64,000 bases of DNA from Desulfovibrio sp. JY (GTDB lineage Bacteria; Desulfobacterota; Desulfovibrionia; Desulfovibrionales; Desulfovibrionaceae). A program made the position numbers and the translations under genes. The stretch is from the NCBI GenBank assembly GCA_021730285.1, contig CP082962.1, forward strand, positions 558,001-622,000, in the 5' to 3' direction. A model generated the notes under the pieces. That model worked only from the letters and a program-made list of their open reading frames with translations, made no database searches and had not been told where the DNA came from. Of the stretch, positions 1-64,000 are shown one piece after another (positions within the stretch are counted from its first letter, which is position 1; each line of letters opens with the position of its first letter).

Positions 1-70
1 TTGTTGCCGCAATCGTGTCCGGCGTCGAGGCGCAAAGCGCCTCGTGCCGCCGGGCCGATTGCGGCGACAA
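1..70. repeat. 70-nt palindromic element, copy 1
   Basis: The outer arms TTGTTGCCGCAATCG and CGATTGCGGCGACAA pair with one mismatch. The core CGAGGCGC-AAA-GCGCCTCG is a perfect stem. A second copy of exactly the same length lies at 40380-40449 and differs mainly in the core loop. In both places a GGTCCGGGGG-type module follows about 50-70 bp later, so the repeat is composite. It lies beyond the 3' end of the minus-strand gene at 235-672. It may act as a terminator, a REP-like element or a MITE; the sequence alone does not decide. Confidence 0.75.
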
Positions 71-122
71 AACAGAGGACGTCCCGCCGTCTCCCCCATG
101 GCCTTCCACCATCCCAACCCGG

Positions 123-177
123 AAAAGGGAGGTCCGGAGGGCATAAGCCCTCCGGCGGGGTCCGGGGCAGAGCCCCG
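123..177. repeat. GC module of the GGTCCGGGGGGC family
   Basis: This stretch carries nested short inverted repeats (GGAGGGC-ataa-GCCCTCC, then GGGGC-aga-GCCCC). Related copies lie at 13114-13196, 23931-24028, 31629-31670, 40121-40177 and 40521-40578, all intergenic or at gene ends. It forms the second half of the composite repeat that begins at position 1. The function is unknown. Confidence 0.65.
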
Positions 178-234
178 CTCCCGTTCCCCCTTCCTCCTGG
201 CCTACTCCTCTCCTGCTACTCCTGCCCTGCGCCG

Positions 235-672
235 CTACCGCAGGCGGCTATAGCTGCCGGCGGGGATATCGTCGGCGAGGCGCACCCAGATGGCGGTGGC
301 AACACCCCAGACGATATTGGCGACGATGACGACGACAGGGGTGAGCAGGCCGAGATCCAGGCCCCAAAGGCCCTTGTCGAGCATATTGGGGAAGACGATC
401 AGCAGTTGGAAGAGGGTCGGGGCGATGCTGGCGATGACGCCGCGCCAGAAGATGGAGCCCGGCATCCAGCGGGGGGTCAGCAGCAGCCCCCACACGCCGC
501 CCCAGACGAGTCTGGGGTAGAGCCAGGGCAGGGTCCATTGGGGGGCCATGGCGACGTTCAGGCTGCTGAACGCTCCGTAGGCACCGGCCAGGTAAATAAA
601 AATGCTGTTGATGAGGCCTCCCACGAGGCCTCCGGCAAAGCAAACGCTCACCCAGGCGAAAAAATTGCGCAT
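235..672 (-). CDS. Small integral membrane protein of unknown function
   Basis: The product has 145 residues with about four hydrophobic segments (roughly 3-30, 55-70, 77-95 and 104-130) and short basic loops. I do not recognise a family. The ATG start is backed by a GGAGG-AAAGAGG ribosome site directly upstream on the minus strand. It is transcribed away from the NlpC/P60 gene at 714-2090, 41 bp downstream of that gene's stop, so the two could share a transcript. Its 3' end is followed by a composite palindromic repeat (1-177). The function cannot be inferred. Confidence 0.75.
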   Translation of the reverse strand: MRNFFAWVSVCFAGGLVGGLINSIFIYLAGAYGAFSSLNVAMAPQWTLPWLYPRLVWGGVWGLLLTPRWMPGSIFWRGVIASIAPTLFQLLIVFPNMLDKGLWGLDLGLLTPVVVIVANIVWGVATAIWVRLADDIPAGSYSRLR

Positions 673-713
673 CCTCTTTCCTCCCTCCTCGCTTGGATGC
701 CGGGCGCGGCGAT

Positions 714-2090
714 TTAATAGGGACTGACCAGAATAGACAGAGACCGCACGCGATTGAGCAGAATATGGGTCGGCCCCACGGCCGGCACTTCCTCGCCGGC
801 GCGCAGTGTGGTGACGACGGCGCGTCCGATCACGAGCCGGCCGTCGCGTCCCGTTTCACTGAACGTGTGCAGCCCCCACATGTCGTGGTAGACCACGGGA
901 TGTCCTTTGTACTCGCCGACGTAGACGAGAATGTGACCTTTCATCCAAATCAGGCTGGCAAAGGGAACGCCATGGCTGAGGATGGTCGTTTCCTTCTGGG
1001 CGTTGTCCATGTCGCCAAGGGGAATGGCGCCGCCGTAGGCGGCCTGGCTGGCGGAATTGCGCGGCAGGTAGATGCCGAAGGGCACGAAGAGGTCGTGGGT
1101 CAGGGCCGAGCAGTCGCGTTTGCCGTCGATACCGCCCCAGCCGTAGATTTTGCCCATGAACTGGTTGCCCACGGCGGCGACGTTTCGCGGCGTCATGGGC
1201 ATGGGCATGGGCACGGCGGCCGTGGCCGGCAGGTGCACGCGCACGGTCTCGGCCTGGCCCGAGCCGCCCCGGCGCGGCACGAGCACGGTGACGCCCGAGG
1301 CGTCGGCCGGTCCGGCCAGGGGGAAGAACGCGCCCACGTCGGCGGTGATGCCGGCCTCGGGCAGCGACGTCTGGTCCTTGACCACGGCCGCGAGGCGCGG
1401 CGTGGAGAATTGAGCGATGGTGGCCTCGTCGACGTAGGCCACGTCCGTGGCCGGCAGCCAGCCGAAGGTCAGGGCGGATTCGGCCAGCACCCAGGAGCCG
1501 TCGCGGCTGGCGTGGGTGACGAGGATGGGGGTGCCCGGCGGCAGGGCGGTATGCTGGAGATAGTCGAAGGGGTAGCCTTCGCCGGGCAGGCTCGGGTCGG
1601 CAAAGCGCGGGGCCTTCGTGGGCATGCCGCGCAGGTTGGTGTTTTTGACGGTCAGCGCCTTGCGCATGACGTTGGGGTAGGAGCCGAGTCCGGCGGCGGC
1701 GTGGAGCGAAGCGGCGAAGGACGGGCTGTTCGGCTGTCCGTTGGCACCGAATCCCGGGGATTTTTCGAAGCGGCGGAAGATCGTCTCCACGGCCCGGCGC
1801 GAATATTCCGGCCGGCCCAGGTTCCAGGGCGTCAGCCAGGTCTGCAGGAAGGTTTCCATGCGCAGTCCGGCCTGTTCCTTGGGATAAAGCAGCCGGTCGG
1901 CGGTACCGGGCCGCAGGTAGGCGTTTAGGTCCTGGGGCAGGACGCGCAGGTCCTGGACCTCGCCCTTGCCTGTCGGGACGGACGGCGGCGTGGGGGCAAG
2001 GGGAATCTGTGGAGCCCGGGCGCAGCCCCAGACCAAAAGCAGGAAGACGCAAAGCGCGGCGAAACGCAACCGCCGTGACATGGACTGCAT
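714..2090 (-). CDS. SH3-domain NlpC/P60 cell-wall peptidase lipoprotein
   Basis: The 458-residue protein begins with a lipoprotein signal (hydrophobic stretch ending in LLVWGC at about residue 21), so it is probably anchored in the periplasm. The middle has the layout of the Desulfovibrio multidomain NlpC/P60 enzymes: an N-terminal stabilising domain followed by two bacterial SH3 domains. The C-terminal C40 peptidase domain has the catalytic Cys at about 327 (context GKRDCSALTHD) and His at about 386 (KGHILVYVG), with a further His about 12 residues on. Family members cleave gamma-D-glutamyl-diamino acid bonds in peptidoglycan peptides. The start at 2090 is chosen because the lipobox lies at the right distance and a purine-rich site precedes it. 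A longer in-frame reading up to 2180 would bury the signal peptide. Confidence 0.88.
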   Translation of the reverse strand: MQSMSRRLRFAALCVFLLLVWGCARAPQIPLAPTPPSVPTGKGEVQDLRVLPQDLNAYLRPGTADRLLYPKEQAGLRMETFLQTWLTPWNLGRPEYSRRAVETIFRRFEKSPGFGANGQPNSPSFAASLHAAAGLGSYPNVMRKALTVKNTNLRGMPTKAPRFADPSLPGEGYPFDYLQHTALPPGTPILVTHASRDGSWVLAESALTFGWLPATDVAYVDEATIAQFSTPRLAAVVKDQTSLPEAGITADVGAFFPLAGPADASGVTVLVPRRGGSGQAETVRVHLPATAAVPMPMPMTPRNVAAVGNQFMGKIYGWGGIDGKRDCSALTHDLFVPFGIYLPRNSASQAAYGGAIPLGDMDNAQKETTILSHGVPFASLIWMKGHILVYVGEYKGHPVVYHDMWGLHTFSETGRDGRLVIGRAVVTTLRAGEEVPAVGPTHILLNRVRSLSILVSPY

Positions 2091-2218
2091 GGCGCAAAGC
2101 CCCCCTTCCCCAACTTGACGGCGGACGCGGCCGCCGACTATCCGGCTGGCGGGAGGGTAGACGTTGGCGCACGCGAACACAAGCCCGATAAGGACGACAA
2201 GGATGAAAGGTTGCGGTT

Positions 2219-2995
2219 GTGGGTATGAAACAGGCTAAGGCCATGGACGCGGCCGAGACCGCGCGTCTGCTCGCCTCCCGGGTGCCGGAGACGGTGCCTG
2301 TTTCGGTGCGGGTAAGCGCCCGGGCCCGGGGCATCGTCTTGCGCATGCTGCCGGGCAAGGGGCTCGAGGTGGTGGCCCCGGCCGGGGTGGGGGCGGGATT
2401 GTTGCTCCAGGCGGTGGAAGCCAGGCGCGACTGGATCGACCGCATCTCGCGCCGCATGGCGGCCGAGGGCGGGCTTCCGGGCCAGGGACCGGTGGCGCCG
2501 CGTCCCTCCATGCTCGTGCTGACGGCCTTTTCCCGGCAGTGGAAGCTGTCCTATCTGGCCCGGGAGATGGCCGGCTGCCTGGTTTCGAACTGGCGTCCGA
2601 CGGAACTTTTGGTGTCCGGGGCGGTTTCGGACCCGGCGGCGGTGTCCGAGGCGCTGACGGCGTTTAGCCGTCGCCGGGCCGGCGAGTTGTTGCGCCGGGA
2701 ACTGGCCCGGGTGTCCGAGACCATCGGGCTTGGCTACAGCGCCGTGACCATCCGGGCCCAGCGCACCCGCTGGGGGAGCTGCACGGCCAAGGGGCACATC
2801 AACCTCAATTACACCATCGCCTTTTTGCCGCCGGAGCTGTGCCGGCTGGTGCTGGTCCACGAACTGTGCCACACCGTCGAGCTCAACCATTCGGCCCGGT
2901 TCTGGGACGTCGTGGAGAAATACGTTCCGGACTGCCGGGCCATGGACGCGCGGCTCAATAGCGCCCGCCACTATCTGCCGCTGTGGTTGCCGTAA
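2219..2995 (+). CDS. YgjP-like (DUF45 / SprT-type) metallopeptidase
   Basis: The protein has 258 residues. Near the C-terminus it carries HELCHTVELNHSARFW (His214, Glu215, His218, His224), the zinc-binding signature of the YgjP/WLM metallopeptidase family. Upstream, TRWGSCTAKGHINLNY is the second conserved family block. The physiological substrate of this family is not established. The reading begins with GTG at 2219; an ATG two codons later is an equally good start and an ATG at 2243 is possible. The gene converges with a small minus-strand gene 15 bp downstream and diverges from the NlpC/P60 gene. Confidence 0.85.
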   Translation: MGMKQAKAMDAAETARLLASRVPETVPVSVRVSARARGIVLRMLPGKGLEVVAPAGVGAGLLLQAVEARRDWIDRISRRMAAEGGLPGQGPVAPRPSMLVLTAFSRQWKLSYLAREMAGCLVSNWRPTELLVSGAVSDPAAVSEALTAFSRRRAGELLRRELARVSETIGLGYSAVTIRAQRTRWGSCTAKGHINLNYTIAFLPPELCRLVLVHELCHTVELNHSARFWDVVEKYVPDCRAMDARLNSARHYLPLWLP

Positions 2996-3010
2996 CCGGC
3001 CAAAGCCCCC

Positions 3011-3361
3011 CTACGGCTGCTCCAGCGTGACCTCGTCGAGCTTTTCGCCGGAAAAATAAAACACGGTGATCGGCTCATCCACGCCCCGCACGACGACCAG
3101 ACGGCCAGACGGCCCGTCGCCGGCGAGATCGAGCAGCGCCTCGGCCACCGACGCCCCCTCCTCGGCCGGACACTCCTCGCAGGCCACCTCGAACCGCAGC
3201 GACTCCGGCCCCGGCATCACTTCGAGGCGGGCGACATCCAGACCGGCCAACGCCCCGGCCAGCACCTCCCCGGCCTCGGACTCGATCTCCCCCACCCGTT
3301 CGAAGGAATATTCCTCGGGATAGCGTATTTCGCCGAGCAGACGACAGGGCGCATCCTGCAT
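3011..3361 (-). CDS. Conserved-looking hypothetical protein, 116 aa
   Basis: This is a small acidic soluble protein without signal peptide or membrane segment. It has a Cys pair (CEEC) near residue 70 and alternating beta-strand-like hydrophobic patches. I do not recognise a family. The ATG at 3361 is preceded by a strong GGAGG site; the frame stays open further upstream but those extensions overlap the rnr promoter region. It is divergent from rnr and convergent with the YgjP-type gene. The function is unknown. Confidence 0.65.
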   Translation of the reverse strand: MQDAPCRLLGEIRYPEEYSFERVGEIESEAGEVLAGALAGLDVARLEVMPGPESLRFEVACEECPAEEGASVAEALLDLAGDGPSGRLVVVRGVDEPITVFYFSGEKLDEVTLEQP

Positions 3362-3492
3362 ACCGCCTCCGCATGTTGACTTTTTGGCGAAATACCACGC
3401 CCGAAAGCCCCTCGCAACGCGCAGCGGGCTTGTGTCGCGCCGCGCGGGGCTGTAGAGGGTGAGGAGCGCGACTATTGGAGGACAGAGGATAC

Positions 3493-5715
3493 ATGACAGC
3501 AAGAAGAAGAAAAGGACGTTCCCCAAAGGGACCGGGGGCCGGACTCGACACGGCCGCCATATTGCGGATCTTCCGCGAAAGCGGCAAGCCCCTGTCCGAC
3601 AAGGAGGTGGCGCGCAGCCTCCAGGGCACAGCCTTCAAATTCCACGACCTGCGCCACATGCTCGAAAACCTGCGCGAGGCGGGCAAGCTCATCCGCGTCC
3701 AGAAAGGCTGGGGACTTCTGGAAAGCATGCGGCTTCTCACCGGGGTGCTTGAGATAAGCCGTTCTGGCGTGGGCTACGTGCTTCCCGACGACAAACGCCG
3801 CAAGGACATCTTTATCCATCCCAAGGATATCGGCGATGCCTGGCACGGCGACCGGGTGGCCGTCGCCGTCACCCGCGAACGCAAGGACAAGAACCACGAA
3901 GGCCGTGTGGCCAGGGTCATCGAGCGCGGCGTTTCGACGCTGCCCTGCCGGGTGATCAAGCGCATGGCGCCCGACCTGTTCCTGTGCCGTCCGACGGATG
4001 CCCGCCACTCCATGAGCTTCATGGTGGACTACATTCCCCCGACGCCGGAGGATCCGGTGCCCGGCCCCGAGGACATCATGAACGTGGGCGTGGGGGAAAA
4101 GCTCGAATACAAGCTCTATTCCGGCAAAGGGTTGGAGCTTCTCGGCGCCCAGGGCGACGTGGCCGTGCAGGAACGCCTGGTCAAGCTCAACCACGACATC
4201 CCCGGCCCCTTCCCGCCCAAGACGATCAACGAGGCCGAGGCGCTGCCCGAAGCCCCGGGCGAGGCCGATTTCGCCGGCCGCAAGGACCTGCGCGACCTGA
4301 CCTTCGTCACCATCGACGGGGCCAAGGCGCGCGACTTCGACGACGCCATTTACGTGAAAAAACGCGGCCGGGCCTATACCCTCTGGGTGGCCATCGCCGA
4401 CGTGTCCCACTACGTGCCCGAGGGCAGCGCCCTGGACGCCGAAGCCCTGGAACGCGGCAACTCCTACTATTTTCCCCAATCCGTGGAGCCCATGCTGCCC
4501 GAGCGGCTCTCCAACGGGCTTTGCAGCTTAAACCCCAACGTGCCGCGCCTGGCCATGGTGGCGGAGATCGATTTTTCGGCCAAGGGCCTGCCCGGCCGCA
4601 CCGACATCTACCCGGCGGTCATCGAGTCCAAGGCGCGCCTGACCTACGCCCAGGTCAACCGGGCGCTGCTGCTCGGCGACGAAGCGGAACGCGAAAAGAT
4701 CGCGGCCGTCCTGCCCATGCTGACCACGGCCGAGGTGCTGGCCCGGGCCATAAACGCCGTGCGCACGGAGCGGGGCAACCTGGACTTCGATCTGCCCGAA
4801 CCGGAAATCCTGTTCAATTTCCAGGGCGAGACCCAGGACATCCGGCCCAAGGTGCGCCATTTCGGCCACCAGATCGTGGAGGAATTCATGATCGCGGCCA
4901 ACGAGGCCGTGGCCCGGTTCCTGACCGAAAAAGACGCGCCGGTGCTCTACCGAGTCCACCCCGAGCCCGATCCGACCAAGCTCGAAGCCTTTTTCAAGCT
5001 TCTGGCCACGACCGACCTGGCTCCCCAGCTCCCCCCGACCCCCGGCCCCGGGGATCTGGCCACCATGCTGCGGGCCGCCTCGGGCACGGACCTCGACTTC
5101 CTGGTCAGCCGGATCGCGCTGCGCACCATGATGCAGGCCTCCTACTCGCCCAAGCTCGACGGGCATTTCGGCCTGGCCTCGACCTGCTACTGCCACTTCA
5201 CCTCCCCCATACGCCGCTACGCCGACTTGGTGGTGCACCGCTCCATCAAAAACGTGCTGGCCGGCAAAGCCGTACCGGAGAAAAAGCTGGCCCGGCTGGC
5301 CAAGGTGGCCGAGCACATCAGCCGCCGGGAACGGGTGGCCATGGAGGCCGAGCGCGAAATATTAAAGCGCGTCACCGTGCTTTTCCTGGCCGACAAGGTC
5401 GGCCGGCGCTTTACCGGCGTGGTCAGCTCCATTGCGGATTTCGGCTTCTGGGTGGAACTCAAGGAGGTCATGGCCGAGGGCATGGTGCGGCTGTCGTCGC
5501 TTTCCGACGACTACTACACCTATTTCCCGGAACGCCATGAACTTATCGGCGAGCGCACCGGCCGCCGGTTCCGGCTGGGCCAGCCGGTGGAAGTGGAACT
5601 GACGGGCGTGGACATGGGACGGCTGTCCGTGGACCTCGGCCTGGTCGAGGGCGGCGAAGCGCCGCTGGCCCTGCCCACGGCCAAACGCAAAAGTTCGAGG
5701 CGTCGCCGCAAATGA
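3493..5715 (+). CDS. rnr: Ribonuclease R
   Basis: This 740-residue exoribonuclease of the RNB family degrades structured RNA 3' to 5' in the cytoplasm. An N-terminal winged-helix domain (about 15-75) is followed by cold-shock domains. The RNB catalytic core contains TIDGAKARDFDDA at about 273-285, whose acidic residues bind the catalytic metal. A C-terminal S1 domain begins near 637 (FTGVVSSIADFGFWVEL), and the tail is basic (KRKSSRRRRK), as usual for RNase R. The start at 3493 follows a GAGG site; an in-frame ATG at 3475 overlaps the ribosome site. The stop overlaps the next gene by the ATGA arrangement, so the two are probably translationally coupled. Confidence 0.95.
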   Translation: MTARRRKGRSPKGPGAGLDTAAILRIFRESGKPLSDKEVARSLQGTAFKFHDLRHMLENLREAGKLIRVQKGWGLLESMRLLTGVLEISRSGVGYVLPDDKRRKDIFIHPKDIGDAWHGDRVAVAVTRERKDKNHEGRVARVIERGVSTLPCRVIKRMAPDLFLCRPTDARHSMSFMVDYIPPTPEDPVPGPEDIMNVGVGEKLEYKLYSGKGLELLGAQGDVAVQERLVKLNHDIPGPFPPKTINEAEALPEAPGEADFAGRKDLRDLTFVTIDGAKARDFDDAIYVKKRGRAYTLWVAIADVSHYVPEGSALDAEALERGNSYYFPQSVEPMLPERLSNGLCSLNPNVPRLAMVAEIDFSAKGLPGRTDIYPAVIESKARLTYAQVNRALLLGDEAEREKIAAVLPMLTTAEVLARAINAVRTERGNLDFDLPEPEILFNFQGETQDIRPKVRHFGHQIVEEFMIAANEAVARFLTEKDAPVLYRVHPEPDPTKLEAFFKLLATTDLAPQLPPTPGPGDLATMLRAASGTDLDFLVSRIALRTMMQASYSPKLDGHFGLASTCYCHFTSPIRRYADLVVHRSIKNVLAGKAVPEKKLARLAKVAEHISRRERVAMEAEREILKRVTVLFLADKVGRRFTGVVSSIADFGFWVELKEVMAEGMVRLSSLSDDYYTYFPERHELIGERTGRRFRLGQPVEVELTGVDMGRLSVDLGLVEGGEAPLALPTAKRKSSRRRRK

Positions 5716-6161
5716 ACCGCTTTCGCCGCCGGGACACGCTCCTTGCCGCCCTGGCCGTTATCTGGCTCGTGGCCGCCGCCGGGGCGGCCGCGATCGATTG
5801 GCCCACCCCGCTCAAGCTGGCCAAGGAGCGGCTGCAACTGGCCTATCTCGCGGCCAATGCCGTGGACAAGGATTTCCGTCCCTACGACCAGCCCGAGGCA
5901 AGCGACCCCGACGCCCAGTACCAGCAGCTCGTGGCCGATTACCGGGACCGGTTCGGGGAGCGCTTCAACATCGCCGCCGTCGAACGCCTCCATGACGACA
6001 CCGTTGCCGGCATGGCCCGGGAGCGCGCCGGCATCGTCGTCTTCACGGTCGCCGCAACGGCCGTGGTCTGGTGGCTGCTTATGACCATCGGCCGATTGCT
6101 CGGCCCGGGCGACGCGGCCGGGTCGCGGAAGCAGCCGTGCCGCGGCAAGGGCTACGCCTAA
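5712..6161 (+). CDS. Two-helix membrane protein coupled to rnr
   Basis: The 149-residue product has a hydrophobic segment at about 9-28 and another at about 106-127, with a hydrophilic alpha-helical stretch of some 75 residues between them. This suggests an inner-membrane protein with a periplasmic middle part. It has no family motif that I recognise. The start codon overlaps the rnr stop by four bases (ATGA), so it is expressed with rnr. The C-terminal tail is basic. The function is unknown. Confidence 0.7.
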   Translation: MNRFRRRDTLLAALAVIWLVAAAGAAAIDWPTPLKLAKERLQLAYLAANAVDKDFRPYDQPEASDPDAQYQQLVADYRDRFGERFNIAAVERLHDDTVAGMARERAGIVVFTVAATAVVWWLLMTIGRLLGPGDAAGSRKQPCRGKGYA

Positions 6162-6228
6162 GGCCGGCGGCCATGCCCGCCCCCTGTCCCTGACGCCCAA
6201 GGCCATCGCGCCGGAGCCCGAAACGCAA

Positions 6229-6261
6229 CCGGCCCGCCGGGGATGAACCACGACGGGCCGG
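6229..6261. terminator. Hairpin between convergent genes
   Basis: An 8-bp stem CCGGCCCG / CGGGCCGG lies between the ends of the 5712-6161 gene and the minus-strand binding-protein gene. The T-tract is poor on both sides, so activity as an intrinsic terminator is only likely. Confidence 0.4.
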
Positions 6262-6289
6262 GAAAACCGAGCCGATGGACCGAGCCCGC

Positions 6290-7582
6290 CTACTTCTTCT
6301 TGCCGGAACTCAGGAAAAGCTCCTTGGCCGTGCCCGGCTCGAACTGGTAGCGGGCGGCCTTTTCCCAGAAATACTTGTCCTTGTCGTGCCCGAGCACCCA
6401 GAAGTCGAAATCCCAGTCCTCGCGGCGGTCGCCGTGTTCGTTTAGGGCCAGCCAGCCCGTCACGCCGTACATGCGCTCGCACACCCGGGGCAGCATCTGC
6501 TTGAACCGTGCGGCATCGCCGGTCCCACCCACGGCCTGGGCCGTGAAAAAGGCCGCCCAGGCCCCGTCGTAGGCGGCCAGGCTCTGGGTGTCGGGAAAAA
6601 GGTCGGCCTTGTCCTGGATGCGCTTTTCCGTCAGCGCATACACGTTGGCTCCGCCCTCGCCGTAACGCGGGCTGGCCAGGCGGACCTTCATGGCGAAGGC
6701 CGCGCTCTCCGGGTCCTTGGCGATGGGGTCGAACATGGCCGTGGCGTCGCAGCCATACCAGGGCACGGCCGCCAGTTCCGGATACTTGGAAGCGCCCTTC
6801 AGGAGGGTCACGACCTCCGGACCGCCGGCGAAATAGATCGCCACCTTGCCGTTTTTGCGCTCGCGCGAAAGCTGGCCCACCTGCTTGGCCAGATCGCCGA
6901 GGATCTCGGCGAAATCCTTGCGGTCCGGGGCGAACCGGGCCCCGGGCAAAACCTCGCCGCCAAGCTGGCGAAAGCGCGCCTTGACATGGACGACCATGTC
7001 GTCGCCGTAGCGGTCGCCCTGCCACAGCGGCACCACCGTGCCCACGCCTTCCTGGCGCATGAGGCTCGTGACCGCCTCGGCCTGATAGGTGTCCGACGGC
7101 GACAGGCGAAAGAGGTTGTCGCCCTTCTTGGACAAAAACGGCCCGGAACTGCCCTGGCTGATGAGCACCATGTTGTTTTTGTCGGCGTATTCCAGGCAGG
7201 CCTCGGCCTCGTCGTCGGAAAAGGGGCCGATGACGACCCGGATGCCCTGTCCGGCCAGGGCCTTCAGCTGCTCCACGGCCGTGGCCGGCTTGCCGCCGGT
7301 GTCTTCCAGGACGAACCGGGCCTGGCCGCCCGCGCCGCTGGTCGCCAGATAGTTGTTGATGTCGGTCTGGGCCAGCTCCAGGGCGGCCTTGGACGTCTTG
7401 CCGCGCTCGGCCAGGGGCCCGGTCAGCGGCAAAAGCGCCCCGAAGGTATACCCGCCGCCCTTCTGGGCCGCCGCCACGCCGACAAGGGCCAGCAGCGCGG
7501 CCACAGCCAGACACGCCACCGCCAGACGCCGCAGGCCGGACAAGCCGACGCGCCGTTTTCTCCCAACCCCATGCCCGTTCAT
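6290..7582 (-). CDS. Periplasmic ligand-binding protein (LivJ / PBP1 type)
   Basis: The protein has 430 residues. A basic N-terminus and a hydrophobic core ending in GVAAAQ form a cleavable signal peptide of about 40 residues. The mature part starts FGALLPLTGPLAERGK, the opening strand typical of type I periplasmic binding proteins of branched-chain amino-acid ABC transporters and of penicillin-binding-protein activators. The body has two lobes (for example IRVVIGPFSDDEAEAC and NNMVLISQGSS). No permease or ATPase gene lies nearby, so it may serve a distant transporter or be a lipoprotein-synthase activator-like sensor. The start at 7582 has an AAGGAGAGG site; an upstream in-frame ATG lacks one. 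Confidence 0.82.
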   Translation of the reverse strand: MNGHGVGRKRRVGLSGLRRLAVACLAVAALLALVGVAAAQKGGGYTFGALLPLTGPLAERGKTSKAALELAQTDINNYLATSGAGGQARFVLEDTGGKPATAVEQLKALAGQGIRVVIGPFSDDEAEACLEYADKNNMVLISQGSSGPFLSKKGDNLFRLSPSDTYQAEAVTSLMRQEGVGTVVPLWQGDRYGDDMVVHVKARFRQLGGEVLPGARFAPDRKDFAEILGDLAKQVGQLSRERKNGKVAIYFAGGPEVVTLLKGASKYPELAAVPWYGCDATAMFDPIAKDPESAAFAMKVRLASPRYGEGGANVYALTEKRIQDKADLFPDTQSLAAYDGAWAAFFTAQAVGGTGDAARFKQMLPRVCERMYGVTGWLALNEHGDRREDWDFDFWVLGHDKDKYFWEKAARYQFEPGTAKELFLSSGKKK

Positions 7583-7806
7583 ATCCTCTCCTTGCCGCGA
7601 CAGCGCCATGGCCGCCGCGCCGTATGTCCGCGGCCCGCGTCGAAACGCATGCCGCACTTATTGGCCCATACCCTCAACCGGGACAAAAGAAAACAGATCG
7701 CCGGCCGCCAGGCGCGCCCTTTCCAAACCAGGCCCATTGGCATACAGTACCTACGCGGCTTTGCCCGCCGCCTGTTTTGCCCCCCCATTCCCTACAAGGA
7801 TTGGCC

Positions 7807-10305
7807 ATGAACGACCCCCTAGCCTCGGAAGACGTGACGCCGAGCCCGGGCCGAGGCGCCACGTCCCCCGCAACCGGATCTCCACCAGCCATGGACCCCG
7901 CGTCCCTGTCGCCGGAAACCGTCGCCCGACTGCGTGAAGCCCTGCGCGCCAGCCAGGAAGCGCTTTCGCGCCAGGACGAGCAGTTGCGGGAGACCCGGGC
8001 CGCCCTGGCCGAAAGCCGCGACCGCTACGACAACCTCTACGAGTGCGCCCCGGTCGGCTTTCTCAGCCTGGACACGACCGGCAGCATCGTCGCGGCCAAC
8101 CGCCAGGCCTCGGCCATGCTCGGCCATACGCCCGAAACCCTGCGCGGCCGCCCCTTTTCCAGATTCGTGGTCCGTGTCGACCAGCCGCTGCTGCGCGCCC
8201 TCCTCAACCGGACCAGACAGACCGGGGAACGGCAGGTCGTGGAAATACGGCTGTCGCGTCCGGACAGAACCGGCCTTTACGTGGAAGCCGTCATCACGCC
8301 CCACGGCCGGTCGTCCGACCCGGACGGGGGCCAGGGACTCCACCTCGCGCTCTCCGACCGTACCCCCCGGCGCGAATCCGAAGAAGCCCTGCGCCTGGCC
8401 GACCTCATCCTCGAAACCAGTCCCGCGTTCCTCCTGCGCTACCCCGTGTCCGACGGCGAACCCGGCCCCCTGGAATACGTCTCTGCCAACATCGCCCGCC
8501 TCGGCTTTTCCCGCGAAAAGCTGCTCAGCGGCACCGTGCTCCCCCGCGAACTCGTCCACCCGGGCGACCTGCCCCGGGTCGAGGCGACCCTGCGGGAAAA
8601 CGCCGCCGCCGGCAACGACGCCTGCATCCTGGACTACCGCCTGCGGACCCGGGACGGCCAGACCCGCCACGTCACCGACCACGTCCGGCTGTTGCGCGAC
8701 GCCGCCGGCCGGGTCAACGCCGCCCAGAGCCTGGTCCTCGACGTCACCGACAGCACCCTGGCCAGGCAAGACCTGGAAACCGTCCTCGACAGCGCCCCCA
8801 TCCCCATCGTCAAGGTGCGCGTCGCGGCAGGCGGCGACCGGATTCTCGAATACCAGAACCCCGCCGCCGCCCGCCTGTTCGGGAAGGACGCGCTGGGGAA
8901 ATCCTGCAAGGGCTTTTTGTGCAACAAGGAGACCTGCCCGGCCCTGAGTGCCGATTCGGGCGTGGTGCGCGACCGGGAATGCGCCATCGCCACCCTGCGC
9001 GGCGAACGCATCATGTACAAGACCGCCCACAAGCTCCCCGACGACTCCTGCATCATCGAGGCCATGGTGGACGTCACCGAGCTTATGCGCACGCGCCAGA
9101 ACCTGACCCGGGCCATGGAGGCGGCCGAGGCCGCCAACAAGGCCAAATCGGAATTCCTGGCCACCATGAGCCACGAAATCCGCACGCCCATAAACGGCAT
9201 CATGGGCATGACCGAGCTGGCCCTCCAGACCGACCTGACCGGGGAACAGCGCGAATACCTCGATCTGGCCCGCCAGTCGGCCCTGTCGCTGCTCGACATC
9301 GTCAACGACATCCTGGACTTCTCGCGTATCGAGGCCGGCCGGATGGAGCTTGCCGCGACGCCCTTTTCCCCGCGTCGGATACTCGGCCGCTGCCTGCGGC
9401 TGTTCGACAGCCTGGCCGCGCGCCACGGCAACACCTTAAGCCTCTCCGTGCACCCGGACGTGCCCGAAACCGTCATCGGCGACGCCGGACGGCTGGGGCA
9501 AGTCGTGGCCAATCTGGTTTCCAACGGGCTCAAATTCACCAAGAACGGCGACGTGCGCCTGTGCGTGGAGCCCGGCGAGACGACCGACGCCCCCTCCGCC
9601 GAGGACCATATCCCCCTGCGTTTCTCCGTTTCCGACACCGGCATCGGCATCCCCGCCGCCAAGCAGGAACGCATCTTCGAACCGTTCACCCAGCTCGACG
9701 GGAGCCTCACGCGCGACGTCGGCGGCACGGGGCTGGGGCTTTCCATCTGCAACAGCCTGGTCGCGCTCATGGGCGGACGTCTTTGGCTCACCTCCCGGCC
9801 GGGAAAAGGCAGCACGTTTTATTTCACCGCCTTGTGCGGCAAAAAGGTCGGAGCGTCCCGTCCCAGACCCGTGGCGCCCGCCGCCCGCCCGCCTTTGCCG
9901 CCCCTGTCCATCCTGCTGGTCGAGGACAACTGCATCAACCAGCTCGTGGCCAAACGGCTGCTGGAGCGACGGGGACATGGCGTCACGGCCGTGGATTCGG
10001 GGCGGGCCGCCCTGGTCCTGCTTGCGGAGACGGACTTCGACTGCGTGCTCATGGATGTGGAGATGCCGGGACTAAACGGCCTGGAGACGCTGACCAGGCT
10101 GCGCGACCCGTCCCTTTACGGGGAGCGGGCCGACACGCCCGTGGTGGCGCTCACCGCCCACGCCGTCAAAGGCTACCGGGAACAAATACTCAAAGCGGGC
10201 TTCGACGACTACGTGTCCAAGCCCATCGACATGCGCCAACTCGAGGCGGCCCTGCGCCGGGCCCTGGCCAAGCCCCGCCGCCCGGGCGACGGGCCGGCCG
10301 CTTAA
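7807..10305 (+). CDS. PAS-domain hybrid sensor histidine kinase / response regulator
   Basis: This 832-residue cytoplasmic sensor has no membrane segment. After a coiled-coil start come several PAS-like domains (about 75-180, 190-320 and 320-430). The dimerisation domain follows, with phospho-acceptor His456 in TMSHEIRTPINGIMG, and then an HATPase domain with the GTGLGLSIC box. The protein ends in a receiver domain with Asp750 (LMDVEMPG). Such BarA/ArcB-like hybrids pass phosphate to an Hpt partner, which is not in this window. The ATG at 7807 follows CAAGGA; longer readings lack a ribosome site. The next gene is a separate response regulator 55 bp downstream, so cross-talk is possible but unproven. 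Confidence 0.9.
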   Translation: MNDPLASEDVTPSPGRGATSPATGSPPAMDPASLSPETVARLREALRASQEALSRQDEQLRETRAALAESRDRYDNLYECAPVGFLSLDTTGSIVAANRQASAMLGHTPETLRGRPFSRFVVRVDQPLLRALLNRTRQTGERQVVEIRLSRPDRTGLYVEAVITPHGRSSDPDGGQGLHLALSDRTPRRESEEALRLADLILETSPAFLLRYPVSDGEPGPLEYVSANIARLGFSREKLLSGTVLPRELVHPGDLPRVEATLRENAAAGNDACILDYRLRTRDGQTRHVTDHVRLLRDAAGRVNAAQSLVLDVTDSTLARQDLETVLDSAPIPIVKVRVAAGGDRILEYQNPAAARLFGKDALGKSCKGFLCNKETCPALSADSGVVRDRECAIATLRGERIMYKTAHKLPDDSCIIEAMVDVTELMRTRQNLTRAMEAAEAANKAKSEFLATMSHEIRTPINGIMGMTELALQTDLTGEQREYLDLARQSALSLLDIVNDILDFSRIEAGRMELAATPFSPRRILGRCLRLFDSLAARHGNTLSLSVHPDVPETVIGDAGRLGQVVANLVSNGLKFTKNGDVRLCVEPGETTDAPSAEDHIPLRFSVSDTGIGIPAAKQERIFEPFTQLDGSLTRDVGGTGLGLSICNSLVALMGGRLWLTSRPGKGSTFYFTALCGKKVGASRPRPVAPAARPPLPPLSILLVEDNCINQLVAKRLLERRGHGVTAVDSGRAALVLLAETDFDCVLMDVEMPGLNGLETLTRLRDPSLYGERADTPVVALTAHAVKGYREQILKAGFDDYVSKPIDMRQLEAALRRALAKPRRPGDGPAA

Positions 10306-10360
10306 CAAGGCGGACCAAACAGGGTAGGCTTCACCAATTCGGCCAAACCGGAGGTGCGCC

Positions 10361-11038
10361 ATGCGCGTGCTCATCGTGGAAGACGATCTGGAAGCCGCCG
10401 CGTACATGATCAAGGGGCTCAAGGAATCGGGCTACGTCGCCGACCATGTGGCCGATGGCCGCGAGGCGCTGTACCGCGTGGCGGGGGAAACCTACGACGC
10501 GCTGGTGGTGGACCGGATGCTGCCCGGCGTCGACGGGCTCACCATCGTGCGCACCATGCGCACGGCCGGCAACCATACCCCCGTGCTGATCCTGTCGGCG
10601 CTCGGCGACGTGGACGACCGGGTCAAGGGCTTAAAAGCCGGCGGCGACGACTATCTGGTCAAGCCCTACGCCTTTGCCGAGCTGCTCGCCCGGCTGGAGG
10701 CCCTGCTGCGCCGGGGCCGCTCCGAAGCCCCGGACACCACACTCAAAATCGCGGATCTGGAGATGGATCTGGTGGCCCGCACGGTCCGGCGCGCCGGCAA
10801 GCCCATCGAACTCAAGCCCAAGGAATTCGCCCTGCTCGAATACCTCATGCGCCACGCCGGACACGTGGTCACCCGCACCATGCTGCTCGAAAACGTCTGG
10901 GACTATTCCTTCGATCCCCAGACCAACGTCATCGACGTCCACATCAGCCGCCTGCGCCAGAAGATCGACAAGGGCCACGACAAGCCCCTGCTCTCCACCA
11001 TCCGCGGCGCCGGATACAGCCTGCGTGATCCCAACTAA
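10361..11038 (+). CDS. OmpR/PhoB-family response regulator
   Basis: The regulator has 225 residues. The receiver domain (1-120) has the acidic pocket EDD at 7-9, phospho-acceptor Asp51 (VVDRMLPG) and the conserved KP pair (VKPYAFAEL). A winged-helix DNA-binding domain follows (about 130-222, ending GAGYSLRDPN). It overlaps the next gene, a histidine kinase, by 14 bp and so forms a cognate pair. OmpR/PhoB proteins bind direct repeats spaced 10-11 bp. Three such arrays, each ending 10 bp before a -10 element, lie just past the kinase gene (12424-12926), so these are the most obvious candidate targets. That link is inference. Confidence 0.93.
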   Translation: MRVLIVEDDLEAAAYMIKGLKESGYVADHVADGREALYRVAGETYDALVVDRMLPGVDGLTIVRTMRTAGNHTPVLILSALGDVDDRVKGLKAGGDDYLVKPYAFAELLARLEALLRRGRSEAPDTTLKIADLEMDLVARTVRRAGKPIELKPKEFALLEYLMRHAGHVVTRTMLLENVWDYSFDPQTNVIDVHISRLRQKIDKGHDKPLLSTIRGAGYSLRDPN

Positions 11039-12401
11039 ACTGCTGCGTTCCTCGACGCTGCGCCTGTCCATCATCCATATGGCCGCCTTCGGCCTGTCGG
11101 TGCTGGTGCTGCTGGGGTTCATCTACACCTCCACCGCCGGCTTCATGGAGCGGCAGACCGACGAGACGATAAACGCCGAGATCCAGGGCCTGGCCGAACA
11201 ATACAGCCAGCTCGGCCTCACCGGGCTTATCCGCGTCATCAAATCCCGCGTGGCCAAGGACAAGGCCGGGTCGAGCGTCTACCTGCTCACCGACTGGAAG
11301 TTCAACCCCCTGGCCGGCAATCTGGCCGACTGGCCCAAGTTCAAGGACACCGGTTCGGGCTGGTTCGACGCCACGCTGGAGGACACCGAAAATTTCGAGC
11401 CGCGCCGGGTGCGCATGCGCTACTTCCTTTTGCCCGGCAACTTCCACCTCATCGTCGGCCGCGACGTGTCGGAACGCATCAAGGTGGAACGGCTCATCAT
11501 GGACGCGCTCATCTGGGGCCTCGGCATCACCGTTGTGCTCGGCGGGCTGGGCGGCCTTTTAACCAGCCGCTGGACCCTCAAGCGCATCGACGTCATCAAC
11601 AAGGCCAGCCGGGAAATCATGCGCGGCGAGCTGAACCGGCGCATCCCCACCCGGGGGGCCGGCGACGAGTTCGACCGTCTGGCCGAAAACTTAAACGCCA
11701 TGCTCGACCAGATCTCCAAGCTCATGGACGGCGTCAAGCAGGTGTCCAACAACATCGCCCACGACCTGCGCGGGCCCTTAAACCGCATCCGCTCGGGCCT
11801 GGAAATGTCCCTGACCCGGCCGGTCGACGACCCCGAGCACTATCGCACCGTGCTGCGCCAGACCATCAGCGAAATCGACAACCTGCTGATGACCTTCAAC
11901 GCCCTTTTGACCATCGCCCAGGCCGAATCCGGCACCCGCCGCCAGGACTTCACCACCGTGGACCTGACCAGCCTCGCCGCCGACGTGGCCGAGCTCTACG
12001 AGCCCCTGGCCGAGGAAAAAGGCCTGGCCTTTTCCGTGGCCCTCGCCCCGGACGTGTCCGTCCCCGGCAACCGCCACCTGCTCTCCCAGACCCTGGCCAA
12101 CCTGCTCGACAACGCCGTCAAGTACACCCCCGACGGCGGGGCCATCACCGTGACCCTCACCGCCACCCCGAACGGCCCGGAACTGACCGTGGCCGACACC
12201 GGCCCCGGCATCCCGGCCGAATACCGGGACCTCGTCCTCGAACGCTTCGCCCGGCTGGAATCCAGCCGCAACACCCCGGGCAGCGGCCTGGGCCTGTCCC
12301 TCGTCGCCGCCGCCGCCGGCCTGCATCAGGCCGCGCTCCGCCTGGAAGACAACCACCCCGGGCTGCGGGTCACCCTGGCCTTTCCCCGTCCCCGCGCCTG
12401 A
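11025..12401 (+). CDS. Membrane sensor histidine kinase with HAMP domain
   Basis: The 458-residue kinase has TM1 at about 17-37, a periplasmic sensor region of some 120 residues and TM2 at about 158-180. A HAMP domain (about 180-235) precedes phospho-acceptor His246 (NNIAHDLRGPLNR), and the HATPase domain carries NLLDNAVKYTPDGG, ADTGPGIP and GSGLGLSL. The proposed GTG start at 11025 overlaps the regulator gene; an ATG at 11079 would cut into TM1, so the GTG is preferred although its ribosome site is weak. It belongs to the tricarboxylate/metal-sensing OmpR-pair type by organisation; the ligand is unknown. Its stop lies only 22 bp before the first direct-repeat box of the sRNA array. Confidence 0.9.
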   Translation: MIPTKLLRSSTLRLSIIHMAAFGLSVLVLLGFIYTSTAGFMERQTDETINAEIQGLAEQYSQLGLTGLIRVIKSRVAKDKAGSSVYLLTDWKFNPLAGNLADWPKFKDTGSGWFDATLEDTENFEPRRVRMRYFLLPGNFHLIVGRDVSERIKVERLIMDALIWGLGITVVLGGLGGLLTSRWTLKRIDVINKASREIMRGELNRRIPTRGAGDEFDRLAENLNAMLDQISKLMDGVKQVSNNIAHDLRGPLNRIRSGLEMSLTRPVDDPEHYRTVLRQTISEIDNLLMTFNALLTIAQAESGTRRQDFTTVDLTSLAADVAELYEPLAEEKGLAFSVALAPDVSVPGNRHLLSQTLANLLDNAVKYTPDGGAITVTLTATPNGPELTVADTGPGIPAEYRDLVLERFARLESSRNTPGSGLGLSLVAAAAGLHQAALRLEDNHPGLRVTLAFPRPRA

Positions 12402-12423
12402 CCTCGGCCGAAAATGAATTTTA

Positions 12424-12467
12424 GTTCATAAAGCGGCCATTTCACCTCCATGCTGGCAGCCTATCCA
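12424..12467 (+). promoter_or_regulatory. Promoter of sRNA unit 1 with triple direct repeat
   Basis: Three hexamers, GTTCAT (12424), GGCCAT (12435) and CTCCAT (12446), are spaced exactly 11 bp apart. The last one ends 10 bp before TATCCA (12462-12467), a -10-like hexamer. No normal -35 is present. The geometry is identical in units 2 and 3 and matches activator-dependent PhoB/OmpR-class promoters. Confidence 0.65.
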
Positions 12468-12473
12468 GGCAGC

Positions 12474-12632
12474 GTCGGATACGGCGTAGTGGCTAGGCTC
12501 ACACAAACGTGCCCGAACCATACCCTCTTTGTTACATCCGCCGTCCGTACGGCCCCTCCCGTCCGGATGGCCCAAGGTCGCCCTCCCCCTCCTTGAACGA
12601 AGCCCCCGCCCCCACACGGCGGGGGCTTTCGT
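12474..12632 (+). ncRNA. Candidate small RNA, unit 1 of tandem triplet
   Basis: The predicted transcript is about 159 nt, starting some 7 nt after the -10. An internal hairpin closed by CATCCG / CGGATG (12535-12569) exposes CCCCUCCC. A second single-stranded run, CCCUCCCCCUCCUUG (12581-12595), is complementary to Shine-Dalgarno sequences. The RNA would end at a GCCCCCGCC / GGCGGGGGC stem followed by TTTCGTTT. No ORF with a ribosome site occurs. Units 2 and 3 repeat the same plan with diverged sequence, which argues for selection on the RNA. The target and function are unknown. Confidence 0.6.
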
Positions 12633-12633
12633 T
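12602..12633 (+). terminator. Intrinsic terminator of sRNA unit 1
   Basis: A 9-bp stem (12602-12610 with 12618-12626) and a 7-base loop are followed by a moderately T-rich tail. Confidence 0.7.
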
Positions 12634-12661
12634 TCTCCGGCATCCCCGTTTCCTAAACAAC

Positions 12662-12705
12662 GTTCATGTTCCGGTCATGCCGGGTCCACCCTTCCGCCCT
12701 ATCTT
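12662..12705 (+). promoter_or_regulatory. Promoter of sRNA unit 2 with triple direct repeat
   Basis: GTTCAT (12662), GGTCAT (12673) and GTCCAC (12684) are spaced 11 bp apart and followed after 10 bp by TATCTT (12700-12705). The second repeat with its preceding C (CGGTCAT) is the closest in the window to the E. coli Pho-box half site. Confidence 0.65.
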
Positions 12706-12711
12706 CCATCC

Positions 12712-12872
12712 CGACGGCAACGCGGCTACCCCCCTCCGGCCGCGCCGTCACCGCCCTTTGCCAACAAACCAGGGCCCGGTCCCCGCTCCCTTCACCCCAC
12801 CCGGGACCGCAAGCCGAAACCTCCTCTCCTCGAACGCGAAGCCCCCGCTCCCCCGGCGGGGGCTTCCTCTTT
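12712..12872 (+). ncRNA. Candidate small RNA, unit 2 of tandem triplet
   Basis: The transcript is predicted at about 161 nt. The 5' hairpin (GACGG/GCGGC pairing with GCCGC/CCGTC, about 12713-12750) has a C-rich loop with CCCCCCUCC. A second hairpin, CGGTCCC / GGGACCG (12777-12808), also has a C-rich loop. An exposed CCUCCUCUCCUCG (12820-12832) precedes the terminator stem GCCCCCGC / GCGGGGGC. The order hairpin, C-rich loop, CCUCC run, terminator is the same as in units 1 and 3. Confidence 0.6.
12841..12872 (+). terminator. Intrinsic terminator of sRNA unit 2
   Basis: An 8-bp stem GCCCCCGC / GCGGGGGC (12841-12848 with 12856-12863) is followed by TTCCTCTTT. Confidence 0.65.
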
Positions 12873-12882
12873 CCTAACCAAA

Positions 12883-12926
12883 GTTCATGCGCCGGCCATG
12901 CCCCTTTCATGATCCCTGTTTATATA
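12883..12926 (+). promoter_or_regulatory. Promoter of sRNA unit 3 with triple direct repeat
   Basis: GTTCAT (12883), GGCCAT (12894) and TTTCAT (12905) have the same 11-bp period and a 10-bp gap to TATATA (12921-12926), the best -10 of the three. Confidence 0.67.
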
Positions 12927-12932
12927 CATCAT

Positions 12933-13070
12933 GACGGCAACCCCGGCTTCCCCTCAAGCCGGCCCGTCAACGGCTAAGCGGTGCGCACCACGCCGCGACG
13001 GCCACAAGACCACTCTCTCTCCTCCCTCCTTGAGCAGGCCCCCGCTTCCCCGGCGGGGGTCTGTGTTTTT
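12933..13070 (+). ncRNA. Candidate small RNA, unit 3 of tandem triplet
   Basis: The transcript is predicted at about 138 nt. The 5' hairpin is GACGG..CCGGCTT with AAGCCGG..CCGTC (about 12932-12967) and has CCCCUC in its loop. A pyrimidine run, CUCUCUCUCCUCCCUCCUUG (13013-13032), includes CCUCCUU, the complement of a perfect Shine-Dalgarno. The terminator stem GCCCCCGC / GCGGGGGT is followed by CTGTGTTTTT. It shares GACGGCAAC near the 5' end with unit 2. Confidence 0.6.
13038..13070 (+). terminator. Intrinsic terminator of sRNA unit 3
   Basis: The stem at 13038-13045 pairs with 13053-13060 (one G-T pair) and ends with a five-T run, the strongest of the three array terminators. Confidence 0.75.
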
Positions 13071-13113
13071 GCGACGTAGCTTGGGTTGGCAGGGGAGAGA
13101 GAGAATAAGCCGA

Positions 13114-13196
13114 GAGGGGGGACCGGGGGGCATCAAGCCCCCCGGCGGAGTGCAGAGGCGGAGCCTCTGCCGGGGTCCGGGGCAGCGCCCCGGGGC
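13114..13196. repeat. GC module of the GGTCCGGGGGGC family
   Basis: Nested inverted repeats (GGGGGGCatcaaGCCCCCC, CAGAGGCggaGCCTCTG, GGGGCagcGCCCC) lie between the sRNA array and the 3' end of uppS. The module probably separates the two convergent transcripts. Confidence 0.65.
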
Positions 13197-13233
13197 AGCC
13201 GGCACCCCGGCAACCCGCGCCCCGGCAACCCGG

Positions 13234-13950
13234 CTACTCGGTGATCTGGTCGCCGGTGAGGCCGAAGCGGCGGGAGCGGTGCTGGTAGTCGCTTATGGCG
13301 GCGTCGAGATGGTCGGGGGTGAAGTCCGGCCACAGGGTATCGGGGAAGGCGAACTCGCTGTAGGTGGACTGCCACAGCAGATATCCGGACAGGCGCTTCT
13401 CGCCGCTGGTACGGATGATGAGGTCCGGGTCGGGCTGGCCGGCAGTGTAGAGCTCGGCCGAGAGGCGCTCTTCGGTAAGGTCTCCGGGGGCGAGGCCCTG
13501 GCGCATAAGGCTGCGGCAGGCGCGCAGGATCTCATCGCGGCCGGAGTAGTTGAGCGCCAAGTTGAGGGTCATCTCGGTGCAGTGGGCGGTCTTGGCGATG
13601 ACGTGGCCAAGGACTTTGCGCGTGGCCAGGGGCAGCGCGTCCATTTCGCCGAGCACCTTGAAGCGAATGGACTGTTTGACCAGGGTATCGAGTTCGCGGG
13701 TGAGAAAACGCACGAGAAGATCGAACAGAAACTTGACCTCGTCGGCCGGCCGCCCCCAGTTTTCCTTGGAAAACGTGTAGAGGGTGAGGTGGCCGATACC
13801 CAGTTCGCGGCAGCGCGTGACAATCCCGCGCGCGGCTTCGGTGCCGGCCCGGTGGCCTTCGCTGCGGGGCAGTCCGCGCATGGTGGCCCAGCGTCCGTTG
13901 CCATCCATGATGATGGCAACGTGCCGGGGAAGGGACATGGAATCGGGCAC
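13234..13950 (-). CDS. uppS: Isoprenyl (undecaprenyl diphosphate) synthase
   Basis: This is a 238-residue cis-prenyltransferase that makes the C55 lipid carrier for peptidoglycan and surface glycans. The signature IIMDGNGRWA (about 13-22) contains the catalytic Asp. HRAGTEAARG, YTFSKENWGRP and the C-terminal RTSGEKRLSGYLLWQ complete the family pattern. The GTG start at 13950 shares one base with the frr stop and is preceded by GGAG, so the genes are coupled; an internal ATG (MSLPRH) is the alternative. It is the last gene of the rpsB-tsf-pyrH-frr-uppS run, a very common bacterial order. Confidence 0.95.
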   Translation of the reverse strand: MPDSMSLPRHVAIIMDGNGRWATMRGLPRSEGHRAGTEAARGIVTRCRELGIGHLTLYTFSKENWGRPADEVKFLFDLLVRFLTRELDTLVKQSIRFKVLGEMDALPLATRKVLGHVIAKTAHCTEMTLNLALNYSGRDEILRACRSLMRQGLAPGDLTEERLSAELYTAGQPDPDLIIRTSGEKRLSGYLLWQSTYSEFAFPDTLWPDFTPDHLDAAISDYQHRSRRFGLTGDQITE

Positions 13951-14504
13951 TATATCTCCATGATTTCCTTTTCTTTCTTGGCAAGCGCATCATCGGCCTT
14001 GGCGATGTAGGCATCGGTGAGCTTCTGGATGTCCTCCTGGCCCTTGCGCTGGTCGTCTTCGCTGATCGCCTTGTCGTTTTTCTTTTTCTTGAGGACGTCG
14101 TTGGCGTCGCGGCGGATGTTGCGAATGGCGACCTTGGCCTCTTCGGAATATTTCTTGGCCACCTTGGCCAATTCCTTGCGGCGGTCCTCGGTCAGGGGCG
14201 GGATGACGATACGGATGATCTTGCCGTCGTTGACCGGCGTCAGGCCGAGGTCGGACTTGAGGATGGCCTTTTCCACGTCGTTGAAGGCCTTGCGGTCCCA
14301 GGGCGCGATGGTGATGGTGCGGCTGTCCGGGGTGGACACCGAGGCCATCTGGTCCAGAGGCGTCGGGGTGTCGTAGTAGTTCACGCGGATACCGTCGAGC
14401 AGCGACGTGGAGGCCCGTCCGGTACGCAGACGCGAAAATTCCTTATCCAGCGAAGCCAAGGCCTTTTGCATCCGGTCTTCGGCGTCCTTGAGCACTGCCT
14501 GCAT
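13950..14504 (-). CDS. frr: Ribosome recycling factor
   Basis: The 184-residue protein splits post-termination ribosomes together with EF-G. Conserved blocks are [23 protein letters not shown], the RTITIAPWD strand and the C-terminal three-helix segment ([20 protein letters not shown]). The ATG at 14504 follows AAAGGAGAGG. The gap to pyrH is a single base. Confidence 0.96.
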
Positions 14505-14505
14505 G

Positions 14506-15228
14506 TTATTCCTCTCCTTTGACCACCGTGCCGACGGGCTCACCGACCAGCACCCGCTTGAGGTTGCCCGGCGTGAACATGTTGAAGACCACGATGGGCA
14601 GCTTGTTGTCCATGGCCAGGCTTATCGCCGTGCTATCCATGACGCGCAACCGTTTTTCCAGCACGTCCATGTAGGTCAGGGTATCGAACTTGACGGCGTC
14701 GGGGTGTTTGACCGGGTCCTTGTCGTAGACGCCGTCGACTTTCGTTCCCTTGAGGATAGCCTCGGTTTTGAGCTCCATGGCCCGAAGCGCCGCGGCAGTG
14801 TCCGTGGTGAAGTACGGATTGCCGGTGCCGGCGGCGCAGATGACCACCCGGCCCTTCTCCAAGTGCCGCAGGGCCCGGCGACGGATGTAGGGCTCGCAGA
14901 CCTCGCGCATGGTGATGGCCGACATGACGCGGGTGGACAGTCCCTGCTTCTCCAGGCCTTCCTGCACGGCCAGGGCGTTTAAGACAGTGGCCAGCATGCC
15001 CATGTAGTCCGCCGAGGCCCTGTCCATGCCGGCGGCCTGCTCGGAGACGCCGCGAAAAATGTTGCCGCCGCCGATGACCAGGGAGATCCTGGCTCCGGCC
15101 TCGGCCGCCCAGGCGATCTCCTGGCAGAAGTTGGTGATGGTCTGGTTGTCGATCCCGAAGGGGCGACCACCGGCCAGCGCCTCGCCGCTTATCTTTAGCA
15201 AAACCTGGGAAAACCGCAAATTCGACAT
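14506..15228 (-). CDS. pyrH: UMP kinase
   Basis: The 240-residue hexameric kinase of the amino-acid-kinase fold phosphorylates UMP to [12 protein letters not shown] (about 9-17) and [10 protein letters not shown] (about 53-62) form the nucleotide site, and [15 protein letters not shown] (about 130-145) is the UMP-binding block. The start at 15228 follows AAGGGGG; a longer in-frame reading is excluded by the intergenic terminator it would contain. It lies downstream of tsf behind a terminator-like hairpin that may lower its expression relative to rpsB-tsf. Confidence 0.96.
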
Positions 15229-15299
15229 GGCGCCCCCTTGCTGGCTGCGGAAAGTGTGGGGGGAGGCCCTGGCGTCCTGGCCTCCCCGGGAACGGATTG

Positions 15300-15327
15300 C
15301 AAAAAAAACGGGCCTTACGGCCCGTTG
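15300..15327 (-). terminator. Intrinsic terminator between tsf and pyrH
   Basis: On the minus strand AACGGGCC-gtaa-GGCCCGTT is followed by a run of Ts. It sits inside the rpsB-tsf-pyrH-frr-uppS run, so it probably sets up partial termination after the two translation genes. pyrH-frr-uppS would then be fed by read-through or a local promoter. Confidence 0.85.
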
Positions 15328-15347
15328 TAACCTCGATGCGCGTCGAC

Positions 15348-15953
15348 CTAGGCGGCGTCCTCGCCCAGGGCCATGCGGCAAAATCGCCCGATCTGGACGT
15401 TTTCGCCAAGTACGCCGATCAGCTCGTTGAGCAGATCCTTGATGGCGACCTTGTCGTCCTTGATGAAAGGCTGCTCAAGCAGGCAGACTTCCTTGTAATA
15501 CTTCTTCATGCGCCCTTCGACGATCTTCTCGGCGATGGCTTCGGGCTTGCCCTCTTCCATGGCCTGATGCTTGTAGATTTCCTTTTCCTTGGCCAGAAGC
15601 TCGGCCGGCACTTCCTCGGGGCAGAGGCAGACCGGATTGGCGGCGGCGATCTGCATGGCCACGTTCTTCGCGAACTCCTGGAAGCGCTCGGAGCGGGCCA
15701 CGAAGTCGGTCTCGCACTTGATCTCGACCATGACGCCGAGCTTGCCGTTGGAGTGGATATAGGAACCGATCGCGCCCTCGGAAGTGGCGCGGCCGGCGCG
15801 CTTCTGGGCCTTGGCCAGGCCTTTCTCGCGCAGCCAGGCGACGGCTTTTTCCTCGTCGCCGGAGCACTCGCCCAGGGCTTTCTTGCAATCCATCATGCCC
15901 GCGCCGGTTTTGTCACGCAGGGCTTTCACGGAGCTGGCGGTAATATCGGCCAT
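15348..15953 (-). CDS. tsf: Elongation factor Ts (short form)
   Basis: This is the nucleotide-exchange factor for EF-Tu, 201 residues. The N-terminal UBA-like part has [19 protein letters not shown] and the core has [12 protein letters not shown]. The product is of the short, Thermus-like type; the E. coli protein is near 280 residues. The start at 15953 lies 12 bp after the rpsB stop. Confidence 0.95.
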
Positions 15954-15965
15954 GAATCGGTCCTC

Positions 15966-16787
15966 CTACTCGGCGGTGGTTGCGGATTCGGTTGACGCCG
16001 CGGGAGCGGCGGCAGCGGGCTCGGCGGCAGGGGCGACAGCGGCCTCGGCTTCGAGTTCAGGCTTCTCGTCCTTGTCCGGGACCGGCTCGTCGTCCTTATC
16101 CTTGTTCTGGGCCGCGCCTTCAAGGCAGGCTTCGGCCACGCTGGAGGCAAAAAGCTTGATGGCGCGGATGGCGTCGTCGTTGCCGGGGATCACGTAGTCG
16201 ATGACGTCGGGGTCGCAGTTGGAGTCCACCACGGCCACGATGGGGATGCCGAGCTTGCGGCATTCCTGGACGGCGATCTCTTCGCGCTTGGGGTCGATGA
16301 TAAAGGCCACCTGGGGCAGCTTCTCCATGTCCTTGATGCCGCCGAGGTTGGCGTTGAGCTTGCCCACCTCGCGGCTCATCATCACGATTTCCTTTTTCGG
16401 AAAGCGCTTGATGGTGCCGTCCCCGAACATGCGTTCCAGGTTTTTCAGGCGATCGATGCTCTTCTTTATGGTCTGGAAGTTGGTGAGCATGCCGCCCATC
16501 CAACGGTTGGTGACGAAGAACTGGCCGGCGCGCTCGGCTTCCTTTTTCACGGATTCCTGGGCCTGGCGCTTGGTGCCGACGAAAACGACCTTGCCGCCGC
16601 CGGCAACGACGCCGGCCACGAAGTCGTGGGCCTTCTGGTACAGGCGCACGGTCTGCTGCAGGTCGATGATATGGATGCCGTTTCTGGCCCCGAAAATGAA
16701 CGGGCGCATCTTGGGGTTCCAACGGCGGGTCTGGTGTCCGAAGTGGACGCCGGTCTCCAGAAGCTGCTTCATGGTTACGTAAGGCAT
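15966..16787 (-). CDS. rpsB: 30S ribosomal protein S2
   Basis: The protein has 273 residues: [19 protein letters not shown] at the start, [14 protein letters not shown] in the middle and EECRKLGIP-type blocks near 190-220. From about 220 a long Ala/Glu/Pro-rich, low-complexity tail extends beyond the usual S2 end. The ATG at 16787 follows CCAAGGAG. A nested inverted repeat lies in the leader. Confidence 0.95.
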
Positions 16788-16801
16788 GAGGACTCCTTGG
16801 G

Positions 16802-16854
16802 TTTTCCCTCCGCTTCGCCGGGGAGCGACCGGACCGTCCGGCACCCAGGGAAAA
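16802..16854 (-). promoter_or_regulatory. Structured rpsB leader
   Basis: The leader contains an outer stem TTTTCCCT / AGGGAAAA enclosing a perfect CCGGAC-c-GTCCGG hairpin, 15 bp upstream of the rpsB start. It could be an S2 autoregulatory site, as leaders of rpsB are in other bacteria, but it does not match a motif I know. Confidence 0.35.
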
Positions 16855-16950
16855 GGCGAAGCGTGCGTGTTTGGTGAACGGGAGTTTGTAGTCATCTTCC
16901 CGAAAAAAGGCAAGCCCCCGGCTCCCGGAAATTTCCGGACGCCAGCAGGG

Positions 16951-17724
16951 CTATTGCAGCGGCGCGAGCTCTTCTTCGGACCTGGCCGCGTTGATGAGCA
17001 CCCCCACCGCGTCGATCTCCACCCGGACCTCGTCGCCCGGGGCAAGCCGTCCGCCGCCGGCCGGGGAGCCGGTCAGGACCACGTCGCCGGGGAGCAGCGT
17101 CATGATGGTGGAGATGAAGCTGACCAGCTCATACGGGGAGAGCACCATGTCGTCGGTCGAGGATTCCTGGGTCACGGCGCCGTTGACCGTGGTGCGCAGC
17201 CACAGCGCCGTGGGGTCGGCCACGGCGGTCTCGATCCACGGCCCGATGGGGGCGAAGGTGTCGAAGCCCTTGGCCCGGCCGAGCGGTTCATCCGGGGCCA
17301 GGAAATCGCCGGCCGTGACGTCGTTGGCGCAGCTGTAGCCGAAAAGATGGCGCGGCACGTCCTCGGGCGCGACGTTGCGGCAGCCCCGGCCAAGGACCAG
17401 GGCCAGCTCCCCCCAGGCCTCCACCCGGGTGGTGGCGCGGGGCAGCATGATGGACTGGCCGTTGCCGATGACGGCCGAGGGGGGCTTGAAAAAAAGCATG
17501 GGCGCGTCGGCCGGCCCGCGACCGATCTCGTGCAGGCGGCTGCGGAAATTGCCCTGGGCGCACACCACCTTGGACGGCGCGACCGGCGCCAGCACCGAGA
17601 CATCCGTCAGCGGCAGCACCTCGGGCAGGCCAAGCGTGCGGTCAAGGCACTTGACCGCACGCTCCTCCAGCAGCAGCTGGGCGTAAAACGTCGTGTTCCC
17701 CCGACGCACCCGCAGGACTTTCAT
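16951..17724 (-). CDS. Fumarylacetoacetate hydrolase family protein
   Basis: The 257-residue protein has the FAH C-terminal fold, seen in the metal-binding Glu block ([11 protein letters not shown]) and in [30 protein letters not shown] near the end is a further family signature. Relatives hydrolyse or decarboxylate acylpyruvates and oxaloacetate; the substrate here cannot be told. It lies 15 bp after the rnj stop and ahead of rpsB, so it is probably the last gene of a plsC-rnj operon. Confidence 0.88.
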
Positions 17725-17739
17725 GCCGCCACGCCCCGG

Positions 17740-19395
17740 TTACAAGGTGATGACCAGCGGCACCACCACCGGATCGCGCTCCAGCACCTTGCGGAAAAAC
17801 CGGCGCAAGGCCGAGCGGATGCGCTCCTTGAGCAGATCGGACTGGCCCGGCGGCACGTTTTCGTAGATGTCGAGGACAATGCACTTGGCGTCTTCCAGCA
17901 CGTGGCTGTAGTGCTGCTCGAAGACGAACCCCTTGGACAGGATATTGGGACCGAAGGTCAGCTCGCCGGACTTCTCGTCCACCACCATGACCACGATGAC
18001 CAGCCCCTCGCCGGCCAGCAGCTGGCGCTCCTTGAGCACGGTGACACCCACGTCGCCGACCCCCTTGCCGTCGACATAGATGTGCTCCACCGGAATCGGG
18101 TCCTCGAGCCGGATCAGCCCGCCGGAAAAGGTCACGGGCTGGCCGTCCTCGATGACCAGCGCCCGTTCCGGGGCCACGCCGCAGGAGACGCCGATGCGGG
18201 CGTGCTTGACCAGATGGCGGTATTCGCCGTGCACGGGGATGAAAAACTTCGGCGAAACGGCCCGCAACATCAGCCGCAGTTCCTCGGCGTGGGCATGGCC
18301 CGAGGCGTGGATGGCCTGGACGGACTCGTAGAGGACCTCGGCCCCGAGCTTGTAGAGGCGGTTTATAAGCCGCGTTATGGCCCGCACGTTGCCCGGGATG
18401 AACCGCGAGGACAAAAGGACGGTGTCGCCCTTTTGCACCTTGATCTGGCGATGCTCGCCGTAGGCCAGGCGCGACAGGGCCGAAAGCGGCTCGCCCTGGG
18501 AGCCGGTGACGAGCAGCACCACCTGGTTGTCCGGCAGGTTCGGCAGGTCGTCGAGGCTGGCCTCGGTCTCGGGCGGCACGCGCAGGTGGCCGAGCTCCCG
18601 GGCGATCTCGATGTTGGAAAAAAGACTCTTGCCCGAGACCGCGACCTTGCGGCCCGTGGCGTGGGCCAGGTCGTATATCTCCTGCATCCGCTGGATATGG
18701 CTGGAAAAAAGCGTCACCACGATGCGCCCGGAGACATCCTTGAAAATGTCGGCCAGAGCGGATTTGATCTCGCGCTCGGCCAGGGCGAAGCCCTCGCGCT
18801 CGGCATTGGTGGAATCGGACAACAGCAGCATGACGCCTTTTTCGGAAAAGGCCTTGATGGCCGGCAGGTCGGTGGCGTGGCCGTCGAGCGGCGTGCGGTC
18901 GATCTTGAAGTCGCCGGTGTGGACGATGCGCCCGGCCGGGGTCTCGATGCCGAGGGCAAAGCCGCGCACGATGGAATGGCACACCGGAAAAAAGGTGACC
19001 TTGAAATCGCCGAGCGTGATGGTCTGGCCGCCCTCCACCGCCTCGAAGTGCGTGAACTCCTTGAGGCTGTGCTCCTCGAGTTTCTTGGCGGCCAGGGCCA
19101 GGGTAAAAGACGAGCCGTAGAGCGTGGCGTCGCAGGAGCGCATAAGCCAGGGCAGCGCCCCGATATGGTCCTCGTGGCCGTGGGTGAGGATGATGCCTTT
19201 GAGTTTGTCCTTGTTGGCCAAAATGAAGTCGAAGCGCGGGATGACCACGTCGATGCCGAACAGGGAATCGTCGGGGAACATCAGGCCGCAATCCACGACG
19301 ATCATGGATTCGCCAGACACCAGGGCCATGCAGTTAAGCCCGATTTCGCCGAGGCCGCCCAGCGGGTAGAGCGTCACGGCGGGGTTGGAATTCAT
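17740..19395 (-). CDS. rnj: Ribonuclease J
   Basis: This 551-residue metallo-beta-lactamase / beta-CASP nuclease has endo- and 5'-3' exonuclease roles in RNA decay. The metal motif is LTHGHEDHIGALPW, followed by HTGDFKIDRTPLDG, the beta-CASP ATGSQGEP-type block (VTGSQGEPLSALSR) and the late HASGHAHAEEL. The start at 19395 is preceded by GGAGATG and overlaps the plsC stop (ATGA). With rnr in the same window the cell has both 5'-3' and 3'-5' exonucleases. Confidence 0.94.
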   Translation of the reverse strand: MNSNPAVTLYPLGGLGEIGLNCMALVSGESMIVVDCGLMFPDDSLFGIDVVIPRFDFILANKDKLKGIILTHGHEDHIGALPWLMRSCDATLYGSSFTLALAAKKLEEHSLKEFTHFEAVEGGQTITLGDFKVTFFPVCHSIVRGFALGIETPAGRIVHTGDFKIDRTPLDGHATDLPAIKAFSEKGVMLLLSDSTNAEREGFALAEREIKSALADIFKDVSGRIVVTLFSSHIQRMQEIYDLAHATGRKVAVSGKSLFSNIEIARELGHLRVPPETEASLDDLPNLPDNQVVLLVTGSQGEPLSALSRLAYGEHRQIKVQKGDTVLLSSRFIPGNVRAITRLINRLYKLGAEVLYESVQAIHASGHAHAEELRLMLRAVSPKFFIPVHGEYRHLVKHARIGVSCGVAPERALVIEDGQPVTFSGGLIRLEDPIPVEHIYVDGKGVGDVGVTVLKERQLLAGEGLVIVVMVVDEKSGELTFGPNILSKGFVFEQHYSHVLEDAKCIVLDIYENVPPGQSDLLKERIRSALRRFFRKVLERDPVVVPLVITL

Positions 19396-20117
19396 TGTCG
19401 CATCTCCTGGTAGGCCCCGTTCATGCGGGCCCAAAGGTCGTTTTTAAAAGCTTCACGCTCCTTGAGCGTATAAAGGGCATGGGGATCGAAGGGGGGCAGG
19501 GCGCGCACGGTCACTTCCCCCCCGCGCACCAGCCGGGCGTGCTTGGGCAGGATGTTCCCGGAGCCGGATACGATAAGCGGGGCCACCTTGGCCCGGCACT
19601 TGAGCGCCACGATCATGCCCCCGGTCTTGAATTCGCCAAGGCGCGAGTAGTCCATGGAGCGCGTGCCCTCGGGGAAGACGAGCAGCCCCACCCCGCGCGA
19701 GACGAGCCCGGTCGCGCAGGCGATGGATTCCATGGCCTTGCGCCGGTTGGCCCGGTCGATGGCCACATGGCCCACCCGGCGCATGGCCGGGCCGAAGACC
19801 GGGATGGCGAACAGGCTTTCCTTGGCCAAAAACCGGAAATTATACCCGGAAAGCGTGGCGAAAAGGATCGGGATGTCCATATGGCTCTGGTGATTGGCCA
19901 TGAAAATATAGGTCTCGCCCGGGTCGAGGGCCGACAGGTCGACAGTGACGCGCACGCCGGAGCACCGGACCAGGCATCTGGCCCACAGGCATTCCAGCCG
20001 GTGGGACAGGCGGCCGTCAGTCCCCACGCGGGCGAACAGCCAGCACAGGGAGCTGAAAACGAGGGTCAGCGGCGCGAGGCAGGCCGTAAAAAAAAGCGAT
20101 CGGATCATGTTTTCCAT
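19392..20117 (-). CDS. 1-acyl-glycerol-3-phosphate acyltransferase (PlsC family)
   Basis: The 241-residue membrane-bound acyltransferase has an N-terminal hydrophobic anchor (about 5-28). Motif NHQSHMD (HX4D) at about 73-79 is catalytic and FPEGTRSMD is the substrate-binding block. The expected reaction is transfer of a second acyl group to lysophosphatidate. The start at 20117 (or the second Met three codons on) fits the anchor; longer readings have no coding character. Its stop overlaps rnj. Confidence 0.9.
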   Translation of the reverse strand: MENMIRSLFFTACLAPLTLVFSSLCWLFARVGTDGRLSHRLECLWARCLVRCSGVRVTVDLSALDPGETYIFMANHQSHMDIPILFATLSGYNFRFLAKESLFAIPVFGPAMRRVGHVAIDRANRRKAMESIACATGLVSRGVGLLVFPEGTRSMDYSRLGEFKTGGMIVALKCRAKVAPLIVSGSGNILPKHARLVRGGEVTVRALPPFDPHALYTLKEREAFKNDLWARMNGAYQEMRQ

Positions 20118-20294
20118 CGTTCCGTGTTGACAAGTGGGCCAGGCGGGCAAGGATGCCGGGCGGCATCCCGATACTAGGGGCGACGGCGGAAAAAATCCAG
20201 CCTTCCCGCCGGGGCCGCATGTCTTGCACAGGTTATTCTTTTTTGGCAACAGTGCCCCGCAGTGCGCAGCGTGCGCAACGCAAGGGGACTTTGC

Positions 20295-20690
20295 ATGAAA
20301 ATTCTCATTGTCGACGACGACCCCATCTCCCGCCTGACCATGTCCACGACACTCAAACCCTACGGGCAGTGCGACTGCGCCGAACACGGCCAGGACGGAC
20401 TGGCCCGCTTCACGGCCGCCCTGGACGGCGGCGAACCCTTCGACCTCGTGTTCATGGACATCCAGATGCCGGTCATGGACGGCCACACGGCCCTGGTCGC
20501 CATGCGCGAGGTCGAGCGCGCGCGCAGGGTCGCCCCGGGCCGCGAGGCCAAGGCCATCATGATCACCTGCCACGACGACGTCAAAAACGTCAGCGAATCC
20601 TTTTTCCACGGCAATGCCTCGTGCTATTTCACCAAGCCCATCGACCTGCGGGCCATGGTGGCGCGGCTCAAGCAGGACGGCCTGCTTTAA
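20295..20690 (+). CDS. Single-domain CheY-like response regulator
   Basis: The product has 131 residues, a receiver domain only: DDD at 7-9, phospho-acceptor Asp in VFMDIQMPVMDG (about 57) and the KPI pair (CYFTKPIDLRAM). It has no output domain, so it acts by protein contact. The ATG at 20295 follows AAGGGG. It is isolated and divergent from plsC; the partner kinase is unknown. Confidence 0.9.
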   Translation: MKILIVDDDPISRLTMSTTLKPYGQCDCAEHGQDGLARFTAALDGGEPFDLVFMDIQMPVMDGHTALVAMREVERARRVAPGREAKAIMITCHDDVKNVSESFFHGNASCYFTKPIDLRAMVARLKQDGLL

Positions 20691-20829
20691 GCTGTTCTTT
20701 ATCCTTCTTTTTCCAAAAAAGATTTTACATCGTCACAAAGAGGCGATACGGCAGAGTTAAGTCCCAAGTTGCGCCGCGCGACGCGATTGCGCTTCGCCGC
20801 GGCAAGGCCATTTTCGAGGAGGATGTCCC

Positions 20830-21138
20830 ATGTCGCTGAAAAAAAAGTTCCTGAAAAGCAAACCCGTCTGCAAGGTAACTTTCGTTTTGGCCAAGGAGCA
20901 GGCCAAGGACGCCGGCAATGTCGGCCTCGTCGGCGAATTCAACGATTGGGAGATCGACGCCACGCCCATGCGCCGGCAAAAGGACGGTTCCTTTTCCGTC
21001 ACCCTTGACCTCCCGACCGGTCGGGAATACCAGTTCCGCTATCTGATCGATGGGGAGATCTGGATCAGCGACCCCGAATCGGACAAGCACGCCTTTTCCC
21101 CGTTCGGCGACTGCGAGAATTCCGTCGTCACGGCCTAG
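20830..21138 (+). CDS. Stand-alone CBM48 / AMPK-glycogen-binding-like protein
   Basis: The 102-residue protein is almost entirely an early-set beta-sandwich: VTFVLAKEQ, GNVGLVGEFNDWEIDATPM, YQFRYLIDGEIWISDPESD. This is the pattern of the glycogen-binding domain of AMPK beta subunits and branching enzymes. No catalytic domain is attached. It is preceded by GAGGAGGATGTCCC. A role in glycogen or polyglucan binding is likely by family; no glycogen gene lies nearby. Confidence 0.88.
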   Translation: MSLKKKFLKSKPVCKVTFVLAKEQAKDAGNVGLVGEFNDWEIDATPMRRQKDGSFSVTLDLPTGREYQFRYLIDGEIWISDPESDKHAFSPFGDCENSVVTA

Positions 21139-21349
21139 GCCCGCGCCGATGACCGTGTGCCCGACCCGCGTCCTCCGCCCCGCTCCCCTGCCGGGCCGGG
21201 CACGCGGGAATCGAACGGAACCCCGCCGACGCGGGACACGCCGCAACGACATGCCGGCGATCGGAAAGAGCTCGCCCGGGGACGTGTGGAACGCGCCGCG
21301 TCGCTGCGGAACGCCATAAACGAACCGCCGCCCTTCCCCGGACCGGACC

Positions 21350-23017
21350 ATGGCCGCCCGGATACAAAACGTCTGCCTCATCCACTCGCACCTCGGGCCG
21401 GCCCTTGCGCGCCTGGGCGTGCGCGCAACGCACCTCGACCCGCCCCAGGGAACGGCCAGCCTGCCGGAACTTCTGGCCGGCCTGCCCGAACCGCCCGACT
21501 GCATCATCCACCAGGAACACCTCGGCACCCGGCTGGTGTTGACCGACCTCGACGCCGCGCCCTGCCCGGTCATCTACTGGGCCCTCGATCCGCACCTCAA
21601 CTTTTTCTGGCAGCGCCACTACGCCCGGAGCTGTTCCGCCGTGGCCTCCACCCAGCCCCATCTGGTCACGGCCTTTGCCGCCGCCGGCGCGACAAACGCG
21701 ACCTGGGTGCCCTGGCACGGCGCGATCCGTCCGTTCGTTCCCCATGGCGGCCGCGACATTCCCCTGGCCTTCGTCGGCCGCATCACCCCCCAGCGTCGGC
21801 GCCGCCAGTGGTTCATCGACCACATGGCCCGCCACGGACTCGTCCGGCGCGACGACGTTCACGGCGAGGCCCTGGCCGCGATCTACGACGCCGCGCGGAT
21901 CGTGCCCAACGAATCCATTGCCGGCGAAATCAACCTGCGCCTGTTCGAGGCCGCTTCCAGCGGTTGCCTGCCCGTGGCCGAACGCCGGCCCGAGGCCGTG
22001 GCCACGCTTTTCGTCCCGGACCGGGAAGCCGTTTATTATGATGATGTGCTGGAGCTCGACGACCGCATCCGCTTCGCCCTGGCCCATCCGGGCCTGACCG
22101 AAAAGATGGGGCGGGCCGCCCATGCCGCCGTGGCCGCCCGCCACCTGCCCATCCACCGGGCCGCCGCCCTGCTCGAGCTGGCCGCCCGCTGCGGCCCGCC
22201 GCCGCGCGGTCCCGATGCGGCCGCCGCGGAAGCCCTCGCCCTCTACCAGCTGCGCCGGTCCGGACAGCTGGTCCTGGCCGGATCGATGGTCTGGCGACGG
22301 CTCGCCGCCGGGCCGGACACGCCGGAGGTCATGGCCGCCCGCATCCAGACGGCGCTGGGAGCCCGGGACCGCGACGCCGTACTGGCGCTGATCGGCATCT
22401 GCCTGTCCCGGCCGGAGCTTTCGGGGCATCCGCTGACGGCATCGGCCTGCTGTCTGGCGGCCTGCCGCCTGGACGCGCCCGAAGAAGCCCGGCTGGCCTA
22501 CGTGGCCCAGGCCGGACGCGGACGCCGGGACATCCCGCGCCTGTCCGGCCCGCGCGACTACCTGCTCCACTTCGCCGGGGCCCTGGAAGCGGCCGGCTAC
22601 GAAGCCTCGCCAGGCATGGTGTTCGACCCGGCCCGCCAGTTGCCGGAAAACGCCGTCCAATGTCTGGTGGCGGCCAAGGCCCTCGACCCGGACAATCTCG
22701 AGCTCGACCGCCGCCTGGACAGGCTGCTGGCGCGCCTGCCCGGCAACGAAGCCCAACGCGTGGCCCTGCTCTCCAACCTGACGCTCCACCGGCCGGACGA
22801 CTGGGCCCTCGGGCTGATGCTCAGTCTGGCCGATCTGGCTGCCTTCCGCCTGGAACCCGGCCTGGAGGAAATCGCCCTAGCCGCGGCCACGGCCGCGAAA
22901 ACGGGACAGGAAAAACGTTTCGCCAGGCGTCTGGCCCTGGCCGATCCTTCCGGCCGGCTATCCGCGGCGCTGCATTCCCTATTGGAGGTCGCCCCCGCTC
23001 CCCAATGGGAAAAATAA
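21350..23017 (+). CDS. Glycosyltransferase, CgeB-like, with helical C-terminal half
   Basis: The protein has 555 residues. Residues 1-290 form a GT-B type domain with VIYWALDPHLNFFW, the FVGRITPQRRRRQWF strand and the sugar-nucleotide motif NESIAGEINLRLFEAAS (E-x7-E type), as in CgeB/DUF3880-like transferases. Residues 300-555 are alpha-helical and repeat-like, with no clear family. The start lacks a strong ribosome site. The substrate is unknown; its position at the head of the glycan region suggests surface polysaccharide or flagellin glycosylation. Confidence 0.78.
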   Translation: MAARIQNVCLIHSHLGPALARLGVRATHLDPPQGTASLPELLAGLPEPPDCIIHQEHLGTRLVLTDLDAAPCPVIYWALDPHLNFFWQRHYARSCSAVASTQPHLVTAFAAAGATNATWVPWHGAIRPFVPHGGRDIPLAFVGRITPQRRRRQWFIDHMARHGLVRRDDVHGEALAAIYDAARIVPNESIAGEINLRLFEAASSGCLPVAERRPEAVATLFVPDREAVYYDDVLELDDRIRFALAHPGLTEKMGRAAHAAVAARHLPIHRAAALLELAARCGPPPRGPDAAAAEALALYQLRRSGQLVLAGSMVWRRLAAGPDTPEVMAARIQTALGARDRDAVLALIGICLSRPELSGHPLTASACCLAACRLDAPEEARLAYVAQAGRGRRDIPRLSGPRDYLLHFAGALEAAGYEASPGMVFDPARQLPENAVQCLVAAKALDPDNLELDRRLDRLLARLPGNEAQRVALLSNLTLHRPDDWALGLMLSLADLAAFRLEPGLEEIALAAATAAKTGQEKRFARRLALADPSGRLSAALHSLLEVAPAPQWEK

Positions 23018-23122
23018 GCGCGCCGCTCCCGTACCCTTGACTGCCGACCAACGGCTGGCTACAGGCATACTATAAGCGGTATCGACAGTCGGCCGCACCC
23101 AGGCCGGCAAGGAGAGGACGCC

Positions 23123-23419
23123 ATGAGCGCCATCAACTTTTCGAGCGCCGCGGGGGCGGAAGCCTCCTACGGCATCGTGTCCAAGACGCTGGACACCATG
23201 AACAACGCCGTTTCCTCCTCCGCCACATCCTTTACGCCGACCGACAAAGAAACCATCGGCGCGGCCGTGGTGAGCAAGACGCTGGATTACTTAAACAGCG
23301 GCGGGTCGGGCTCCGCGTCTTCCACCAGCAACGATATGAGCCAGACCTACCAGGCCTCCAAGGACGTGCTCGGCGCCTACACCTCGGGCATTGGCTCCAT
23401 CGCCGACGCCAACGCCTAG
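23123..23419 (+). CDS. Small Ser/Ala-rich protein with repeated SKTLD motif
   Basis: The 98-residue protein has no signal peptide or membrane segment. Two internal copies of (I/V)VSKTLD(T/Y)(M/L)N occur at about 17-27 and 49-58. The C-terminus KDVLGAYTSGIGSIADANA is nearly repeated by the next small gene. A strong AAGGAGAGG site precedes the ATG. The style recalls small motility-associated proteins of the YjfB type, but the match is too weak to name it. Confidence 0.72.
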   Translation: MSAINFSSAAGAEASYGIVSKTLDTMNNAVSSSATSFTPTDKETIGAAVVSKTLDYLNSGGSGSASSTSNDMSQTYQASKDVLGAYTSGIGSIADANA

Positions 23420-23436
23420 AAGCGGGGCAGACGATC

Positions 23437-23480
23437 GAGAGGGGAAACCCTTGAAAAAGGGCTCTCTCCTTTTGCGCCCG
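23437..23480. repeat. GGGGAAACCC hairpin, copy 1
   Basis: An imperfect inverted repeat, GAGAGGGGAAACCCTT with AAGGGCTCTCTCC, directly follows the small gene at 23123-23419 and probably serves as its terminator. A related hairpin follows the next small gene in the same relative place. Confidence 0.6.
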
Positions 23481-23519
23481 CCCCTTCCGCAATTTTTCGA
23501 CCGGCCTTCGGAGGACGAC

Positions 23520-23726
23520 ATGGATGATTTGGTCGAGGTCACCATCATGGGGACGAAAGCAGGCTATACCCTCCTGACCATGACGTTGGACAAGGTGGCC
23601 GATACGAAACTCTTTGCCGTCACCAACTACGGTTTTTCCCCCGGCGGTCCGGCCTCCCAAGCCCCCAGGGACGCACTCGGCGCGTCCACCTCGGGCGTCG
23701 GCTCCATCGCCGACGCCGACGCGTGA
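23520..23726 (+). CDS. Small paralogue of the preceding gene, diverged
   Basis: The product has 68 residues and its ATG is preceded by GGAGG. The C-terminus RDALGASTSGVGSIADADA matches the tail of the previous protein (KDVLGAYTSGIGSIADANA), and AGYTLLTMTLDKV resembles its N-terminal repeat. The middle is shorter and unrelated. It looks like a tandem duplicate in decay or rapid divergence; expression is uncertain. Confidence 0.5.
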   Translation: MDDLVEVTIMGTKAGYTLLTMTLDKVADTKLFAVTNYGFSPGGPASQAPRDALGASTSGVGSIADADA

Positions 23727-23756
23727 TAAGAGGATAAGAGAAGAGGGGAAAGAGAT

Positions 23757-23796
23757 GCGAGAGGGGAAACCCTTTGAAAAGGGTTCTCCCCTCTCG
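23757..23796. repeat. GGGGAAACCC hairpin, copy 2
   Basis: GCGAGAGGGGAAACCCTT pairs with AAAGGGTTCTCCCCTCTCGC. It follows the second small gene as copy 1 follows the first, so gene tail and hairpin were duplicated together. Confidence 0.7.
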
Positions 23797-23930
23797 CGCT
23801 CTCCCCTTCCTCAACTTTTCAATGGGTTGCCGGGATATTGCGACAAAGCGTCCCTGGGCGGACGTTGCCGTCATCCCCATTTCCCGTTAGGCATCTTCCC
23901 AATTCCCGTGTATCCCCCAAACCCTTTATG

Positions 23931-24028
23931 GGGGGTCCGGGGGGCCCTCGGCCCCCCGGCGGAGGGGTGCAGGGGAGGCAGCGCCTCCCCTGCCGGAAAG
24001 GTCAAGGAGAGGCGGAGCCTCTCCTTGT
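23931..24028. repeat. GC module of the GGTCCGGGGGGC family
   Basis: Consecutive hairpins (GGGGGGCCctcGGCCCCCC, GGGGAGGCagcGCCTCCCC, GGAGAGGCggaGCCTCTCC) occupy the 100 bp before prmA, where they could also shape the 5' leader of its message. Confidence 0.65.
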
Positions 24029-24045
24029 CTGATAAAGGAGTACCT

Positions 24046-24906
24046 GTGCGGACGTTATTGCGAGTGGACATCACGGTTCCCGATGCGGGCGATCTGGCCG
24101 AGCGGGTGGAGGCTTGGCTGGCCGGGCGCGCGGCCCAGGGCTGGGAGGAAACGCCTAGCGACGACGGCGCAACCGTGCGTTTCCGGGTGCATCTGGAAGA
24201 CGGACCGCCGGCCCGGGATTTCGCCGCCGCCGTGGCCGAGGACTGGCCGGAGCTTCCCGTTGCCCTGGAAACCATCGAGGAAGAGGACTGGGGCGCGGCC
24301 TGGAAGGAATTTTTCACGCCCATCGCCGTGGGCGGCATTTACGAGATCCTGCCGCCCTGGCTGGCCGACACCGATACCGAAGGCCGCGCGCCCATCCTCA
24401 TCGAGCCCAAGATGGCCTTCGGCACCGGGCACCACCCGACCACGGCCCTATGTCTGGAAGCGTTCGCCGCCTGCGCCGCCACCGGCCGCATCGCCGCCGG
24501 GAAGCGGTTCCTCGACCTCGGCACGGGCTCGGGCATCCTCGGCATAGGGCTCACCAAGCTGGGCCTTACCGGCTTCGGCCTGGACATCGATCCCCAGGCC
24601 GTCTGGTGCGCAGCGGAAAACCTGCGCCTAAACGCCGTGGGCGACGCCATGACCCTGGCCGTCGGTGGGGTGGGAGCGGTCACACCGGACGCCGCCTTCG
24701 ACGTCGTGGCCGCCAATATCCTGGCCGCGCCGCTTATCGCCATGGCCCCCCGACTGGCCGGCCACATGGCTCCGGGCGGCGTGCTCATCCTGTCCGGCAT
24801 CCTGGTGGAGCAGGCCCCGACCGTGGCCGCCGCCTACCGGGCCACGGGCCTGCCCGAGCCCGAAACCCGCATCAGCGGGGAGTGGGCGTCGCTGGCCTGG
24901 CAATGA
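24046..24906 (+). CDS. prmA: Ribosomal protein L11 methyltransferase
   Basis: This 286-residue class I SAM methyltransferase modifies L11. FLDLGTGSGILGIGL (about 160-174) binds SAM, PKMAFGTGHHPTT precedes it as in PrmA, and DVVAANILAAPL is the catalytic-site block. The GTG at 24046 is chosen for its AAAGGAG site 5 bp upstream; the frame upstream runs through GC-rich repeats and is not coding. It heads a run of codirectional glycan genes but is functionally unrelated to them. Confidence 0.92.
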   Translation: MRTLLRVDITVPDAGDLAERVEAWLAGRAAQGWEETPSDDGATVRFRVHLEDGPPARDFAAAVAEDWPELPVALETIEEEDWGAAWKEFFTPIAVGGIYEILPPWLADTDTEGRAPILIEPKMAFGTGHHPTTALCLEAFAACAATGRIAAGKRFLDLGTGSGILGIGLTKLGLTGFGLDIDPQAVWCAAENLRLNAVGDAMTLAVGGVGAVTPDAAFDVVAANILAAPLIAMAPRLAGHMAPGGVLILSGILVEQAPTVAAAYRATGLPEPETRISGEWASLAWQ

Positions 24907-24989
24907 GTTTACATTCGGAAAAAACGGGTTTACTAGGTCGCCTTGCTTCGCATAACCTTCTACCACAACCGTATTTCAAGGCTTAAGCC

Positions 24990-25940
24990 ATGCACCTGAA
25001 AAAACGCGTTCTCGTCACCGGCGGCGCCGGTTTCCTTGGTTCGCATCTGTGCGAACGTCTGATTAACGAGGGTTGCGACGTCATCTGCCTGGACAATTAC
25101 TTCACCGGTGCCAAGCAAAACGTCAAACACCTGCTCGATAATCCTCATTTCGAGCTCATGCGCCACGACATCACCTTCCCGCTGTACGTGGAAGTCGACG
25201 AGATATTCAATCTGGCCTGCCCGGCCTCGCCCATCCACTACCAGCACGACCCGGTGCAGACCACCAAGACGAGCGTGCACGGGGCCATCAACATGCTCGG
25301 GCTGGCCAAGCGGCTTCGGGCCAAGATCATGCAGGCCTCGACCTCCGAGGTCTACGGCGACCCCTCCGTCCACCCGCAGCCCGAATCCTACTGGGGCAAC
25401 GTCAACCCCATCGGCTTCCGGTCCTGCTACGACGAAGGCAAGCGCTGCGCCGAGACCCTTTTCTTCGACTACCGCCGCCAGCACAACCTGCGCATCAAAG
25501 TCGCCCGCATCTTCAACACCTACGGGCCGCGCATGCACCCCAACGACGGCCGGGTGGTCTCCAACTTCATCATCCAGGCGCTTCGCGGCGAGCCGCTGAC
25601 CGTTTACGGCCAGGGCCAGCAGACCCGTTCGTTCTGCTACGTCGACGACCTCATCGAGGCCTTCCTGCGCCTGATGGACACGCCCGACGACTTCACCGGC
25701 CCGGTCAACACCGGCAACCCCGGCGAGTTCACCATTCTGGAACTGGCCAAGATGGTCATCGAGTACACCGGCTCCAAGTCGGTCATCGACTACCGGCCCC
25801 TGCCCAAGGACGACCCCAAGCAGCGCCGCCCGGACATCACCCTGGCCAAGGCCAAGCTCGGCTGGGAGCCCAAGGTGCCGCTGACCGAGGGTCTCAAGAA
25901 AACAATCGAATACTTCGACGCCCTCCTGCGCAAACAGTAG
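24990..25940 (+). CDS. UDP-glucuronate decarboxylase (UDP-xylose synthase) type SDR
   Basis: The 316-residue extended SDR has [11 protein letters not shown] (NAD site, about 10-20), [10 protein letters not shown] (Thr/Ser catalytic) and YDEGK (YxxxK). [11 protein letters not shown] and the [15 protein letters not shown] block are characteristic of UXS enzymes. The reaction is oxidative decarboxylation of UDP-glucuronate to UDP-xylose (or the 4-keto pentose). It would feed a pentose into the glycan made by the neighbouring transferases. The next gene follows after 18 bp. Confidence 0.9.
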
Positions 25941-25958
25941 CCGGGCACGGTTCGCTCA

Positions 25959-26942
25959 ATGACGCATGACGACGCCAGCCGCCGCGCCCCCGGGCGCGGC
26001 GGCAAAATTTCCCTTGTGGTCCCCGTGTACAACGAGGGCAAGGGCCTTTGCGCGCTCCGCGACAGCGTGGTCGCGGTCATGGACGGCCTGCCCTACGACT
26101 GGGACTGCCTTTTTGTCGACGACGGCAGCAGCGACGGCTCCTGGGCCGTGATCGAATCCCTGGCCGACGCCGATCCCCGCTTCAAGGGGCTCATGTTCTC
26201 CCGCAACTTCGGCAAGGAGATGGCGCTGACCGCCGGGGTCGAGGCCTCCATAAGCGCCGACGCCGTCATCTGCCTCGACGCCGATCTCCAGCACCCGCCC
26301 GAGGTCATCCCCGAGCTCGTCGCCAAGTGGGAGGAAGGCTACGACATCGTGGCCACCATCCGCGAGAAGGTCGCCGACTACACCCTGGTGAAAAAAATCG
26401 GCTCCAAGGGCTTTTACTGGTTCATGCGCCGGTTCACCGACCTCGATCTGCCCCCCAATTCCACCGACTTCCGCCTGCTGGACAAGAAGGTCGTGCGCAC
26501 GCTGGCCAAGTTCACCGAAGGCTCGCGCATGTTTCGGGGCATCATCGACTGGATGGGCTACAAAAAAACCTACATCTCCTTTTGCGCCCCGGCCAGAAGC
26601 CAGGGCGAGCCGGCCTATTCCGTCAAGAAGCTCTTCAATCTGGCGATAAACAGCTTCACCTCCTTTTCCCTGGTGCCGCTGCGGCTGACCGGCTACCTCG
26701 GCCTCGGCATCATGGCCGTGACCATCCCGCTGCTCGTGCTCATGGTCCTGGCCAACTGGTTTGTCGGAGCCAACATCACGCCCATCGCCTTTTTCACCGT
26801 CTTCAACACCCTGCTCATCGGCGTGGTCCTTTGCGCGCTTGGCATGATGTCGCTTTACATCGGCCACATCCACACCGAGGTCGTCAACAGGCCGCTTTAC
26901 ATCGTGCGCTGCCGCGCCGGAAACTGGGACGGGCAGCAGTGA
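25959..26942 (+). CDS. Membrane GT2 glycosyltransferase (GtrB/ArnC-like)
   Basis: The protein has 327 residues. The GT-A domain carries LVVPVYNEGKGL, VDDGSSDGSW and the LDADLQHPPEVI metal/acceptor block. Two C-terminal membrane helices (about 232-258 and 268-295) follow. This architecture belongs to polyprenyl-phosphate sugar synthases that load undecaprenyl phosphate with glucose, aminoarabinose or similar sugars. The pentose route next door makes a pentose carrier lipid plausible but not shown. It overlaps the next gene by GTGA. Confidence 0.87.
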   Translation: MTHDDASRRAPGRGGKISLVVPVYNEGKGLCALRDSVVAVMDGLPYDWDCLFVDDGSSDGSWAVIESLADADPRFKGLMFSRNFGKEMALTAGVEASISADAVICLDADLQHPPEVIPELVAKWEEGYDIVATIREKVADYTLVKKIGSKGFYWFMRRFTDLDLPPNSTDFRLLDKKVVRTLAKFTEGSRMFRGIIDWMGYKKTYISFCAPARSQGEPAYSVKKLFNLAINSFTSFSLVPLRLTGYLGLGIMAVTIPLLVLMVLANWFVGANITPIAFFTVFNTLLIGVVLCALGMMSLYIGHIHTEVVNRPLYIVRCRAGNWDGQQ

Positions 26943-27973
26943 CCCGTACCGCCATTCCCGACGCGCCTCTTTTTTCCATCATCATCCCCTTCAAGGCGCC
27001 CGGCCCCTACCTCGTCGAAAGCCTGCCGCATCTGCTGGGGCTGATCGAAAAGGATTTCGAGGTCATCCTGCTGCCCGACGCGCCCATGGACGTCGCCGCC
27101 TACACGGACGACCCGCGCGTGCGCGCCGTGGCCACCGGCCCGGTTTCCCCGGCCGTCAAGCGCGATCGGGGGGCGCTCCAGGCGCTCGGGGCCTACCTCG
27201 CCTTCATCGACGACGACGCCTATCCCGACCCGGCCTGGCTGACCGTGGCCCGGGTGGCCTTCGAGGACGCTCCGGGACTTGCCGCCGTGGGCGGCCCGGC
27301 CGTGACCCCGCCCGACGATCCCTTCTGGGCCCGGGCCTCGGGCGCGGTGTTTTTAAGCCGCCTGACCGGCTTTCCCGAACGCTACCGCCCCACCCCGCCA
27401 AGCCGGCTGGTGGACGACTGGCCGACCGTCAACCTCATCGTCTCCCGCGAGGCCTTTTTCGATGTCGGCGGTTTCGACACCGCCTGCTGGCCCGGCGAGG
27501 ACACCAAGTTCTGCCTGGACCTCGTGCACAAAAAGGGCGGCGCCATCCGCTACCTGCCCGAACTTTTCGTCTGGCACCACCGCCGGCCGGGACTGAAGAA
27601 ACACCTGCGCCAGGTCGGCAACTACGGCCTGCACCGGGGGCATTTCGTGCGCGTGCATCCCGAGACATCCCGCCGGGTGCGCTATTTCCTGCCGTCGCTG
27701 TGGGTGCTGTTCCTCGCGGCCGCGATCCTGCACGGCCTTTTCGTGGCCGCCGGCGGCGTCTCCGTGCTTCCCTGCGCCGGGGGACTCATCGGCCTGGGGT
27801 TTGTCGCCTATGCCGTCTTTTTGCTTTCGATCCTGGCCGATCTCCTGCGTTTCGAGTCCCCGGCCGTCGCGCTTGCCGCCATGCCCTTCGTGGCGCTGAC
27901 CCACGTCTGGTACGGCCTGCGCTTCCTTTACGGCCTCACCAAGAAAAAACTGATCAGCAGTCTCGGCAGGTAA
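26939..27973 (+). CDS. GT2 family glycosyltransferase with C-terminal membrane helices
   Basis: The 344-residue protein starts at a GTG that overlaps the upstream stop. The GT-A domain has IIIPFKAPGPYL, FIDDDAYPDP (DXD) and the acceptor-site CWPGEDTKFC. The C-terminal 90 residues contain two to three hydrophobic helices (about 247-275 and 282-305). The first strand lacks the usual VxxPxYN form. The acceptor and sugar are unknown. Confidence 0.84.
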   Translation: MTRTAIPDAPLFSIIIPFKAPGPYLVESLPHLLGLIEKDFEVILLPDAPMDVAAYTDDPRVRAVATGPVSPAVKRDRGALQALGAYLAFIDDDAYPDPAWLTVARVAFEDAPGLAAVGGPAVTPPDDPFWARASGAVFLSRLTGFPERYRPTPPSRLVDDWPTVNLIVSREAFFDVGGFDTACWPGEDTKFCLDLVHKKGGAIRYLPELFVWHHRRPGLKKHLRQVGNYGLHRGHFVRVHPETSRRVRYFLPSLWVLFLAAAILHGLFVAAGGVSVLPCAGGLIGLGFVAYAVFLLSILADLLRFESPAVALAAMPFVALTHVWYGLRFLYGLTKKKLISSLGR

Positions 27974-27974
27974 C

Positions 27975-29450
27975 ATGAAAATTTCCGTGGCCTATCCGCC
28001 GCTCGCCTCGGACAAGGGGACCCCGCTCCTTTCCCAGAACCGCCAGTTCCAGTGGTTCACCAACCCGACCTACATCTATCCCATGGTGCCCTCCTACGCC
28101 GCGAGCCTTTGCGCCGCGCGCGGCCACAGCGTCACCTTCGACGACGGCATCGCCGACGAGATGACCTACGACGCCTTCCTGGCCGATCTGGTCAAAAAGG
28201 CCCCGGACCTCGTCGCCATGGAGACCAAGACCCCGGTCGTGACCAGGCACTGGAAGATCGTGGCCGACGTCAGGGCGCGGCTGCCCAAGGCCGCCGTGGT
28301 GCTCATGGGCGACCACGTCACGGCCCTGCCCCGGGAAACCATGGAACAGAGCTCCGTGGATTACGTCATCGCCGGCGGGGACTTCGACTTCATCCTGGCC
28401 GATCTGGCCGACCACCTCGACGGCAAGGACGTGCCCATGCCGGCCGGCGTGTGGCGGCGCGAGGGCGGCGAGATCGTCGACGGCGGCATGGGCTCGCTCA
28501 ACCACAACCTCGACGAGCTGCCCTACATCGACCGCGACCTGACCAAATGGCAGCGTTACGCCTATAAGAACGGCAACTTCAAGTACACGCCCGGCACCTA
28601 TGTCATGGCCGGCCGCGACTGCTGGTGGGGCCGCTGCACCTTTTGCTCCTGGACCACGCTCTTCCCGGGTGCGACCTACCGCACGGTCTCTCCCGAACGC
28701 CACGTGGCCGAGATCGAGCGGCTCGTGACCGAACGCGGCGTGCGCGAAATCTTCGACGACTCGGGCTGTTTCCCGCGCGGGGCCTGGCTCGAGGAATTCT
28801 GTAAGCGCCTGATCGACAAGGGGCTCCACAAGAAAGTCGTCATGGGCTGCAACATGCGGGTGGGTGAACTGACCCAGGACCAGTGGAACCTGCTCAAGAA
28901 AGCCAATTTCCGCTTCATCCTCATCGGCCTCGAATCCATGTCCCAGAATACGCTCAACCGCCTGTGCAAAGGCATCAAGGTCGAGCAGATCGAACAGACC
29001 GTGGCCATGGCCAAAAAGGCCGGTCTCGAACCCCACATCACCACCATGGTCGGCTATCCCTGGGAAACCCGCGAGGACGCCCGACGCACCATCGACTTCG
29101 CCAAGTCGCTTTTTTCCCGCGGCCTGCTCAATACGCTCCAGGCCACCATCGTGGTCCCCTACCCGGGCACGCCGCTTTTCACGGAAGCCAAGGAAAACGG
29201 CTGGCTGACCACGGAGAACTGGGACGAGTACGATATGCGGGCCTCTGTCTGGAAAAGTCCGATATCGAATGACGACGTGTTGCAATTCAAGGATGAGTTG
29301 TATAAAGCCGCTTTGACGCCGGCGTTTATCGCACGCAAGATCATGAGCATCCGCGACGTGGATGACGTGAAGTTCCTGTTTCGGGCCGCCGGCAAGCTCA
29401 TGGGGCATCTGCTCAACAAAAGCCGCAACAAGGATTGCGGCTGTAAATAA
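27975..29450 (+). CDS. B12-binding-domain radical SAM protein in a glycan operon
   Basis: The protein has 491 residues. The N-terminal 150 residues resemble a cobalamin-binding fold (start VAYPPLASDKG, strands AVVLMGDHVT and VDYVIAGGD) without the DxHxxG ligand motif, as in many class B enzymes. The [4Fe-4S] cysteines are Cys216, Cys221 and Cys224 (DCWWGRCTFCSW), a CX4CX2C spacing instead of CX3CX2C. The C-terminus ends in Cys-rich NKDCGCK. It starts one base after the previous stop. Relatives carry out C-methylation or ring rearrangements; within this operon a sugar or lipid-carrier substrate is a reasonable guess. Confidence 0.88.
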   Translation: MKISVAYPPLASDKGTPLLSQNRQFQWFTNPTYIYPMVPSYAASLCAARGHSVTFDDGIADEMTYDAFLADLVKKAPDLVAMETKTPVVTRHWKIVADVRARLPKAAVVLMGDHVTALPRETMEQSSVDYVIAGGDFDFILADLADHLDGKDVPMPAGVWRREGGEIVDGGMGSLNHNLDELPYIDRDLTKWQRYAYKNGNFKYTPGTYVMAGRDCWWGRCTFCSWTTLFPGATYRTVSPERHVAEIERLVTERGVREIFDDSGCFPRGAWLEEFCKRLIDKGLHKKVVMGCNMRVGELTQDQWNLLKKANFRFILIGLESMSQNTLNRLCKGIKVEQIEQTVAMAKKAGLEPHITTMVGYPWETREDARRTIDFAKSLFSRGLLNTLQATIVVPYPGTPLFTEAKENGWLTTENWDEYDMRASVWKSPISNDDVLQFKDELYKAALTPAFIARKIMSIRDVDDVKFLFRAAGKLMGHLLNKSRNKDCGCK

Positions 29451-29553
29451 GGCGAGCCCGCCACATCCTTGTCGCCGTCATGACCCGAAAATATCGCGCC
29501 GCCGCGAAACAACGTCCATACGCCAGCCGTGCCGCAGGCAGGGGGCGCTAACC

Positions 29554-30489
29554 TTGGACCGCGTATCGGTGGTGGTCACCACCAAAAACGAAGCCGCCAA
29601 CATCGACGCCTGTCTGGCGTCCGTGGCCGCCCAGGACTACCCCCGGGAAGACCTGGAGCTCATTGTCGTCGATAACGCCAGCACCGACGACACCAAGGCC
29701 ATCGCCGGCCGCCATGCCGACATCGTGTGCGAGATGGGCCCGGAACGCTCGGCCCAGCGCAACCACGGCATGCTTAAAGTGGCCAGCGGGCGCTACGTCA
29801 TGTTTCTCGACGCCGACATGATCCTGTCGCGCACCGTGGTGCGCCGCTGCGTGGAGAAAATGGCCGCCGGCCATCATGTCGCCTTGCACATTCCGGAAAT
29901 CGTGCTCGGCGCGGACTACTTTCCGTCCGTGCGCCGCTTCGAGCGCAGCTTCTACGACGGCACCGTCATCGACGGCGCCCGCTTCATCACCAAGGACGCA
30001 TTCGCCGCCGTGGGCGGCTTCGACACCTCCCTGACCGGCCCCGAGGACTGGGATCTGGACAAGAAGCTCAAACGTATCGGCACCATAGGCCTCCTGTCGC
30101 GCTACGATTTCGACGCGGTGGACGCCTATGTCGCCGGCCTGCCGCGGCAAGACTTTCTCGAGGCCCTCATCCGCTTCGAGGAAAAAAGCGGCCAGGACAC
30201 GCCCCTTCTTTTCCACAACGAAGCCGCTTTCGACCTCGTGCGCTACCTCAAGAAAAAGACGTATTACACAGGCAGCGCCGAGGCCTATATCGCCAAATGG
30301 ACCGGTCGGGACCCCGATGTCCGTCGTCAGTACGGCCTGGGCTATCGGTTTTTTGGCGTTTTTGTTGAACAAGGCCGCTACCGACGGCTTCTTTCCCATC
30401 CGGGCAAGGCCTTCGGCATGTATTTCCTGCGTTTTCTCGTGGGCGCGATGTTTCTGGCCAGAAGACCACGCCAGGCCGGAACCGCGTAA
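29554..30489 (+). CDS. GT2 family glycosyltransferase
   Basis: The 311-residue protein has a GT-A fold: VVVTTKNEAANI, VDNASTDDT, the FLDADMILS DXD motif and TGPEDWDLDKKL. A hydrophobic segment near the C-terminus (about 285-303) may anchor it to the membrane. The start is a TTG at 29554 preceded by CAGGGGG; no better start lies upstream. It belongs to the same run as the radical SAM protein and the two epimerases. Confidence 0.85.
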   Translation: MDRVSVVVTTKNEAANIDACLASVAAQDYPREDLELIVVDNASTDDTKAIAGRHADIVCEMGPERSAQRNHGMLKVASGRYVMFLDADMILSRTVVRRCVEKMAAGHHVALHIPEIVLGADYFPSVRRFERSFYDGTVIDGARFITKDAFAAVGGFDTSLTGPEDWDLDKKLKRIGTIGLLSRYDFDAVDAYVAGLPRQDFLEALIRFEEKSGQDTPLLFHNEAAFDLVRYLKKKTYYTGSAEAYIAKWTGRDPDVRRQYGLGYRFFGVFVEQGRYRRLLSHPGKAFGMYFLRFLVGAMFLARRPRQAGTA

Positions 30490-30534
30490 GCCGTCCCCGG
30501 GACGCGCACCCAATCCGTCAAAAGGAGAACTCCT

Positions 30535-31602
<1,068 letters not shown>

Positions 31603-31628
31603 AGAAGAAAGAAGATAAGAGAAGATGC

Positions 31629-31670
31629 CTCCGGCGGCCGGGGGGCCACGGGCCCCCCGGTCCCCCCTTC
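31629..31670. repeat. GC module of the GGTCCGGGGGGC family
   Basis: CCGGGGGGCCacGGGCCCCCCGG forms a perfect hairpin just past the epimerase stop. It stands directly before a 70-nt palindrome, as at 40121-40303. Confidence 0.65.
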
Positions 31671-31672
31671 TT

Positions 31673-31742
31673 GCGGGGCGGTTTGGAGGCCGGCGGCGCA
31701 CGTCGCTTCGCGCCGAGCACGCCGGCCTCCAAACCGCCCCGC
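31673..31742. repeat. 70-nt palindrome with perfect 23-bp arms
   Basis: The arm at 31673-31695 pairs perfectly with 31720-31742 around a 24-nt loop. Size and position after a GC module match the 71-nt palindrome at 40233-40303, but the stem sequence is different. The length of the stem makes it a likely cruciform or very stable RNA hairpin. Confidence 0.85.
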
Positions 31743-31816
31743 GACAAGGGATGTCCGACACCCTTCCCAGCCGTATCGTCGCACCCCCTTTAAGAGTTTT
31801 TTGGGAGGGTGGGGGT

Positions 31817-31862
31817 CCGGGGGAGGGAACCTTTTTTTGCAAAAAAAGGTTCCCTCCCCCGG
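31817..31862. repeat. 46-nt perfect palindrome with T7/A7 centre
   Basis: Positions 31817-31838 and 31841-31862 are perfect 22-nt inverted repeats with a GC between them; the centre reads TTTTTTTGCAAAAAAA. It ends 31 bp before the start of the next epimerase and so would lie in its leader if the operon continues across. Confidence 0.85.
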
Positions 31863-31893
31863 TTCCTCAATCCCCAAAAGGAGTCTCCATTCC

Positions 31894-32976
31894 ATGTCCA
31901 TGTCCAAGTACCAGACGATGCTTGTCACCGGCGGGGCCGGGTTTGTCGGCAGCAATTTGGCCGTGTCCTTCAAGCGCCGGTATCCGGAGCTTACGGTCAT
32001 CGTGCTGGACAATTTGAAGCGCCGGGGCTCGGAGTTCAACGTGCCGCGTCTGGCGGCCGAGGGCATCCGGTTCGTGCACGGCGACATCCGCAATCCTGAG
32101 GACATGGAGTTTACGGACAAGATCGACGTGCTGCTCGAGTGTTCGGCCGAGCCTTCGGTGCTGGCCGGTTTCGGCGGCTCGCCCAAGTACCTCATCAACA
32201 CCAACCTGACGGGCACGATCAACTGCCTGGAGGTGGCGCGCAAGAACGCGGCCGACGTGGTGTTTCTCTCCACCAGCCGCGTCTATCCCTACGATCCGAT
32301 CAATGCCATCCCGGTGCGTGAAGCGGAGTCGCGGTTTGTCTGGGACTGCGCCGACGGCCCGCGCGGCTGGTCCTCGGCCGGCCTGGACATCGATTTCGAC
32401 CTCAACGGCCCCAAGTCGATGTATGGGGCCACCAAGCTGTGTTCGGAATTCGTGTTGCGCGAATACGAGGCCATGTACGGCGTGCGGGCGGTGATCAACC
32501 GCTGCGGCGTGATCGCCGGCCCCTGGCAGTTCGGCAAGGTGGACCAGGGCGTCTTTTCCCTGTGGGTGCAGGCGCATCACTTCAAGCGCAACCTGTCCTA
32601 CATCGGCTTTGGCGGGCTGGGCAAGCAGGTGCGCGACCTGCTGCACGTCGACGACCTCTTTGACCTGCTCGACATACAGCTTGGCGACCTTGAGAAGGCC
32701 AAGGGGAAGGTGTACAACGTCGGCGGCGGGACATTTTCCAGTCTGTCGCTGTTGGAAACCACGCGCCTGTGCGAGGAAATGACGGGCAACGCCATCGCCA
32801 TCCGTCAGGACCCTGTCAACCGCCCGGCCGATCTGGCCATCTACATCGGCGACAACCGGCGCGTGACCGCCGATTTCGGCTGGCAGCCGAAACGGGACGC
32901 GGCAACCATCCTGCGTGACCTGCTGGCCTGGGTCCGCGAGCAAGAAGCAAGCCTGAAGACGCTGGCAGGGTTGTAG
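31894..32976 (+). CDS. CDP-paratose-2-epimerase-like SDR, second copy
   Basis: The 360-residue extended SDR has TGGAGFVGSNL as NAD site, STSRVYPYDP, and an intact YGATK (YxxxK) in GPKSMYGATKL. LLECSAEPSVLAG is typical of the CDP-tyvelose/paratose epimerase group. It pairs with the SDR at 30535-31602, which has Phe in place of Tyr; the two share the family but are clearly diverged. The ATG at 31894 follows AAAAGGAG. The gap to the previous gene is filled by hairpin repeats, so expression may be attenuated. Confidence 0.88.
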   Translation: MSMSKYQTMLVTGGAGFVGSNLAVSFKRRYPELTVIVLDNLKRRGSEFNVPRLAAEGIRFVHGDIRNPEDMEFTDKIDVLLECSAEPSVLAGFGGSPKYLINTNLTGTINCLEVARKNAADVVFLSTSRVYPYDPINAIPVREAESRFVWDCADGPRGWSSAGLDIDFDLNGPKSMYGATKLCSEFVLREYEAMYGVRAVINRCGVIAGPWQFGKVDQGVFSLWVQAHHFKRNLSYIGFGGLGKQVRDLLHVDDLFDLLDIQLGDLEKAKGKVYNVGGGTFSSLSLLETTRLCEEMTGNAIAIRQDPVNRPADLAIYIGDNRRVTADFGWQPKRDAATILRDLLAWVREQEASLKTLAGL

Positions 32977-33020
32977 CACGGCGGCCTCCTCGAGGCGCGC
33001 TACGGCCAAGGGGAGGCTCC

Positions 33021-33863
33021 ATGATGCATCGCAAGGTCGATCGTACGCGCATGCTGGCGGATGCGCGTACGATTCGTGAAAACATCAGCCGCGCCCGGGG
33101 CTATCTGCGGCGCGACGATCTGTATCGCTGCATCGACGCGGCCAACGACGCCCTGGGCATCAAGAGTTCCGGCGCGGCCCTGGGGCTTGGCCGCTCCGAG
33201 GTGGACCTGCTTTTCGCGGAAATGTGCGACGATTTCAGCCGCCATCCCCGGGTGCTGGCGTTTCTGCAACGCATCGGCATCACCACTTCCCCCTTTCTGC
33301 GCTACAAAGCCGGCGACGAGATCATCCTGGTCAAGAAGCTGACCGCCCTGCGCCTCAAAATGGAGGAAGCCGAGCGGCGCGACCAGGAACGCATCACCAA
33401 GCGCCACGACACCCAGAAGGAAGAGTGGCTGCGGCTGGGCCGCGAGCATCTGGCCCAACAGAGTTTTCCCAAGGGCAAGGTCTATCTGCGGCGGGTGGCG
33501 GAGACGTTCGGCGCGGAAGAAGGCGTCATCCGCGACGTGGGCGCGCTGTTTATGGAAGCCGGGCTTTTGACCGAGGCGGCGGAGATGTTTTCCCTGGCCA
33601 TCGAGCGTTTTCCCAACGACCAGCAGGCCTGGCGGCTCGGCATTGACGCCTGGGATTCGATGGGCGAATTCAAGAAGGCCGAGGAGCTCTACCTGGGGGC
33701 GATCAGGATTTTCGGCGGCCACCCCAAGACCTTTCTCAACATCGCCAAATTCTACCTCAAGTGGAACCGCAAGGACGACGCCTACGACTACGCCAACCGC
33801 GCCCTGGACCAGGACCCGAATATGGCCGAAGCCAAGGAAATCCGCGACAAGCTGGATCGGTAG
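33021..33863 (+). CDS. TPR-containing protein
   Basis: The protein has 280 residues. The first half is helical and charged (LRLKMEEAERRDQERI). The second half holds four tetratricopeptide-like repeats (AEMFSLAIERFPNDQQAW, AEELYLGAIRIFGGHPKTF, AYDYANRALDQDPNMAEA). It has no signal peptide and is probably a cytoplasmic scaffold. The start is preceded by GGGGAGG. It closes the plus-strand glycan run and converges with mnmE after 6 bp. Confidence 0.8.
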   Translation: MMHRKVDRTRMLADARTIRENISRARGYLRRDDLYRCIDAANDALGIKSSGAALGLGRSEVDLLFAEMCDDFSRHPRVLAFLQRIGITTSPFLRYKAGDEIILVKKLTALRLKMEEAERRDQERITKRHDTQKEEWLRLGREHLAQQSFPKGKVYLRRVAETFGAEEGVIRDVGALFMEAGLLTEAAEMFSLAIERFPNDQQAWRLGIDAWDSMGEFKKAEELYLGAIRIFGGHPKTFLNIAKFYLKWNRKDDAYDYANRALDQDPNMAEAKEIRDKLDR

Positions 33864-33869
33864 GGCTGT

Positions 33870-35267
33870 CTATTTGCCGATGCAGAATTTCGAGAAGACG
33901 GCATTGAGTACGTCGTCTGGCGTGGTCTCGCCGGTGATGTCCGAAACAAGCGCCGCGGCGGTTTCGAGCCGCACGCCCAGCAGATCGTAGGGCACGCCCG
34001 CCCGGATATCGGCCACAAGCCCCGCCAGCTCCAGCCGGGCGGCCTCGAGGCTTGCCGCCTCGCGCGCATTGGGGGCCGTGGCGCCCGGTTCGGGCAGCCC
34101 GTCACCGGCGGTCAGGCGCTCGCGCATGGCGGTCAAAAGCCCGGTCAAGCCGAAACCCGTGCGCGCCGAGACGGCCACCGTCTCCAGGCCACGCGCCCGA
34201 AGCGCCTCGGCCGCCCCCGGCCCGGCCGCCGGCAGATCGGCCTTGTTGACCACGACCAGCACGCGCCTTGGCCCAAGAAGCGCCAACAGTTCCTCGGCCT
34301 CGGGGTCCGGGGCGTACGGGGCCGCGCCGTCCACGACATAAAGCCCCAGGTCCGCCCGGCCGGCCCTGTCCCGGCCGCGTTTCTTGCCGGCCGCCTCCAC
34401 GGCGTCCGGCGTCTCGCGCAGTCCGGCCGTGTCCGTCAGGCGCACGGGCAACCCGTCGAGGTCGAGCCCCTCTTCCAGATAATCCCGGGTCGTGCCCGGC
34501 TGATCGGCCACCAGCGCCCGGTCCGTGCCCAGAAAGGCGTTGAAAAGGCTCGACTTGCCGGCGTTGACCCTGCCGAAAAGCGCCACGACCGCCCCTTCGC
34601 GAAAAGGCCTGGCCCGGCGTCCGGCGGCAAGCAGGGCGTCGATGCGGTCCATGATGGCCACAACCCCGTCGGCAAAGGCCTCCTTGGGCTGGCACTCCAC
34701 TTCTTCGTCGGGAAAATCCACGGCCAGACAGACCCCGGCCCGCAGCTCGCCAAGCGCCCGGCCCAGTTCCCGGGCGGCCTCGCCCATGCCGCCGGAAAGG
34801 CGGGTTACGGCAAGGGCCGCGTCCACCTCGCCGCGCGCGGCGATCAGTTCCGCCACGGCCTCGGCCTGGGACAGGTCGAGCCGACCATTGAGATAGGCCC
34901 GCTTGGTGAATTCCCCGGGCCCGGCCGGCCGCGCCCCGGCCGCGCAGGCGGCGGCCAGGACGGCGGCCAGCACCACCGGCGCGCCATGGCAGAAGATTTC
35001 CGCCGTGTCCTCGCCGGTGTAGCTCCCGGGACCGGGCATGAAGGCCGCCATGACCTCGTCGAGCACCCGGCCCGAAGCGTCATGCACGGTCCCGTGGTGC
35101 AGCCGATAGGGCCTAAGCCCGGCGAAATCCGGCCGGGCCGCGGTGAAGAGCTTTGTCGCGACGGCCTTGGCCAGCGGGCCGCTTATGCGCACGATGCCGA
35201 CGCCGCCGCGCCCCGGCGGGGTGGCGATGGCGGCGATGGTGTCGCCCGGAAGGCGGCTGGCGGGCAT
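33870..35267 (-). CDS. mnmE: tRNA modification GTPase MnmE
   Basis: The 465-residue K+-activated GTPase, with MnmG, installs cm5/cmnm5 on U34 of tRNAs. The N-terminal domain starts DTIAAIATPPGRGGVGIVRISG. The G domain has GRVNAGKSSLFNAFLG, DTAGLR and VNKADL. The C-terminal CIGK carries the catalytic Cys. The start at 35267 matches the family N-terminus; the longer reading adds an atypical tail. It lies 13 bp after the aminotransferase stop. Confidence 0.96.
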   Translation of the reverse strand: MPASRLPGDTIAAIATPPGRGGVGIVRISGPLAKAVATKLFTAARPDFAGLRPYRLHHGTVHDASGRVLDEVMAAFMPGPGSYTGEDTAEIFCHGAPVVLAAVLAAACAAGARPAGPGEFTKRAYLNGRLDLSQAEAVAELIAARGEVDAALAVTRLSGGMGEAARELGRALGELRAGVCLAVDFPDEEVECQPKEAFADGVVAIMDRIDALLAAGRRARPFREGAVVALFGRVNAGKSSLFNAFLGTDRALVADQPGTTRDYLEEGLDLDGLPVRLTDTAGLRETPDAVEAAGKKRGRDRAGRADLGLYVVDGAAPYAPDPEAEELLALLGPRRVLVVVNKADLPAAGPGAAEALRARGLETVAVSARTGFGLTGLLTAMRERLTAGDGLPEPGATAPNAREAASLEAARLELAGLVADIRAGVPYDLLGVRLETAAALVSDITGETTPDDVLNAVFSKFCIGK

Positions 35268-35280
35268 GGCGACGCTTTCC

Positions 35281-36486
35281 CTACGCGACGGCGGCACAGC
35301 TGGTCTTGGCCAGAAGCGCCTTTATACCGCGCCCCATGCGGGCGATGCCCTCCACGATGCGGTCCGGGTCGGCGTTGGAGAAGTTGAGCCGCATGGCCCG
35401 CTCGCCCCCGCCGTCGACGAAAAACGGCCCGCCCGGCACGAAAGCCACCTTTTCCTTGATGCACAGGTCGAACAGGGCAAAGGCCGAGCAGCCCTCGGGC
35501 AGCGTCACCCACAGGAACATGCCGCCTTCGGGTTCGGTGCAGGTGACGCCTTCGGGAAATTCCGCCTGGATGCGCTCGAGCATGAGGTCCCGTTGCGCGC
35601 CGTAGGCGGACTTGATCTTGGCGATATGGGCGTCGATGTCGTTGTCGGCCAGGTAGCGCACGAGCACCCGCTGCACGAAGGTGGAGCTGTGCAGGTCGGA
35701 AGCCTGCTTGGCGGTGACGAGCTTGGGCAGGGCTTCCGACGTGGCCGCCACCCAGCCCAGGCGCAGCCCCGGCGCGACAATTTTGGAAAACGTGCCGAGC
35801 AGGAAGGCATCCCCGCCGGGCAAAAACGACGACACCGGCGGCATGGGCTCGCCGGCGAAACGCAGCTCGCCGTAGGGATCGTCCTCCACGAAAACCGCGT
35901 CGGAGACGCGCAGCGTCTCGGCCACGGCCCGCCGGGCGGCCAGACTGTAGGTCATGCCCGAGGGGTTCTGGAAATTGGGCACGGCGTAAAACATCTTGGC
36001 TTTCCGGGTAAGCAGCAGTTCCGTCAGCCGATCGATGTCCGGCCCCTGGGGCGTGAGCGGCACGCCGGCAAATTCCGGCTCGAACAGCGAAAAGGCCTGT
36101 ATGGCCCCGATGTAACCGGGCAACTCCACGGCGAGCAGGTCGCCCGGGTCGAGAAACACCTTGCCGATGAGATCCAGGCTTTGCTGGGAACCGGTGGTGA
36201 TAAGGATATTGGCCGGATCGATGTCCATGCCCTTGCGGGCCTTGTAGCGGGCGGCGATCCATTCCCGCAGTTCCGGCTCGCCTTCGGTTACGGAGTATTG
36301 CAGGGCGGCGGGACCGTTCTCGGCCAATACGCGGGCGGCGGCGTCGGCCATGGGGCCGATGGGAAAAAGGTCGGGCTTCGGGAGTCCGCCAGCAAAGGAG
36401 ATGATGGACGGATCGGCGGTGACTTTGAGGATTTCCCGAATGAACGAACGGCGCACCTGGGACATGCGTTTGGCGAAAGCGGGCAC
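35281..36486 (-). CDS. PLP-dependent aminotransferase (2-aminoadipate / aromatic type)
   Basis: The 401-residue fold-type I aminotransferase has IISFAGGLPKPDLFP at the N-terminus, TTGSQQSLDLIGKVF, the NFQNPSG block and the Schiff-base Lys in GTFSKIVAPGLRLG. This pattern belongs to the LysN/AroAT/MocR-core group, without the MocR DNA-binding domain. Likely reactions are transamination of aromatic amino acids, 2-aminoadipate or branched-chain amino acids. It is probably cotranscribed with mnmE. Confidence 0.88.
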   Translation of the reverse strand: MPAFAKRMSQVRRSFIREILKVTADPSIISFAGGLPKPDLFPIGPMADAAARVLAENGPAALQYSVTEGEPELREWIAARYKARKGMDIDPANILITTGSQQSLDLIGKVFLDPGDLLAVELPGYIGAIQAFSLFEPEFAGVPLTPQGPDIDRLTELLLTRKAKMFYAVPNFQNPSGMTYSLAARRAVAETLRVSDAVFVEDDPYGELRFAGEPMPPVSSFLPGGDAFLLGTFSKIVAPGLRLGWVAATSEALPKLVTAKQASDLHSSTFVQRVLVRYLADNDIDAHIAKIKSAYGAQRDLMLERIQAEFPEGVTCTEPEGGMFLWVTLPEGCSAFALFDLCIKEKVAFVPGGPFFVDGGGERAMRLNFSNADPDRIVEGIARMGRGIKALLAKTSCAAVA

Positions 36487-36609
36487 TGGTAGGACCTCCT
36501 GCGTGCAAGTGGAGGCCGGGTCTGGCGGATAAAAGGCGGGGCGACGGGCCGCCAGACACGGCCGGTCGCGGCATACTAGACCGGAGTCCTTGGAGATGAA
36601 AGATTTTTT

Positions 36610-37635
36610 TCAGTCGCCAAAGCCCTCTCCTATCGCCAAGAGCGCCTCCCGCCGTGCCTTCGCCCCATACGCCGCCGCCGTCAGCCGCGCATTTTCCAGC
36701 ACCGTCGCCAGCTTCCCGCCGCCCTGGAGCCACAGTAAGCAGGCCGCCTCCAGATAGGCCGTTGCCCCGAAAACGTCATTGTCCGCCGCGTAAAATCCGT
36801 TCCCGCCCCAGGGGACGTCACGAAGCGGCACATCCGGCGCGTAGCCGCCCGCGCCGGCCTGACGCATGTAGTCGAACCCGCCGAACCCGGCGAACCCGGC
36901 CACGACGCAGCCGCAGGCCATGGCCTCGAGCGGCGGCAACGGACAGCCCTCGGGAAACCCGGTGGCCAGAAAAACATGGCAGGAGCGCATCGCCTCGGCC
37001 ACCCCGTCCGGCGGCAGGCCGTCGATGGGCACGAATTCGAGGGGCATGCCGGTACGCGGCGCACGCGCTTCGACCATCCGCCGGATCATGCCGGCGAGCC
37101 CCTTGTTTTTGCGCGGCATGTACCCCACGCGCACCGGAGCGGGCGCGGGCCTGGCCTGGGGCGGATAAAACCGGGCCGCATCGATGACCGGGCGCAAGAC
37201 CGGCGGCAGGACGCCGAGCGCCCGCTCGATATAGCGCGCCACCGGATCGGACACGGCCAGAAACGTCACCGGCAGCCTGTCCCAGGTCACGCCCTCGGGC
37301 AGGCCGTTGAAAAGATAGGCCCAGTTCTGGCAGTAGACCACGCAGCGCACCCCGGCCGAAAGCCCCGGGGCCAGGGCGTTGGGCCAGCCCTCGGGCACGA
37401 GATACACGTCCCCCGGCCCCATGCCGGCATCGGTCAGGGACACCACCGGGATGTCGGCCGGCAGCGTCAGCGGCGTGGCCCCGGCCTCGCGCAACACCAG
37501 CCTGACCTCGCGGCCCATGGCCCAAAGCGCCCCGGCCACATCGAGCAGCACCGCCAACCCGCCGGAAACGGCGCGCAACGGCGGCAAAAAAACGAACGTG
37601 CGTTCCACGAGGTTTATCCTTGAATGCCGGCGCAT
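36610..37635 (-). CDS. GT4-like glycosyltransferase
   Basis: The 341-residue GT-B protein has an N-terminal acceptor half (FLPPLRAVSGGLAVLLDVA) and a C-terminal nucleotide-sugar half with VRVGYMPRKNKG and the E-x7-E site GFPEGCPLPPLEAMACG. It has no membrane segment. It stands alone, divergent from pfk, 123 bp upstream of the aminotransferase gene. The substrate is unknown. Confidence 0.78.
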   Translation of the reverse strand: MRRHSRINLVERTFVFLPPLRAVSGGLAVLLDVAGALWAMGREVRLVLREAGATPLTLPADIPVVSLTDAGMGPGDVYLVPEGWPNALAPGLSAGVRCVVYCQNWAYLFNGLPEGVTWDRLPVTFLAVSDPVARYIERALGVLPPVLRPVIDAARFYPPQARPAPAPVRVGYMPRKNKGLAGMIRRMVEARAPRTGMPLEFVPIDGLPPDGVAEAMRSCHVFLATGFPEGCPLPPLEAMACGCVVAGFAGFGGFDYMRQAGAGGYAPDVPLRDVPWGGNGFYAADNDVFGATAYLEAACLLWLQGGGKLATVLENARLTAAAYGAKARREALLAIGEGFGD

Positions 37636-37711
37636 GGTTGCCGGCCCGGTTTCAAAAGGCTAACACCAAAAGCGGCCGCGTTATGCAGCCGTGATGCCGC
37701 AAGGAGTCGCC

Positions 37712-39046
37712 ATGCGCAACAACAAGGATGCCATACCCGACCTGGCGCTGACCCCCGAGGAGACCGCCGTGACAACCCTCGGCGAACCCGCCTGCGACAG
37801 CCCCAAGCATGTGGGCACGTTCGTGCCCGACGACGCGGCCGTGCTGGTCGGCATCACCCGGGCCTCGGTCTCCTGCGACGGACAGGTTCCCGTCTTCTTC
37901 GAGGAAGCCGGGCCGCGACAGAAAATCTTCTTTTCGCCCCACAAGACCAAGGTCGCCATCGTCACCTGCGGCGGCATCTGCCCCGGCATCAACGACGTCA
38001 TCCGTTCCATCGTCATGGAGGCCCACCACCAGTACGGCGCGGCCGCCACCCTCGGCATCCGCTACGGCCTTCGCGGCTTCATCCCGGCCTGCCGCCACGA
38101 CGTGCTGGAATTCTCCCCGGACAACGTGCCCGAAATCCACCAGTTCGGCGGCACGGTGCTCGGCTCCTCGCGCGGGCCCCAGCCCGTGGACGAAATCGTC
38201 GACGCCATGGAACGCCTCGGCATCGGCTTTTGCATCTTCATCGGCGGCGTCGGCACCATGCGGGCCGCCCTGGCCATACAGACGGAAATCGCCTCCCGAA
38301 ACCTCGCCATCGGCATCGTGTGCATCCCCAAGACCGTGGACAACGACATCCACTTCGTCTCGCGCACCTTCGGCTTTTTGACCGCCGCCGAACAGGCCAC
38401 CGAGTCCATCGCCTGCGCCCACGTCGAAGCCCTCGGCGCGCCCTACGGCATCGGGCTGGTCAAGCTCATGGGCCGGCAGTCGGGATTTATCGCCGCCGAG
38501 GCCAGCATGGGGCTCAAACACGTCAACATGGTGCTCGTGCCCGAGGAGCCCTTCTCCCTCACCGGCCCGGGCGGCGTGCTCGAGGTGCTGGAAAAACGTC
38601 TGCGTTCACGGGGCCATGCGGTCATCGTGGCCGCCGAAGGCGCTGGCCAGCACCTGATCCCCAAAACCGGCCGCTTCGACCCCTCGGGCAACCCGGTGCT
38701 CGGCGATTTCTGCGGCCTCTTCGCCCGCGAAATCAAACGCCATTTCAAGGAACAAAAGCTCCCCATCACGCTCAAGTCCATCGACCCGAGCTACATCGTG
38801 CGCGCCGTGCCGGCCAATACCGCCGATGCCGTCTACTGCGGCTTCCTCGGCCGTCTGGCCGTCCACGCCGGCATGGCCGGCAAGACCGGCATCATGATCG
38901 GATCGGTCAACGACCACTACGTCCACGTCCCGCTGTCGCTCGTCACCCGCGAGCGCAAGCACATCGACATCAACTCCGAGTACTGGCAGGCCGTGCTGGA
39001 TTCCACAGGCCAGCCGCGCTTCGCCGCCCAGACCGATCAACCCTAA
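37712..39046 (+). CDS. 6-phosphofructokinase family protein with Asp-to-Val change
   Basis: The protein has 444 residues. VAIVTCGGICPGINDVIRS, the IPKTVDNDI catalytic block (Asp of the PfkA D127 position present) and MGRQSGFIAAEASMG are all typical of the PFK superfamily, in the long plant/spirochaete-like subgroup. The GGDG(T/S) phosphate/Mg loop reads IGGVGTMRAA, with Val180 replacing the conserved Asp. A single base (GAC to GTC) would explain it. Activity may be altered or lost. It starts at 37712 after AAGGAG, and cobT follows after 10 bp. Confidence 0.88.
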   Translation: MRNNKDAIPDLALTPEETAVTTLGEPACDSPKHVGTFVPDDAAVLVGITRASVSCDGQVPVFFEEAGPRQKIFFSPHKTKVAIVTCGGICPGINDVIRSIVMEAHHQYGAAATLGIRYGLRGFIPACRHDVLEFSPDNVPEIHQFGGTVLGSSRGPQPVDEIVDAMERLGIGFCIFIGGVGTMRAALAIQTEIASRNLAIGIVCIPKTVDNDIHFVSRTFGFLTAAEQATESIACAHVEALGAPYGIGLVKLMGRQSGFIAAEASMGLKHVNMVLVPEEPFSLTGPGGVLEVLEKRLRSRGHAVIVAAEGAGQHLIPKTGRFDPSGNPVLGDFCGLFAREIKRHFKEQKLPITLKSIDPSYIVRAVPANTADAVYCGFLGRLAVHAGMAGKTGIMIGSVNDHYVHVPLSLVTRERKHIDINSEYWQAVLDSTGQPRFAAQTDQP

Positions 39047-39056
39047 AGGAGCCCTC

Positions 39057-40121
39057 ATGCCGCTGACCCTGCCCGAGGTCCTGGCCGCCATCCGGCCGGT
39101 GGACCCGGCCCTTTTCGACGTCGCCAAGGCCCATCTCGACAGTCTGACCAAGCCCCGCGGCAGCCTCGGCCGCCTGGAAGAACTGGCCCAGCGCCTCTTC
39201 GCCATGACCGGCGGCAAAGCCCCGACCGTGGACCCGGCCCGCATCTACGTTTGCGCCGGCGACCACGGCGTGGCCGCCGAAGGCGTGAGCCTGTTTCCCC
39301 AGGAAGTCACCCGCCAGATGGTGGCCAACTTCCTGGCCGGCGGCGCGGGCATCAACGTCCTGGCCAATACCGCCGGCATCGATATCCGCGTCGTCGACGC
39401 CGGCTGCCTGGGCGACCCGTTCCCGCCCCATCCCCTTTTCGCCGGCTCCCGCGTCGCCTCCGGCACCGCCAACCTGGCCACCGGCCCGGCCATGACCATC
39501 GAAACCTGCACCAAGGCCTTGCTCCTCGGCGCATCCCTGGCCGCCCAGGCCGCCGCCGAAGGCGTCAAATGTCTGGGCACCGGCGACATGGGCATCGCCA
39601 ATACCACCCCGTCCACAGCCCTTTTCTGTGCCTACCTGTTCCTCGACCCGGAAACCGTCACCGGCCCAGGCACGGGGCTCGACGCTTCCGGCGTGCGCCG
39701 CAAGGCCGAAGTCGTGGCCAAGGCCCTCGAACTGCACAAAGAGGTCATCGACTCCGGCGACCCCGTGGCCATCCTGGCGGCCCTCGGCGGCCTGGAAATC
39801 GCCTGCCTGGCCGGACTCGTCCTCGGCGCGGCCGCCAACAAACTCCCCATCGCCGTGGACGGCTTCATCTCCACCGCCGCCTACGTCGCCGCCCGGGCCA
39901 TCGCGCCCTACGTGGCCGACTACGCCGTCGTCAGCCACGCCTCGGCCGAACCCGGCTACGCCCCCATCATGAACGCCCTGGACCACAAACCGCTCCTCGA
40001 TCTCGGCCTGCGCCTCGGCGAAGGCACCGGCGCGGCCCTGGCCATCTTCCTCATGCGCGCCAGCGCCAACGTCTACAACAACATGGCCACCTTCGCCGCC
40101 GCCGGCGTCAGCGAAGGCTAG
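39057..40121 (+). CDS. cobT: Nicotinate-nucleotide-dimethylbenzimidazole phosphoribosyltransferase
   Basis: The 354-residue enzyme activates the lower ligand base of cobamides, making alpha-ribazole phosphate. DSLTKPRGSLGRLEELA, YVCAGDHGVAAEGVS and FLAGGAGINVLA mark the family, and the catalytic Glu lies in GLRLGEGTGAAL near the C-terminus. It fits an organism that uses corrinoids, as does the B12-type radical SAM gene in this window. It lies directly downstream of pfk. Confidence 0.95.
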   Translation: MPLTLPEVLAAIRPVDPALFDVAKAHLDSLTKPRGSLGRLEELAQRLFAMTGGKAPTVDPARIYVCAGDHGVAAEGVSLFPQEVTRQMVANFLAGGAGINVLANTAGIDIRVVDAGCLGDPFPPHPLFAGSRVASGTANLATGPAMTIETCTKALLLGASLAAQAAAEGVKCLGTGDMGIANTTPSTALFCAYLFLDPETVTGPGTGLDASGVRRKAEVVAKALELHKEVIDSGDPVAILAALGGLEIACLAGLVLGAAANKLPIAVDGFISTAAYVAARAIAPYVADYAVVSHASAEPGYAPIMNALDHKPLLDLGLRLGEGTGAALAIFLMRASANVYNNMATFAAAGVSEG

Positions 40122-40177
40122 CCGGGGCGCTGCCCCGGACCCCGCCGGGAGGCCACGGGCCCCCCGGTCCCCCCTTC
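40121..40177. repeat. GC module of the GGTCCGGGGGGC family
   Basis: GGGGCgctGCCCC and GGGAGGCCacGGGCCCCCC inverted repeats start right at the cobT stop and probably terminate pfk-cobT transcription. Confidence 0.65.
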
Positions 40178-40232
40178 TCGGCTCTGGTCGGGCGGGGGAG
40201 GGATGGCGTGTCGGGAAACGGTTGGGTGAAGA

Positions 40233-40303
40233 TGGAGGCGGAATTTTCCGGGACGGTGCCGCCGCTTGCGCGGCAGGCTCGTCCCGAACAAATTCCGCCT
40301 CCA
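40233..40303. repeat. 71-nt palindrome with multi-part stem
   Basis: The arms TGGAGGCGGAATTT and AAATTCCGCCTCCA pair perfectly. Inside them GGGACG pairs with CGTCCC and GCCGC with GCGGC, giving one long interrupted stem. It follows a GC module in the same way as the palindrome at 31673-31742. Confidence 0.85.
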
Positions 40304-40311
40304 CCACGCCG

Positions 40312-40330
40312 GTCGCCCCTGCGGGGCGAC
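40312..40330. repeat. Short hairpin in the 40.1-40.6 kb palindrome cluster
   Basis: GTCGCCCC-tgc-GGGGCGAC is a perfect 8-bp stem. A further small stem, GCGGCG-ctt-CGCCGC, follows at 40357-40371. Confidence 0.6.
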
Positions 40331-40379
40331 ATTCAGAAAGAATGGATTCTTAAAATGCGGCGCTTCGCCGCTGGCGCGG

Positions 40380-40449
40380 TTGTTGCCGCAATCGTGTCCG
40401 GCGTCGAGGAGCGAAGCGCCTCGTGCCGCCGGGCCGATTGCGGCAACAA
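40380..40449. repeat. 70-nt palindromic element, copy 2
   Basis: This is the second copy of the element at 1-70, now with perfect outer arms (TTGTTGCCGCAATCG / CGATTGCGGCAACAA). The core changes from CGAGGCGC..GCGCCTCG to CGAGG..CCTCG, which keeps the hairpin. It is followed by GGCGTCCCGCCG and a GC module at 40521, as in copy 1. Confidence 0.8.
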
Positions 40450-40520
40450 ACATACGGCGTCCCGCCGCCCAACAACACCACCCACCTGCCCCCAATCCCA
40501 CCCCGCCAACCCAACCCGGT

Positions 40521-40578
40521 AAAAGGGGGTCCGGGGGACATCAAGTCCCCCGGCGGGGTCCAGGGGCGGAGCCCCTGC
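40521..40578. repeat. GC module overlapping the end of the HlyD-like gene
   Basis: GGGGGACatcaaGTCCCCC and AGGGGCggaGCCCCT overlap the last codons and stop of the minus-strand gene at 40541, so the repeat supplies the C-terminus of that protein. Confidence 0.7.
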
Positions 40579-41512
40579 TGTCCCTGCTGTCCCTGCTGCT
40601 GCCCTCCAGGACAGCGCCCCGCTTCTCCTTCTCCCCTCGCGGCATCTCCTGCTCCAGCTCCTTTTCCCCGCCGGGACGCACGATAATGTAGGCCTGCACG
40701 GCCAAGCCGATGGGGAGATGCGGCGTGCCGTCGAGATCGATGACGACGTCGAGGGAGCGGGCGTCTTGGGGACCGCGCAGGCTGGGGGCAAGATGGGAGA
40801 CGACGCCGGTGAAGCGGTGTTTGGCAAAGGCTTCGGGGATGAGGACGGCGCGCTGGCCCACGGCCAGACGGGCGATGTCGCGTTCGGGCACGGCGACGCG
40901 CACGCGAAGCCGGCTTGTGTCGCCGACGGTCAGGACCGGGGTGTCGCGAGAGGGGGAGACGACCTCGCCGGGCCGGCGGAAGGTGCGCAGCACGAGGCCG
41001 TGTATGGGCGAACGCAGCACGGCTTTTTCGGCCTGGGCCTGGGCGGCCACCAATGCGGCCCTGGCGGCGTCGACAGCGGCTTTGGCGTCCTGGCGCTCTT
41101 TCTTGCCGGCGGATGACGGCAGGTCGTCGAGCCGGGCCTCGCTTGCGGCCAGGGCCTGTCCGGCCGCCGCGACCCGGGCTTGATATTCCTCCCCGGCCAG
41201 TCGGGCCAGGATTTGCCCCTGTTGCACGGTGTCGCCCTCGGCCACGTCAACCGCGCCGATAATGCCTTCCCTGGCAAAGCCCAGACGAATTTCCCCGGAC
41301 CAGGGTTCCACTTCGCCGGGCGAGGCGATCCAGGCCGCCGGAGAACCGGGGGCGGGTCGGGCCGGCGAAGGGGCTGGCGGCATGGCCGGAGCCACGACGG
41401 AGGGGGGCGGCGGGCTGACGCTCCGGGGGATATGGCCGCCGGTATAGAGCCACCAGACTCCGGTGAATATCATGGCGGCGGCGGCAAGCAGCAGGAGCAG
41501 GCGTTGCAGCAT
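40541..41512 (-). CDS. HlyD/RND-type membrane-fusion (adaptor) protein
   Basis: The protein has 323 residues. An N-terminal hydrophobic anchor (about 3-22) and a Pro/Ala-rich linker precede the biotinyl-lipoyl-like half VDVAEGDTVQQGQILARL. A short coiled coil with Ala-rich helices and the second half AVLRSPIHGLVLRTFRRPGE follow, then a beta-barrel (RVRVAVPERDIARLAVGQ). Such proteins bridge inner-membrane exporters to the outer membrane. No transporter gene adjoins it. The last 20 residues (SSRDSRDSRGSAPGPRR) are encoded by an intergenic repeat and are probably dispensable. Confidence 0.84.
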   Translation of the reverse strand: MLQRLLLLLAAAAMIFTGVWWLYTGGHIPRSVSPPPPSVVAPAMPPAPSPARPAPGSPAAWIASPGEVEPWSGEIRLGFAREGIIGAVDVAEGDTVQQGQILARLAGEEYQARVAAAGQALAASEARLDDLPSSAGKKERQDAKAAVDAARAALVAAQAQAEKAVLRSPIHGLVLRTFRRPGEVVSPSRDTPVLTVGDTSRLRVRVAVPERDIARLAVGQRAVLIPEAFAKHRFTGVVSHLAPSLRGPQDARSLDVVIDLDGTPHLPIGLAVQAYIIVRPGGEKELEQEMPRGEKEKRGAVLEGSSRDSRDSRGSAPGPRRGT

Positions 41513-41700
41513 GGGGGAGCGCCTCCATCGGCGACGATGCGCGGATGTGGCCGGGCATGGAAGTTCTTTCCCGGCTTTTTGGGGGCTACCCCATCATGCC
41601 GGCTCCGTAAAGGGGCGGGAAGGATCGGCGAAAAATCGGCCGGAGGGCGAAGGAGGCGGCCCGCCCCCCGGCGCGAAACACACTGGAGCCTGTTGCGGCG

Positions 41701-42678
<978 letters not shown>

Positions 42679-42814
42679 TTATGCAACGCTACCCTGCGTA
42701 CAGACACGAATATTGTAAAAACAGTAAAAACAAAATTGTCGCTCTGTAATAACACAACTTCAAAAACGAATGAACACCTTTTTATGAAAACCAGTGTTCC
42801 TTCATCTCTTCCAA

Positions 42815-42859
42815 TACAACAGAAAAAACAAAAACGACGCTGCTCCGTGCAACGTCGTT
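42815..42859 (-). terminator. Strong intrinsic terminator upstream of nifH
   Basis: On the minus strand AACGACG and CGTCGTT form a stem (42833-42859) followed by TTTGTTTTTT. No protein gene ends here; it closes the candidate sRNA at 42826-42966. Confidence 0.8.
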
Positions 42860-42966
42860 CTTGCCACCAAACGCGGGACCTAAAAGCCAACACTGAAAAT
42901 GGAGCGGGATATCGGCCGGCCAGGAGGAGGACGCCCCATCCGGCCGTTTCCCTGGAAACTGGGGTC
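42826..42966 (-). ncRNA. Candidate sigma54-dependent small RNA beside nifH
   Basis: The predicted transcript is about 140 nt, from a -24/-12 promoter to the terminator at 42859-42815. It would contain a small GTTTC-CAGG-GAAAC hairpin. A second hairpin closed by CGGCCGG / CCGGCCG has a 20-nt loop carrying CCUCCUCCU, a perfect anti-Shine-Dalgarno. The terminator stem comes last. No ORF with a ribosome site lies in it. The plan resembles the three sRNA units at 12.5-13.1 kb. Nitrogen-regulated expression is inferred from the promoter type and from nifH next door. Confidence 0.5.
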
Positions 42967-42977
42967 GCACGAATTAT

Positions 42978-42993
42978 TACAAGCTCCGTGCCA
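42978..42993 (-). promoter_or_regulatory. Sigma54-like promoter of the nifH-adjacent sRNA
   Basis: The minus strand reads TGGCACG-GAGC-TTGTA. The -24 block is perfect and the -12 block keeps TTG but has T in place of the usual C. The predicted start is near 42966. Confidence 0.5.
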
Positions 42994-43190
42994 AAATACG
43001 TTTTCCCAGAAACATGGCCGGATCAGGCCGATTTACCTTTTCGCCTCCCGCCCAGGGGACACGTTTTCCCCACGTTTTCGTACCAACAGCGACAATTTGG
43101 TAGGTAAAACCTGCCCCCCTCCTGAAAGGGCCACGGACGGGGGGGACCGCCCCTGGCGATGGAGCCGGCGAAAATGCGCTTCTTGCCGGC

Positions 43191-44474
43191 TCAGCGCGGG
43201 CAACCGGCCACGATGGAGCCGGCGAGCCCCTCGATTGTGGCCGGAGGCGGCAGCTCGCCGGCGGGGATGGGCTCGAAGGCCGGCTGCCCTTGCGCACAGG
43301 CGGCGGGGTCCGCCTTGCGGCCGAACCAGCTTGCGGCGACGCGACGGGCCAAAAGCTCGGCCACCCAGGCGTTGCCTTCCGGGCTCCAATGGGTGTCGCG
43401 GCCGGTGTAGGTCCGCTTACCCTCGGGCGTGTCGCCGGCCAGACAGGGCGTCAGGTCGTAGATGTCGTCCTGGGGCAGGCCGACCTGTCGGGCCAGCTCG
43501 CGGGTGACGCGGGTGGGCAGGCCGCTATCCGCCTTGGCCGGGTCCTCGCCAAGAGCGCGGGCCGCCTTGGCCCCGACTTCGGGCGAGACGGCGCATTCCG
43601 GCGGGGACAGCATGACCATGACCGGCTTGCCCGTGCCGGCCACCTTGGCTGCCGTGGCCAGAAAGAGCGCATACCAGGGCAGGTCATTCTTGTAGGCGAA
43701 CATGGTGTCTTTATAATACGGCTTCATGCTGGAACGCATTTCCGAGGCCATCTGGTCCGGAGTGAGCGGCAGAAGCGAGCTGTAACGCGGGTCGACCTTG
43801 TCGGGCATCACGCCCAGCGCATCGAGGTCCGGCAAAAAGAGCATCCGGCGTAGCGCCTTGTCGCTTTGCAGCTTGAACAGCACCTGCGCCTTGACGAAAT
43901 CCATGAACCGAAACGGGTACTGATGCGGCACCAGGGTGTAGGGGCCGTAGGCCATGCCGCGACGGCAGGCGTCGGCCAGACGCGCGGCAAAGGCGGCTGG
44001 GTCATAGGGCGTATTGCGCACGTCGTTGAAGTCGTTGCCGAAATAGACGTTGAAAATAATCGCGTCGTAGTCCAGGGCCTGGGTCCAGAAGGCGAAGCGC
44101 TCCAGATAGTCAGGGAAGGAGATGGAGGGGAAGCCGAGATTGACCACGCGGAACGTGCGGCCAAGGCCCATGGCGTTGAGCTTTTTTTCCAGCACCGCGC
44201 AAAAGCCGTATTCCGGCTTGGTCACGGCGTAGGTGTAGGAGTCGCCGAAGACCAGGATGCGATACTCGCCGGCCGGCTTGCGCTTGGCGACCACGCCGTG
44301 GACGTCGTTGAGCAGCATTTTTTCCAGGGAATAGCTGGCGGCATCCCTGGAGGCATACGAATAGACATGCTCCTTTTCATAATCGCGGAACACGAAGTCG
44401 ACGATATAACACGCCAGCAGCACCTGCACAGCCACAAGCAGCACGATGCCGCCGATGCGAAGAAATCGTTTCAT
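43191..44474 (-). CDS. SGNH hydrolase, AlgX/AlgJ-like, membrane anchored
   Basis: The 427-residue protein has one N-terminal hydrophobic anchor (about 5-27) and a periplasmic body. The SGNH blocks are LVFGDSYTYAV (nucleophile Ser), NVYFGNDFND (Asn block) and the C-terminal GRDTHWSPEGNAW (Asp-x-x-His pair as DTHW), the pattern of AlgJ/AlgX-type sugar O-acetyltransferases or esterases. No MBOAT partner lies in the window. The start at 44474 is fixed by the anchor but has a poor ribosome site. The leader contains a perfect 38-nt palindrome (44498-44535). Confidence 0.8.
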   Translation of the reverse strand: MKRFLRIGGIVLLVAVQVLLACYIVDFVFRDYEKEHVYSYASRDAASYSLEKMLLNDVHGVVAKRKPAGEYRILVFGDSYTYAVTKPEYGFCAVLEKKLNAMGLGRTFRVVNLGFPSISFPDYLERFAFWTQALDYDAIIFNVYFGNDFNDVRNTPYDPAAFAARLADACRRGMAYGPYTLVPHQYPFRFMDFVKAQVLFKLQSDKALRRMLFLPDLDALGVMPDKVDPRYSSLLPLTPDQMASEMRSSMKPYYKDTMFAYKNDLPWYALFLATAAKVAGTGKPVMVMLSPPECAVSPEVGAKAARALGEDPAKADSGLPTRVTRELARQVGLPQDDIYDLTPCLAGDTPEGKRTYTGRDTHWSPEGNAWVAELLARRVAASWFGRKADPAACAQGQPAFEPIPAGELPPPATIEGLAGSIVAGCPR

Positions 44475-44497
44475 AATAAGGTAAGTCGAAAAGGAAG

Positions 44498-44535
44498 CCG
44501 GGGGAAACCCTTTCTGTAGAAAGGGTTTCCCCCGG
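44498..44535. repeat. 38-nt perfect palindrome, GGGGAAACCC family
   Basis: Perfect 18-bp arms (44498-44515 with 44518-44535) flank a GT centre. It stands 23 bp upstream of the SGNH gene start. Relatives are at 23437, 23757, 31817 and 44621. Confidence 0.85.
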
Positions 44536-44620
44536 ACCCCCTTCCCAAAGACTTTCAATGGAGACAGGTTGTTCCCTGTTCCACAGTTCTACCAATAATA
44601 AGGTTTGGGAAGGGGAGAGC

Positions 44621-44664
44621 GCGAGAGGGGCTACGGCCCTTTGCAAAAGGGTTTCCCCTCTCGC
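44621..44664. repeat. GGGGAAACCC-family hairpin
   Basis: GCGAGAGGGG pairs with CCCCTCTCGC, with an inner CCCTTT / AAAGGG. It lies just past the stop of the lipoprotein gene at 44700 and is followed on the other side by a pyrimidine-rich tract (44665-44705). It probably ends that transcript. Confidence 0.7.
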
Positions 44665-44699
44665 ACCCTCTTCCCTCCTACTCTTCCCTCCCCCTACTC

Positions 44700-45236
44700 C
44701 TACTCCTTGAGCACCGCGCCTTCGCCGGCGAAGAACACGCTGCCGGCCGGCGGCGGCACGGACGCGCCCAGGGCGTTGCGGGCGGAGCTTGATCCGTAGA
44801 GGGCCTTGTAGCCGAAGGAGATGCCGTAATTGCCGGCGGCCTGGTCGGCCGGGGCCAGGGTGAAGGCGAAGGGCACGACCGCGTCCGGCCCGAGCGGCAC
44901 GGCCTTGAAGGTTTTTTCCGCGCTGGCCAGGACGTTGCCGGCCGGATCGCGCAGGTAGGCGGTCAGCGTCAGTTCCTCCAGCCGGTCGACCCAGGGCGGC
45001 AGGCTGGAGGTTATGGGCGTGGCCCGGCCGTGAATGACGTAGGCGTCGCCGGAGAGCGCGCCGGTAAATTCGAAGCGCCAGAATTTCATGGTGATGCTTG
45101 TGGGCGCGGTGGCGATGACCGGGCGCGACTCGAGGTGGGACACGGAAAGGCTGGAGCAGCCGGTGAGCATCGCCACGGTGAGAATCATCGCGGCCAATAC
45201 GCGCGGCGCAACCGCCAAGCGGCGTGGAGACGTCAT
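44700..45236 (-). CDS. Lipoprotein of unknown function
   Basis: The 178-residue product has a basic N-terminus and a hydrophobic stretch ending in AMLTGCSS, a clear lipobox with Cys at about 27. The mature part looks like a single beta-sandwich (KFWRFEFTGALSGDAYVI, LTLTAYLRDPAGNV). No family is recognised. It lies 25 bp downstream of the YkgJ-type gene and probably belongs to the aroK operon. Confidence 0.75.
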   Translation of the reverse strand: MTSPRRLAVAPRVLAAMILTVAMLTGCSSLSVSHLESRPVIATAPTSITMKFWRFEFTGALSGDAYVIHGRATPITSSLPPWVDRLEELTLTAYLRDPAGNVLASAEKTFKAVPLGPDAVVPFAFTLAPADQAAGNYGISFGYKALYGSSSARNALGASVPPPAGSVFFAGEGAVLKE

Positions 45237-45261
45237 ATTTCCTCCCTTTCCGGTTGAAGCC

Positions 45262-45858
45262 CTACTCCCCCGGCCGACGCAGCATCATTTCGGCCAGGGT
45301 CATGTCCACCTTGGGCGGCCGGCCGGCCTTGCTGCCCCAAAGCTCCATCTCCAGCCCGGCCAGACGGCGCAACAGCGGCGTGCGGTCCATGGCCTTGAGG
45401 TTCGGATTTCCCGCCGCCAGCCGCTGGCACGGTTCGCAGCCCGGAAATTCCCGCACGCCCATGCCGCCGATGAGCACATTGGGCACCCCGTGCAGCCGGC
45501 AGATCATGAGCCGCTGCCCGTAGATCCCGCACAGCCCGTCGTCGTTGAGCGGGCACATGATGCGCGGCGTTTCGCCGCGGGAGAGCGCCTCCCGGGCGGC
45601 CGCCACATACTCCCTGGCCCGGCCGAGATAGGCTTCGCGGCGCTCGGCCGGCAGGGCGTCGAGGCCCTTGTGCAGGTAGAGCCACTCCACGAGCGTGTGG
45701 TGCTGGAAAAAACTCACGCAGCAATTTTCGGCGCAGCCCTCGCAGGACAGGCCGGCGGCCGCCGCGGCGGCGGCGTAGGCCGCGTCCATGTCGGCATACA
45801 GCGTGGCCAACTTGGCCAAAACGGTCCGCCTGCGGGAAGCGGGAAACGATACGGTCAC
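45262..45858 (-). CDS. YkgJ-family cysteine-cluster protein
   Basis: The 198-residue protein has the zinc/iron chelating pattern CEGCAENCC near 38-46, then CPLNDDGLCGIYGQRLMICR and CEPCQRL, as in the YkgJ/Fe-S-oxidoreductase-like family. Metal binding is expected; the role is unknown. The GTG start overlaps the aroK stop (GTGA), giving translational coupling. Confidence 0.82.
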   Translation of the reverse strand: MTVSFPASRRRTVLAKLATLYADMDAAYAAAAAAAGLSCEGCAENCCVSFFQHHTLVEWLYLHKGLDALPAERREAYLGRAREYVAAAREALSRGETPRIMCPLNDDGLCGIYGQRLMICRLHGVPNVLIGGMGVREFPGCEPCQRLAAGNPNLKAMDRTPLLRRLAGLEMELWGSKAGRPPKVDMTLAEMMLRRPGE

Positions 45859-46385
45859 GAAGCTATTCCTTTGAGGATTTCCTCGACGCACGCCTCGGGC
45901 GTGACGCCGCAACTGGTCACGGTCACATCGGCCGCCGCCGCGTACAGCGGCTGGCGTTCGGCATAGACGTCGGGCAGGGTCAATCCCGCCGGCACCACGA
46001 AGGCGCGGGCCCCGGGGTCGCCCACCCGGGCAAGAAACGTGGGCAGATCGATGGAAAGATGGACCACCGGCCCGCTCGCCCGCAGCCGGGCCACGGCCCG
46101 GGGGCAATACACCACGGAGCCGCCCGTGGCCACCACGCAACGCTTGACGCCAAGCCCGGCCACCACATCCTCTTCCAGGCGCAGAAAGCCGGCAAGCCCC
46201 AGGCGCGCAAGCAGATCGGCCAGACGCTCGCCGGTGGTGGCCTCGATGAGCCGGTCGGTATCGAGGCTGGCCCAGCCCAGACGTCGGGCAAGCAGCGTCG
46301 CCAGGGTGGTCTTGCCCGCCCCGGCCATGCCGATGAGGCTTACGCAGCGCTCATCCGATATCCGGCTAAACAAAGGTGGTTGCAT
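45855..46385 (-). CDS. aroK: Shikimate kinase
   Basis: This 176-residue P-loop kinase phosphorylates shikimate in the chorismate pathway. GMAGAGKTT (19-27) is the Walker A motif, LDTDRLIE holds the Mg/shikimate Asp, VATGGSVVY is the shikimate-binding loop, and the lid Arg falls in YAERQPLY. Some homologues in this group are annotated as homoserine kinase, but the motifs favour AroK/AroL. It is divergent from gmhA. Confidence 0.88.
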   Translation of the reverse strand: MQPPLFSRISDERCVSLIGMAGAGKTTLATLLARRLGWASLDTDRLIEATTGERLADLLARLGLAGFLRLEEDVVAGLGVKRCVVATGGSVVYCPRAVARLRASGPVVHLSIDLPTFLARVGDPGARAFVVPAGLTLPDVYAERQPLYAAAADVTVTSCGVTPEACVEEILKGIAS

Positions 46386-46549
46386 GGGTCCGCGTCGGCC
46401 GCCGTTGCGGCGAAAGGGACCCTAGCCTTTTTCCCGCCGATTTCAAAGCCGGCCTTTGCCGTCGACGCCAACGTTGTCAGGGAGGCGGCCTTTGGCTAAG
46501 AAGGTGCGGGCGCGACGTTTTCCGACGTCGCCGACCTACGGGAGAATCC

Positions 46550-47164
46550 ATGTCGGAAACGACCCTGCGGCTGATCGCCGCCTATACCGAGGAAGCAAAC
46601 GCCCTGCGCGCGCGTTTTTTTTCCGAAAACGCGGCCCTTGTGGACAAGGCGGCCCGCACCGTGGCCGTGGCCCTGGCCCGGGGCGGCAAAATTCTTTTTT
46701 GCGGCAACGGCGGTTCGGCCGCCGACGCCCAGCATCTGGCCGCCGAATTCGTCAACCGTTTCGAGCTGGAGCGCCCGCCCCTGCCGGCCCTGGCCTTGAC
46801 CACGGACACGTCCATACTTACCGCTATAGGCAACGATTACGGCTTCGACCTGGTCTTCGCCAAGCAGGTCCAGGCCCTGGCCCAGCCCGGCGACGTGGTG
46901 GTCGGCATCTCCACCTCCGGCAACAGCCCCGACGTGCTGGCGGCGCTTCGGGCCGCCCGGGAAAAAGGCTGCGTCACCGTCGGGCTCGCCGGCCGCAACG
47001 GGGCCATCGTGCCGCTTTGCGACATGGCCCTGCTCGTGCCCCACGAACGCACGGCGCTCATCCAGGAAGTCCATATCGCCATCGGCCATCTGCTTTGCAA
47101 GTTGACCGACCATTATCTTTTCGAGGCTGTGGTGGAACTCGGCCCCTATCTCGACGCGGGATAA
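46550..47164 (+). CDS. gmhA: D-sedoheptulose-7-phosphate isomerase
   Basis: The 204-residue SIS-domain enzyme is the first step of ADP-heptose synthesis for the lipopolysaccharide inner core. FCGNGGSAADAQHLAAEF and LTTDTSILTAIGNDYG are diagnostic, and GISTSGNSPDVLAAL is the second phosphate site. The ATG at 46550 follows GGGAG. It heads a plus-strand run with fmdB and hemC. Confidence 0.95.
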   Translation: MSETTLRLIAAYTEEANALRARFFSENAALVDKAARTVAVALARGGKILFCGNGGSAADAQHLAAEFVNRFELERPPLPALALTTDTSILTAIGNDYGFDLVFAKQVQALAQPGDVVVGISTSGNSPDVLAALRAAREKGCVTVGLAGRNGAIVPLCDMALLVPHERTALIQEVHIAIGHLLCKLTDHYLFEAVVELGPYLDAG

Positions 47165-47207
47165 TCCCGGGCCGCCACCCGCCTCATAGTTCAAGGAGCC
47201 TTAGCCT

Positions 47208-47447
47208 ATGCCCATTTACGAATACACCTGCCAGAAGTGCGGGAACCAGTTCGAGGAGATCGTCTCCAGCACGGCCACCGAATGTCCGCCCTGCCCCAAG
47301 TGCGCCTCCACCGACACCAAAAAACTCATGTCCACCTGCCGCACCCGCACCGGTGCCGGCCAGACCGGCGCGCGCACGGCCACGTCCGCCTCCTCGGGCG
47401 GCGGCTGTGCCGGCTGCTCCGGCGGCAGCTGCGCCACCTGCCACTAG
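47208..47447 (+). CDS. FmdB-family zinc-ribbon protein
   Basis: The 79-residue protein opens MPIYEYTCQKCGNQFE. Four cysteines (CQKC and CPPCPKC) form the zinc ribbon, and a Gly/Ser/Cys-rich tail adds CAGCSGGSCATC. Proteins of this family are putative regulators, and their function is not established. It lies between gmhA and hemC with a clear AAGGAG site. Confidence 0.9.
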   Translation: MPIYEYTCQKCGNQFEEIVSSTATECPPCPKCASTDTKKLMSTCRTRTGAGQTGARTATSASSGGGCAGCSGGSCATCH

Positions 47448-47567
47448 TGTTTTTGCGATTGCGCCACTGAGGCGATCCCCGACAGGCAACCAGGCCGGCC
47501 CCGGCAGGACCCGAAACGTCCGCCAGGGCCGGCCCAACCGACGCTTCCCAAGGCGTCCGGACAGCGC

Positions 47568-48500
47568 ATGCGCGATAAACTCGTCATCGCCACACGCGGC
47601 AGCAAACTCGCCCTGTGGCAGGCCAATCACGTCGCGGCAAGGCTCCGGGAAACCTATCCCGGCCTGGCCGTGGACCTGCTCCCCATCAAGACCAAGGGGG
47701 ACAAGATCCTCGACGTGCCCCTGGCCAAGGTGGGCGGCAAGGGGCTTTTCGTAAAGGAAATCGAGGAGGCGCTCCTCGACGGCCGGGCCGATCTGGCCGT
47801 GCATTCCATGAAGGACGTGCCGGCCGAACAGCCGGCCGGGCTCGTGGTCGGCATCACGCCGAAACGCGAGGACCCCTGCGACATGCTGCTCTCCGTGGCC
47901 TACGACAACCTCGACGCCCTGCCCAAGGGGGCCAAGGTCGGCACCAGCAGCCTGCGCCGCAAGGCCCAGCTCACCGCCCTGCGCCCGGACCTCGTTATCG
48001 TCGATTTGCGCGGCAACCTGGATACGCGCGTAAGCAAGCTCACAGACGGCCTGTTCGACGCCATCATCGTGGCCCGGGCGGGGCTCAACCGGCTGGGGAT
48101 CACCGCGCCCAAATCCGAGCGCCTGTGCCCGCCGCGCTTTCTGCCCGCCGCCGCCCAGGGCGCGCTCGGCCTCGAGTACCGCCGCGACGACCGCGAAACC
48201 GCCTCCATGCTGGCCTTCTTCGACCACCCCGAAAGCCGCGACGCCGTGGCCGCCGAACGGGCCTTCCTGGGCCGTCTGGAAGGCGGCTGCCAGGTGCCCA
48301 TCGCCGCCCATGCCGTCATCGACGGCAAGCTACTCTCCCTGGACGGGCTGGTGGCCGATCCGGAAACCGGCCGCACCTTCCGCGACGTGGCCACCGGCAC
48401 CCGCGACGACGCGGTGGAACTGGGCAAGCGGCTGGCCGACTCCGTGCTGGCCATGGGCGCGCGGGCCATCCTGGACGCCGTCTACAAAACCGTATCCTGA
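47568..48500 (+). CDS. hemC: Hydroxymethylbilane synthase (porphobilinogen deaminase)
   Basis: The 310-residue enzyme polymerises four porphobilinogens for siroheme, haem and corrinoids. [28 protein letters not shown] and [11 protein letters not shown] are the substrate-binding blocks. Cys241 (LEGGCQVP) carries the dipyrromethane cofactor. With cobT in this window it reflects a large tetrapyrrole demand. Confidence 0.96.
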
Positions 48501-48502
48501 GC

Positions 48503-49810
48503 ATGGCCAAAACCGCCTTCAAAAACGGCCTGTTCGCCCTGGTGTGCGCCGCCATCCTGGCCTGCATGTGCACCATGGCCGTCCAGAGCCGCCTGAACGC
48601 CCACCCCGACGAGCTGGACCACATCAACGCCGGGCGCTATTTCATCCAGTACTGGGATTTTCCGGCCCTGGACGACCCGCGCCTGGCCCACACCTTCAGC
48701 AACTACGGCGTCACCTACCTCCAGCAGCTCGACGTGGTGTATTTTTTCGCCGGCAAATTCGCCCGGCTCGTCCTGCCCCTGGTGGGGAAGGACTATCTGG
48801 CCCTGCGCTTTTTCAACATCTTCCTTTTCGCCATCCTGATGGCGCTTTTCTTGCGGCTCCCGGACAAGCGCAAGATCGCCTTTGTGCCGCTTTTTATAAC
48901 GCCACAAATATGGTATATTTTCAGCTACTTCAATGGAGACGCCTTTCCCTTTTTCCTGACGTTCTGCATGGTTTTCATCGCGGCCGGGTTCGACCCGCCG
49001 GTCTCTCCCCTGCCGCTCGACCTGCATGATCGCGACTTCCGGCGGCTTCTGTGGCTGGGGGCGCTGCTCGGCATGGTGTGCATCTCCAAGCAGAACTATT
49101 ACGTCTTCGCCGGCTTTCTGCTGGCCTATTTCGGGGTGTGCGGCCGGGCCGTCGGCAACTTCCGCGCCGCGGCCAAAAACGCCGCCGTGGTGTTCCTCCT
49201 GGCCGGAGCGCTTTTCGGGGCGCGCTGGGGCTACAACGTCTACGTCAACCGCACGGTGCGGCCCGAAGTGCCCACGCAAAACGCCGAAAAGTACGCCCGG
49301 GATGACTACAAACCCTCGTCCCAGGAAGCGGGCACCCAGTTCTGGGGCCTGCGCATGCGCGACCAGGGCCTGACCTATCCCCAGCTTTTCAGCATCTGGA
49401 CCTGGCACATCTGGTCCTTTCGCACGTCATTTGGCGTGTACGACTACATGAAGATCTACGCGCCCTACATCTTCTACCGCTACATCGCCTATCTGCTGTG
49501 GGCGCTCATGGGGGCCCTGGCCTTGGCGCTCATCATGCGCGGCGGCCCGGGCGGCACTGCGGCCGTGATGACCTTTCTGGTCTTCGCCGGCCTGACCATC
49601 TTCCAGTCCACCTGGCACTCGTGGGTCGCGGATTTCCAGGCCCAGGGGCGCTACCTCTTCCCCATCGGGGCCATGGCCGGCATGCTGCTGGCCCGCTTCG
49701 CCAAGGCCGCCGACCGCACCCTGCCCGTGACCCTGCCGTTGGCCATTGGCATGCTGCTCCTCTCGTTTTATTCCTTCATCTGGGTGGGACTGGCCAACAT
49801 CCCCAGGTAG
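48503..49810 (+). CDS. Polytopic membrane protein, GT-C / DUF2142-like
   Basis: The 435-residue protein has about nine membrane helices. A conserved-looking acidic motif, AHPDELDHINAGRYF, follows the first helix, the position of the catalytic Asp in GT-C dolichyl-phosphate-sugar transferases and DUF2142 proteins. The long periplasmic segment at about 235-290 is hydrophilic. A role in glycan assembly is likely by fold only. It starts two bases after the hemC stop and lacks its own ribosome site. Confidence 0.72.
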   Translation: MAKTAFKNGLFALVCAAILACMCTMAVQSRLNAHPDELDHINAGRYFIQYWDFPALDDPRLAHTFSNYGVTYLQQLDVVYFFAGKFARLVLPLVGKDYLALRFFNIFLFAILMALFLRLPDKRKIAFVPLFITPQIWYIFSYFNGDAFPFFLTFCMVFIAAGFDPPVSPLPLDLHDRDFRRLLWLGALLGMVCISKQNYYVFAGFLLAYFGVCGRAVGNFRAAAKNAAVVFLLAGALFGARWGYNVYVNRTVRPEVPTQNAEKYARDDYKPSSQEAGTQFWGLRMRDQGLTYPQLFSIWTWHIWSFRTSFGVYDYMKIYAPYIFYRYIAYLLWALMGALALALIMRGGPGGTAAVMTFLVFAGLTIFQSTWHSWVADFQAQGRYLFPIGAMAGMLLARFAKAADRTLPVTLPLAIGMLLLSFYSFIWVGLANIPR

Positions 49811-49829
49811 TTGCCCGAACGCAAGCCCT

Positions 49830-49863
49830 CGCCCCCAAAATGCCGGTGAGCATTTCGGGGGCG
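49830..49863. terminator. Hairpin between convergent genes
   Basis: CGCCCCC-aAAATGC pairs with GCATTT-cGGGGGCG around a 6-nt loop, between the membrane-protein gene and the alcohol dehydrogenase gene. No T-tract follows. Confidence 0.6.
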
Positions 49864-49892
49864 ACACCGACCACAGCGACAGCGGGAGGCGG

Positions 49893-51098
49893 CTACGATT
49901 CGAGGGCCTGGTGGAACAGGCGGGACACCAGATCCGCGTCGGCCCGGACCGGGGAATAGGGCAGCAGCATGCGCGCCAGCGACGACTTGAGCACCAGCCG
50001 CGACAGCGCCGGCACGTCGGCACCGGTGAAATAGCCCCCGATGCCCGTCGGTTGCCCCACGGCCACGAAGAATTCCTTGAGCCTGTCCACGGCCAGGCGG
50101 GCCTCGCCGGGCACGCCGGTCAGTTCCGGGGCGATGGGGGCCAGGATATCGGCCAGGATTTCCGGCGCGGCGGGATACAGGGCGCGCAGCACGGCCGGCA
50201 GCAGCATGCCCAGGCCCTCGCCGTGGGGGATGTCGGCGCAAAGCGCGGCCATGGCATGCTCCAGGGCATGGGGCAGATGCGGCATGCCGCCGTCGAAGCC
50301 CATGCCGGCGATGGCCGAGGCGTACATGAGCCAGTAGCGGGCGGCCAGGTTACCGGGTTGGGCAATGGCCGTCGGCAGGCATGCGGCGATGAGGCGCACC
50401 GCCTCCCGGGCCAGGGCCACGGCGTAGGGCGAGGCCCCGACGGCCGTGGCCGCCTCCAGGGCGTGGGTCATGGCGTCGATGGTCGACGAGACGGTATGCC
50501 GGGCCGGCAGCGAGATCGTCAGCGCCGGGTCCTCGATGGCGTAGACGGGATAGAGCAGGGGCGAACGCAAAGCCGGCCGGTGCTCGCCGTCGGTCGGGGC
50601 CATGGCCAGGGCGGTGCATTCCGAACCGCCGCCGTGGGCGGTATTGATCGCGACGATGGGAGCGGCGGCCGTGACGGGCACGCCCTTTTCCCAGAAATCC
50701 GCCGCGCCCCGGATGGGATGGCGCAGCAGCACGGCCACGACCTTGGCCGTGTCGATGACGCTGCCGCCGCCGATGGCCAGCACGGCCTTGGCCTGCATGT
50801 CCCGGCCGCGCCGCGCCGCCGCCTCGCAGCTGGAGAAGGTGGGGTTGAGCCGCACCCCGTCGAAATGCTCGAAGGCCACATGGCGCTCGAGCATGGGCCG
50901 GACCGTATCCCAGGCCCCGCTGGCCGAGTAGGCCGTGGCGTCCGTGACCACGAGCACCTTGTCCCGACCCGCGGCCGCCATGTCGGCCAGGATATCGTCC
51001 AGGCCACCGAGCGCCCCGACACCGCAGGTGATCCTCGGTGCCGTCGGCCGCAGCACAAAAACTTTGTGGATATCGATCTTTCCTTCCCAGCCGCCCAT
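49893..51098 (-). CDS. Iron-containing alcohol dehydrogenase
   Basis: The 401-residue group III alcohol dehydrogenase has the NAD(P) loop AIGGGSVIDTAKVVAVL. The metal ligands are an Asp and a His around STIDAMTHALEA, then the His residues in MPHLPHALEHAMAAL and DIPHGEGLGMLLP. It probably interconverts ethanol or another short alcohol and its aldehyde, an energy route known in Desulfovibrio. The start at 51098 is preceded by GAGG. A -24/-12-like promoter lies about 60 bp upstream. Confidence 0.9.
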   Translation of the reverse strand: MGGWEGKIDIHKVFVLRPTAPRITCGVGALGGLDDILADMAAAGRDKVLVVTDATAYSASGAWDTVRPMLERHVAFEHFDGVRLNPTFSSCEAAARRGRDMQAKAVLAIGGGSVIDTAKVVAVLLRHPIRGAADFWEKGVPVTAAAPIVAINTAHGGGSECTALAMAPTDGEHRPALRSPLLYPVYAIEDPALTISLPARHTVSSTIDAMTHALEAATAVGASPYAVALAREAVRLIAACLPTAIAQPGNLAARYWLMYASAIAGMGFDGGMPHLPHALEHAMAALCADIPHGEGLGMLLPAVLRALYPAAPEILADILAPIAPELTGVPGEARLAVDRLKEFFVAVGQPTGIGGYFTGADVPALSRLVLKSSLARMLLPYSPVRADADLVSRLFHQALES

Positions 51099-51157
51099 GA
51101 TCCGCCTCGCCGGTTCGGGTCCGGCCATGCCTGGCGCGGCACGCCGGGTTTCTCTGC

Positions 51158-51173
51158 ATCAATTCCCGTGCCA
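51158..51173 (-). promoter_or_regulatory. Sigma54-like promoter of the alcohol dehydrogenase gene
   Basis: TGGCACG-GGAA-TTGAT on the minus strand has a perfect -24 block; in the -12 block the usual GC is GA. From memory, an alcohol dehydrogenase gene of D. vulgaris has also been proposed to use sigma54. Confidence 0.42.
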
Positions 51174-51391
51174 TCGTGATTCGCAAATTATTGCAATGTG
51201 TTATCCAAAACGTAGCACACCAGGCCAAGACAACCCTTCCCGCAACGCCCGGCAAGGCCCCCACCAGCCCCTCCCGCAGGCGCGCCAACAGCCGCCAGCC
51301 GGGGATTCGCGCCCATGGGTAAAGAAGAAACACCCCCCTGCCGCACCTGGGAATTAATGACCCGTTTTTCCCATAAGGAAATCTATTGCCC

Positions 51392-51440
51392 AAAAAAATA
51401 CCGCGGCTTCGTCCGGTTTGACGAAGCCGCGGCGTTTTTT
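51392..51440. terminator. Bidirectional intrinsic terminator
   Basis: A perfect 13-bp stem CCGCGGCTTCGTC / GACGAAGCCGCGG is flanked by a run of As on the left and Ts on the right. It ends the minus-strand repeat-protein transcript. Confidence 0.88.
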
Positions 51441-51499
51441 GGGCGCACGAGCAAGGGTGCGGCCCGACCTGCGCCGGGCCGTGCCCGCGACGGAAAGCT

Positions 51500-51991
51500 C
51501 TACGGCGCCACAGTGGTGGAGCGGGTCACGGTGCCGCTTTGTCCCTGGGGGCCGGTCGAGGTGGTGGTGTTGGTCCAGGTCTTGGTGACCGGGTCCCACT
51601 GCCCTTGCGACGTACGGTTGACGCTGGCCCCGCCGGGGCCGGTGGCGGTGCCGCTATGGGTATAGCCGCCCGGGGTGCGGGTGGTGGTGGCATTGCGGTT
51701 GACCGTGGCGCCGCCGGGGCCGGTGGTCGTGCTGCCCGTGTTCCAGGTCCGGGTGGCCGGGTTCCATTGGCCGGTGGAATTGCGGGTGGCGCTCTGGCCG
51801 CCGGGGCCGGTGGTGGTGGCACTGCGGCTGTAGCCGCCGGGCGTGCGCACGGTGGTGGCCTCGTTGGTCACGGTGCGACCGCGGGGACCGGTCGCCGAAC
51901 TCTTGCGCCGGAAGGCATGGCCGTTTCCGGATTCGATCAACATCAGGCCGATGAACAAAACGATCAGGGCGACAAGGCGGATGGCGTTCAT
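51500..51991 (-). CDS. Secreted Gly/Thr-rich tandem-repeat protein
   Basis: The 163-residue protein has an N-terminal hydrophobic stretch (about 4-20), a signal peptide or anchor. The rest consists of about two 55-residue units built from RTPGGY(S/T), TGPGG, (R/N)(N/R)xTGQW(N/D)P and TWNTGSTTT. The composition suggests an extracellular or cell-surface structural protein. No family is recognised. A near-consensus sigma54 promoter precedes it and a strong terminator follows, so it is a monocistronic, specially regulated gene. Confidence 0.78.
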   Translation of the reverse strand: MNAIRLVALIVLFIGLMLIESGNGHAFRRKSSATGPRGRTVTNEATTVRTPGGYSRSATTTGPGGQSATRNSTGQWNPATRTWNTGSTTTGPGGATVNRNATTTRTPGGYTHSGTATGPGGASVNRTSQGQWDPVTKTWTNTTTSTGPQGQSGTVTRSTTVAP

Positions 51992-52079
51992 GGGAGCGCT
52001 CCTCGTTGTTGGCACGGCTTGGTTGCAAAGGGTGCGCGCCGAGGGCGCGCGGTGCTCCATGCTGTCCTCCTACCCTACT

Positions 52080-52095
52080 AGCCAGGATCGTGCCA
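52080..52095 (-). promoter_or_regulatory. Sigma54 promoter of the repeat protein
   Basis: TGGCACG-ATCC-TGGCT on the minus strand has a perfect -24 block and correct GG-N10-GC spacing. The start is predicted near 52068, giving a leader of about 77 nt. Confidence 0.68.
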
Positions 52096-52192
52096 AGCCT
52101 TACCCGCCCCAAACATGGCCAGGGGCCTCATTGACGCCCGGGCGCAAGCAAGGCGAAGGCGGCCTTGAGCTTGCGGACAAAGCCAGATGCAT

Positions 52193-52314
52193 CAGGCTGC
52201 TGAAAAGGTTCGAGTGCAAGACGCAAAAAAACTCCAAGACCGACGCGTAGATAACTACGCGAGGGTTTGGAGTTTTTGAAGCAACGCAGCAATCGGGCCT
52301 TTGTCGGCAGTCTG
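52193..52314. repeat. 122-bp MITE-like palindromic element
   Basis: Imperfect terminal inverted repeats (CAGGCTGCTGAAAAGG and CCTTTGTCGGCAGTCTG) enclose a central hairpin, AACTCCAA..CGCGTAG-ataa-CTACGCG..TTGGAGTT. It is non-coding and lies in the intergenic space past emrB. A 15-bp direct repeat, CGAAGGCGGCCTTGA, lies on both sides (52154-52168 and 52324-52338). I believe similar elements occur elsewhere in this family; this is from memory. Confidence 0.7.
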
Positions 52315-52317
52315 AAG

Positions 52318-52335
52318 GCCGCCCGAAGGCGGCCT
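52318..52335 (-). terminator. UUCG-tetraloop hairpin after emrB
   Basis: On the minus strand GGCCGCC-TTCG-GGCGGCC forms a very stable tetraloop hairpin 41 bp past the emrB stop. It has little T-tract. Confidence 0.5.
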
Positions 52336-52375
52336 TGAAGGGCCGGCGTATTGCCGAAATGTCGTCGATTCGACC

Positions 52376-53932
52376 TCAGTCCGTGCCCGCGTCCAGCTTG
52401 GCGCCCATGGGCGGCTTTTTCATGATCCACATGAGCACGGCCAGCCCCATGAACATCATGGCCTGGGCGTGGAACACGTCGCAAAAGGCCATGGCGTTGG
52501 CCTGCTGGAGCATGAGCTTGTACAGGGCCGCCCCGGCCATCTGCGAGGCGTCGTAGAGCCCCAGCGACTTGGCCGCCAGGTAGCTTTTGATCTGCTCGAA
52601 GGTCGACTGGTAGGTCAGGTTGTAGGGCGTCATGTTCTCGATCAGCCGGGCCTGGTGGAACTGGGCCCGGCGGGCGAGCAGCGTGGTGACGAAAGCCACG
52701 CCAAAGGAGCCGCCGAGGTTTCGCAGCAGGTTGAACACGGCCGAGGCGTTGTTCATGCCCTTTTTGGGGATGAAGGCCATGGTCAGGTAGGAAAGCGGCA
52801 CGAAGAAAAAGGCGATGCCCACGGCCTGGATGTTGCGGGCGGTTATGGCGGTGCCGAGGTCGATGTCGAGGGAAAAGCCGGCCATGTTGAAGAGGGAATA
52901 GGCGCTGACCAGCAGGCCCACGAACAGGATGAAACGGGCGTCGACCTTCTGGGTCAGCTTGCCGACCACAGGCAGGATGACGAGCATGATGAGCCCGCCC
53001 GGGCCGAGCACCACGCCCGACAGAAAGGCCGTGTAGCCCATGAGGTTTTGCAGGTAGAGCGGCAACAGCACGATGGCCCCGAAAAAGGCGAAATAGCCGA
53101 AGAACATGACCACGTTGCCCATGGCGAAACTCCGGTCCCGAAACACCTTGAGGTCGACGATGGGATCCTTGCGCATCAGCTCCCAGACCACGAAGGACGT
53201 CAGGCTGATCGCGGCCACGACCGAAAGCGTCAGAATGAAGTCGTTGTTGAACCAGTCGTCCTGCTGTCCCTTGTCGAGCACCACCTGCAGGCTGCCAAGC
53301 CCCAGGCTCAGAAGGGCCAGGCCGATATAATCCACGGTGTCGCCCTTTTTGCGCCGCTCCAGGTAGTCCGGGTCCTTGATGTAGAGCCAGATGAGTACCA
53401 TGGCCAGCATGCCGACGGGCACGTTGATGTTGAAAATCCAGCGCCAGGAATAGTTGTCCGTGATGTAGCCGCCAAGGAGCGGGCCGAGGATCGGGCCGAG
53501 CACCGCGCCCATGGCGAAAATGGCCATGGCCAGCCCCCGCTCCTTGGGCGGATAGGCCTCGAGCAGGATGGCCTGGGACATGGGCTGGAGCCCGCCGCCA
53601 CCGACACCCTGGACGATGCGGAAAAAGATGAGCATGCCGAGGCTCGTGGCCAGCCCGCACATCATGGAGGCGATGGTGAAGACCACGACCGAGAGCATAA
53701 GATAGTTGCGCCGGCCGAAGATCTTGGAAAGAAAGCCGCTTATGGGGATGACGATGGCGTTGGACACGAGATAGGACGTGAGCACCCACGTCACCTCGTC
53801 CTGGCCGGCCGAAAGACTGCCCTGAATGTGCCCCAGGGCCACGTTGGCGATGGAGGTGTCGAGGATCTCGATCAATGTCGGCACCATCACCGCGAGGGTG
53901 ATGAGCCATTTGCTGGGGACGCGCTCTGCCAT
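52376..53932 (-). CDS. emrB: DHA2-family MFS multidrug exporter (EmrB type)
   Basis: This 518-residue transporter has the 14-helix arrangement of the DHA2 family. Motif C-like LDTSIANVALGHIQG lies in helix 1, WVLTSYLVSNAIVIPISGFLS in helix 2 and RIVQGVGGGGLQPMSQAIL (motif D/B region) in helix 4, with GPLLGGYITDNYSWRWIF after helix 5. It is the third gene of marR-emrA-emrB and would export hydrophobic toxicants through an EmrA trimer. Confidence 0.92.
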   Translation of the reverse strand: MAERVPSKWLITLAVMVPTLIEILDTSIANVALGHIQGSLSAGQDEVTWVLTSYLVSNAIVIPISGFLSKIFGRRNYLMLSVVVFTIASMMCGLATSLGMLIFFRIVQGVGGGGLQPMSQAILLEAYPPKERGLAMAIFAMGAVLGPILGPLLGGYITDNYSWRWIFNINVPVGMLAMVLIWLYIKDPDYLERRKKGDTVDYIGLALLSLGLGSLQVVLDKGQQDDWFNNDFILTLSVVAAISLTSFVVWELMRKDPIVDLKVFRDRSFAMGNVVMFFGYFAFFGAIVLLPLYLQNLMGYTAFLSGVVLGPGGLIMLVILPVVGKLTQKVDARFILFVGLLVSAYSLFNMAGFSLDIDLGTAITARNIQAVGIAFFFVPLSYLTMAFIPKKGMNNASAVFNLLRNLGGSFGVAFVTTLLARRAQFHQARLIENMTPYNLTYQSTFEQIKSYLAAKSLGLYDASQMAGAALYKLMLQQANAMAFCDVFHAQAMMFMGLAVLMWIMKKPPMGAKLDAGTD

Positions 53933-53983
53933 GGCCTCGTGCCGTGTCCTTGAAAAACAGTTGCGAAAATACGGACCGCGACA

Positions 53984-55192
53984 CTAGTCGGTGTGAATGG
54001 TGGGCACGACGCTCATGCCCAGGCGCAGCTTGGGCAATTCCCCGTTTTCCTTGTCGAAAACGATCTTGACGGGGATGCGCTGCACCACCTTCACGTAGTT
54101 GCCCGTGGCGTTTTCCGAGGGGAAAAGCGAAAAGACCGAGCCCGTGCCGGCCATGATGGACTGCACATGGCCCGTGATCTCGCGCCCGGGGTAGGTGTCG
54201 ACCTCGATGGTCGCCTTCTGGCCGGGATGCACGTGCTTGAGCTGGGTTTCCTTGTAGTTGGCCGTGACCCACAGCTCTTCCGGGTCCAAGGGGACAACCG
54301 TCATCAGCGCCTGGCCGGCGGCGACGAGCCGCCCGGATTCGATCTGCTTCTTGGTCACGTGGCCGGCCACCGGGGCCACGATTTTGGTGTACTTGAGATT
54401 GAGCTCGGCCTGCCGGACCTTTTCCCTGGCCAGATCCACCTTGGCCCGCTGGGCCGCCGCCTCCTTGGTCTGGATGACGGCCTGATCCTCGCCGGTCTTG
54501 GCCAGGGTGATCTGGGAACGCAGCCGCTTGATGCTGGCCTGGATCGATTCCACGCCTTGCCCGGCCGCCAAGACTTTGGCCCGAAGCGCCCGCAGTTCGG
54601 CCTCGTGGCCACGGCGCTTGTTCTCGATGGCGTCCAGGTCGGACTGGGACACCACGTCCTGGTGGCGCAACCGGCTGATGCGGGTGTAGTCCAGCTTGTC
54701 CTGGTCCACCTGGGCCTGGATCTGGGCCACGCCCTCCTCGGCCGCGTCGCGTTCCTTGACGGCCTGGTCGAGGCTGCGCTGCTGCCCTTCCAGATCGGCC
54801 TGGGCCGAGGCCACCTTGGAGGAGGTCTGGGAGCGCTGCAACGGCACGCCGAGATCCAGGGCGGCAAGCGAAGCCTCGGCCGCGGCCAGATCCGCCCTGG
54901 CCTGGGCCAGGGCGACTTTGTAGTCGGTGGGATCGAGGGTGACCAGCACGTCGCCCGGGGCCACCAACTGGTTGTCCTCCACCGGCACCATCTCGACGTA
55001 GCCGGCCACGCGCGGCGTGATGGGATGGACCTTGCCGTCGATAAACGCGTCGTCCGTGGACACCAGCCCCCGCACGTACAGGTAGTAGCCGAAGCTGCCG
55101 ATGACGGCCACGGCCACGGCCGCGATCAGGATGCGCTTGCGCTTGCCCGGCGTCCCATCGGGTTTGTGCTTGGGACGGAAAGAAAACTTCAT
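53984..55192 (-). CDS. emrA: EmrA-type membrane-fusion protein
   Basis: The 402-residue adaptor has one N-terminal membrane helix (about 20-40) after a basic cytoplasmic tail. DDAFIDGKVHPITPRVAGYV is the typical EmrA start of the lipoyl half. A long coiled-coil hairpin of about 170 residues follows, then the second lipoyl half (VAPVAGHVTKKQIESG) and PGQKATIEVDTYPGREI. The start overlaps the marR stop (ATGA). Confidence 0.92.
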   Translation of the reverse strand: MKFSFRPKHKPDGTPGKRKRILIAAVAVAVIGSFGYYLYVRGLVSTDDAFIDGKVHPITPRVAGYVEMVPVEDNQLVAPGDVLVTLDPTDYKVALAQARADLAAAEASLAALDLGVPLQRSQTSSKVASAQADLEGQQRSLDQAVKERDAAEEGVAQIQAQVDQDKLDYTRISRLRHQDVVSQSDLDAIENKRRGHEAELRALRAKVLAAGQGVESIQASIKRLRSQITLAKTGEDQAVIQTKEAAAQRAKVDLAREKVRQAELNLKYTKIVAPVAGHVTKKQIESGRLVAAGQALMTVVPLDPEELWVTANYKETQLKHVHPGQKATIEVDTYPGREITGHVQSIMAGTGSVFSLFPSENATGNYVKVVQRIPVKIVFDKENGELPKLRLGMSVVPTIHTD

Positions 55193-55659
55193 GGTTTGTC
55201 CTTTGCGTCGAGGATGGCGTCCAGGCGCGCCTCGATGCGACCGAGAGCGGATTTGAGGCCCCGCTCCTCGTCTTCCGTCACATCGACGAAGACCTCGGCG
55301 GCGTAACGCCGCACCAGCGGCACGAGTTTTTGCACCAGCGCCTCGCCGGCCGGAGTCAGAAAAATGCGCTGGCTGCGACGGTCCCGGCTGTCGCGGCGGC
55401 GCACGAGCAGCTTTTTCGCCTCCAGGCGGTCCAGGATCCGGGTAATGGTGGTCTTGTCCTTGACCGAGCGTTCGCCCAGGCCGCACTGGGTCAGGCCCTG
55501 GGTCTCGAACAGGCGGTAGAGCACCACCCACTGCTCCGGGGTCACGTCGCAGCCGGCAGCCACAAACCGCCGCCGCAGCCCTATCTTGAGCCTGGCGGCG
55601 GCATGGCCGATGGCGTAGCCCACGGCGTTGTCCATATCGAAAAAGAACGTGTCATCCAT
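55189..55659 (-). CDS. MarR-family transcriptional regulator
   Basis: The 156-residue winged-helix repressor has the pattern VTPEQWVVLYRLFE, KTTITRILDRLEAKKLLVRR and DRRSQRIFLTPAGEAL. It is the first gene of the efflux operon and probably represses it until a ligand binds. The ATG at 55659 gives the normal family length. An inverted repeat overlaps the -10 of its own promoter. Confidence 0.92.
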   Translation of the reverse strand: MDDTFFFDMDNAVGYAIGHAAARLKIGLRRRFVAAGCDVTPEQWVVLYRLFETQGLTQCGLGERSVKDKTTITRILDRLEAKKLLVRRRDSRDRRSQRIFLTPAGEALVQKLVPLVRRYAAEVFVDVTEDEERGLKSALGRIEARLDAILDAKDKP

Positions 55660-55676
55660 GGCGGCGGTCCATATAG

Positions 55677-55691
55677 TTGTCGCGCTGACAA
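55677..55691. promoter_or_regulatory. Candidate MarR operator
   Basis: TTGTC-GCGCT-GACAA is a perfect inverted repeat overlapping the -10 and start region of the marR-emrAB promoter. A further TTGTCA half site lies in the spacer, so two dimers could bind. Confidence 0.55.
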
Positions 55692-55716
55692 TATTCATGA
55701 CAACCATTGCCGTCAA
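55688..55716 (-). promoter_or_regulatory. Promoter of marR-emrA-emrB
   Basis: TTGACG (55711-55716), a 17-bp spacer and TATTGT (55688-55693) make a good sigma70 promoter reading toward marR. Confidence 0.6.
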
Positions 55717-55800
55717 GAAAAACTCCCGCCCATTCTTGCCCCCGCCTGCCGCTTCTGTCAGAGTTTGCCGTGGATTTTACCGCCATGGGGAGACGTAACA

Positions 55801-57087
55801 ATGCATCCGCTTAGGCAACTTACCCGGGCCATCGGCGACATGGCCCATTTTCGCGACCGGGTACGCCCGAGGCTCACGGCCCTCGAGATCTTCAAGTACG
55901 TGGGGCCGGGGCTGCTCGTCACGGTCGGCTTCATCGACCCGGGCAACTGGGCCTCCAACGTGGCCGCCGGCTCGGAGTTCGGCTACCATCTGCTGTGGAT
56001 GGTGACGCTATCGACCATCATGCTGATCGTGCTCCAGCACAACGCCGCCCACCTCGGCATCGCGACCGGCCTTTGCCTGTCCGAAGCGGCGGTCAAGCAC
56101 ATGCCGCGCCCGGTCGCGGTCTCGGCCCTGGGCACGGCCGTGGCCGCCGCCGTATCCACGGCCCTGGCCGAGCTTTTGGGCGGGGCCATCGCGCTGCGCA
56201 TGCTCTTCGGCCTGCCGCTTGCCGTCGGCACGCTGCTGACCCTCGTCGTGGTGCTGTGGATGCTTTTTTCCAAGTCCTACCGCCGGCTCGAGCGCTACAT
56301 CATCGGCTTCGTGTCGCTGATCGGGCTGTCGTTTATCTTCGAGCTGTCGCTGGTGCACCTCGACTGGGGCGCGGCGGTTACGGGCTGGGTGGTGCCCACC
56401 CTGCCGGCCGGGTCGTTGCCCATCGTCATGAGCGTGCTCGGCGCGGTGGTCATGCCGCACAACCTCTTTTTGCACTCGGAAATCATCCAGAGCCGGCAGT
56501 GGAACCTGGACAAGCCGGAAATGATCCGCCGTCAGCTCAAATACGAGTACCTGGACACGCTTTTTTCCATGCTGATCGGTTTTTGCATCAACAGCGCCAT
56601 GATCCTGCTCGCGGCGGCCGTGTTTTTCACCCATGGCACCGCAGTCGGCGAACTGGAGCAGGCCCAGTCCCTGCTCACGCCGCTTTTGGGCCCGTCGGCC
56701 GGGATCATCTTCGCCGTAAGCCTGCTGCTGGCCGGCGTGGCCTCGTCGGTGACGGCCGGCATGGCCGGGGGCAGCATCTTCGCCGGCATCTTCGGCGAGC
56801 CCTACGACATCCGCGACAGCCACTCGCGCCTGGGCGTGGTCATCACCCTTGTCGGCGCGGCCGTGGCCATCCTGTTCGTGGGCGACCCGTTAAAGGGGCT
56901 CATCTGGTCCCAGATCGCCCTGTCCATCCAACTGCCCATCACCATCCTGCTGCAAATCGGCCTGACCTCGCGCAAAGCGGTCATGGGCGAATACGCCAAC
57001 CGGCCCTTCACCAACGCCGTCCTGATCCTGGTGGCGGCGGTGGTTATAGCGCTCAACATCATGCTGCTCATCGACATCCTGGGCTAA
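55801..57087 (+). CDS. mntH: NRAMP-family divalent metal transporter (MntH type)
   Basis: The 428-residue proton-coupled Mn2+/Fe2+ importer has 11 membrane helices. FIDPGNWASN carries the DPGN metal motif in TM1 and VMPHNLFLHS the MPH motif in TM6, both intact. The ATG at 55801 follows GGGGAG. It is divergent from marR. No MntR or Fur box was recognised in the 140-bp gap. Confidence 0.93.
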   Translation: MHPLRQLTRAIGDMAHFRDRVRPRLTALEIFKYVGPGLLVTVGFIDPGNWASNVAAGSEFGYHLLWMVTLSTIMLIVLQHNAAHLGIATGLCLSEAAVKHMPRPVAVSALGTAVAAAVSTALAELLGGAIALRMLFGLPLAVGTLLTLVVVLWMLFSKSYRRLERYIIGFVSLIGLSFIFELSLVHLDWGAAVTGWVVPTLPAGSLPIVMSVLGAVVMPHNLFLHSEIIQSRQWNLDKPEMIRRQLKYEYLDTLFSMLIGFCINSAMILLAAAVFFTHGTAVGELEQAQSLLTPLLGPSAGIIFAVSLLLAGVASSVTAGMAGGSIFAGIFGEPYDIRDSHSRLGVVITLVGAAVAILFVGDPLKGLIWSQIALSIQLPITILLQIGLTSRKAVMGEYANRPFTNAVLILVAAVVIALNIMLLIDILG

Positions 57088-57101
57088 ACGGCCCGCAACG
57101 C

Positions 57102-57150
57102 AAAGCGCCGCCGGCCGGACGCGTCTGATGCATCCGGCCGGCGGCGCTTT
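57102..57150. terminator. Bidirectional terminator between mntH and the 57175 gene
   Basis: A perfect 18-bp stem, AAAGCGCCGCCGGCCGGA with its exact complement, has a 13-nt loop and serves both convergent genes. Confidence 0.88.
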
Positions 57151-57174
57151 CCCCTCACACAAAAGCAGCCGCGC

Positions 57175-57435
57175 TTACTTCTTGGCTTTCTTGGCCTTCT
57201 TGTGGGCCTTCTTGGCCTTGACCGGGGCGGCCTTGTCCGGGCCGGGGTAGTTGGCGACCATGCCGCCGAGCTTCATGCACTCGCCAACCGAAGCCGTCAT
57301 CATGGTCTGACCGCCGACGTTGCATTCCCAGGACTTGGGAGCGACCTTTTTGTGGGACTTGCCCTTTTTGGCGAAAGCCGGAGCGGCGGACAGGGCCAGG
57401 GTGAGCGCGGCAACCAAAACGATGATCTTTTTCAT
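57175..57435 (-). CDS. Small exported Lys-rich protein
   Basis: The 86-residue precursor has a clear signal peptide ending in SAAPAFA (cleavage at about 22). The mature part has two Cys (WECNVGG and VGECMKLGG) that could form a disulfide and ends in a Lys/Ala tail (KAKKAHKKAKKAKK). No family is recognised. GAGGAGGG precedes the ATG. Confidence 0.75.
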   Translation of the reverse strand: MKKIIVLVAALTLALSAAPAFAKKGKSHKKVAPKSWECNVGGQTMMTASVGECMKLGGMVANYPGPDKAAPVKAKKAHKKAKKAKK

Positions 57436-57470
57436 GGGAACCCTCCTCGAACGGATCATTTTTCGCGTAA

Positions 57471-57500
57471 CTATAACGCCCCGTGTGGGAGTGCAAGCAA
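57471..57500 (-). promoter_or_regulatory. Possible promoter of the small exported protein
   Basis: TTGCTT (57495-57500), an 18-bp spacer and TTATAG (57471-57476) lie 36 bp upstream of the start codon. Confidence 0.4.
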
Positions 57501-58210
57501 GGCGGCCGTATCCGAAGGACACCATGCTGCACGTCCGGGAAAAATAGAGCCAGGAAGACATATGGTACGCAAACAACATGGGAAAGCATCGTCTGTTGCA
57601 GATAAAATTCCCCGGAAAATTCGAACAACCCTTATGTTTTTCCAAAACAATAGCCTGGAATAATCTAAAATGTCACAGATATCCTACGGAAATAAATTCA
57701 ATCCGAGCCATCCATGCGAGAAATCCATCACATTTTTTTTGTTTCCACCCGGAATACTGTGGCGAGAGGACGGGATGCAGAAGGCCCTTGCCGCAACGGA
57801 AAGGGCAGCGGAAAAAATAGGGGTTTCCCGGCAGCGGACGCGGCCGCCGGACGCCCCCCGGCCCAAAACCTGGACCCCAAACGCGCCGGCCCAAGGATAA
57901 AGCCGTCGCCGCAGCCGAAATCGGGCGGCCTGGGCCGCGTCCAGGCCTTGCCCTTCGCCCAAAAATCCGTAAACGATGCGGGCCGCGCTTGCGAAAGGGC
58001 CTTTCGACCCGTCGCCCTTCGCGAAACGTTGCGAGCCGGGTTTGGCGAACGCGCTGCCGCCCGGAATGTTGCCGCAAAGCCATGGTCCCGCCCGCCGCAA
58101 GACACCGTCCGTGTCGTTTTCATGGCGGTGCGGCCCGCTTTTTTATAAGACGCTGTAAAATTACGGCGGAATTCCCCAGCCGCCATCCACCCCCAACCGA
58201 GGAGTGCGCC
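57501..58210. other. Gene-poor stretch before upp
   Basis: About 700 bp separate the promoter region at 57.5 kb from upp. It is AT-richer around 57560-57780 and GC-rich after that. No ORF here has a ribosome site together with coding character, and I see no tRNA, palindrome or riboswitch I can name. A T-rich segment and TAAAAT at 58156-58161 could belong to the upp promoter. Confidence 0.4.
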
Positions 58211-58837
58211 ATGCCCGTCACCATCGTCGATCATCCCCTGGTGCGCCACAAACTTGGCCTGTTGCGTGAAAACGGCATCAGCACCAAGGATTTCCGCGAA
58301 CTGGCCGGAGAAATCGCCCGGCTTCTCACCTACGAAGCCACCAAGTCCCTGCCCACGGAAAAAGTCACCATCAACGGCTGGGCCGGCCCGGTCGAGGTGG
58401 ACCGCATCGCCGGCAAGAAAATCACCGTGGTGCCCGTGCTGCGGGCCGGCGTCGGCATGATGGACGGCGTGCTCGACATGATCCCCGGCGCCAAGGTCAG
58501 CGTGGTCGGCATGTACCGCAACGAGGACACCCTGGAACCCGTGCGCTACTACGTCAAACTGGCCAAGAAGATCCACAAGCGCCGGGCCATGATCCTCGAC
58601 CCCATGCTGGCCACCGGCGGCACGCTCATCGCCACCATCAACCTGCTCAAGGAAGCCGGCTGCCGCAGCATCCTGGGGCTGTTTCTGGTCTGCGCCCCGG
58701 AAGGCCTGGCCAAGCTCGAACGTGAACACCCGGACGTGGCCGTCTACACCGCCGCCATCGACGAGCGCTTAAACGAGCACGGCTACATCCTGCCCGGCCT
58801 CGGCGACGCCGGGGACAAGATTTTCGGCACCAAATAG
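58211..58837 (+). CDS. upp: Uracil phosphoribosyltransferase
   Basis: The 208-residue salvage enzyme makes UMP from uracil and [18 protein letters not shown] is the uracil/PRPP region, [16 protein letters not shown] the PRPP loop and [22 protein letters not shown] the C-terminal uracil-binding block. It is followed after 27 bp by the uracil permease gene, giving a complete salvage operon. Confidence 0.97.
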
Positions 58838-58864
58838 CGGCCCCACGGCCAAAAGGAGAAGGTC

Positions 58865-60136
58865 ATGGCCCCGATTCGGCCGGGTAGTGATTACAACTTG
58901 CGGGCGCGGGACATCCCCGTGGGCGCGCAGATGCTGTTCGTGGCCTTCGGCGCCCTGGTGCTGGTGCCGCTTCTGACCGGGCTCAACCCCAACGTGGCCC
59001 TTTTCTGCGCCGGCGTGGGCACGCTCATCTACCAGGTCCTGACCAAGGGCCGCATTCCCATCTTCCTGGGCTCTTCCTTCGCCTTTATCGCGCCCATCAT
59101 GTTTTGCGTCAAAACCTACGGCGTGTCGGCGACCATGGGGGCGCTCGCCGCCGTGGGCGCGGTCTACGCCGTGGTGGCCGTACTCATCCGCCTGCGCGGC
59201 GTGGGCATCCTGTCGCGCCTTTTGCCGACCATCGTCACCGGCCCGGTCATCATGGTCATCGGGCTGATCCTGGCCCCGGTCGGCGTCTACATGGCCATGG
59301 GCAAGACCGGCGACGGCGCGGCGGCGCTCTTCCCCGAACCGACCGCTATGACCGTGTCCTTCTTCTCCCTGGCCGTCACCGTGCTCGTGGCCATCTACGG
59401 CCGGGGCATGATACGGCTGGTGCCGATCCTGTGCGGCATCGCCGCCGGCTACCTCCTCAGCCTCATCCTCGGCATCGTGGACTTCACCCCGGTCATAAAC
59501 GCCCCCTGGTTCGCCGTGCCGCACTTCGTCGGCCCCACCTTCAGCCTCGACGCCATGGTCATCGTGGTGCCCGTGGCCATCGCCCCCATCATCGAACACT
59601 TCGGCGGCATCCTGGCCATCGGCCAGGTGACGGGCCGCAACTACCTGGAAAACCCGGGCGTGCACCGCTCGCTCATGGGCGACGGCGTGGCCACCGCCCT
59701 GGCCGGGTTTCTCGGCGGGCCGCCGCTGACCACCTACGCCGAGGTCACCGGGGCCGTGGCCCTGACCAAGATCTACAACCCGGCGCTCATGACCTGGGCC
59801 GCCCTGACCGCCATCTGCCTGGCCTTTGTCGGCAAGCTCGGGGCCCTGCTCCAGACCATCCCCACCCCGGTCATGGGCGGCATCATGCTACTGTTGTTCG
59901 GCACCATCATGGTGGTCGGCCTCAATTCCCTGGTGCGCGAGGGCGCCGATCTGATGGAGCCCCGCAACATGGTCATCGTGGCGCTCATCATCGTCCTCGG
60001 CATGGGCAAGATGACGTTTTCCTTCGGCGGCATGCACCTGGAAGGGATCGGCCTGGCCGGCGTCGCCGGCGTGCTGCTCAATTTCGCGCTGCCCCATCCC
60101 AAACGCCGGGAGGCTCCGGACCGCGACAGCGCCTAG
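58865..60136 (+). CDS. uraA: Uracil permease (NAT/NCS2 family)
   Basis: The 423-residue transporter has 14 hydrophobic segments. The NAT family core has PIIEHFGGILAIGQVTGRNY and LAGFLGGPPLTTYAEVTGAVALTK, the substrate-site segments of UraA-type uracil/proton symporters. AAAGGAGAAGG precedes the ATG. It lies in an operon with upp. Confidence 0.94.
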   Translation: MAPIRPGSDYNLRARDIPVGAQMLFVAFGALVLVPLLTGLNPNVALFCAGVGTLIYQVLTKGRIPIFLGSSFAFIAPIMFCVKTYGVSATMGALAAVGAVYAVVAVLIRLRGVGILSRLLPTIVTGPVIMVIGLILAPVGVYMAMGKTGDGAAALFPEPTAMTVSFFSLAVTVLVAIYGRGMIRLVPILCGIAAGYLLSLILGIVDFTPVINAPWFAVPHFVGPTFSLDAMVIVVPVAIAPIIEHFGGILAIGQVTGRNYLENPGVHRSLMGDGVATALAGFLGGPPLTTYAEVTGAVALTKIYNPALMTWAALTAICLAFVGKLGALLQTIPTPVMGGIMLLLFGTIMVVGLNSLVREGADLMEPRNMVIVALIIVLGMGKMTFSFGGMHLEGIGLAGVAGVLLNFALPHPKRREAPDRDSA

Positions 60137-60189
60137 ACCCCGCATGGCACGGCGAATGCAAGGCATAAGGGCAATCGGAGGTTGCCATT

Positions 60190-60291
60190 ATGTTCATCGA
60201 TAAAGTCATCCTTGCATCGACCGTGGTTGCCTGCTGTTTGGCCCTTTCCTGGCTGGCCGACATGTTCATGAATAACAAACACGCCGATTAA
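60190..60291 (+). CDS. 33-residue single-helix membrane protein
   Basis: The short ORF begins MFIDKVILASTVVACC and continues LALSWLADMFMNNKHAD. Residues 6-22 form one membrane helix. A perfect GGAGG lies 8 bp before the ATG and codon choice is that of the neighbours. It follows uraA after 53 bp and precedes a 12-bp-stem hairpin, so it is probably the last gene of the upp-uraA transcript. A role as a small partner of the permease is possible. Confidence 0.6.
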   Translation: MFIDKVILASTVVACCLALSWLADMFMNNKHAD

Positions 60292-60318
60292 CGGACTTAT
60301 ACATTCCCTCCCCAAGCC

Positions 60319-60351
60319 GTGACCGGACGGACGGGCCCCCCGTCCGGTCAC
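60319..60351 (+). terminator. Perfect 12-bp hairpin after the upp-uraA run
   Basis: GTGACCGGACGG and CCGTCCGGTCAC pair perfectly with a 9-nt loop. No T-run follows, so factor-dependent or structural termination is likelier than a classic intrinsic terminator. Confidence 0.55.
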
Positions 60352-60464
60352 GACCACTCCTCCCCCCCATCCTCTCCGCCTTCCCCCCCGACTCCACGAC
60401 TTCGTGACGCCGGTTTCGGTTTGCGTCCGCTTCGTCCGAAAACGCCTTCTCCAAAGCCCGAGCT

Positions 60465-60480
60465 TGGCCCAGCCATTGCA
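60465..60480 (+). promoter_or_regulatory. Sigma54-type promoter of the polysaccharide synthase operon
   Basis: TGGCCCA-GCCA-TTGCA has the correct GG-N10-GC spacing and a perfect -12 block. The start would be near 60492, leaving a leader of about 280 nt. That leader (60492-60775) is AT-rich in part and holds no motif I recognise. Confidence 0.55.
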
Positions 60481-60775
60481 CATAACATGAAAAATTGGTT
60501 ATACGTGGCAACATTTGGACGATGGCAGCCTTTTATCGGGAAAGGCGCCGAACATGGCCAAGCAATTGGAATTTATTACTAACAAACCGATATGTAAGAC
60601 TATTTTACCATAGCTTACGAGTATGAAAAGCGGACATCTTGCAGGGCGAAGGCCCGACCGATCGGCAGCGCGGCGAGAGGCCCCGTGAATAAAAAATTAA
60701 AAAAATAAAACGCCAGGCCGGCCCATACCGCCAGAGACGGCCGGCAGCCCAGCATTCGATCCAGGGAGTAAGCAA

Positions 60776-62458
60776 ATGCCGCAAGTGGAAGTGTTTCCTC
60801 GAGAAAAACCCGACAGGCGCTTTCTGCCGGATATTCCCACCAAAAGCGCTTCCCGAAGAAGTTCCGACACCCGCTATTTCTCCGAGGGAAAGGTCGACGT
60901 CTACTCCAGCAACGGCAAGTACCGCTATTGCTCGGGCCGCATCATCAACCTGTCCGAAAGCGGCATGCTCATCGAGCCCGACCGCAAGCTGCGCGTGGGC
61001 GACAAGGTGGTGCTGCGCTTCTTCCTGGCCGCCGGGACCATGCCCGAAGGCTACGAGTCCTTCGTCAAGCTGCCGGCCCGGGTGGTGCGTCTCGACGCTT
61101 CCCTGGGAGGCGCGGCCTTCACCTTCGAAAAAAACCTCACCGAATACCTGCGCCGCCGCCGCTGGCGCTACTTCGAAGCGGCCTCGCTGCTCGGCATTAT
61201 GCTCACCCTTGTCGGGGTGTGGTTCATCAAAAAGGAAAGCATCTTCTACTTCTGGTTCGACGTGCCGATCTTTCTCTACGGCCTGTGCGCGCTTTTCTAC
61301 CTGCTCTCGCGGTTTTTCTTCGCCGCCCTGTACCGGCCCTACCCCGTGGACCCGCAGTTCACCCCCTCGGTCACCATCGTCATTCCCTGCTTCAACGAGG
61401 AGGAATGGATCGAAAAGACCGTGCGCGGCTGCCTCAACCAGCAGTATCCCGAGGACCGTTTGCAGTTGATCGTGGTCGACGACGGCAGTTCGGATGGCAC
61501 CCTGGCCGTGCTCAAAGAGGTCCGGGACAAGATCTACGACGAGGTCGGCGAACGCTTCACCATCCACGCCTTCCCCAAAAACCGGGGCAAGCGCCACGCC
61601 ATGGCCGCCGGCGCGCGCATGGCCACCGGCGACATGGTGGTCTTCGTCGACTCCGACAGCTTCCTGCAGCCCCTGTCCATCTTAAACGTGGTCCAGCCCC
61701 TCAAGAACCCCAAAGTGGGGGCATCCACCGGCCGCTGCGAAGTGGAAAACAAGTGGACCAACCTGCTGACCAAGATGCAGGCCGTGCGCTACTTCGTGGG
61801 CTTTCGCATCTTCAAGGCCGCCGAAAGCATCTTCGACACCGTCACCTGCCTGTCCGGCCCCCTGGCCTGCTACCGGCGCGACGTGCTCATGCGCTACCTC
61901 GACGCCTGGGAGCACCAGACCTACCTGGGCCAGCCGGCCACCTTCGGCGACGACCGCAGCCTCACCAATTTCGTGCTGACCAGCCATTACGCCGTCTACC
62001 AGCACTCGGCCGTGACCCACACCATCGTGCCTTCCACCTACCACACGTTTTACACCCAGCAGATGCGCTGGAAACGCTCCTGGCTGCGCGAGAGCCTCAA
62101 GGCGAGCCTGTTCATGTGGCGCAAGGAACCTTTCATGGCCATCTCCTTCTACCTGGGCCTGCTGTTGCCGGTGTTGGCCCCGTTCGTGGTGCTGCGGGCC
62201 TTCATCTTCGTGCCCGCCGCCTACGGCGTGTGGCCCATCACCTACATCGCGGGCGTTTTTTTCATGAGCATGCTCATGTGCACCTCGTACCTTTTTCTCA
62301 AGCGCTCGAACCTGTGGCTCTACGGCGTGCCGTTCTGCTTTTTCTACCTCACGGTGCTGTTGTGGCAGATCCTGTGGGCCCTGCTCACCTTCTGGCAATC
62401 CAACTGGGGCACCCGGCCTTCCTCCCATGACACCCATGACGCGGGGGAGATGTCATGA
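60776..62458 (+). CDS. PilZ-domain processive GT2 polysaccharide synthase
   Basis: The protein has 560 residues. The N-terminal PilZ-like domain (about 25-120) has NLSESG (58-63, the D/NxSxxG c-di-GMP motif) and an Arg pair, R28 and R33, spaced one residue wider than the usual RxxxR. Two membrane helices (about 135-155 and 160-185) lead into the GT2 domain: IPCFNEEEWIEK, VVDDGSSDGT, VDSDSF, the GDDRSL acceptor site and QQMRW (428-432, QxxRW), typical of processive synthases such as hyaluronan/NodC/cellulose types. Three or more C-terminal helices complete the pore. It is presumably activated by c-di-GMP. The next gene overlaps by ATGA. Confidence 0.87.
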   Translation: MPQVEVFPREKPDRRFLPDIPTKSASRRSSDTRYFSEGKVDVYSSNGKYRYCSGRIINLSESGMLIEPDRKLRVGDKVVLRFFLAAGTMPEGYESFVKLPARVVRLDASLGGAAFTFEKNLTEYLRRRRWRYFEAASLLGIMLTLVGVWFIKKESIFYFWFDVPIFLYGLCALFYLLSRFFFAALYRPYPVDPQFTPSVTIVIPCFNEEEWIEKTVRGCLNQQYPEDRLQLIVVDDGSSDGTLAVLKEVRDKIYDEVGERFTIHAFPKNRGKRHAMAAGARMATGDMVVFVDSDSFLQPLSILNVVQPLKNPKVGASTGRCEVENKWTNLLTKMQAVRYFVGFRIFKAAESIFDTVTCLSGPLACYRRDVLMRYLDAWEHQTYLGQPATFGDDRSLTNFVLTSHYAVYQHSAVTHTIVPSTYHTFYTQQMRWKRSWLRESLKASLFMWRKEPFMAISFYLGLLLPVLAPFVVLRAFIFVPAAYGVWPITYIAGVFFMSMLMCTSYLFLKRSNLWLYGVPFCFFYLTVLLWQILWALLTFWQSNWGTRPSSHDTHDAGEMS

Positions 62459-64000
62459 GAAAGTTCCTGCGCTACCTCTTCCAGTACGCCATCCTGGCCG
62501 TCGCCGGCTTCCTCATCTACCAGACGGCCTTCAAGCGGGACACGCCGCCGCAGCACCACCGCGACCAATGGACCCAGCGCGAGGGCTTCATGGCCATCTC
62601 CTACGGGGGCCTGAGCCTCGACGAGAAGTCCAAAACGCTCACCAGCAAAAAACGGCTGCGCGAGCAGCTTTCCGCCCTGGCCAAGGCCGGCTACCAGACC
62701 GTCACCACAAAGGACGTAAAGAACTTCTACGACGCCGACGGGCCGTTGCCCGACAAGGCCCTCTACCTGATGTTCGAGGGCGGCCGCAAAGACAGCGTCC
62801 TTTTCAGCCAGCCCATCCTGGTGCAAACGGGCTATAACGCCTCGCTCTATCTTTCCGGCGACGTGGTGACGGGGTGGAACCGCTTTTTCGTGCGCTCCGA
62901 CGAACTGCGCAAGGTTGCGGCCAATCCCTTCTGGGACGTGAACTCCATGGGTTTCCATTCGAAGCTCATCAACGAAACGCCCGAGGGCGGGTACGCCTAC
63001 TACCTGACCGCCCGCCTCGACGCCCGGGACGGCAAGCCCGGGGAGACGCCGGAAGCCTTCGCCGCCCGGGTGGCCGCCGATTACAAGCAGGCCTACGCCA
63101 CCATCACCGACGAAACGGGCAAGCCGCCCCTCGGCTATCTCTTCATGCCGGCCAACACGCTCGGCGTGAGCCTGCCGCCGGCCATCGCCGCCCCCAACGA
63201 CGCAGGCCTCGACCGGTATTTTCCGGTCGCCTTCACCCGGGTGGGCGAATCGTACAATTCCCGGCAGGCCGATCCCCGCCGGCTGGCCCGGTTGCAGATC
63301 GACCCGACCTGGAGCCCCGACCGCCTGTTGCTCGAGATCGAATCGCGCCTGCCCAGAAGCAGCTTCCTGGATTTTTCCAACTCGGTCCTGCGCGGCCTGT
63401 GGCAGGTCGGCACCGGTGCCATTACGGCGAACGGCCAGGGGCTGACGCTGGCCAATCCGGCCGGCAAGGACGGCTTCGCCCTGCTTCGCGGCACCGAAGG
63501 GTTCGAGAATTTCCTGTGCCGGGTCAAGGTCGTGCCCGCCCGGGGCGGCGCGGCGCTCATCTATCTGCGCTACCGCAACAGCGGCTCCTACGTCCGCATC
63601 CAGGTCACCGAGGACCAGGTCATCGTGCGCGAGAAAAACGAGCATGCCCTAAACACCCTCGTCAACTACGTCCTGCCCGTGGACCAGACCGGCCCGGTGG
63701 ACCTCGACTGCTGCGTGAAAAATAACCGCCTGCTCATGCGCGTCGGCGGCAAGGACATAAGCCCCTACCCCATCCCCCTGACCGCCGGCACCGAGCGGGG
63801 CAGCTTCGCCCTGGGCGCGCTCGGCGAGAAGGGCGAGCACAAGGCGGCCTTCAGCGACCTGCGCCTGACCACCTTCCCGCCACGTTGGCTTGCGGCCCCG
63901 TCCCTGGCCGACGCGTCCCTGGACAACGTGCGCACCCTGACCGCCATGGTGCTGCCGGCGACGACCCTGACCGCCGATCCGGTGACCAATGCCGCCGCCC
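62455..64000 (+). CDS. Deacetylase-like exopolysaccharide protein, degenerate active site (partial)
   Basis: The frame is open from 62455 to the window edge (515 codons, no stop). One N-terminal membrane helix (about 8-24) precedes a NodB-like region at about 40-180: FMAISYGGLS, ALYLMFEGGRKDS where a working deacetylase has TFDDG, and MGFHSKL in place of the SxxxH-H block. The metal-binding Asp residues are missing, so catalysis is doubtful. From about 300 a beta-sandwich, lectin-like region follows (RVKVVPARGGAALIYLRYR). It overlaps the synthase stop (ATGA) and is probably its periplasmic partner in polymer export or binding. Confidence 0.72.
   Translation, partial: MRKFLRYLFQYAILAVAGFLIYQTAFKRDTPPQHHRDQWTQREGFMAISYGGLSLDEKSKTLTSKKRLREQLSALAKAGYQTVTTKDVKNFYDADGPLPDKALYLMFEGGRKDSVLFSQPILVQTGYNASLYLSGDVVTGWNRFFVRSDELRKVAANPFWDVNSMGFHSKLINETPEGGYAYYLTARLDARDGKPGETPEAFAARVAADYKQAYATITDETGKPPLGYLFMPANTLGVSLPPAIAAPNDAGLDRYFPVAFTRVGESYNSRQADPRRLARLQIDPTWSPDRLLLEIESRLPRSSFLDFSNSVLRGLWQVGTGAITANGQGLTLANPAGKDGFALLRGTEGFENFLCRVKVVPARGGAALIYLRYRNSGSYVRIQVTEDQVIVREKNEHALNTLVNYVLPVDQTGPVDLDCCVKNNRLLMRVGGKDISPYPIPLTAGTERGSFALGALGEKGEHKAAFSDLRLTTFPPRWLAAPSLADASLDNVRTLTAMVLPATTLTADPVTNAAA

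Follow-up and report, generated by a model that had tools for sequence, protein, structure and literature searches.

The analysed window comprises 64,000 nt of the forward strand of Desulfovibrio sp. JY (GCA_021730285.1, CP082962.1, positions 558,001-622,000), whose genome is complete and 4.69 Mb in size. It contains the gene pair of a two-component system (TCS) followed directly by three consecutive units of about 138-161 nt (Table 1). This three-unit array had been proposed in a preliminary description of the DNA and was confirmed in place, and the accompanying reading of the units as genes for small RNAs (sRNAs) is supported by the analyses given below. The response regulator (RR) exceeds the cut-offs of both PF00072 and PF00486 and is thus of the OmpR/PhoB type. 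Its nearest NCBIfam model is the heavy-metal response regulator TIGR01387, where it scored 255.9, below the cut-off of 279.2; likewise, the histidine kinase (HK) reached 184.9 with the heavy-metal model TIGR01386 (cut-off 292.55). In 12 relatives the RR is 90-97% and the HK 85-96% identical, and the array is situated directly 3' of the HK in each of them. Just 5' of the RR, at 7624-10305, lies a gene for a large hybrid histidine kinase with PAS and receiver domains, which is also present in the stretches of 11 of the 12 relatives (58-82% identity). Downstream of the array uppS-, frr- and pyrH-like genes, named by eye, are found on the opposite strand.

Table 1. Positions of the two-component genes and of the parts of the sRNA array in the window.
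Feature	Positions	Strand	Remarks
Response regulator (RR), OmpR/PhoB-type, receiver + winged helix	10361..11038	+	Response_reg, Trans_reg_C
Membrane sensor histidine kinase (HK)	11025..12401	+	HAMP, HisKA, HATPase_c
sRNA1 putative operator, half-sites GTTCAT / GGCCAT / CTCCAT	12424..12451	+	half-sites 11 bp apart
sRNA1 -10 element TATCCA	12462..12467	+	TA invariant in 39/39 aligned promoters
sRNA1 (U1)	12474..12634	+	start inferred from -10, end from terminator; kept in 13 genomes
sRNA1 C-rich hairpin loop CCCCUCCC	12553..12560	+	stem paired in 89.7% of cells
sRNA1 CU-rich run CCCUCCCCCUCCUU, 5' of terminator	12581..12594	+	
sRNA1 terminator	12599..12634	+	terminator scan, alignment pairing
sRNA2 putative operator GTTCAT / GGTCAT / GTCCAC	12662..12689	+	
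sRNA2 -10 element TATCTT	12700..12705	+	promoter alignment
sRNA2 (U2)	12712..12872	+	conservation, folding
sRNA2 C-rich 5' hairpin loop CCCCCCUCC	12729..12737	+	folds, alignment pairing
sRNA2 CU-rich run 5' of terminator	12820..12831	+	
sRNA2 terminator	12838..12872	+	terminator scan, alignment pairing
sRNA3 putative operator GTTCAT / GGCCAT / TTTCAT	12883..12910	+	
sRNA3 -10 element TATATA	12921..12926	+	promoter alignment
sRNA3 (U3)	12933..13070	+	conservation, folding
sRNA3 C-rich 5' hairpin loop CUUCCCCUC	12947..12955	+	stem 96.1% paired; 3/4 pairs changed on both sides
sRNA3 CU-rich seed CUCUCUCUCCUCCCUCCUU	13013..13031	+	CTCCTCCCTCCTT invariant in 13/13; recurs in the single sRNA of g53 (3/3)
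sRNA3 terminator	13034..13070	+	terminator scan, alignment pairing

Each unit had been described as preceded by a promoter box. When the 64 kb window was searched with the pattern GTTCATNNNNCGGYCATNNC, allowing up to two mismatches, four matches were obtained, three of them exact and all three inside the array; shuffles gave 1.07 matches on average, and 3 of 100 reached four. The box is present in all three units, and its definition had to be corrected to three half-sites at positions 0, 11 and 22. The 39 promoters of the three units in 13 genomes could be aligned without gaps over 66 columns, three of the boxes being placed by hand after the pattern had missed them. As all promoter windows were cut with a constant offset to the box, their outer ends agree by construction; the finding is the constant spacing between box and -10 element. 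In this register GTTCAT or ATTCAT stands at 0, usually GGCCAT at 11 (also GGCAAT, CTCCAT and others), TTTCAT, CTCCAT or a similar half-site at 22, and the -10 element at 38. Invariant in the 39 promoters are TTCAT, A29, C39, A40 and the TA of the -10 element, and the 5' ends previously proposed (12474, 12712 and 12933) agree with the -10 hexamers.

Direct repeats of 11 bp are usual for regulators of the OmpR/PhoB type. The half-sites at 0, 11 and 22 match this direct-repeat spacing near the -35 region in the 39 promoters, and we regard them as a putative operator; for E. coli PhoB a 7+4 repeat is described (PMC3333781, available text). A scan of the plus strand between 11500 and 14500 for consensus sigma-70 promoters gave zero promoters and called none of the three in the array, which is expected if the array promoters need an activator and is not counted here as support. 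The promoter model R1, run against 199 family genomes, returned 39 strong matches (E <= 4e-8), which are exactly its 39 training promoters; beyond these, the best match under stricter filters had an E value of only 2e-4. As a further regulon member in the window's own genome the best extra R1 match (E 0.002) was rejected, being situated inside a livM-like permease frame (by eye). No other strong operator was detected in this genome among the 150 of 3344 first-look candidates that were scored, and consequently a very small regulon, or a degenerate one, would have to be assumed.

We then considered the RNAs themselves. Between 11500 and 14500 nine terminator-like sites were found as compared to 2.2 in shuffles; the three array terminators, together with versions nested in them, account for seven of the nine. 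The folding z-scores of sRNA1, sRNA2 and sRNA3 are -4.4, -3.8 and -3.7, and in each case none of 200 shuffles folds as well. In the aligned stems 96.6% (U1), 98.6% (U2) and 98.3% (U3) of the cells are paired, values reached by none of 500 shuffles, and slid versions drop to 34-63%. Pairs changed on both sides number 5 of 18 in U1, 7 of 16 in U2 and 5 of 14 in U3. Since these changes lie mostly in the terminator stems in U1 and U2 (4/5 and 5/7) and in the C-loop stem in U3 (3/5), the support for the 5' hairpins is moderate. In G004, G006, G008 and G012 the run in the U3 loop has only six letters. A search of Rfam gave no family at gathering score, the sole match at E <= 1 being anti-hemB with 16.2 bits versus the 49.5 required.

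The last pyrimidine run 5' of the terminator has a mean unpaired probability of 0.78 versus 0.48 for the bodies (42 RNAs). Counted in the window, pyrimidine runs of at least seven letters before the terminator number three each in units 1 and 2 and two in unit 3. CU-rich sites occur in the hairpin loop, in the linker and in the terminator loop, a layout of the LhrC type. In two of the units, U1 of G003 and U2 of G005 (L018 and L020), the terminator stem is extended outward, the DNA behind the terminator being complementary, by eye, to the CU seed; a read-through RNA would thus hide the seed. Regarding coding potential, no start of an open reading frame is common to all 13 genomes, the best being one U1 column, present in 10 of 13, whose frames span 16-30 aa; this bears out the earlier statement that no open reading frame with a ribosome site fits. 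Gap runs that are not multiples of three make up 51 of 72, 72 of 86 and 62 of 79 in the three unit alignments.

With blastn the array was found in 13 of 59 genomes, all of the genus Solidesulfovibrio, namely the window's own and 12 of the 13 others. The exception, G002, is a 69%-complete assembly that is also without another gene of the window. Reading the DNA directly, we found all three units behind the HK in each of the 13 genomes; the number of independent lineages is smaller than 13, because G004, G006, G008 and G012 are very similar. The distance from the HK stop codon to uppS ranges from 0.8 to 5.1 kb in the eight genomes for which both were fetched, and as what lies 3' of the array varies among the genomes, the array goes with the two-component genes. 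In a tree of the units, U1 (0.946) and U3 (1.0) form clades of 13 each, so that the copies predate the split of the genus, and U2 is not resolved as a clade. The mean identity within a unit is 66-71%, and at this level promoters, C-rich runs and terminators are retained in the 13 genomes, as the preliminary description, which spoke of diverged bodies with a kept layout, would have it. That description had beforehand made its reading depend on covariation and on conservation of the array in related genomes; both were found, with the array in 13 of 14 genomes of the genus and compensatory changes in the stems.

Outside the genus the HK led to further loci. A search of 149 family genomes gave 25 matches at E <= 1e-80; 11 extra-genus loci were analysed, and G022, G150, G106, G091 and G018 were without a locus. 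In the three g53 genomes, where the HK is 64-65% identical, a single RNA lies behind it; this RNA shares the box and has a CTCCTCCCTCCTTGA run and a terminator. Behind the HK of the g10, g11 and g16 loci that were read is a gene for a Do/DegP protease, all seven proteins tested exceeding the cut-off of TIGR02037. With a half-site matrix of 20 positions, trained solely on the 39 Solidesulfovibrio promoters, the sites behind the HK in g53 (3), g10 (4) and g11 (2) took ranks 1-9 of 95,126 positions with scores from 31.2 to 19.5, and the score at rank 10 was 7.2. The putative operator precedes the single sRNA in g53 (3/3) and the Do/DegP gene in g10 and g11. R1 matched the promoter sites of the g53 sRNA (E 1e-5 to 6e-5) but did not score the degP sites of g10 and g11, which were detected by the half-site matrix alone. 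In G028 (g16) and G029 (g17), two of the 11 extra-genus loci, the HK is kept and the matrix found the operator absent. The link between array and TCS, previously proposed from adjacency alone, is supported since the operator co-occurs with the orthologous HK across genera. What had been missed is that the same operator appears, judging from these sites, to serve a DegP-type protease gene in other genera.

A Do protease gene adjoins the RR-HK pair in g10, g11 and g16 and in the more distant loci L043, L045 and L046; in Solidesulfovibrio, as in g53, sRNAs and not degP lie behind the HK. Four Solidesulfovibrio and the three g53 genomes have two degP-like copies each, located elsewhere, and no box was found at these copies in the seven genomes with the upstream half-site pattern or with R1 (best E 0.11). 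The distant set consisted of 75 loci, mostly from Proteobacteria, with an HK of 44-55% identity. There the top matrix site of 1.54 million (19.3) is situated about 0.26 kb before a Do protease frame in L046 of the Hyphomicrobiales, the second best (14.4) in L086, and sites of 11.9 just 5' of the RR in L050 and L055; weaker versions of the box thus occur 5' of a related RR or degP in 3 of the 75 loci. An array beside these distant kinases was rejected, as R1 found nothing in the 75 loci at E <= 5 and the two-half-site pattern had no match in the 800 nt behind the kinases. In L043, L045 and L046 (Proteobacteria, Nitrospira) the related genes form a degP-RR-HK cluster, behind which comes either glnE or a solute-binding-like gene (both named by eye).

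Elsewhere in the family, 17 loci with weak R1 matches (E 2e-4 to 0.01) were scored with the matrix; three belong to g53, two to g50, and the rest score at most 12.4. The operator-like site in g50 has a matrix score of 24.1 (L138, about 1501-1545, in G144; L141, 1501-1542, in G133) and lies 5' of an open reading frame resembling an acyltransferase by eye. In the 3 kb fetched from G133 and G144 no match to the RR or the HK was found. From G101, another genome of g50, a weak R1 match was obtained.

The CU-rich runs of the RNAs are complementary to the Shine-Dalgarno sequence. The 10-mer AAGGAGGGAG has 28 exact occurrences in three genomes, three of them in the arrays; with 26 occurrences of the reversed control, it shows no overall excess. 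Among the translations listed, the sole gene with AAGGAGGGAG in all three genomes is that of a class III tetraheme cytochrome c (PF02085). The leader of this cytochrome c3 gene keeps AAGGAGGGAG, which may be no more than a strong Shine-Dalgarno sequence, in 13 of 13 genomes, and the g53 leaders have AAGGAGGAG (AAGGAGGAGATT) instead (3/3). In the window's genome the duplex of leader and sRNA3 was calculated at -22.7 kcal/mol. Of 45 window genes, a crude set in which each gene was given its best start, 1 forms at least as good a duplex with sRNA3, 2 with sRNA1 and 8 with sRNA2. Among 13 genomes of genera lacking the sRNA, 2 have a cytochrome c3 match at E <= 1e-20, which is too few for a contrast. 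Cytochrome c3 is the central periplasmic electron carrier of such sulfate reducers. From the leader sequences it is the best target lead that we have, yet a candidate only, and we think it rather doubtful.

There were other candidates as well. Sites complementary to 15 nt of the seed, two mismatches at most being allowed, number 12, one being the array itself and 11 lying outside; behind one of these (L159) the ATG of a 350-aa frame follows after 13 nt, and two others precede frames of 75 and 43 aa. The window gene at 238-672 on the minus strand, whose 145-aa product is of membrane type and matches nothing in Pfam, has a G-rich leader; the pairing of this leader with sRNA3 is the best in the window (-33.3 kcal/mol), similar in G011 and weaker elsewhere. 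As a conserved target it was rejected, the pairing with sRNA3 being absent from about half of the genus. Autoregulation via the RR mRNA was also dismissed, as full-length duplex folds gave no information and conservation of the RR leader was not seen in the nine genomes with a start found, one of which is without upstream DNA. The Hfq family was found in none of 15 genomes, of which 10 belong to the genus, in a search whose control matched in 5 of 14 known genomes.

We propose, with a probability of about 70%, that the array serves an envelope-type TCS as its RNA output arm, consisting of three anti-Shine-Dalgarno sRNAs. The HK would sense a periplasmic or membrane condition and phosphorylate the OmpR-type RR, which at each of three separate promoters would bind the three half-sites, 11 bp apart, that overlie the -35 region. 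With their sigma-70-like -10 elements these promoters would switch on the three sibling sRNAs together, each RNA ending at its own terminator. Exposed at three places, namely the loop of the hairpin, the single-stranded run that precedes the terminator and the terminator's own loop, the CU-rich stretches would mimic the 16S anti-Shine-Dalgarno sequence and cover the ribosome-binding sites of G-rich leaders without Hfq. The outcome would be less synthesis of exported proteins, with the periplasmic tetraheme cytochrome c3 as leading candidate. The DegP/Do protease gene of related genera would be driven from this same operator, likewise situated behind the HK, and because this adjacent output is a periplasmic protease, envelope stress suggests itself as the theme.

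With the same operator and the same HK, the adjacent output varies by lineage: g10 and g11 have the protease, g53 has one RNA and Solidesulfovibrio has three. The direction was presumably from protease to RNA, with amplification later. Possibly, and we put this forward tentatively, the stress regulator has handed its operator from a quality-control protease gene to an amplified bank of sRNAs; the three RNAs would then be the sole clear direct targets of the TCS in Solidesulfovibrio and would throttle the flow of exported proteins, cytochrome c3 among them, where a protease would degrade misfolded ones.

Three alternatives to this proposal have to be weighed. The RNAs could be driven by the TCS and yet act on a protein, as a sponge like RsmY/RsmZ or CsrB, instead of pairing with mRNAs. 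Short C-rich hairpin loops repeated in each RNA, and this in three copies, would suit such a sponge, as would the failure to find Hfq in the 15 genomes. Sponges of the CsrA type, however, carry GGA loops, unlike the C-rich ones here, and the most conserved stretch of sRNA3 is a linear CU run complementary to the Shine-Dalgarno sequence; we therefore consider a protein target improbable. About equally improbable is that the RNAs repress translation but that the box is used by another OmpR-type regulator and not by the adjacent TCS. Binding of the RR to the box is a prediction, and the look-alike site of g50 (G133, G144) stands in 3 kb without an RR or HK match. Against another regulator, the box follows the HK in four genera though the gene behind it differs, and its weaker versions in the distant loci stand 5' of a related RR or degP.

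The units could finally be promoter-terminator relics or leaders of small peptides without any trans-acting RNA function. G+C-rich and pyrimidine-rich DNA readily forms hairpins, and some short frames do exist, among them the one with the U1 start column mentioned above. Mere relics would hardly have kept three promoters, C-rich runs and terminators in 13 genomes at a mean unit identity of 66-71%, nor do they account for the compensatory stem changes, and a start shared by all 13 genomes is missing while gap runs mostly ignore the reading frame. We thus regard this last explanation as very improbable, and the reading as three anti-Shine-Dalgarno sRNAs put out by the TCS is retained.

Under this reading, these sulfate reducers, with Hfq not found in the 15 genomes, would have a well-delimited group of sibling sRNAs for which a likely regulator can be named, and the array points to a possible control on cytochrome c3. 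Behind one operator there would be a natural series of protease gene, one sRNA and three sRNAs, suited to the question of how a stress regulon passes from a protein output to an RNA one.

The alphaproteobacterial RNAs CcsR1-4 of Rhodobacter sphaeroides and the related CCUCCUCCC RNAs are likewise tandem siblings with motifs of this type. The CcsR RNAs are RpoH-dependent and cotranscribed with an upstream gene for a small protein (DUF1127). The array shares the tandem siblings and the motif type with them but differs in that each unit has its own RR-type promoter, with box and -10 element, and that the upstream gene is a histidine kinase. The available text on CpxQ of the Cpx envelope stress response (PMC4817254) offers a likeness as the RNA arm of an envelope two-component response; CpxQ derives from a 3' UTR, whereas the array RNAs have their own promoters and Hfq was not found. 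The Desulfovibrio small RNA literature includes PMC3333781 and PMC11124144, as far as the text of these sources was available. According to the former, the target of the D. vulgaris response regulator DVU0679 is Dv_sRNA2, situated downstream of the RR gene, and the D. vulgaris genome has just two OmpR-family response regulators. This is likewise a TCS-driven sRNA beside its regulator in the same bacterial family, and in arrangement it is the closest system within the family; unlike the array it comprises one sRNA, no array being described in that portion of the source. Our literature search returned nothing on small RNAs of Solidesulfovibrio or on Desulfovibrionaceae sRNAs together with two-component systems, and an earlier description of the array is possible.

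Closest in its working is LhrC1-5/LisRK of Listeria monocytogenes. The part of PMC4132741 available describes sibling sRNAs whose promoters all depend on LisRK in envelope stress, with three redundant CU-rich sites per RNA (stem-loop, single-stranded run and terminator loop), a target bound at a G-rich sequence 5' of the start codon, and stability and target binding without the need of Hfq. To this system the array corresponds in its several homologous copies, three per genome in 13 genomes, and in the likewise placed CU-rich sites. It differs in that it belongs to another phylum and lies directly behind the RR-HK genes, in that the target here is a lead only, and in that no sequence relation was found (Rfam search alone). 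What appears from sequence comparison to be new is a set of TCS-linked anti-Shine-Dalgarno siblings with no sequence relation found to LhrC or Dv_sRNA2 and with a putative operator common to the protease gene of relatives. Such a parallel to LhrC in another phylum would amount to convergence, even in the placing of the CU-rich sites.
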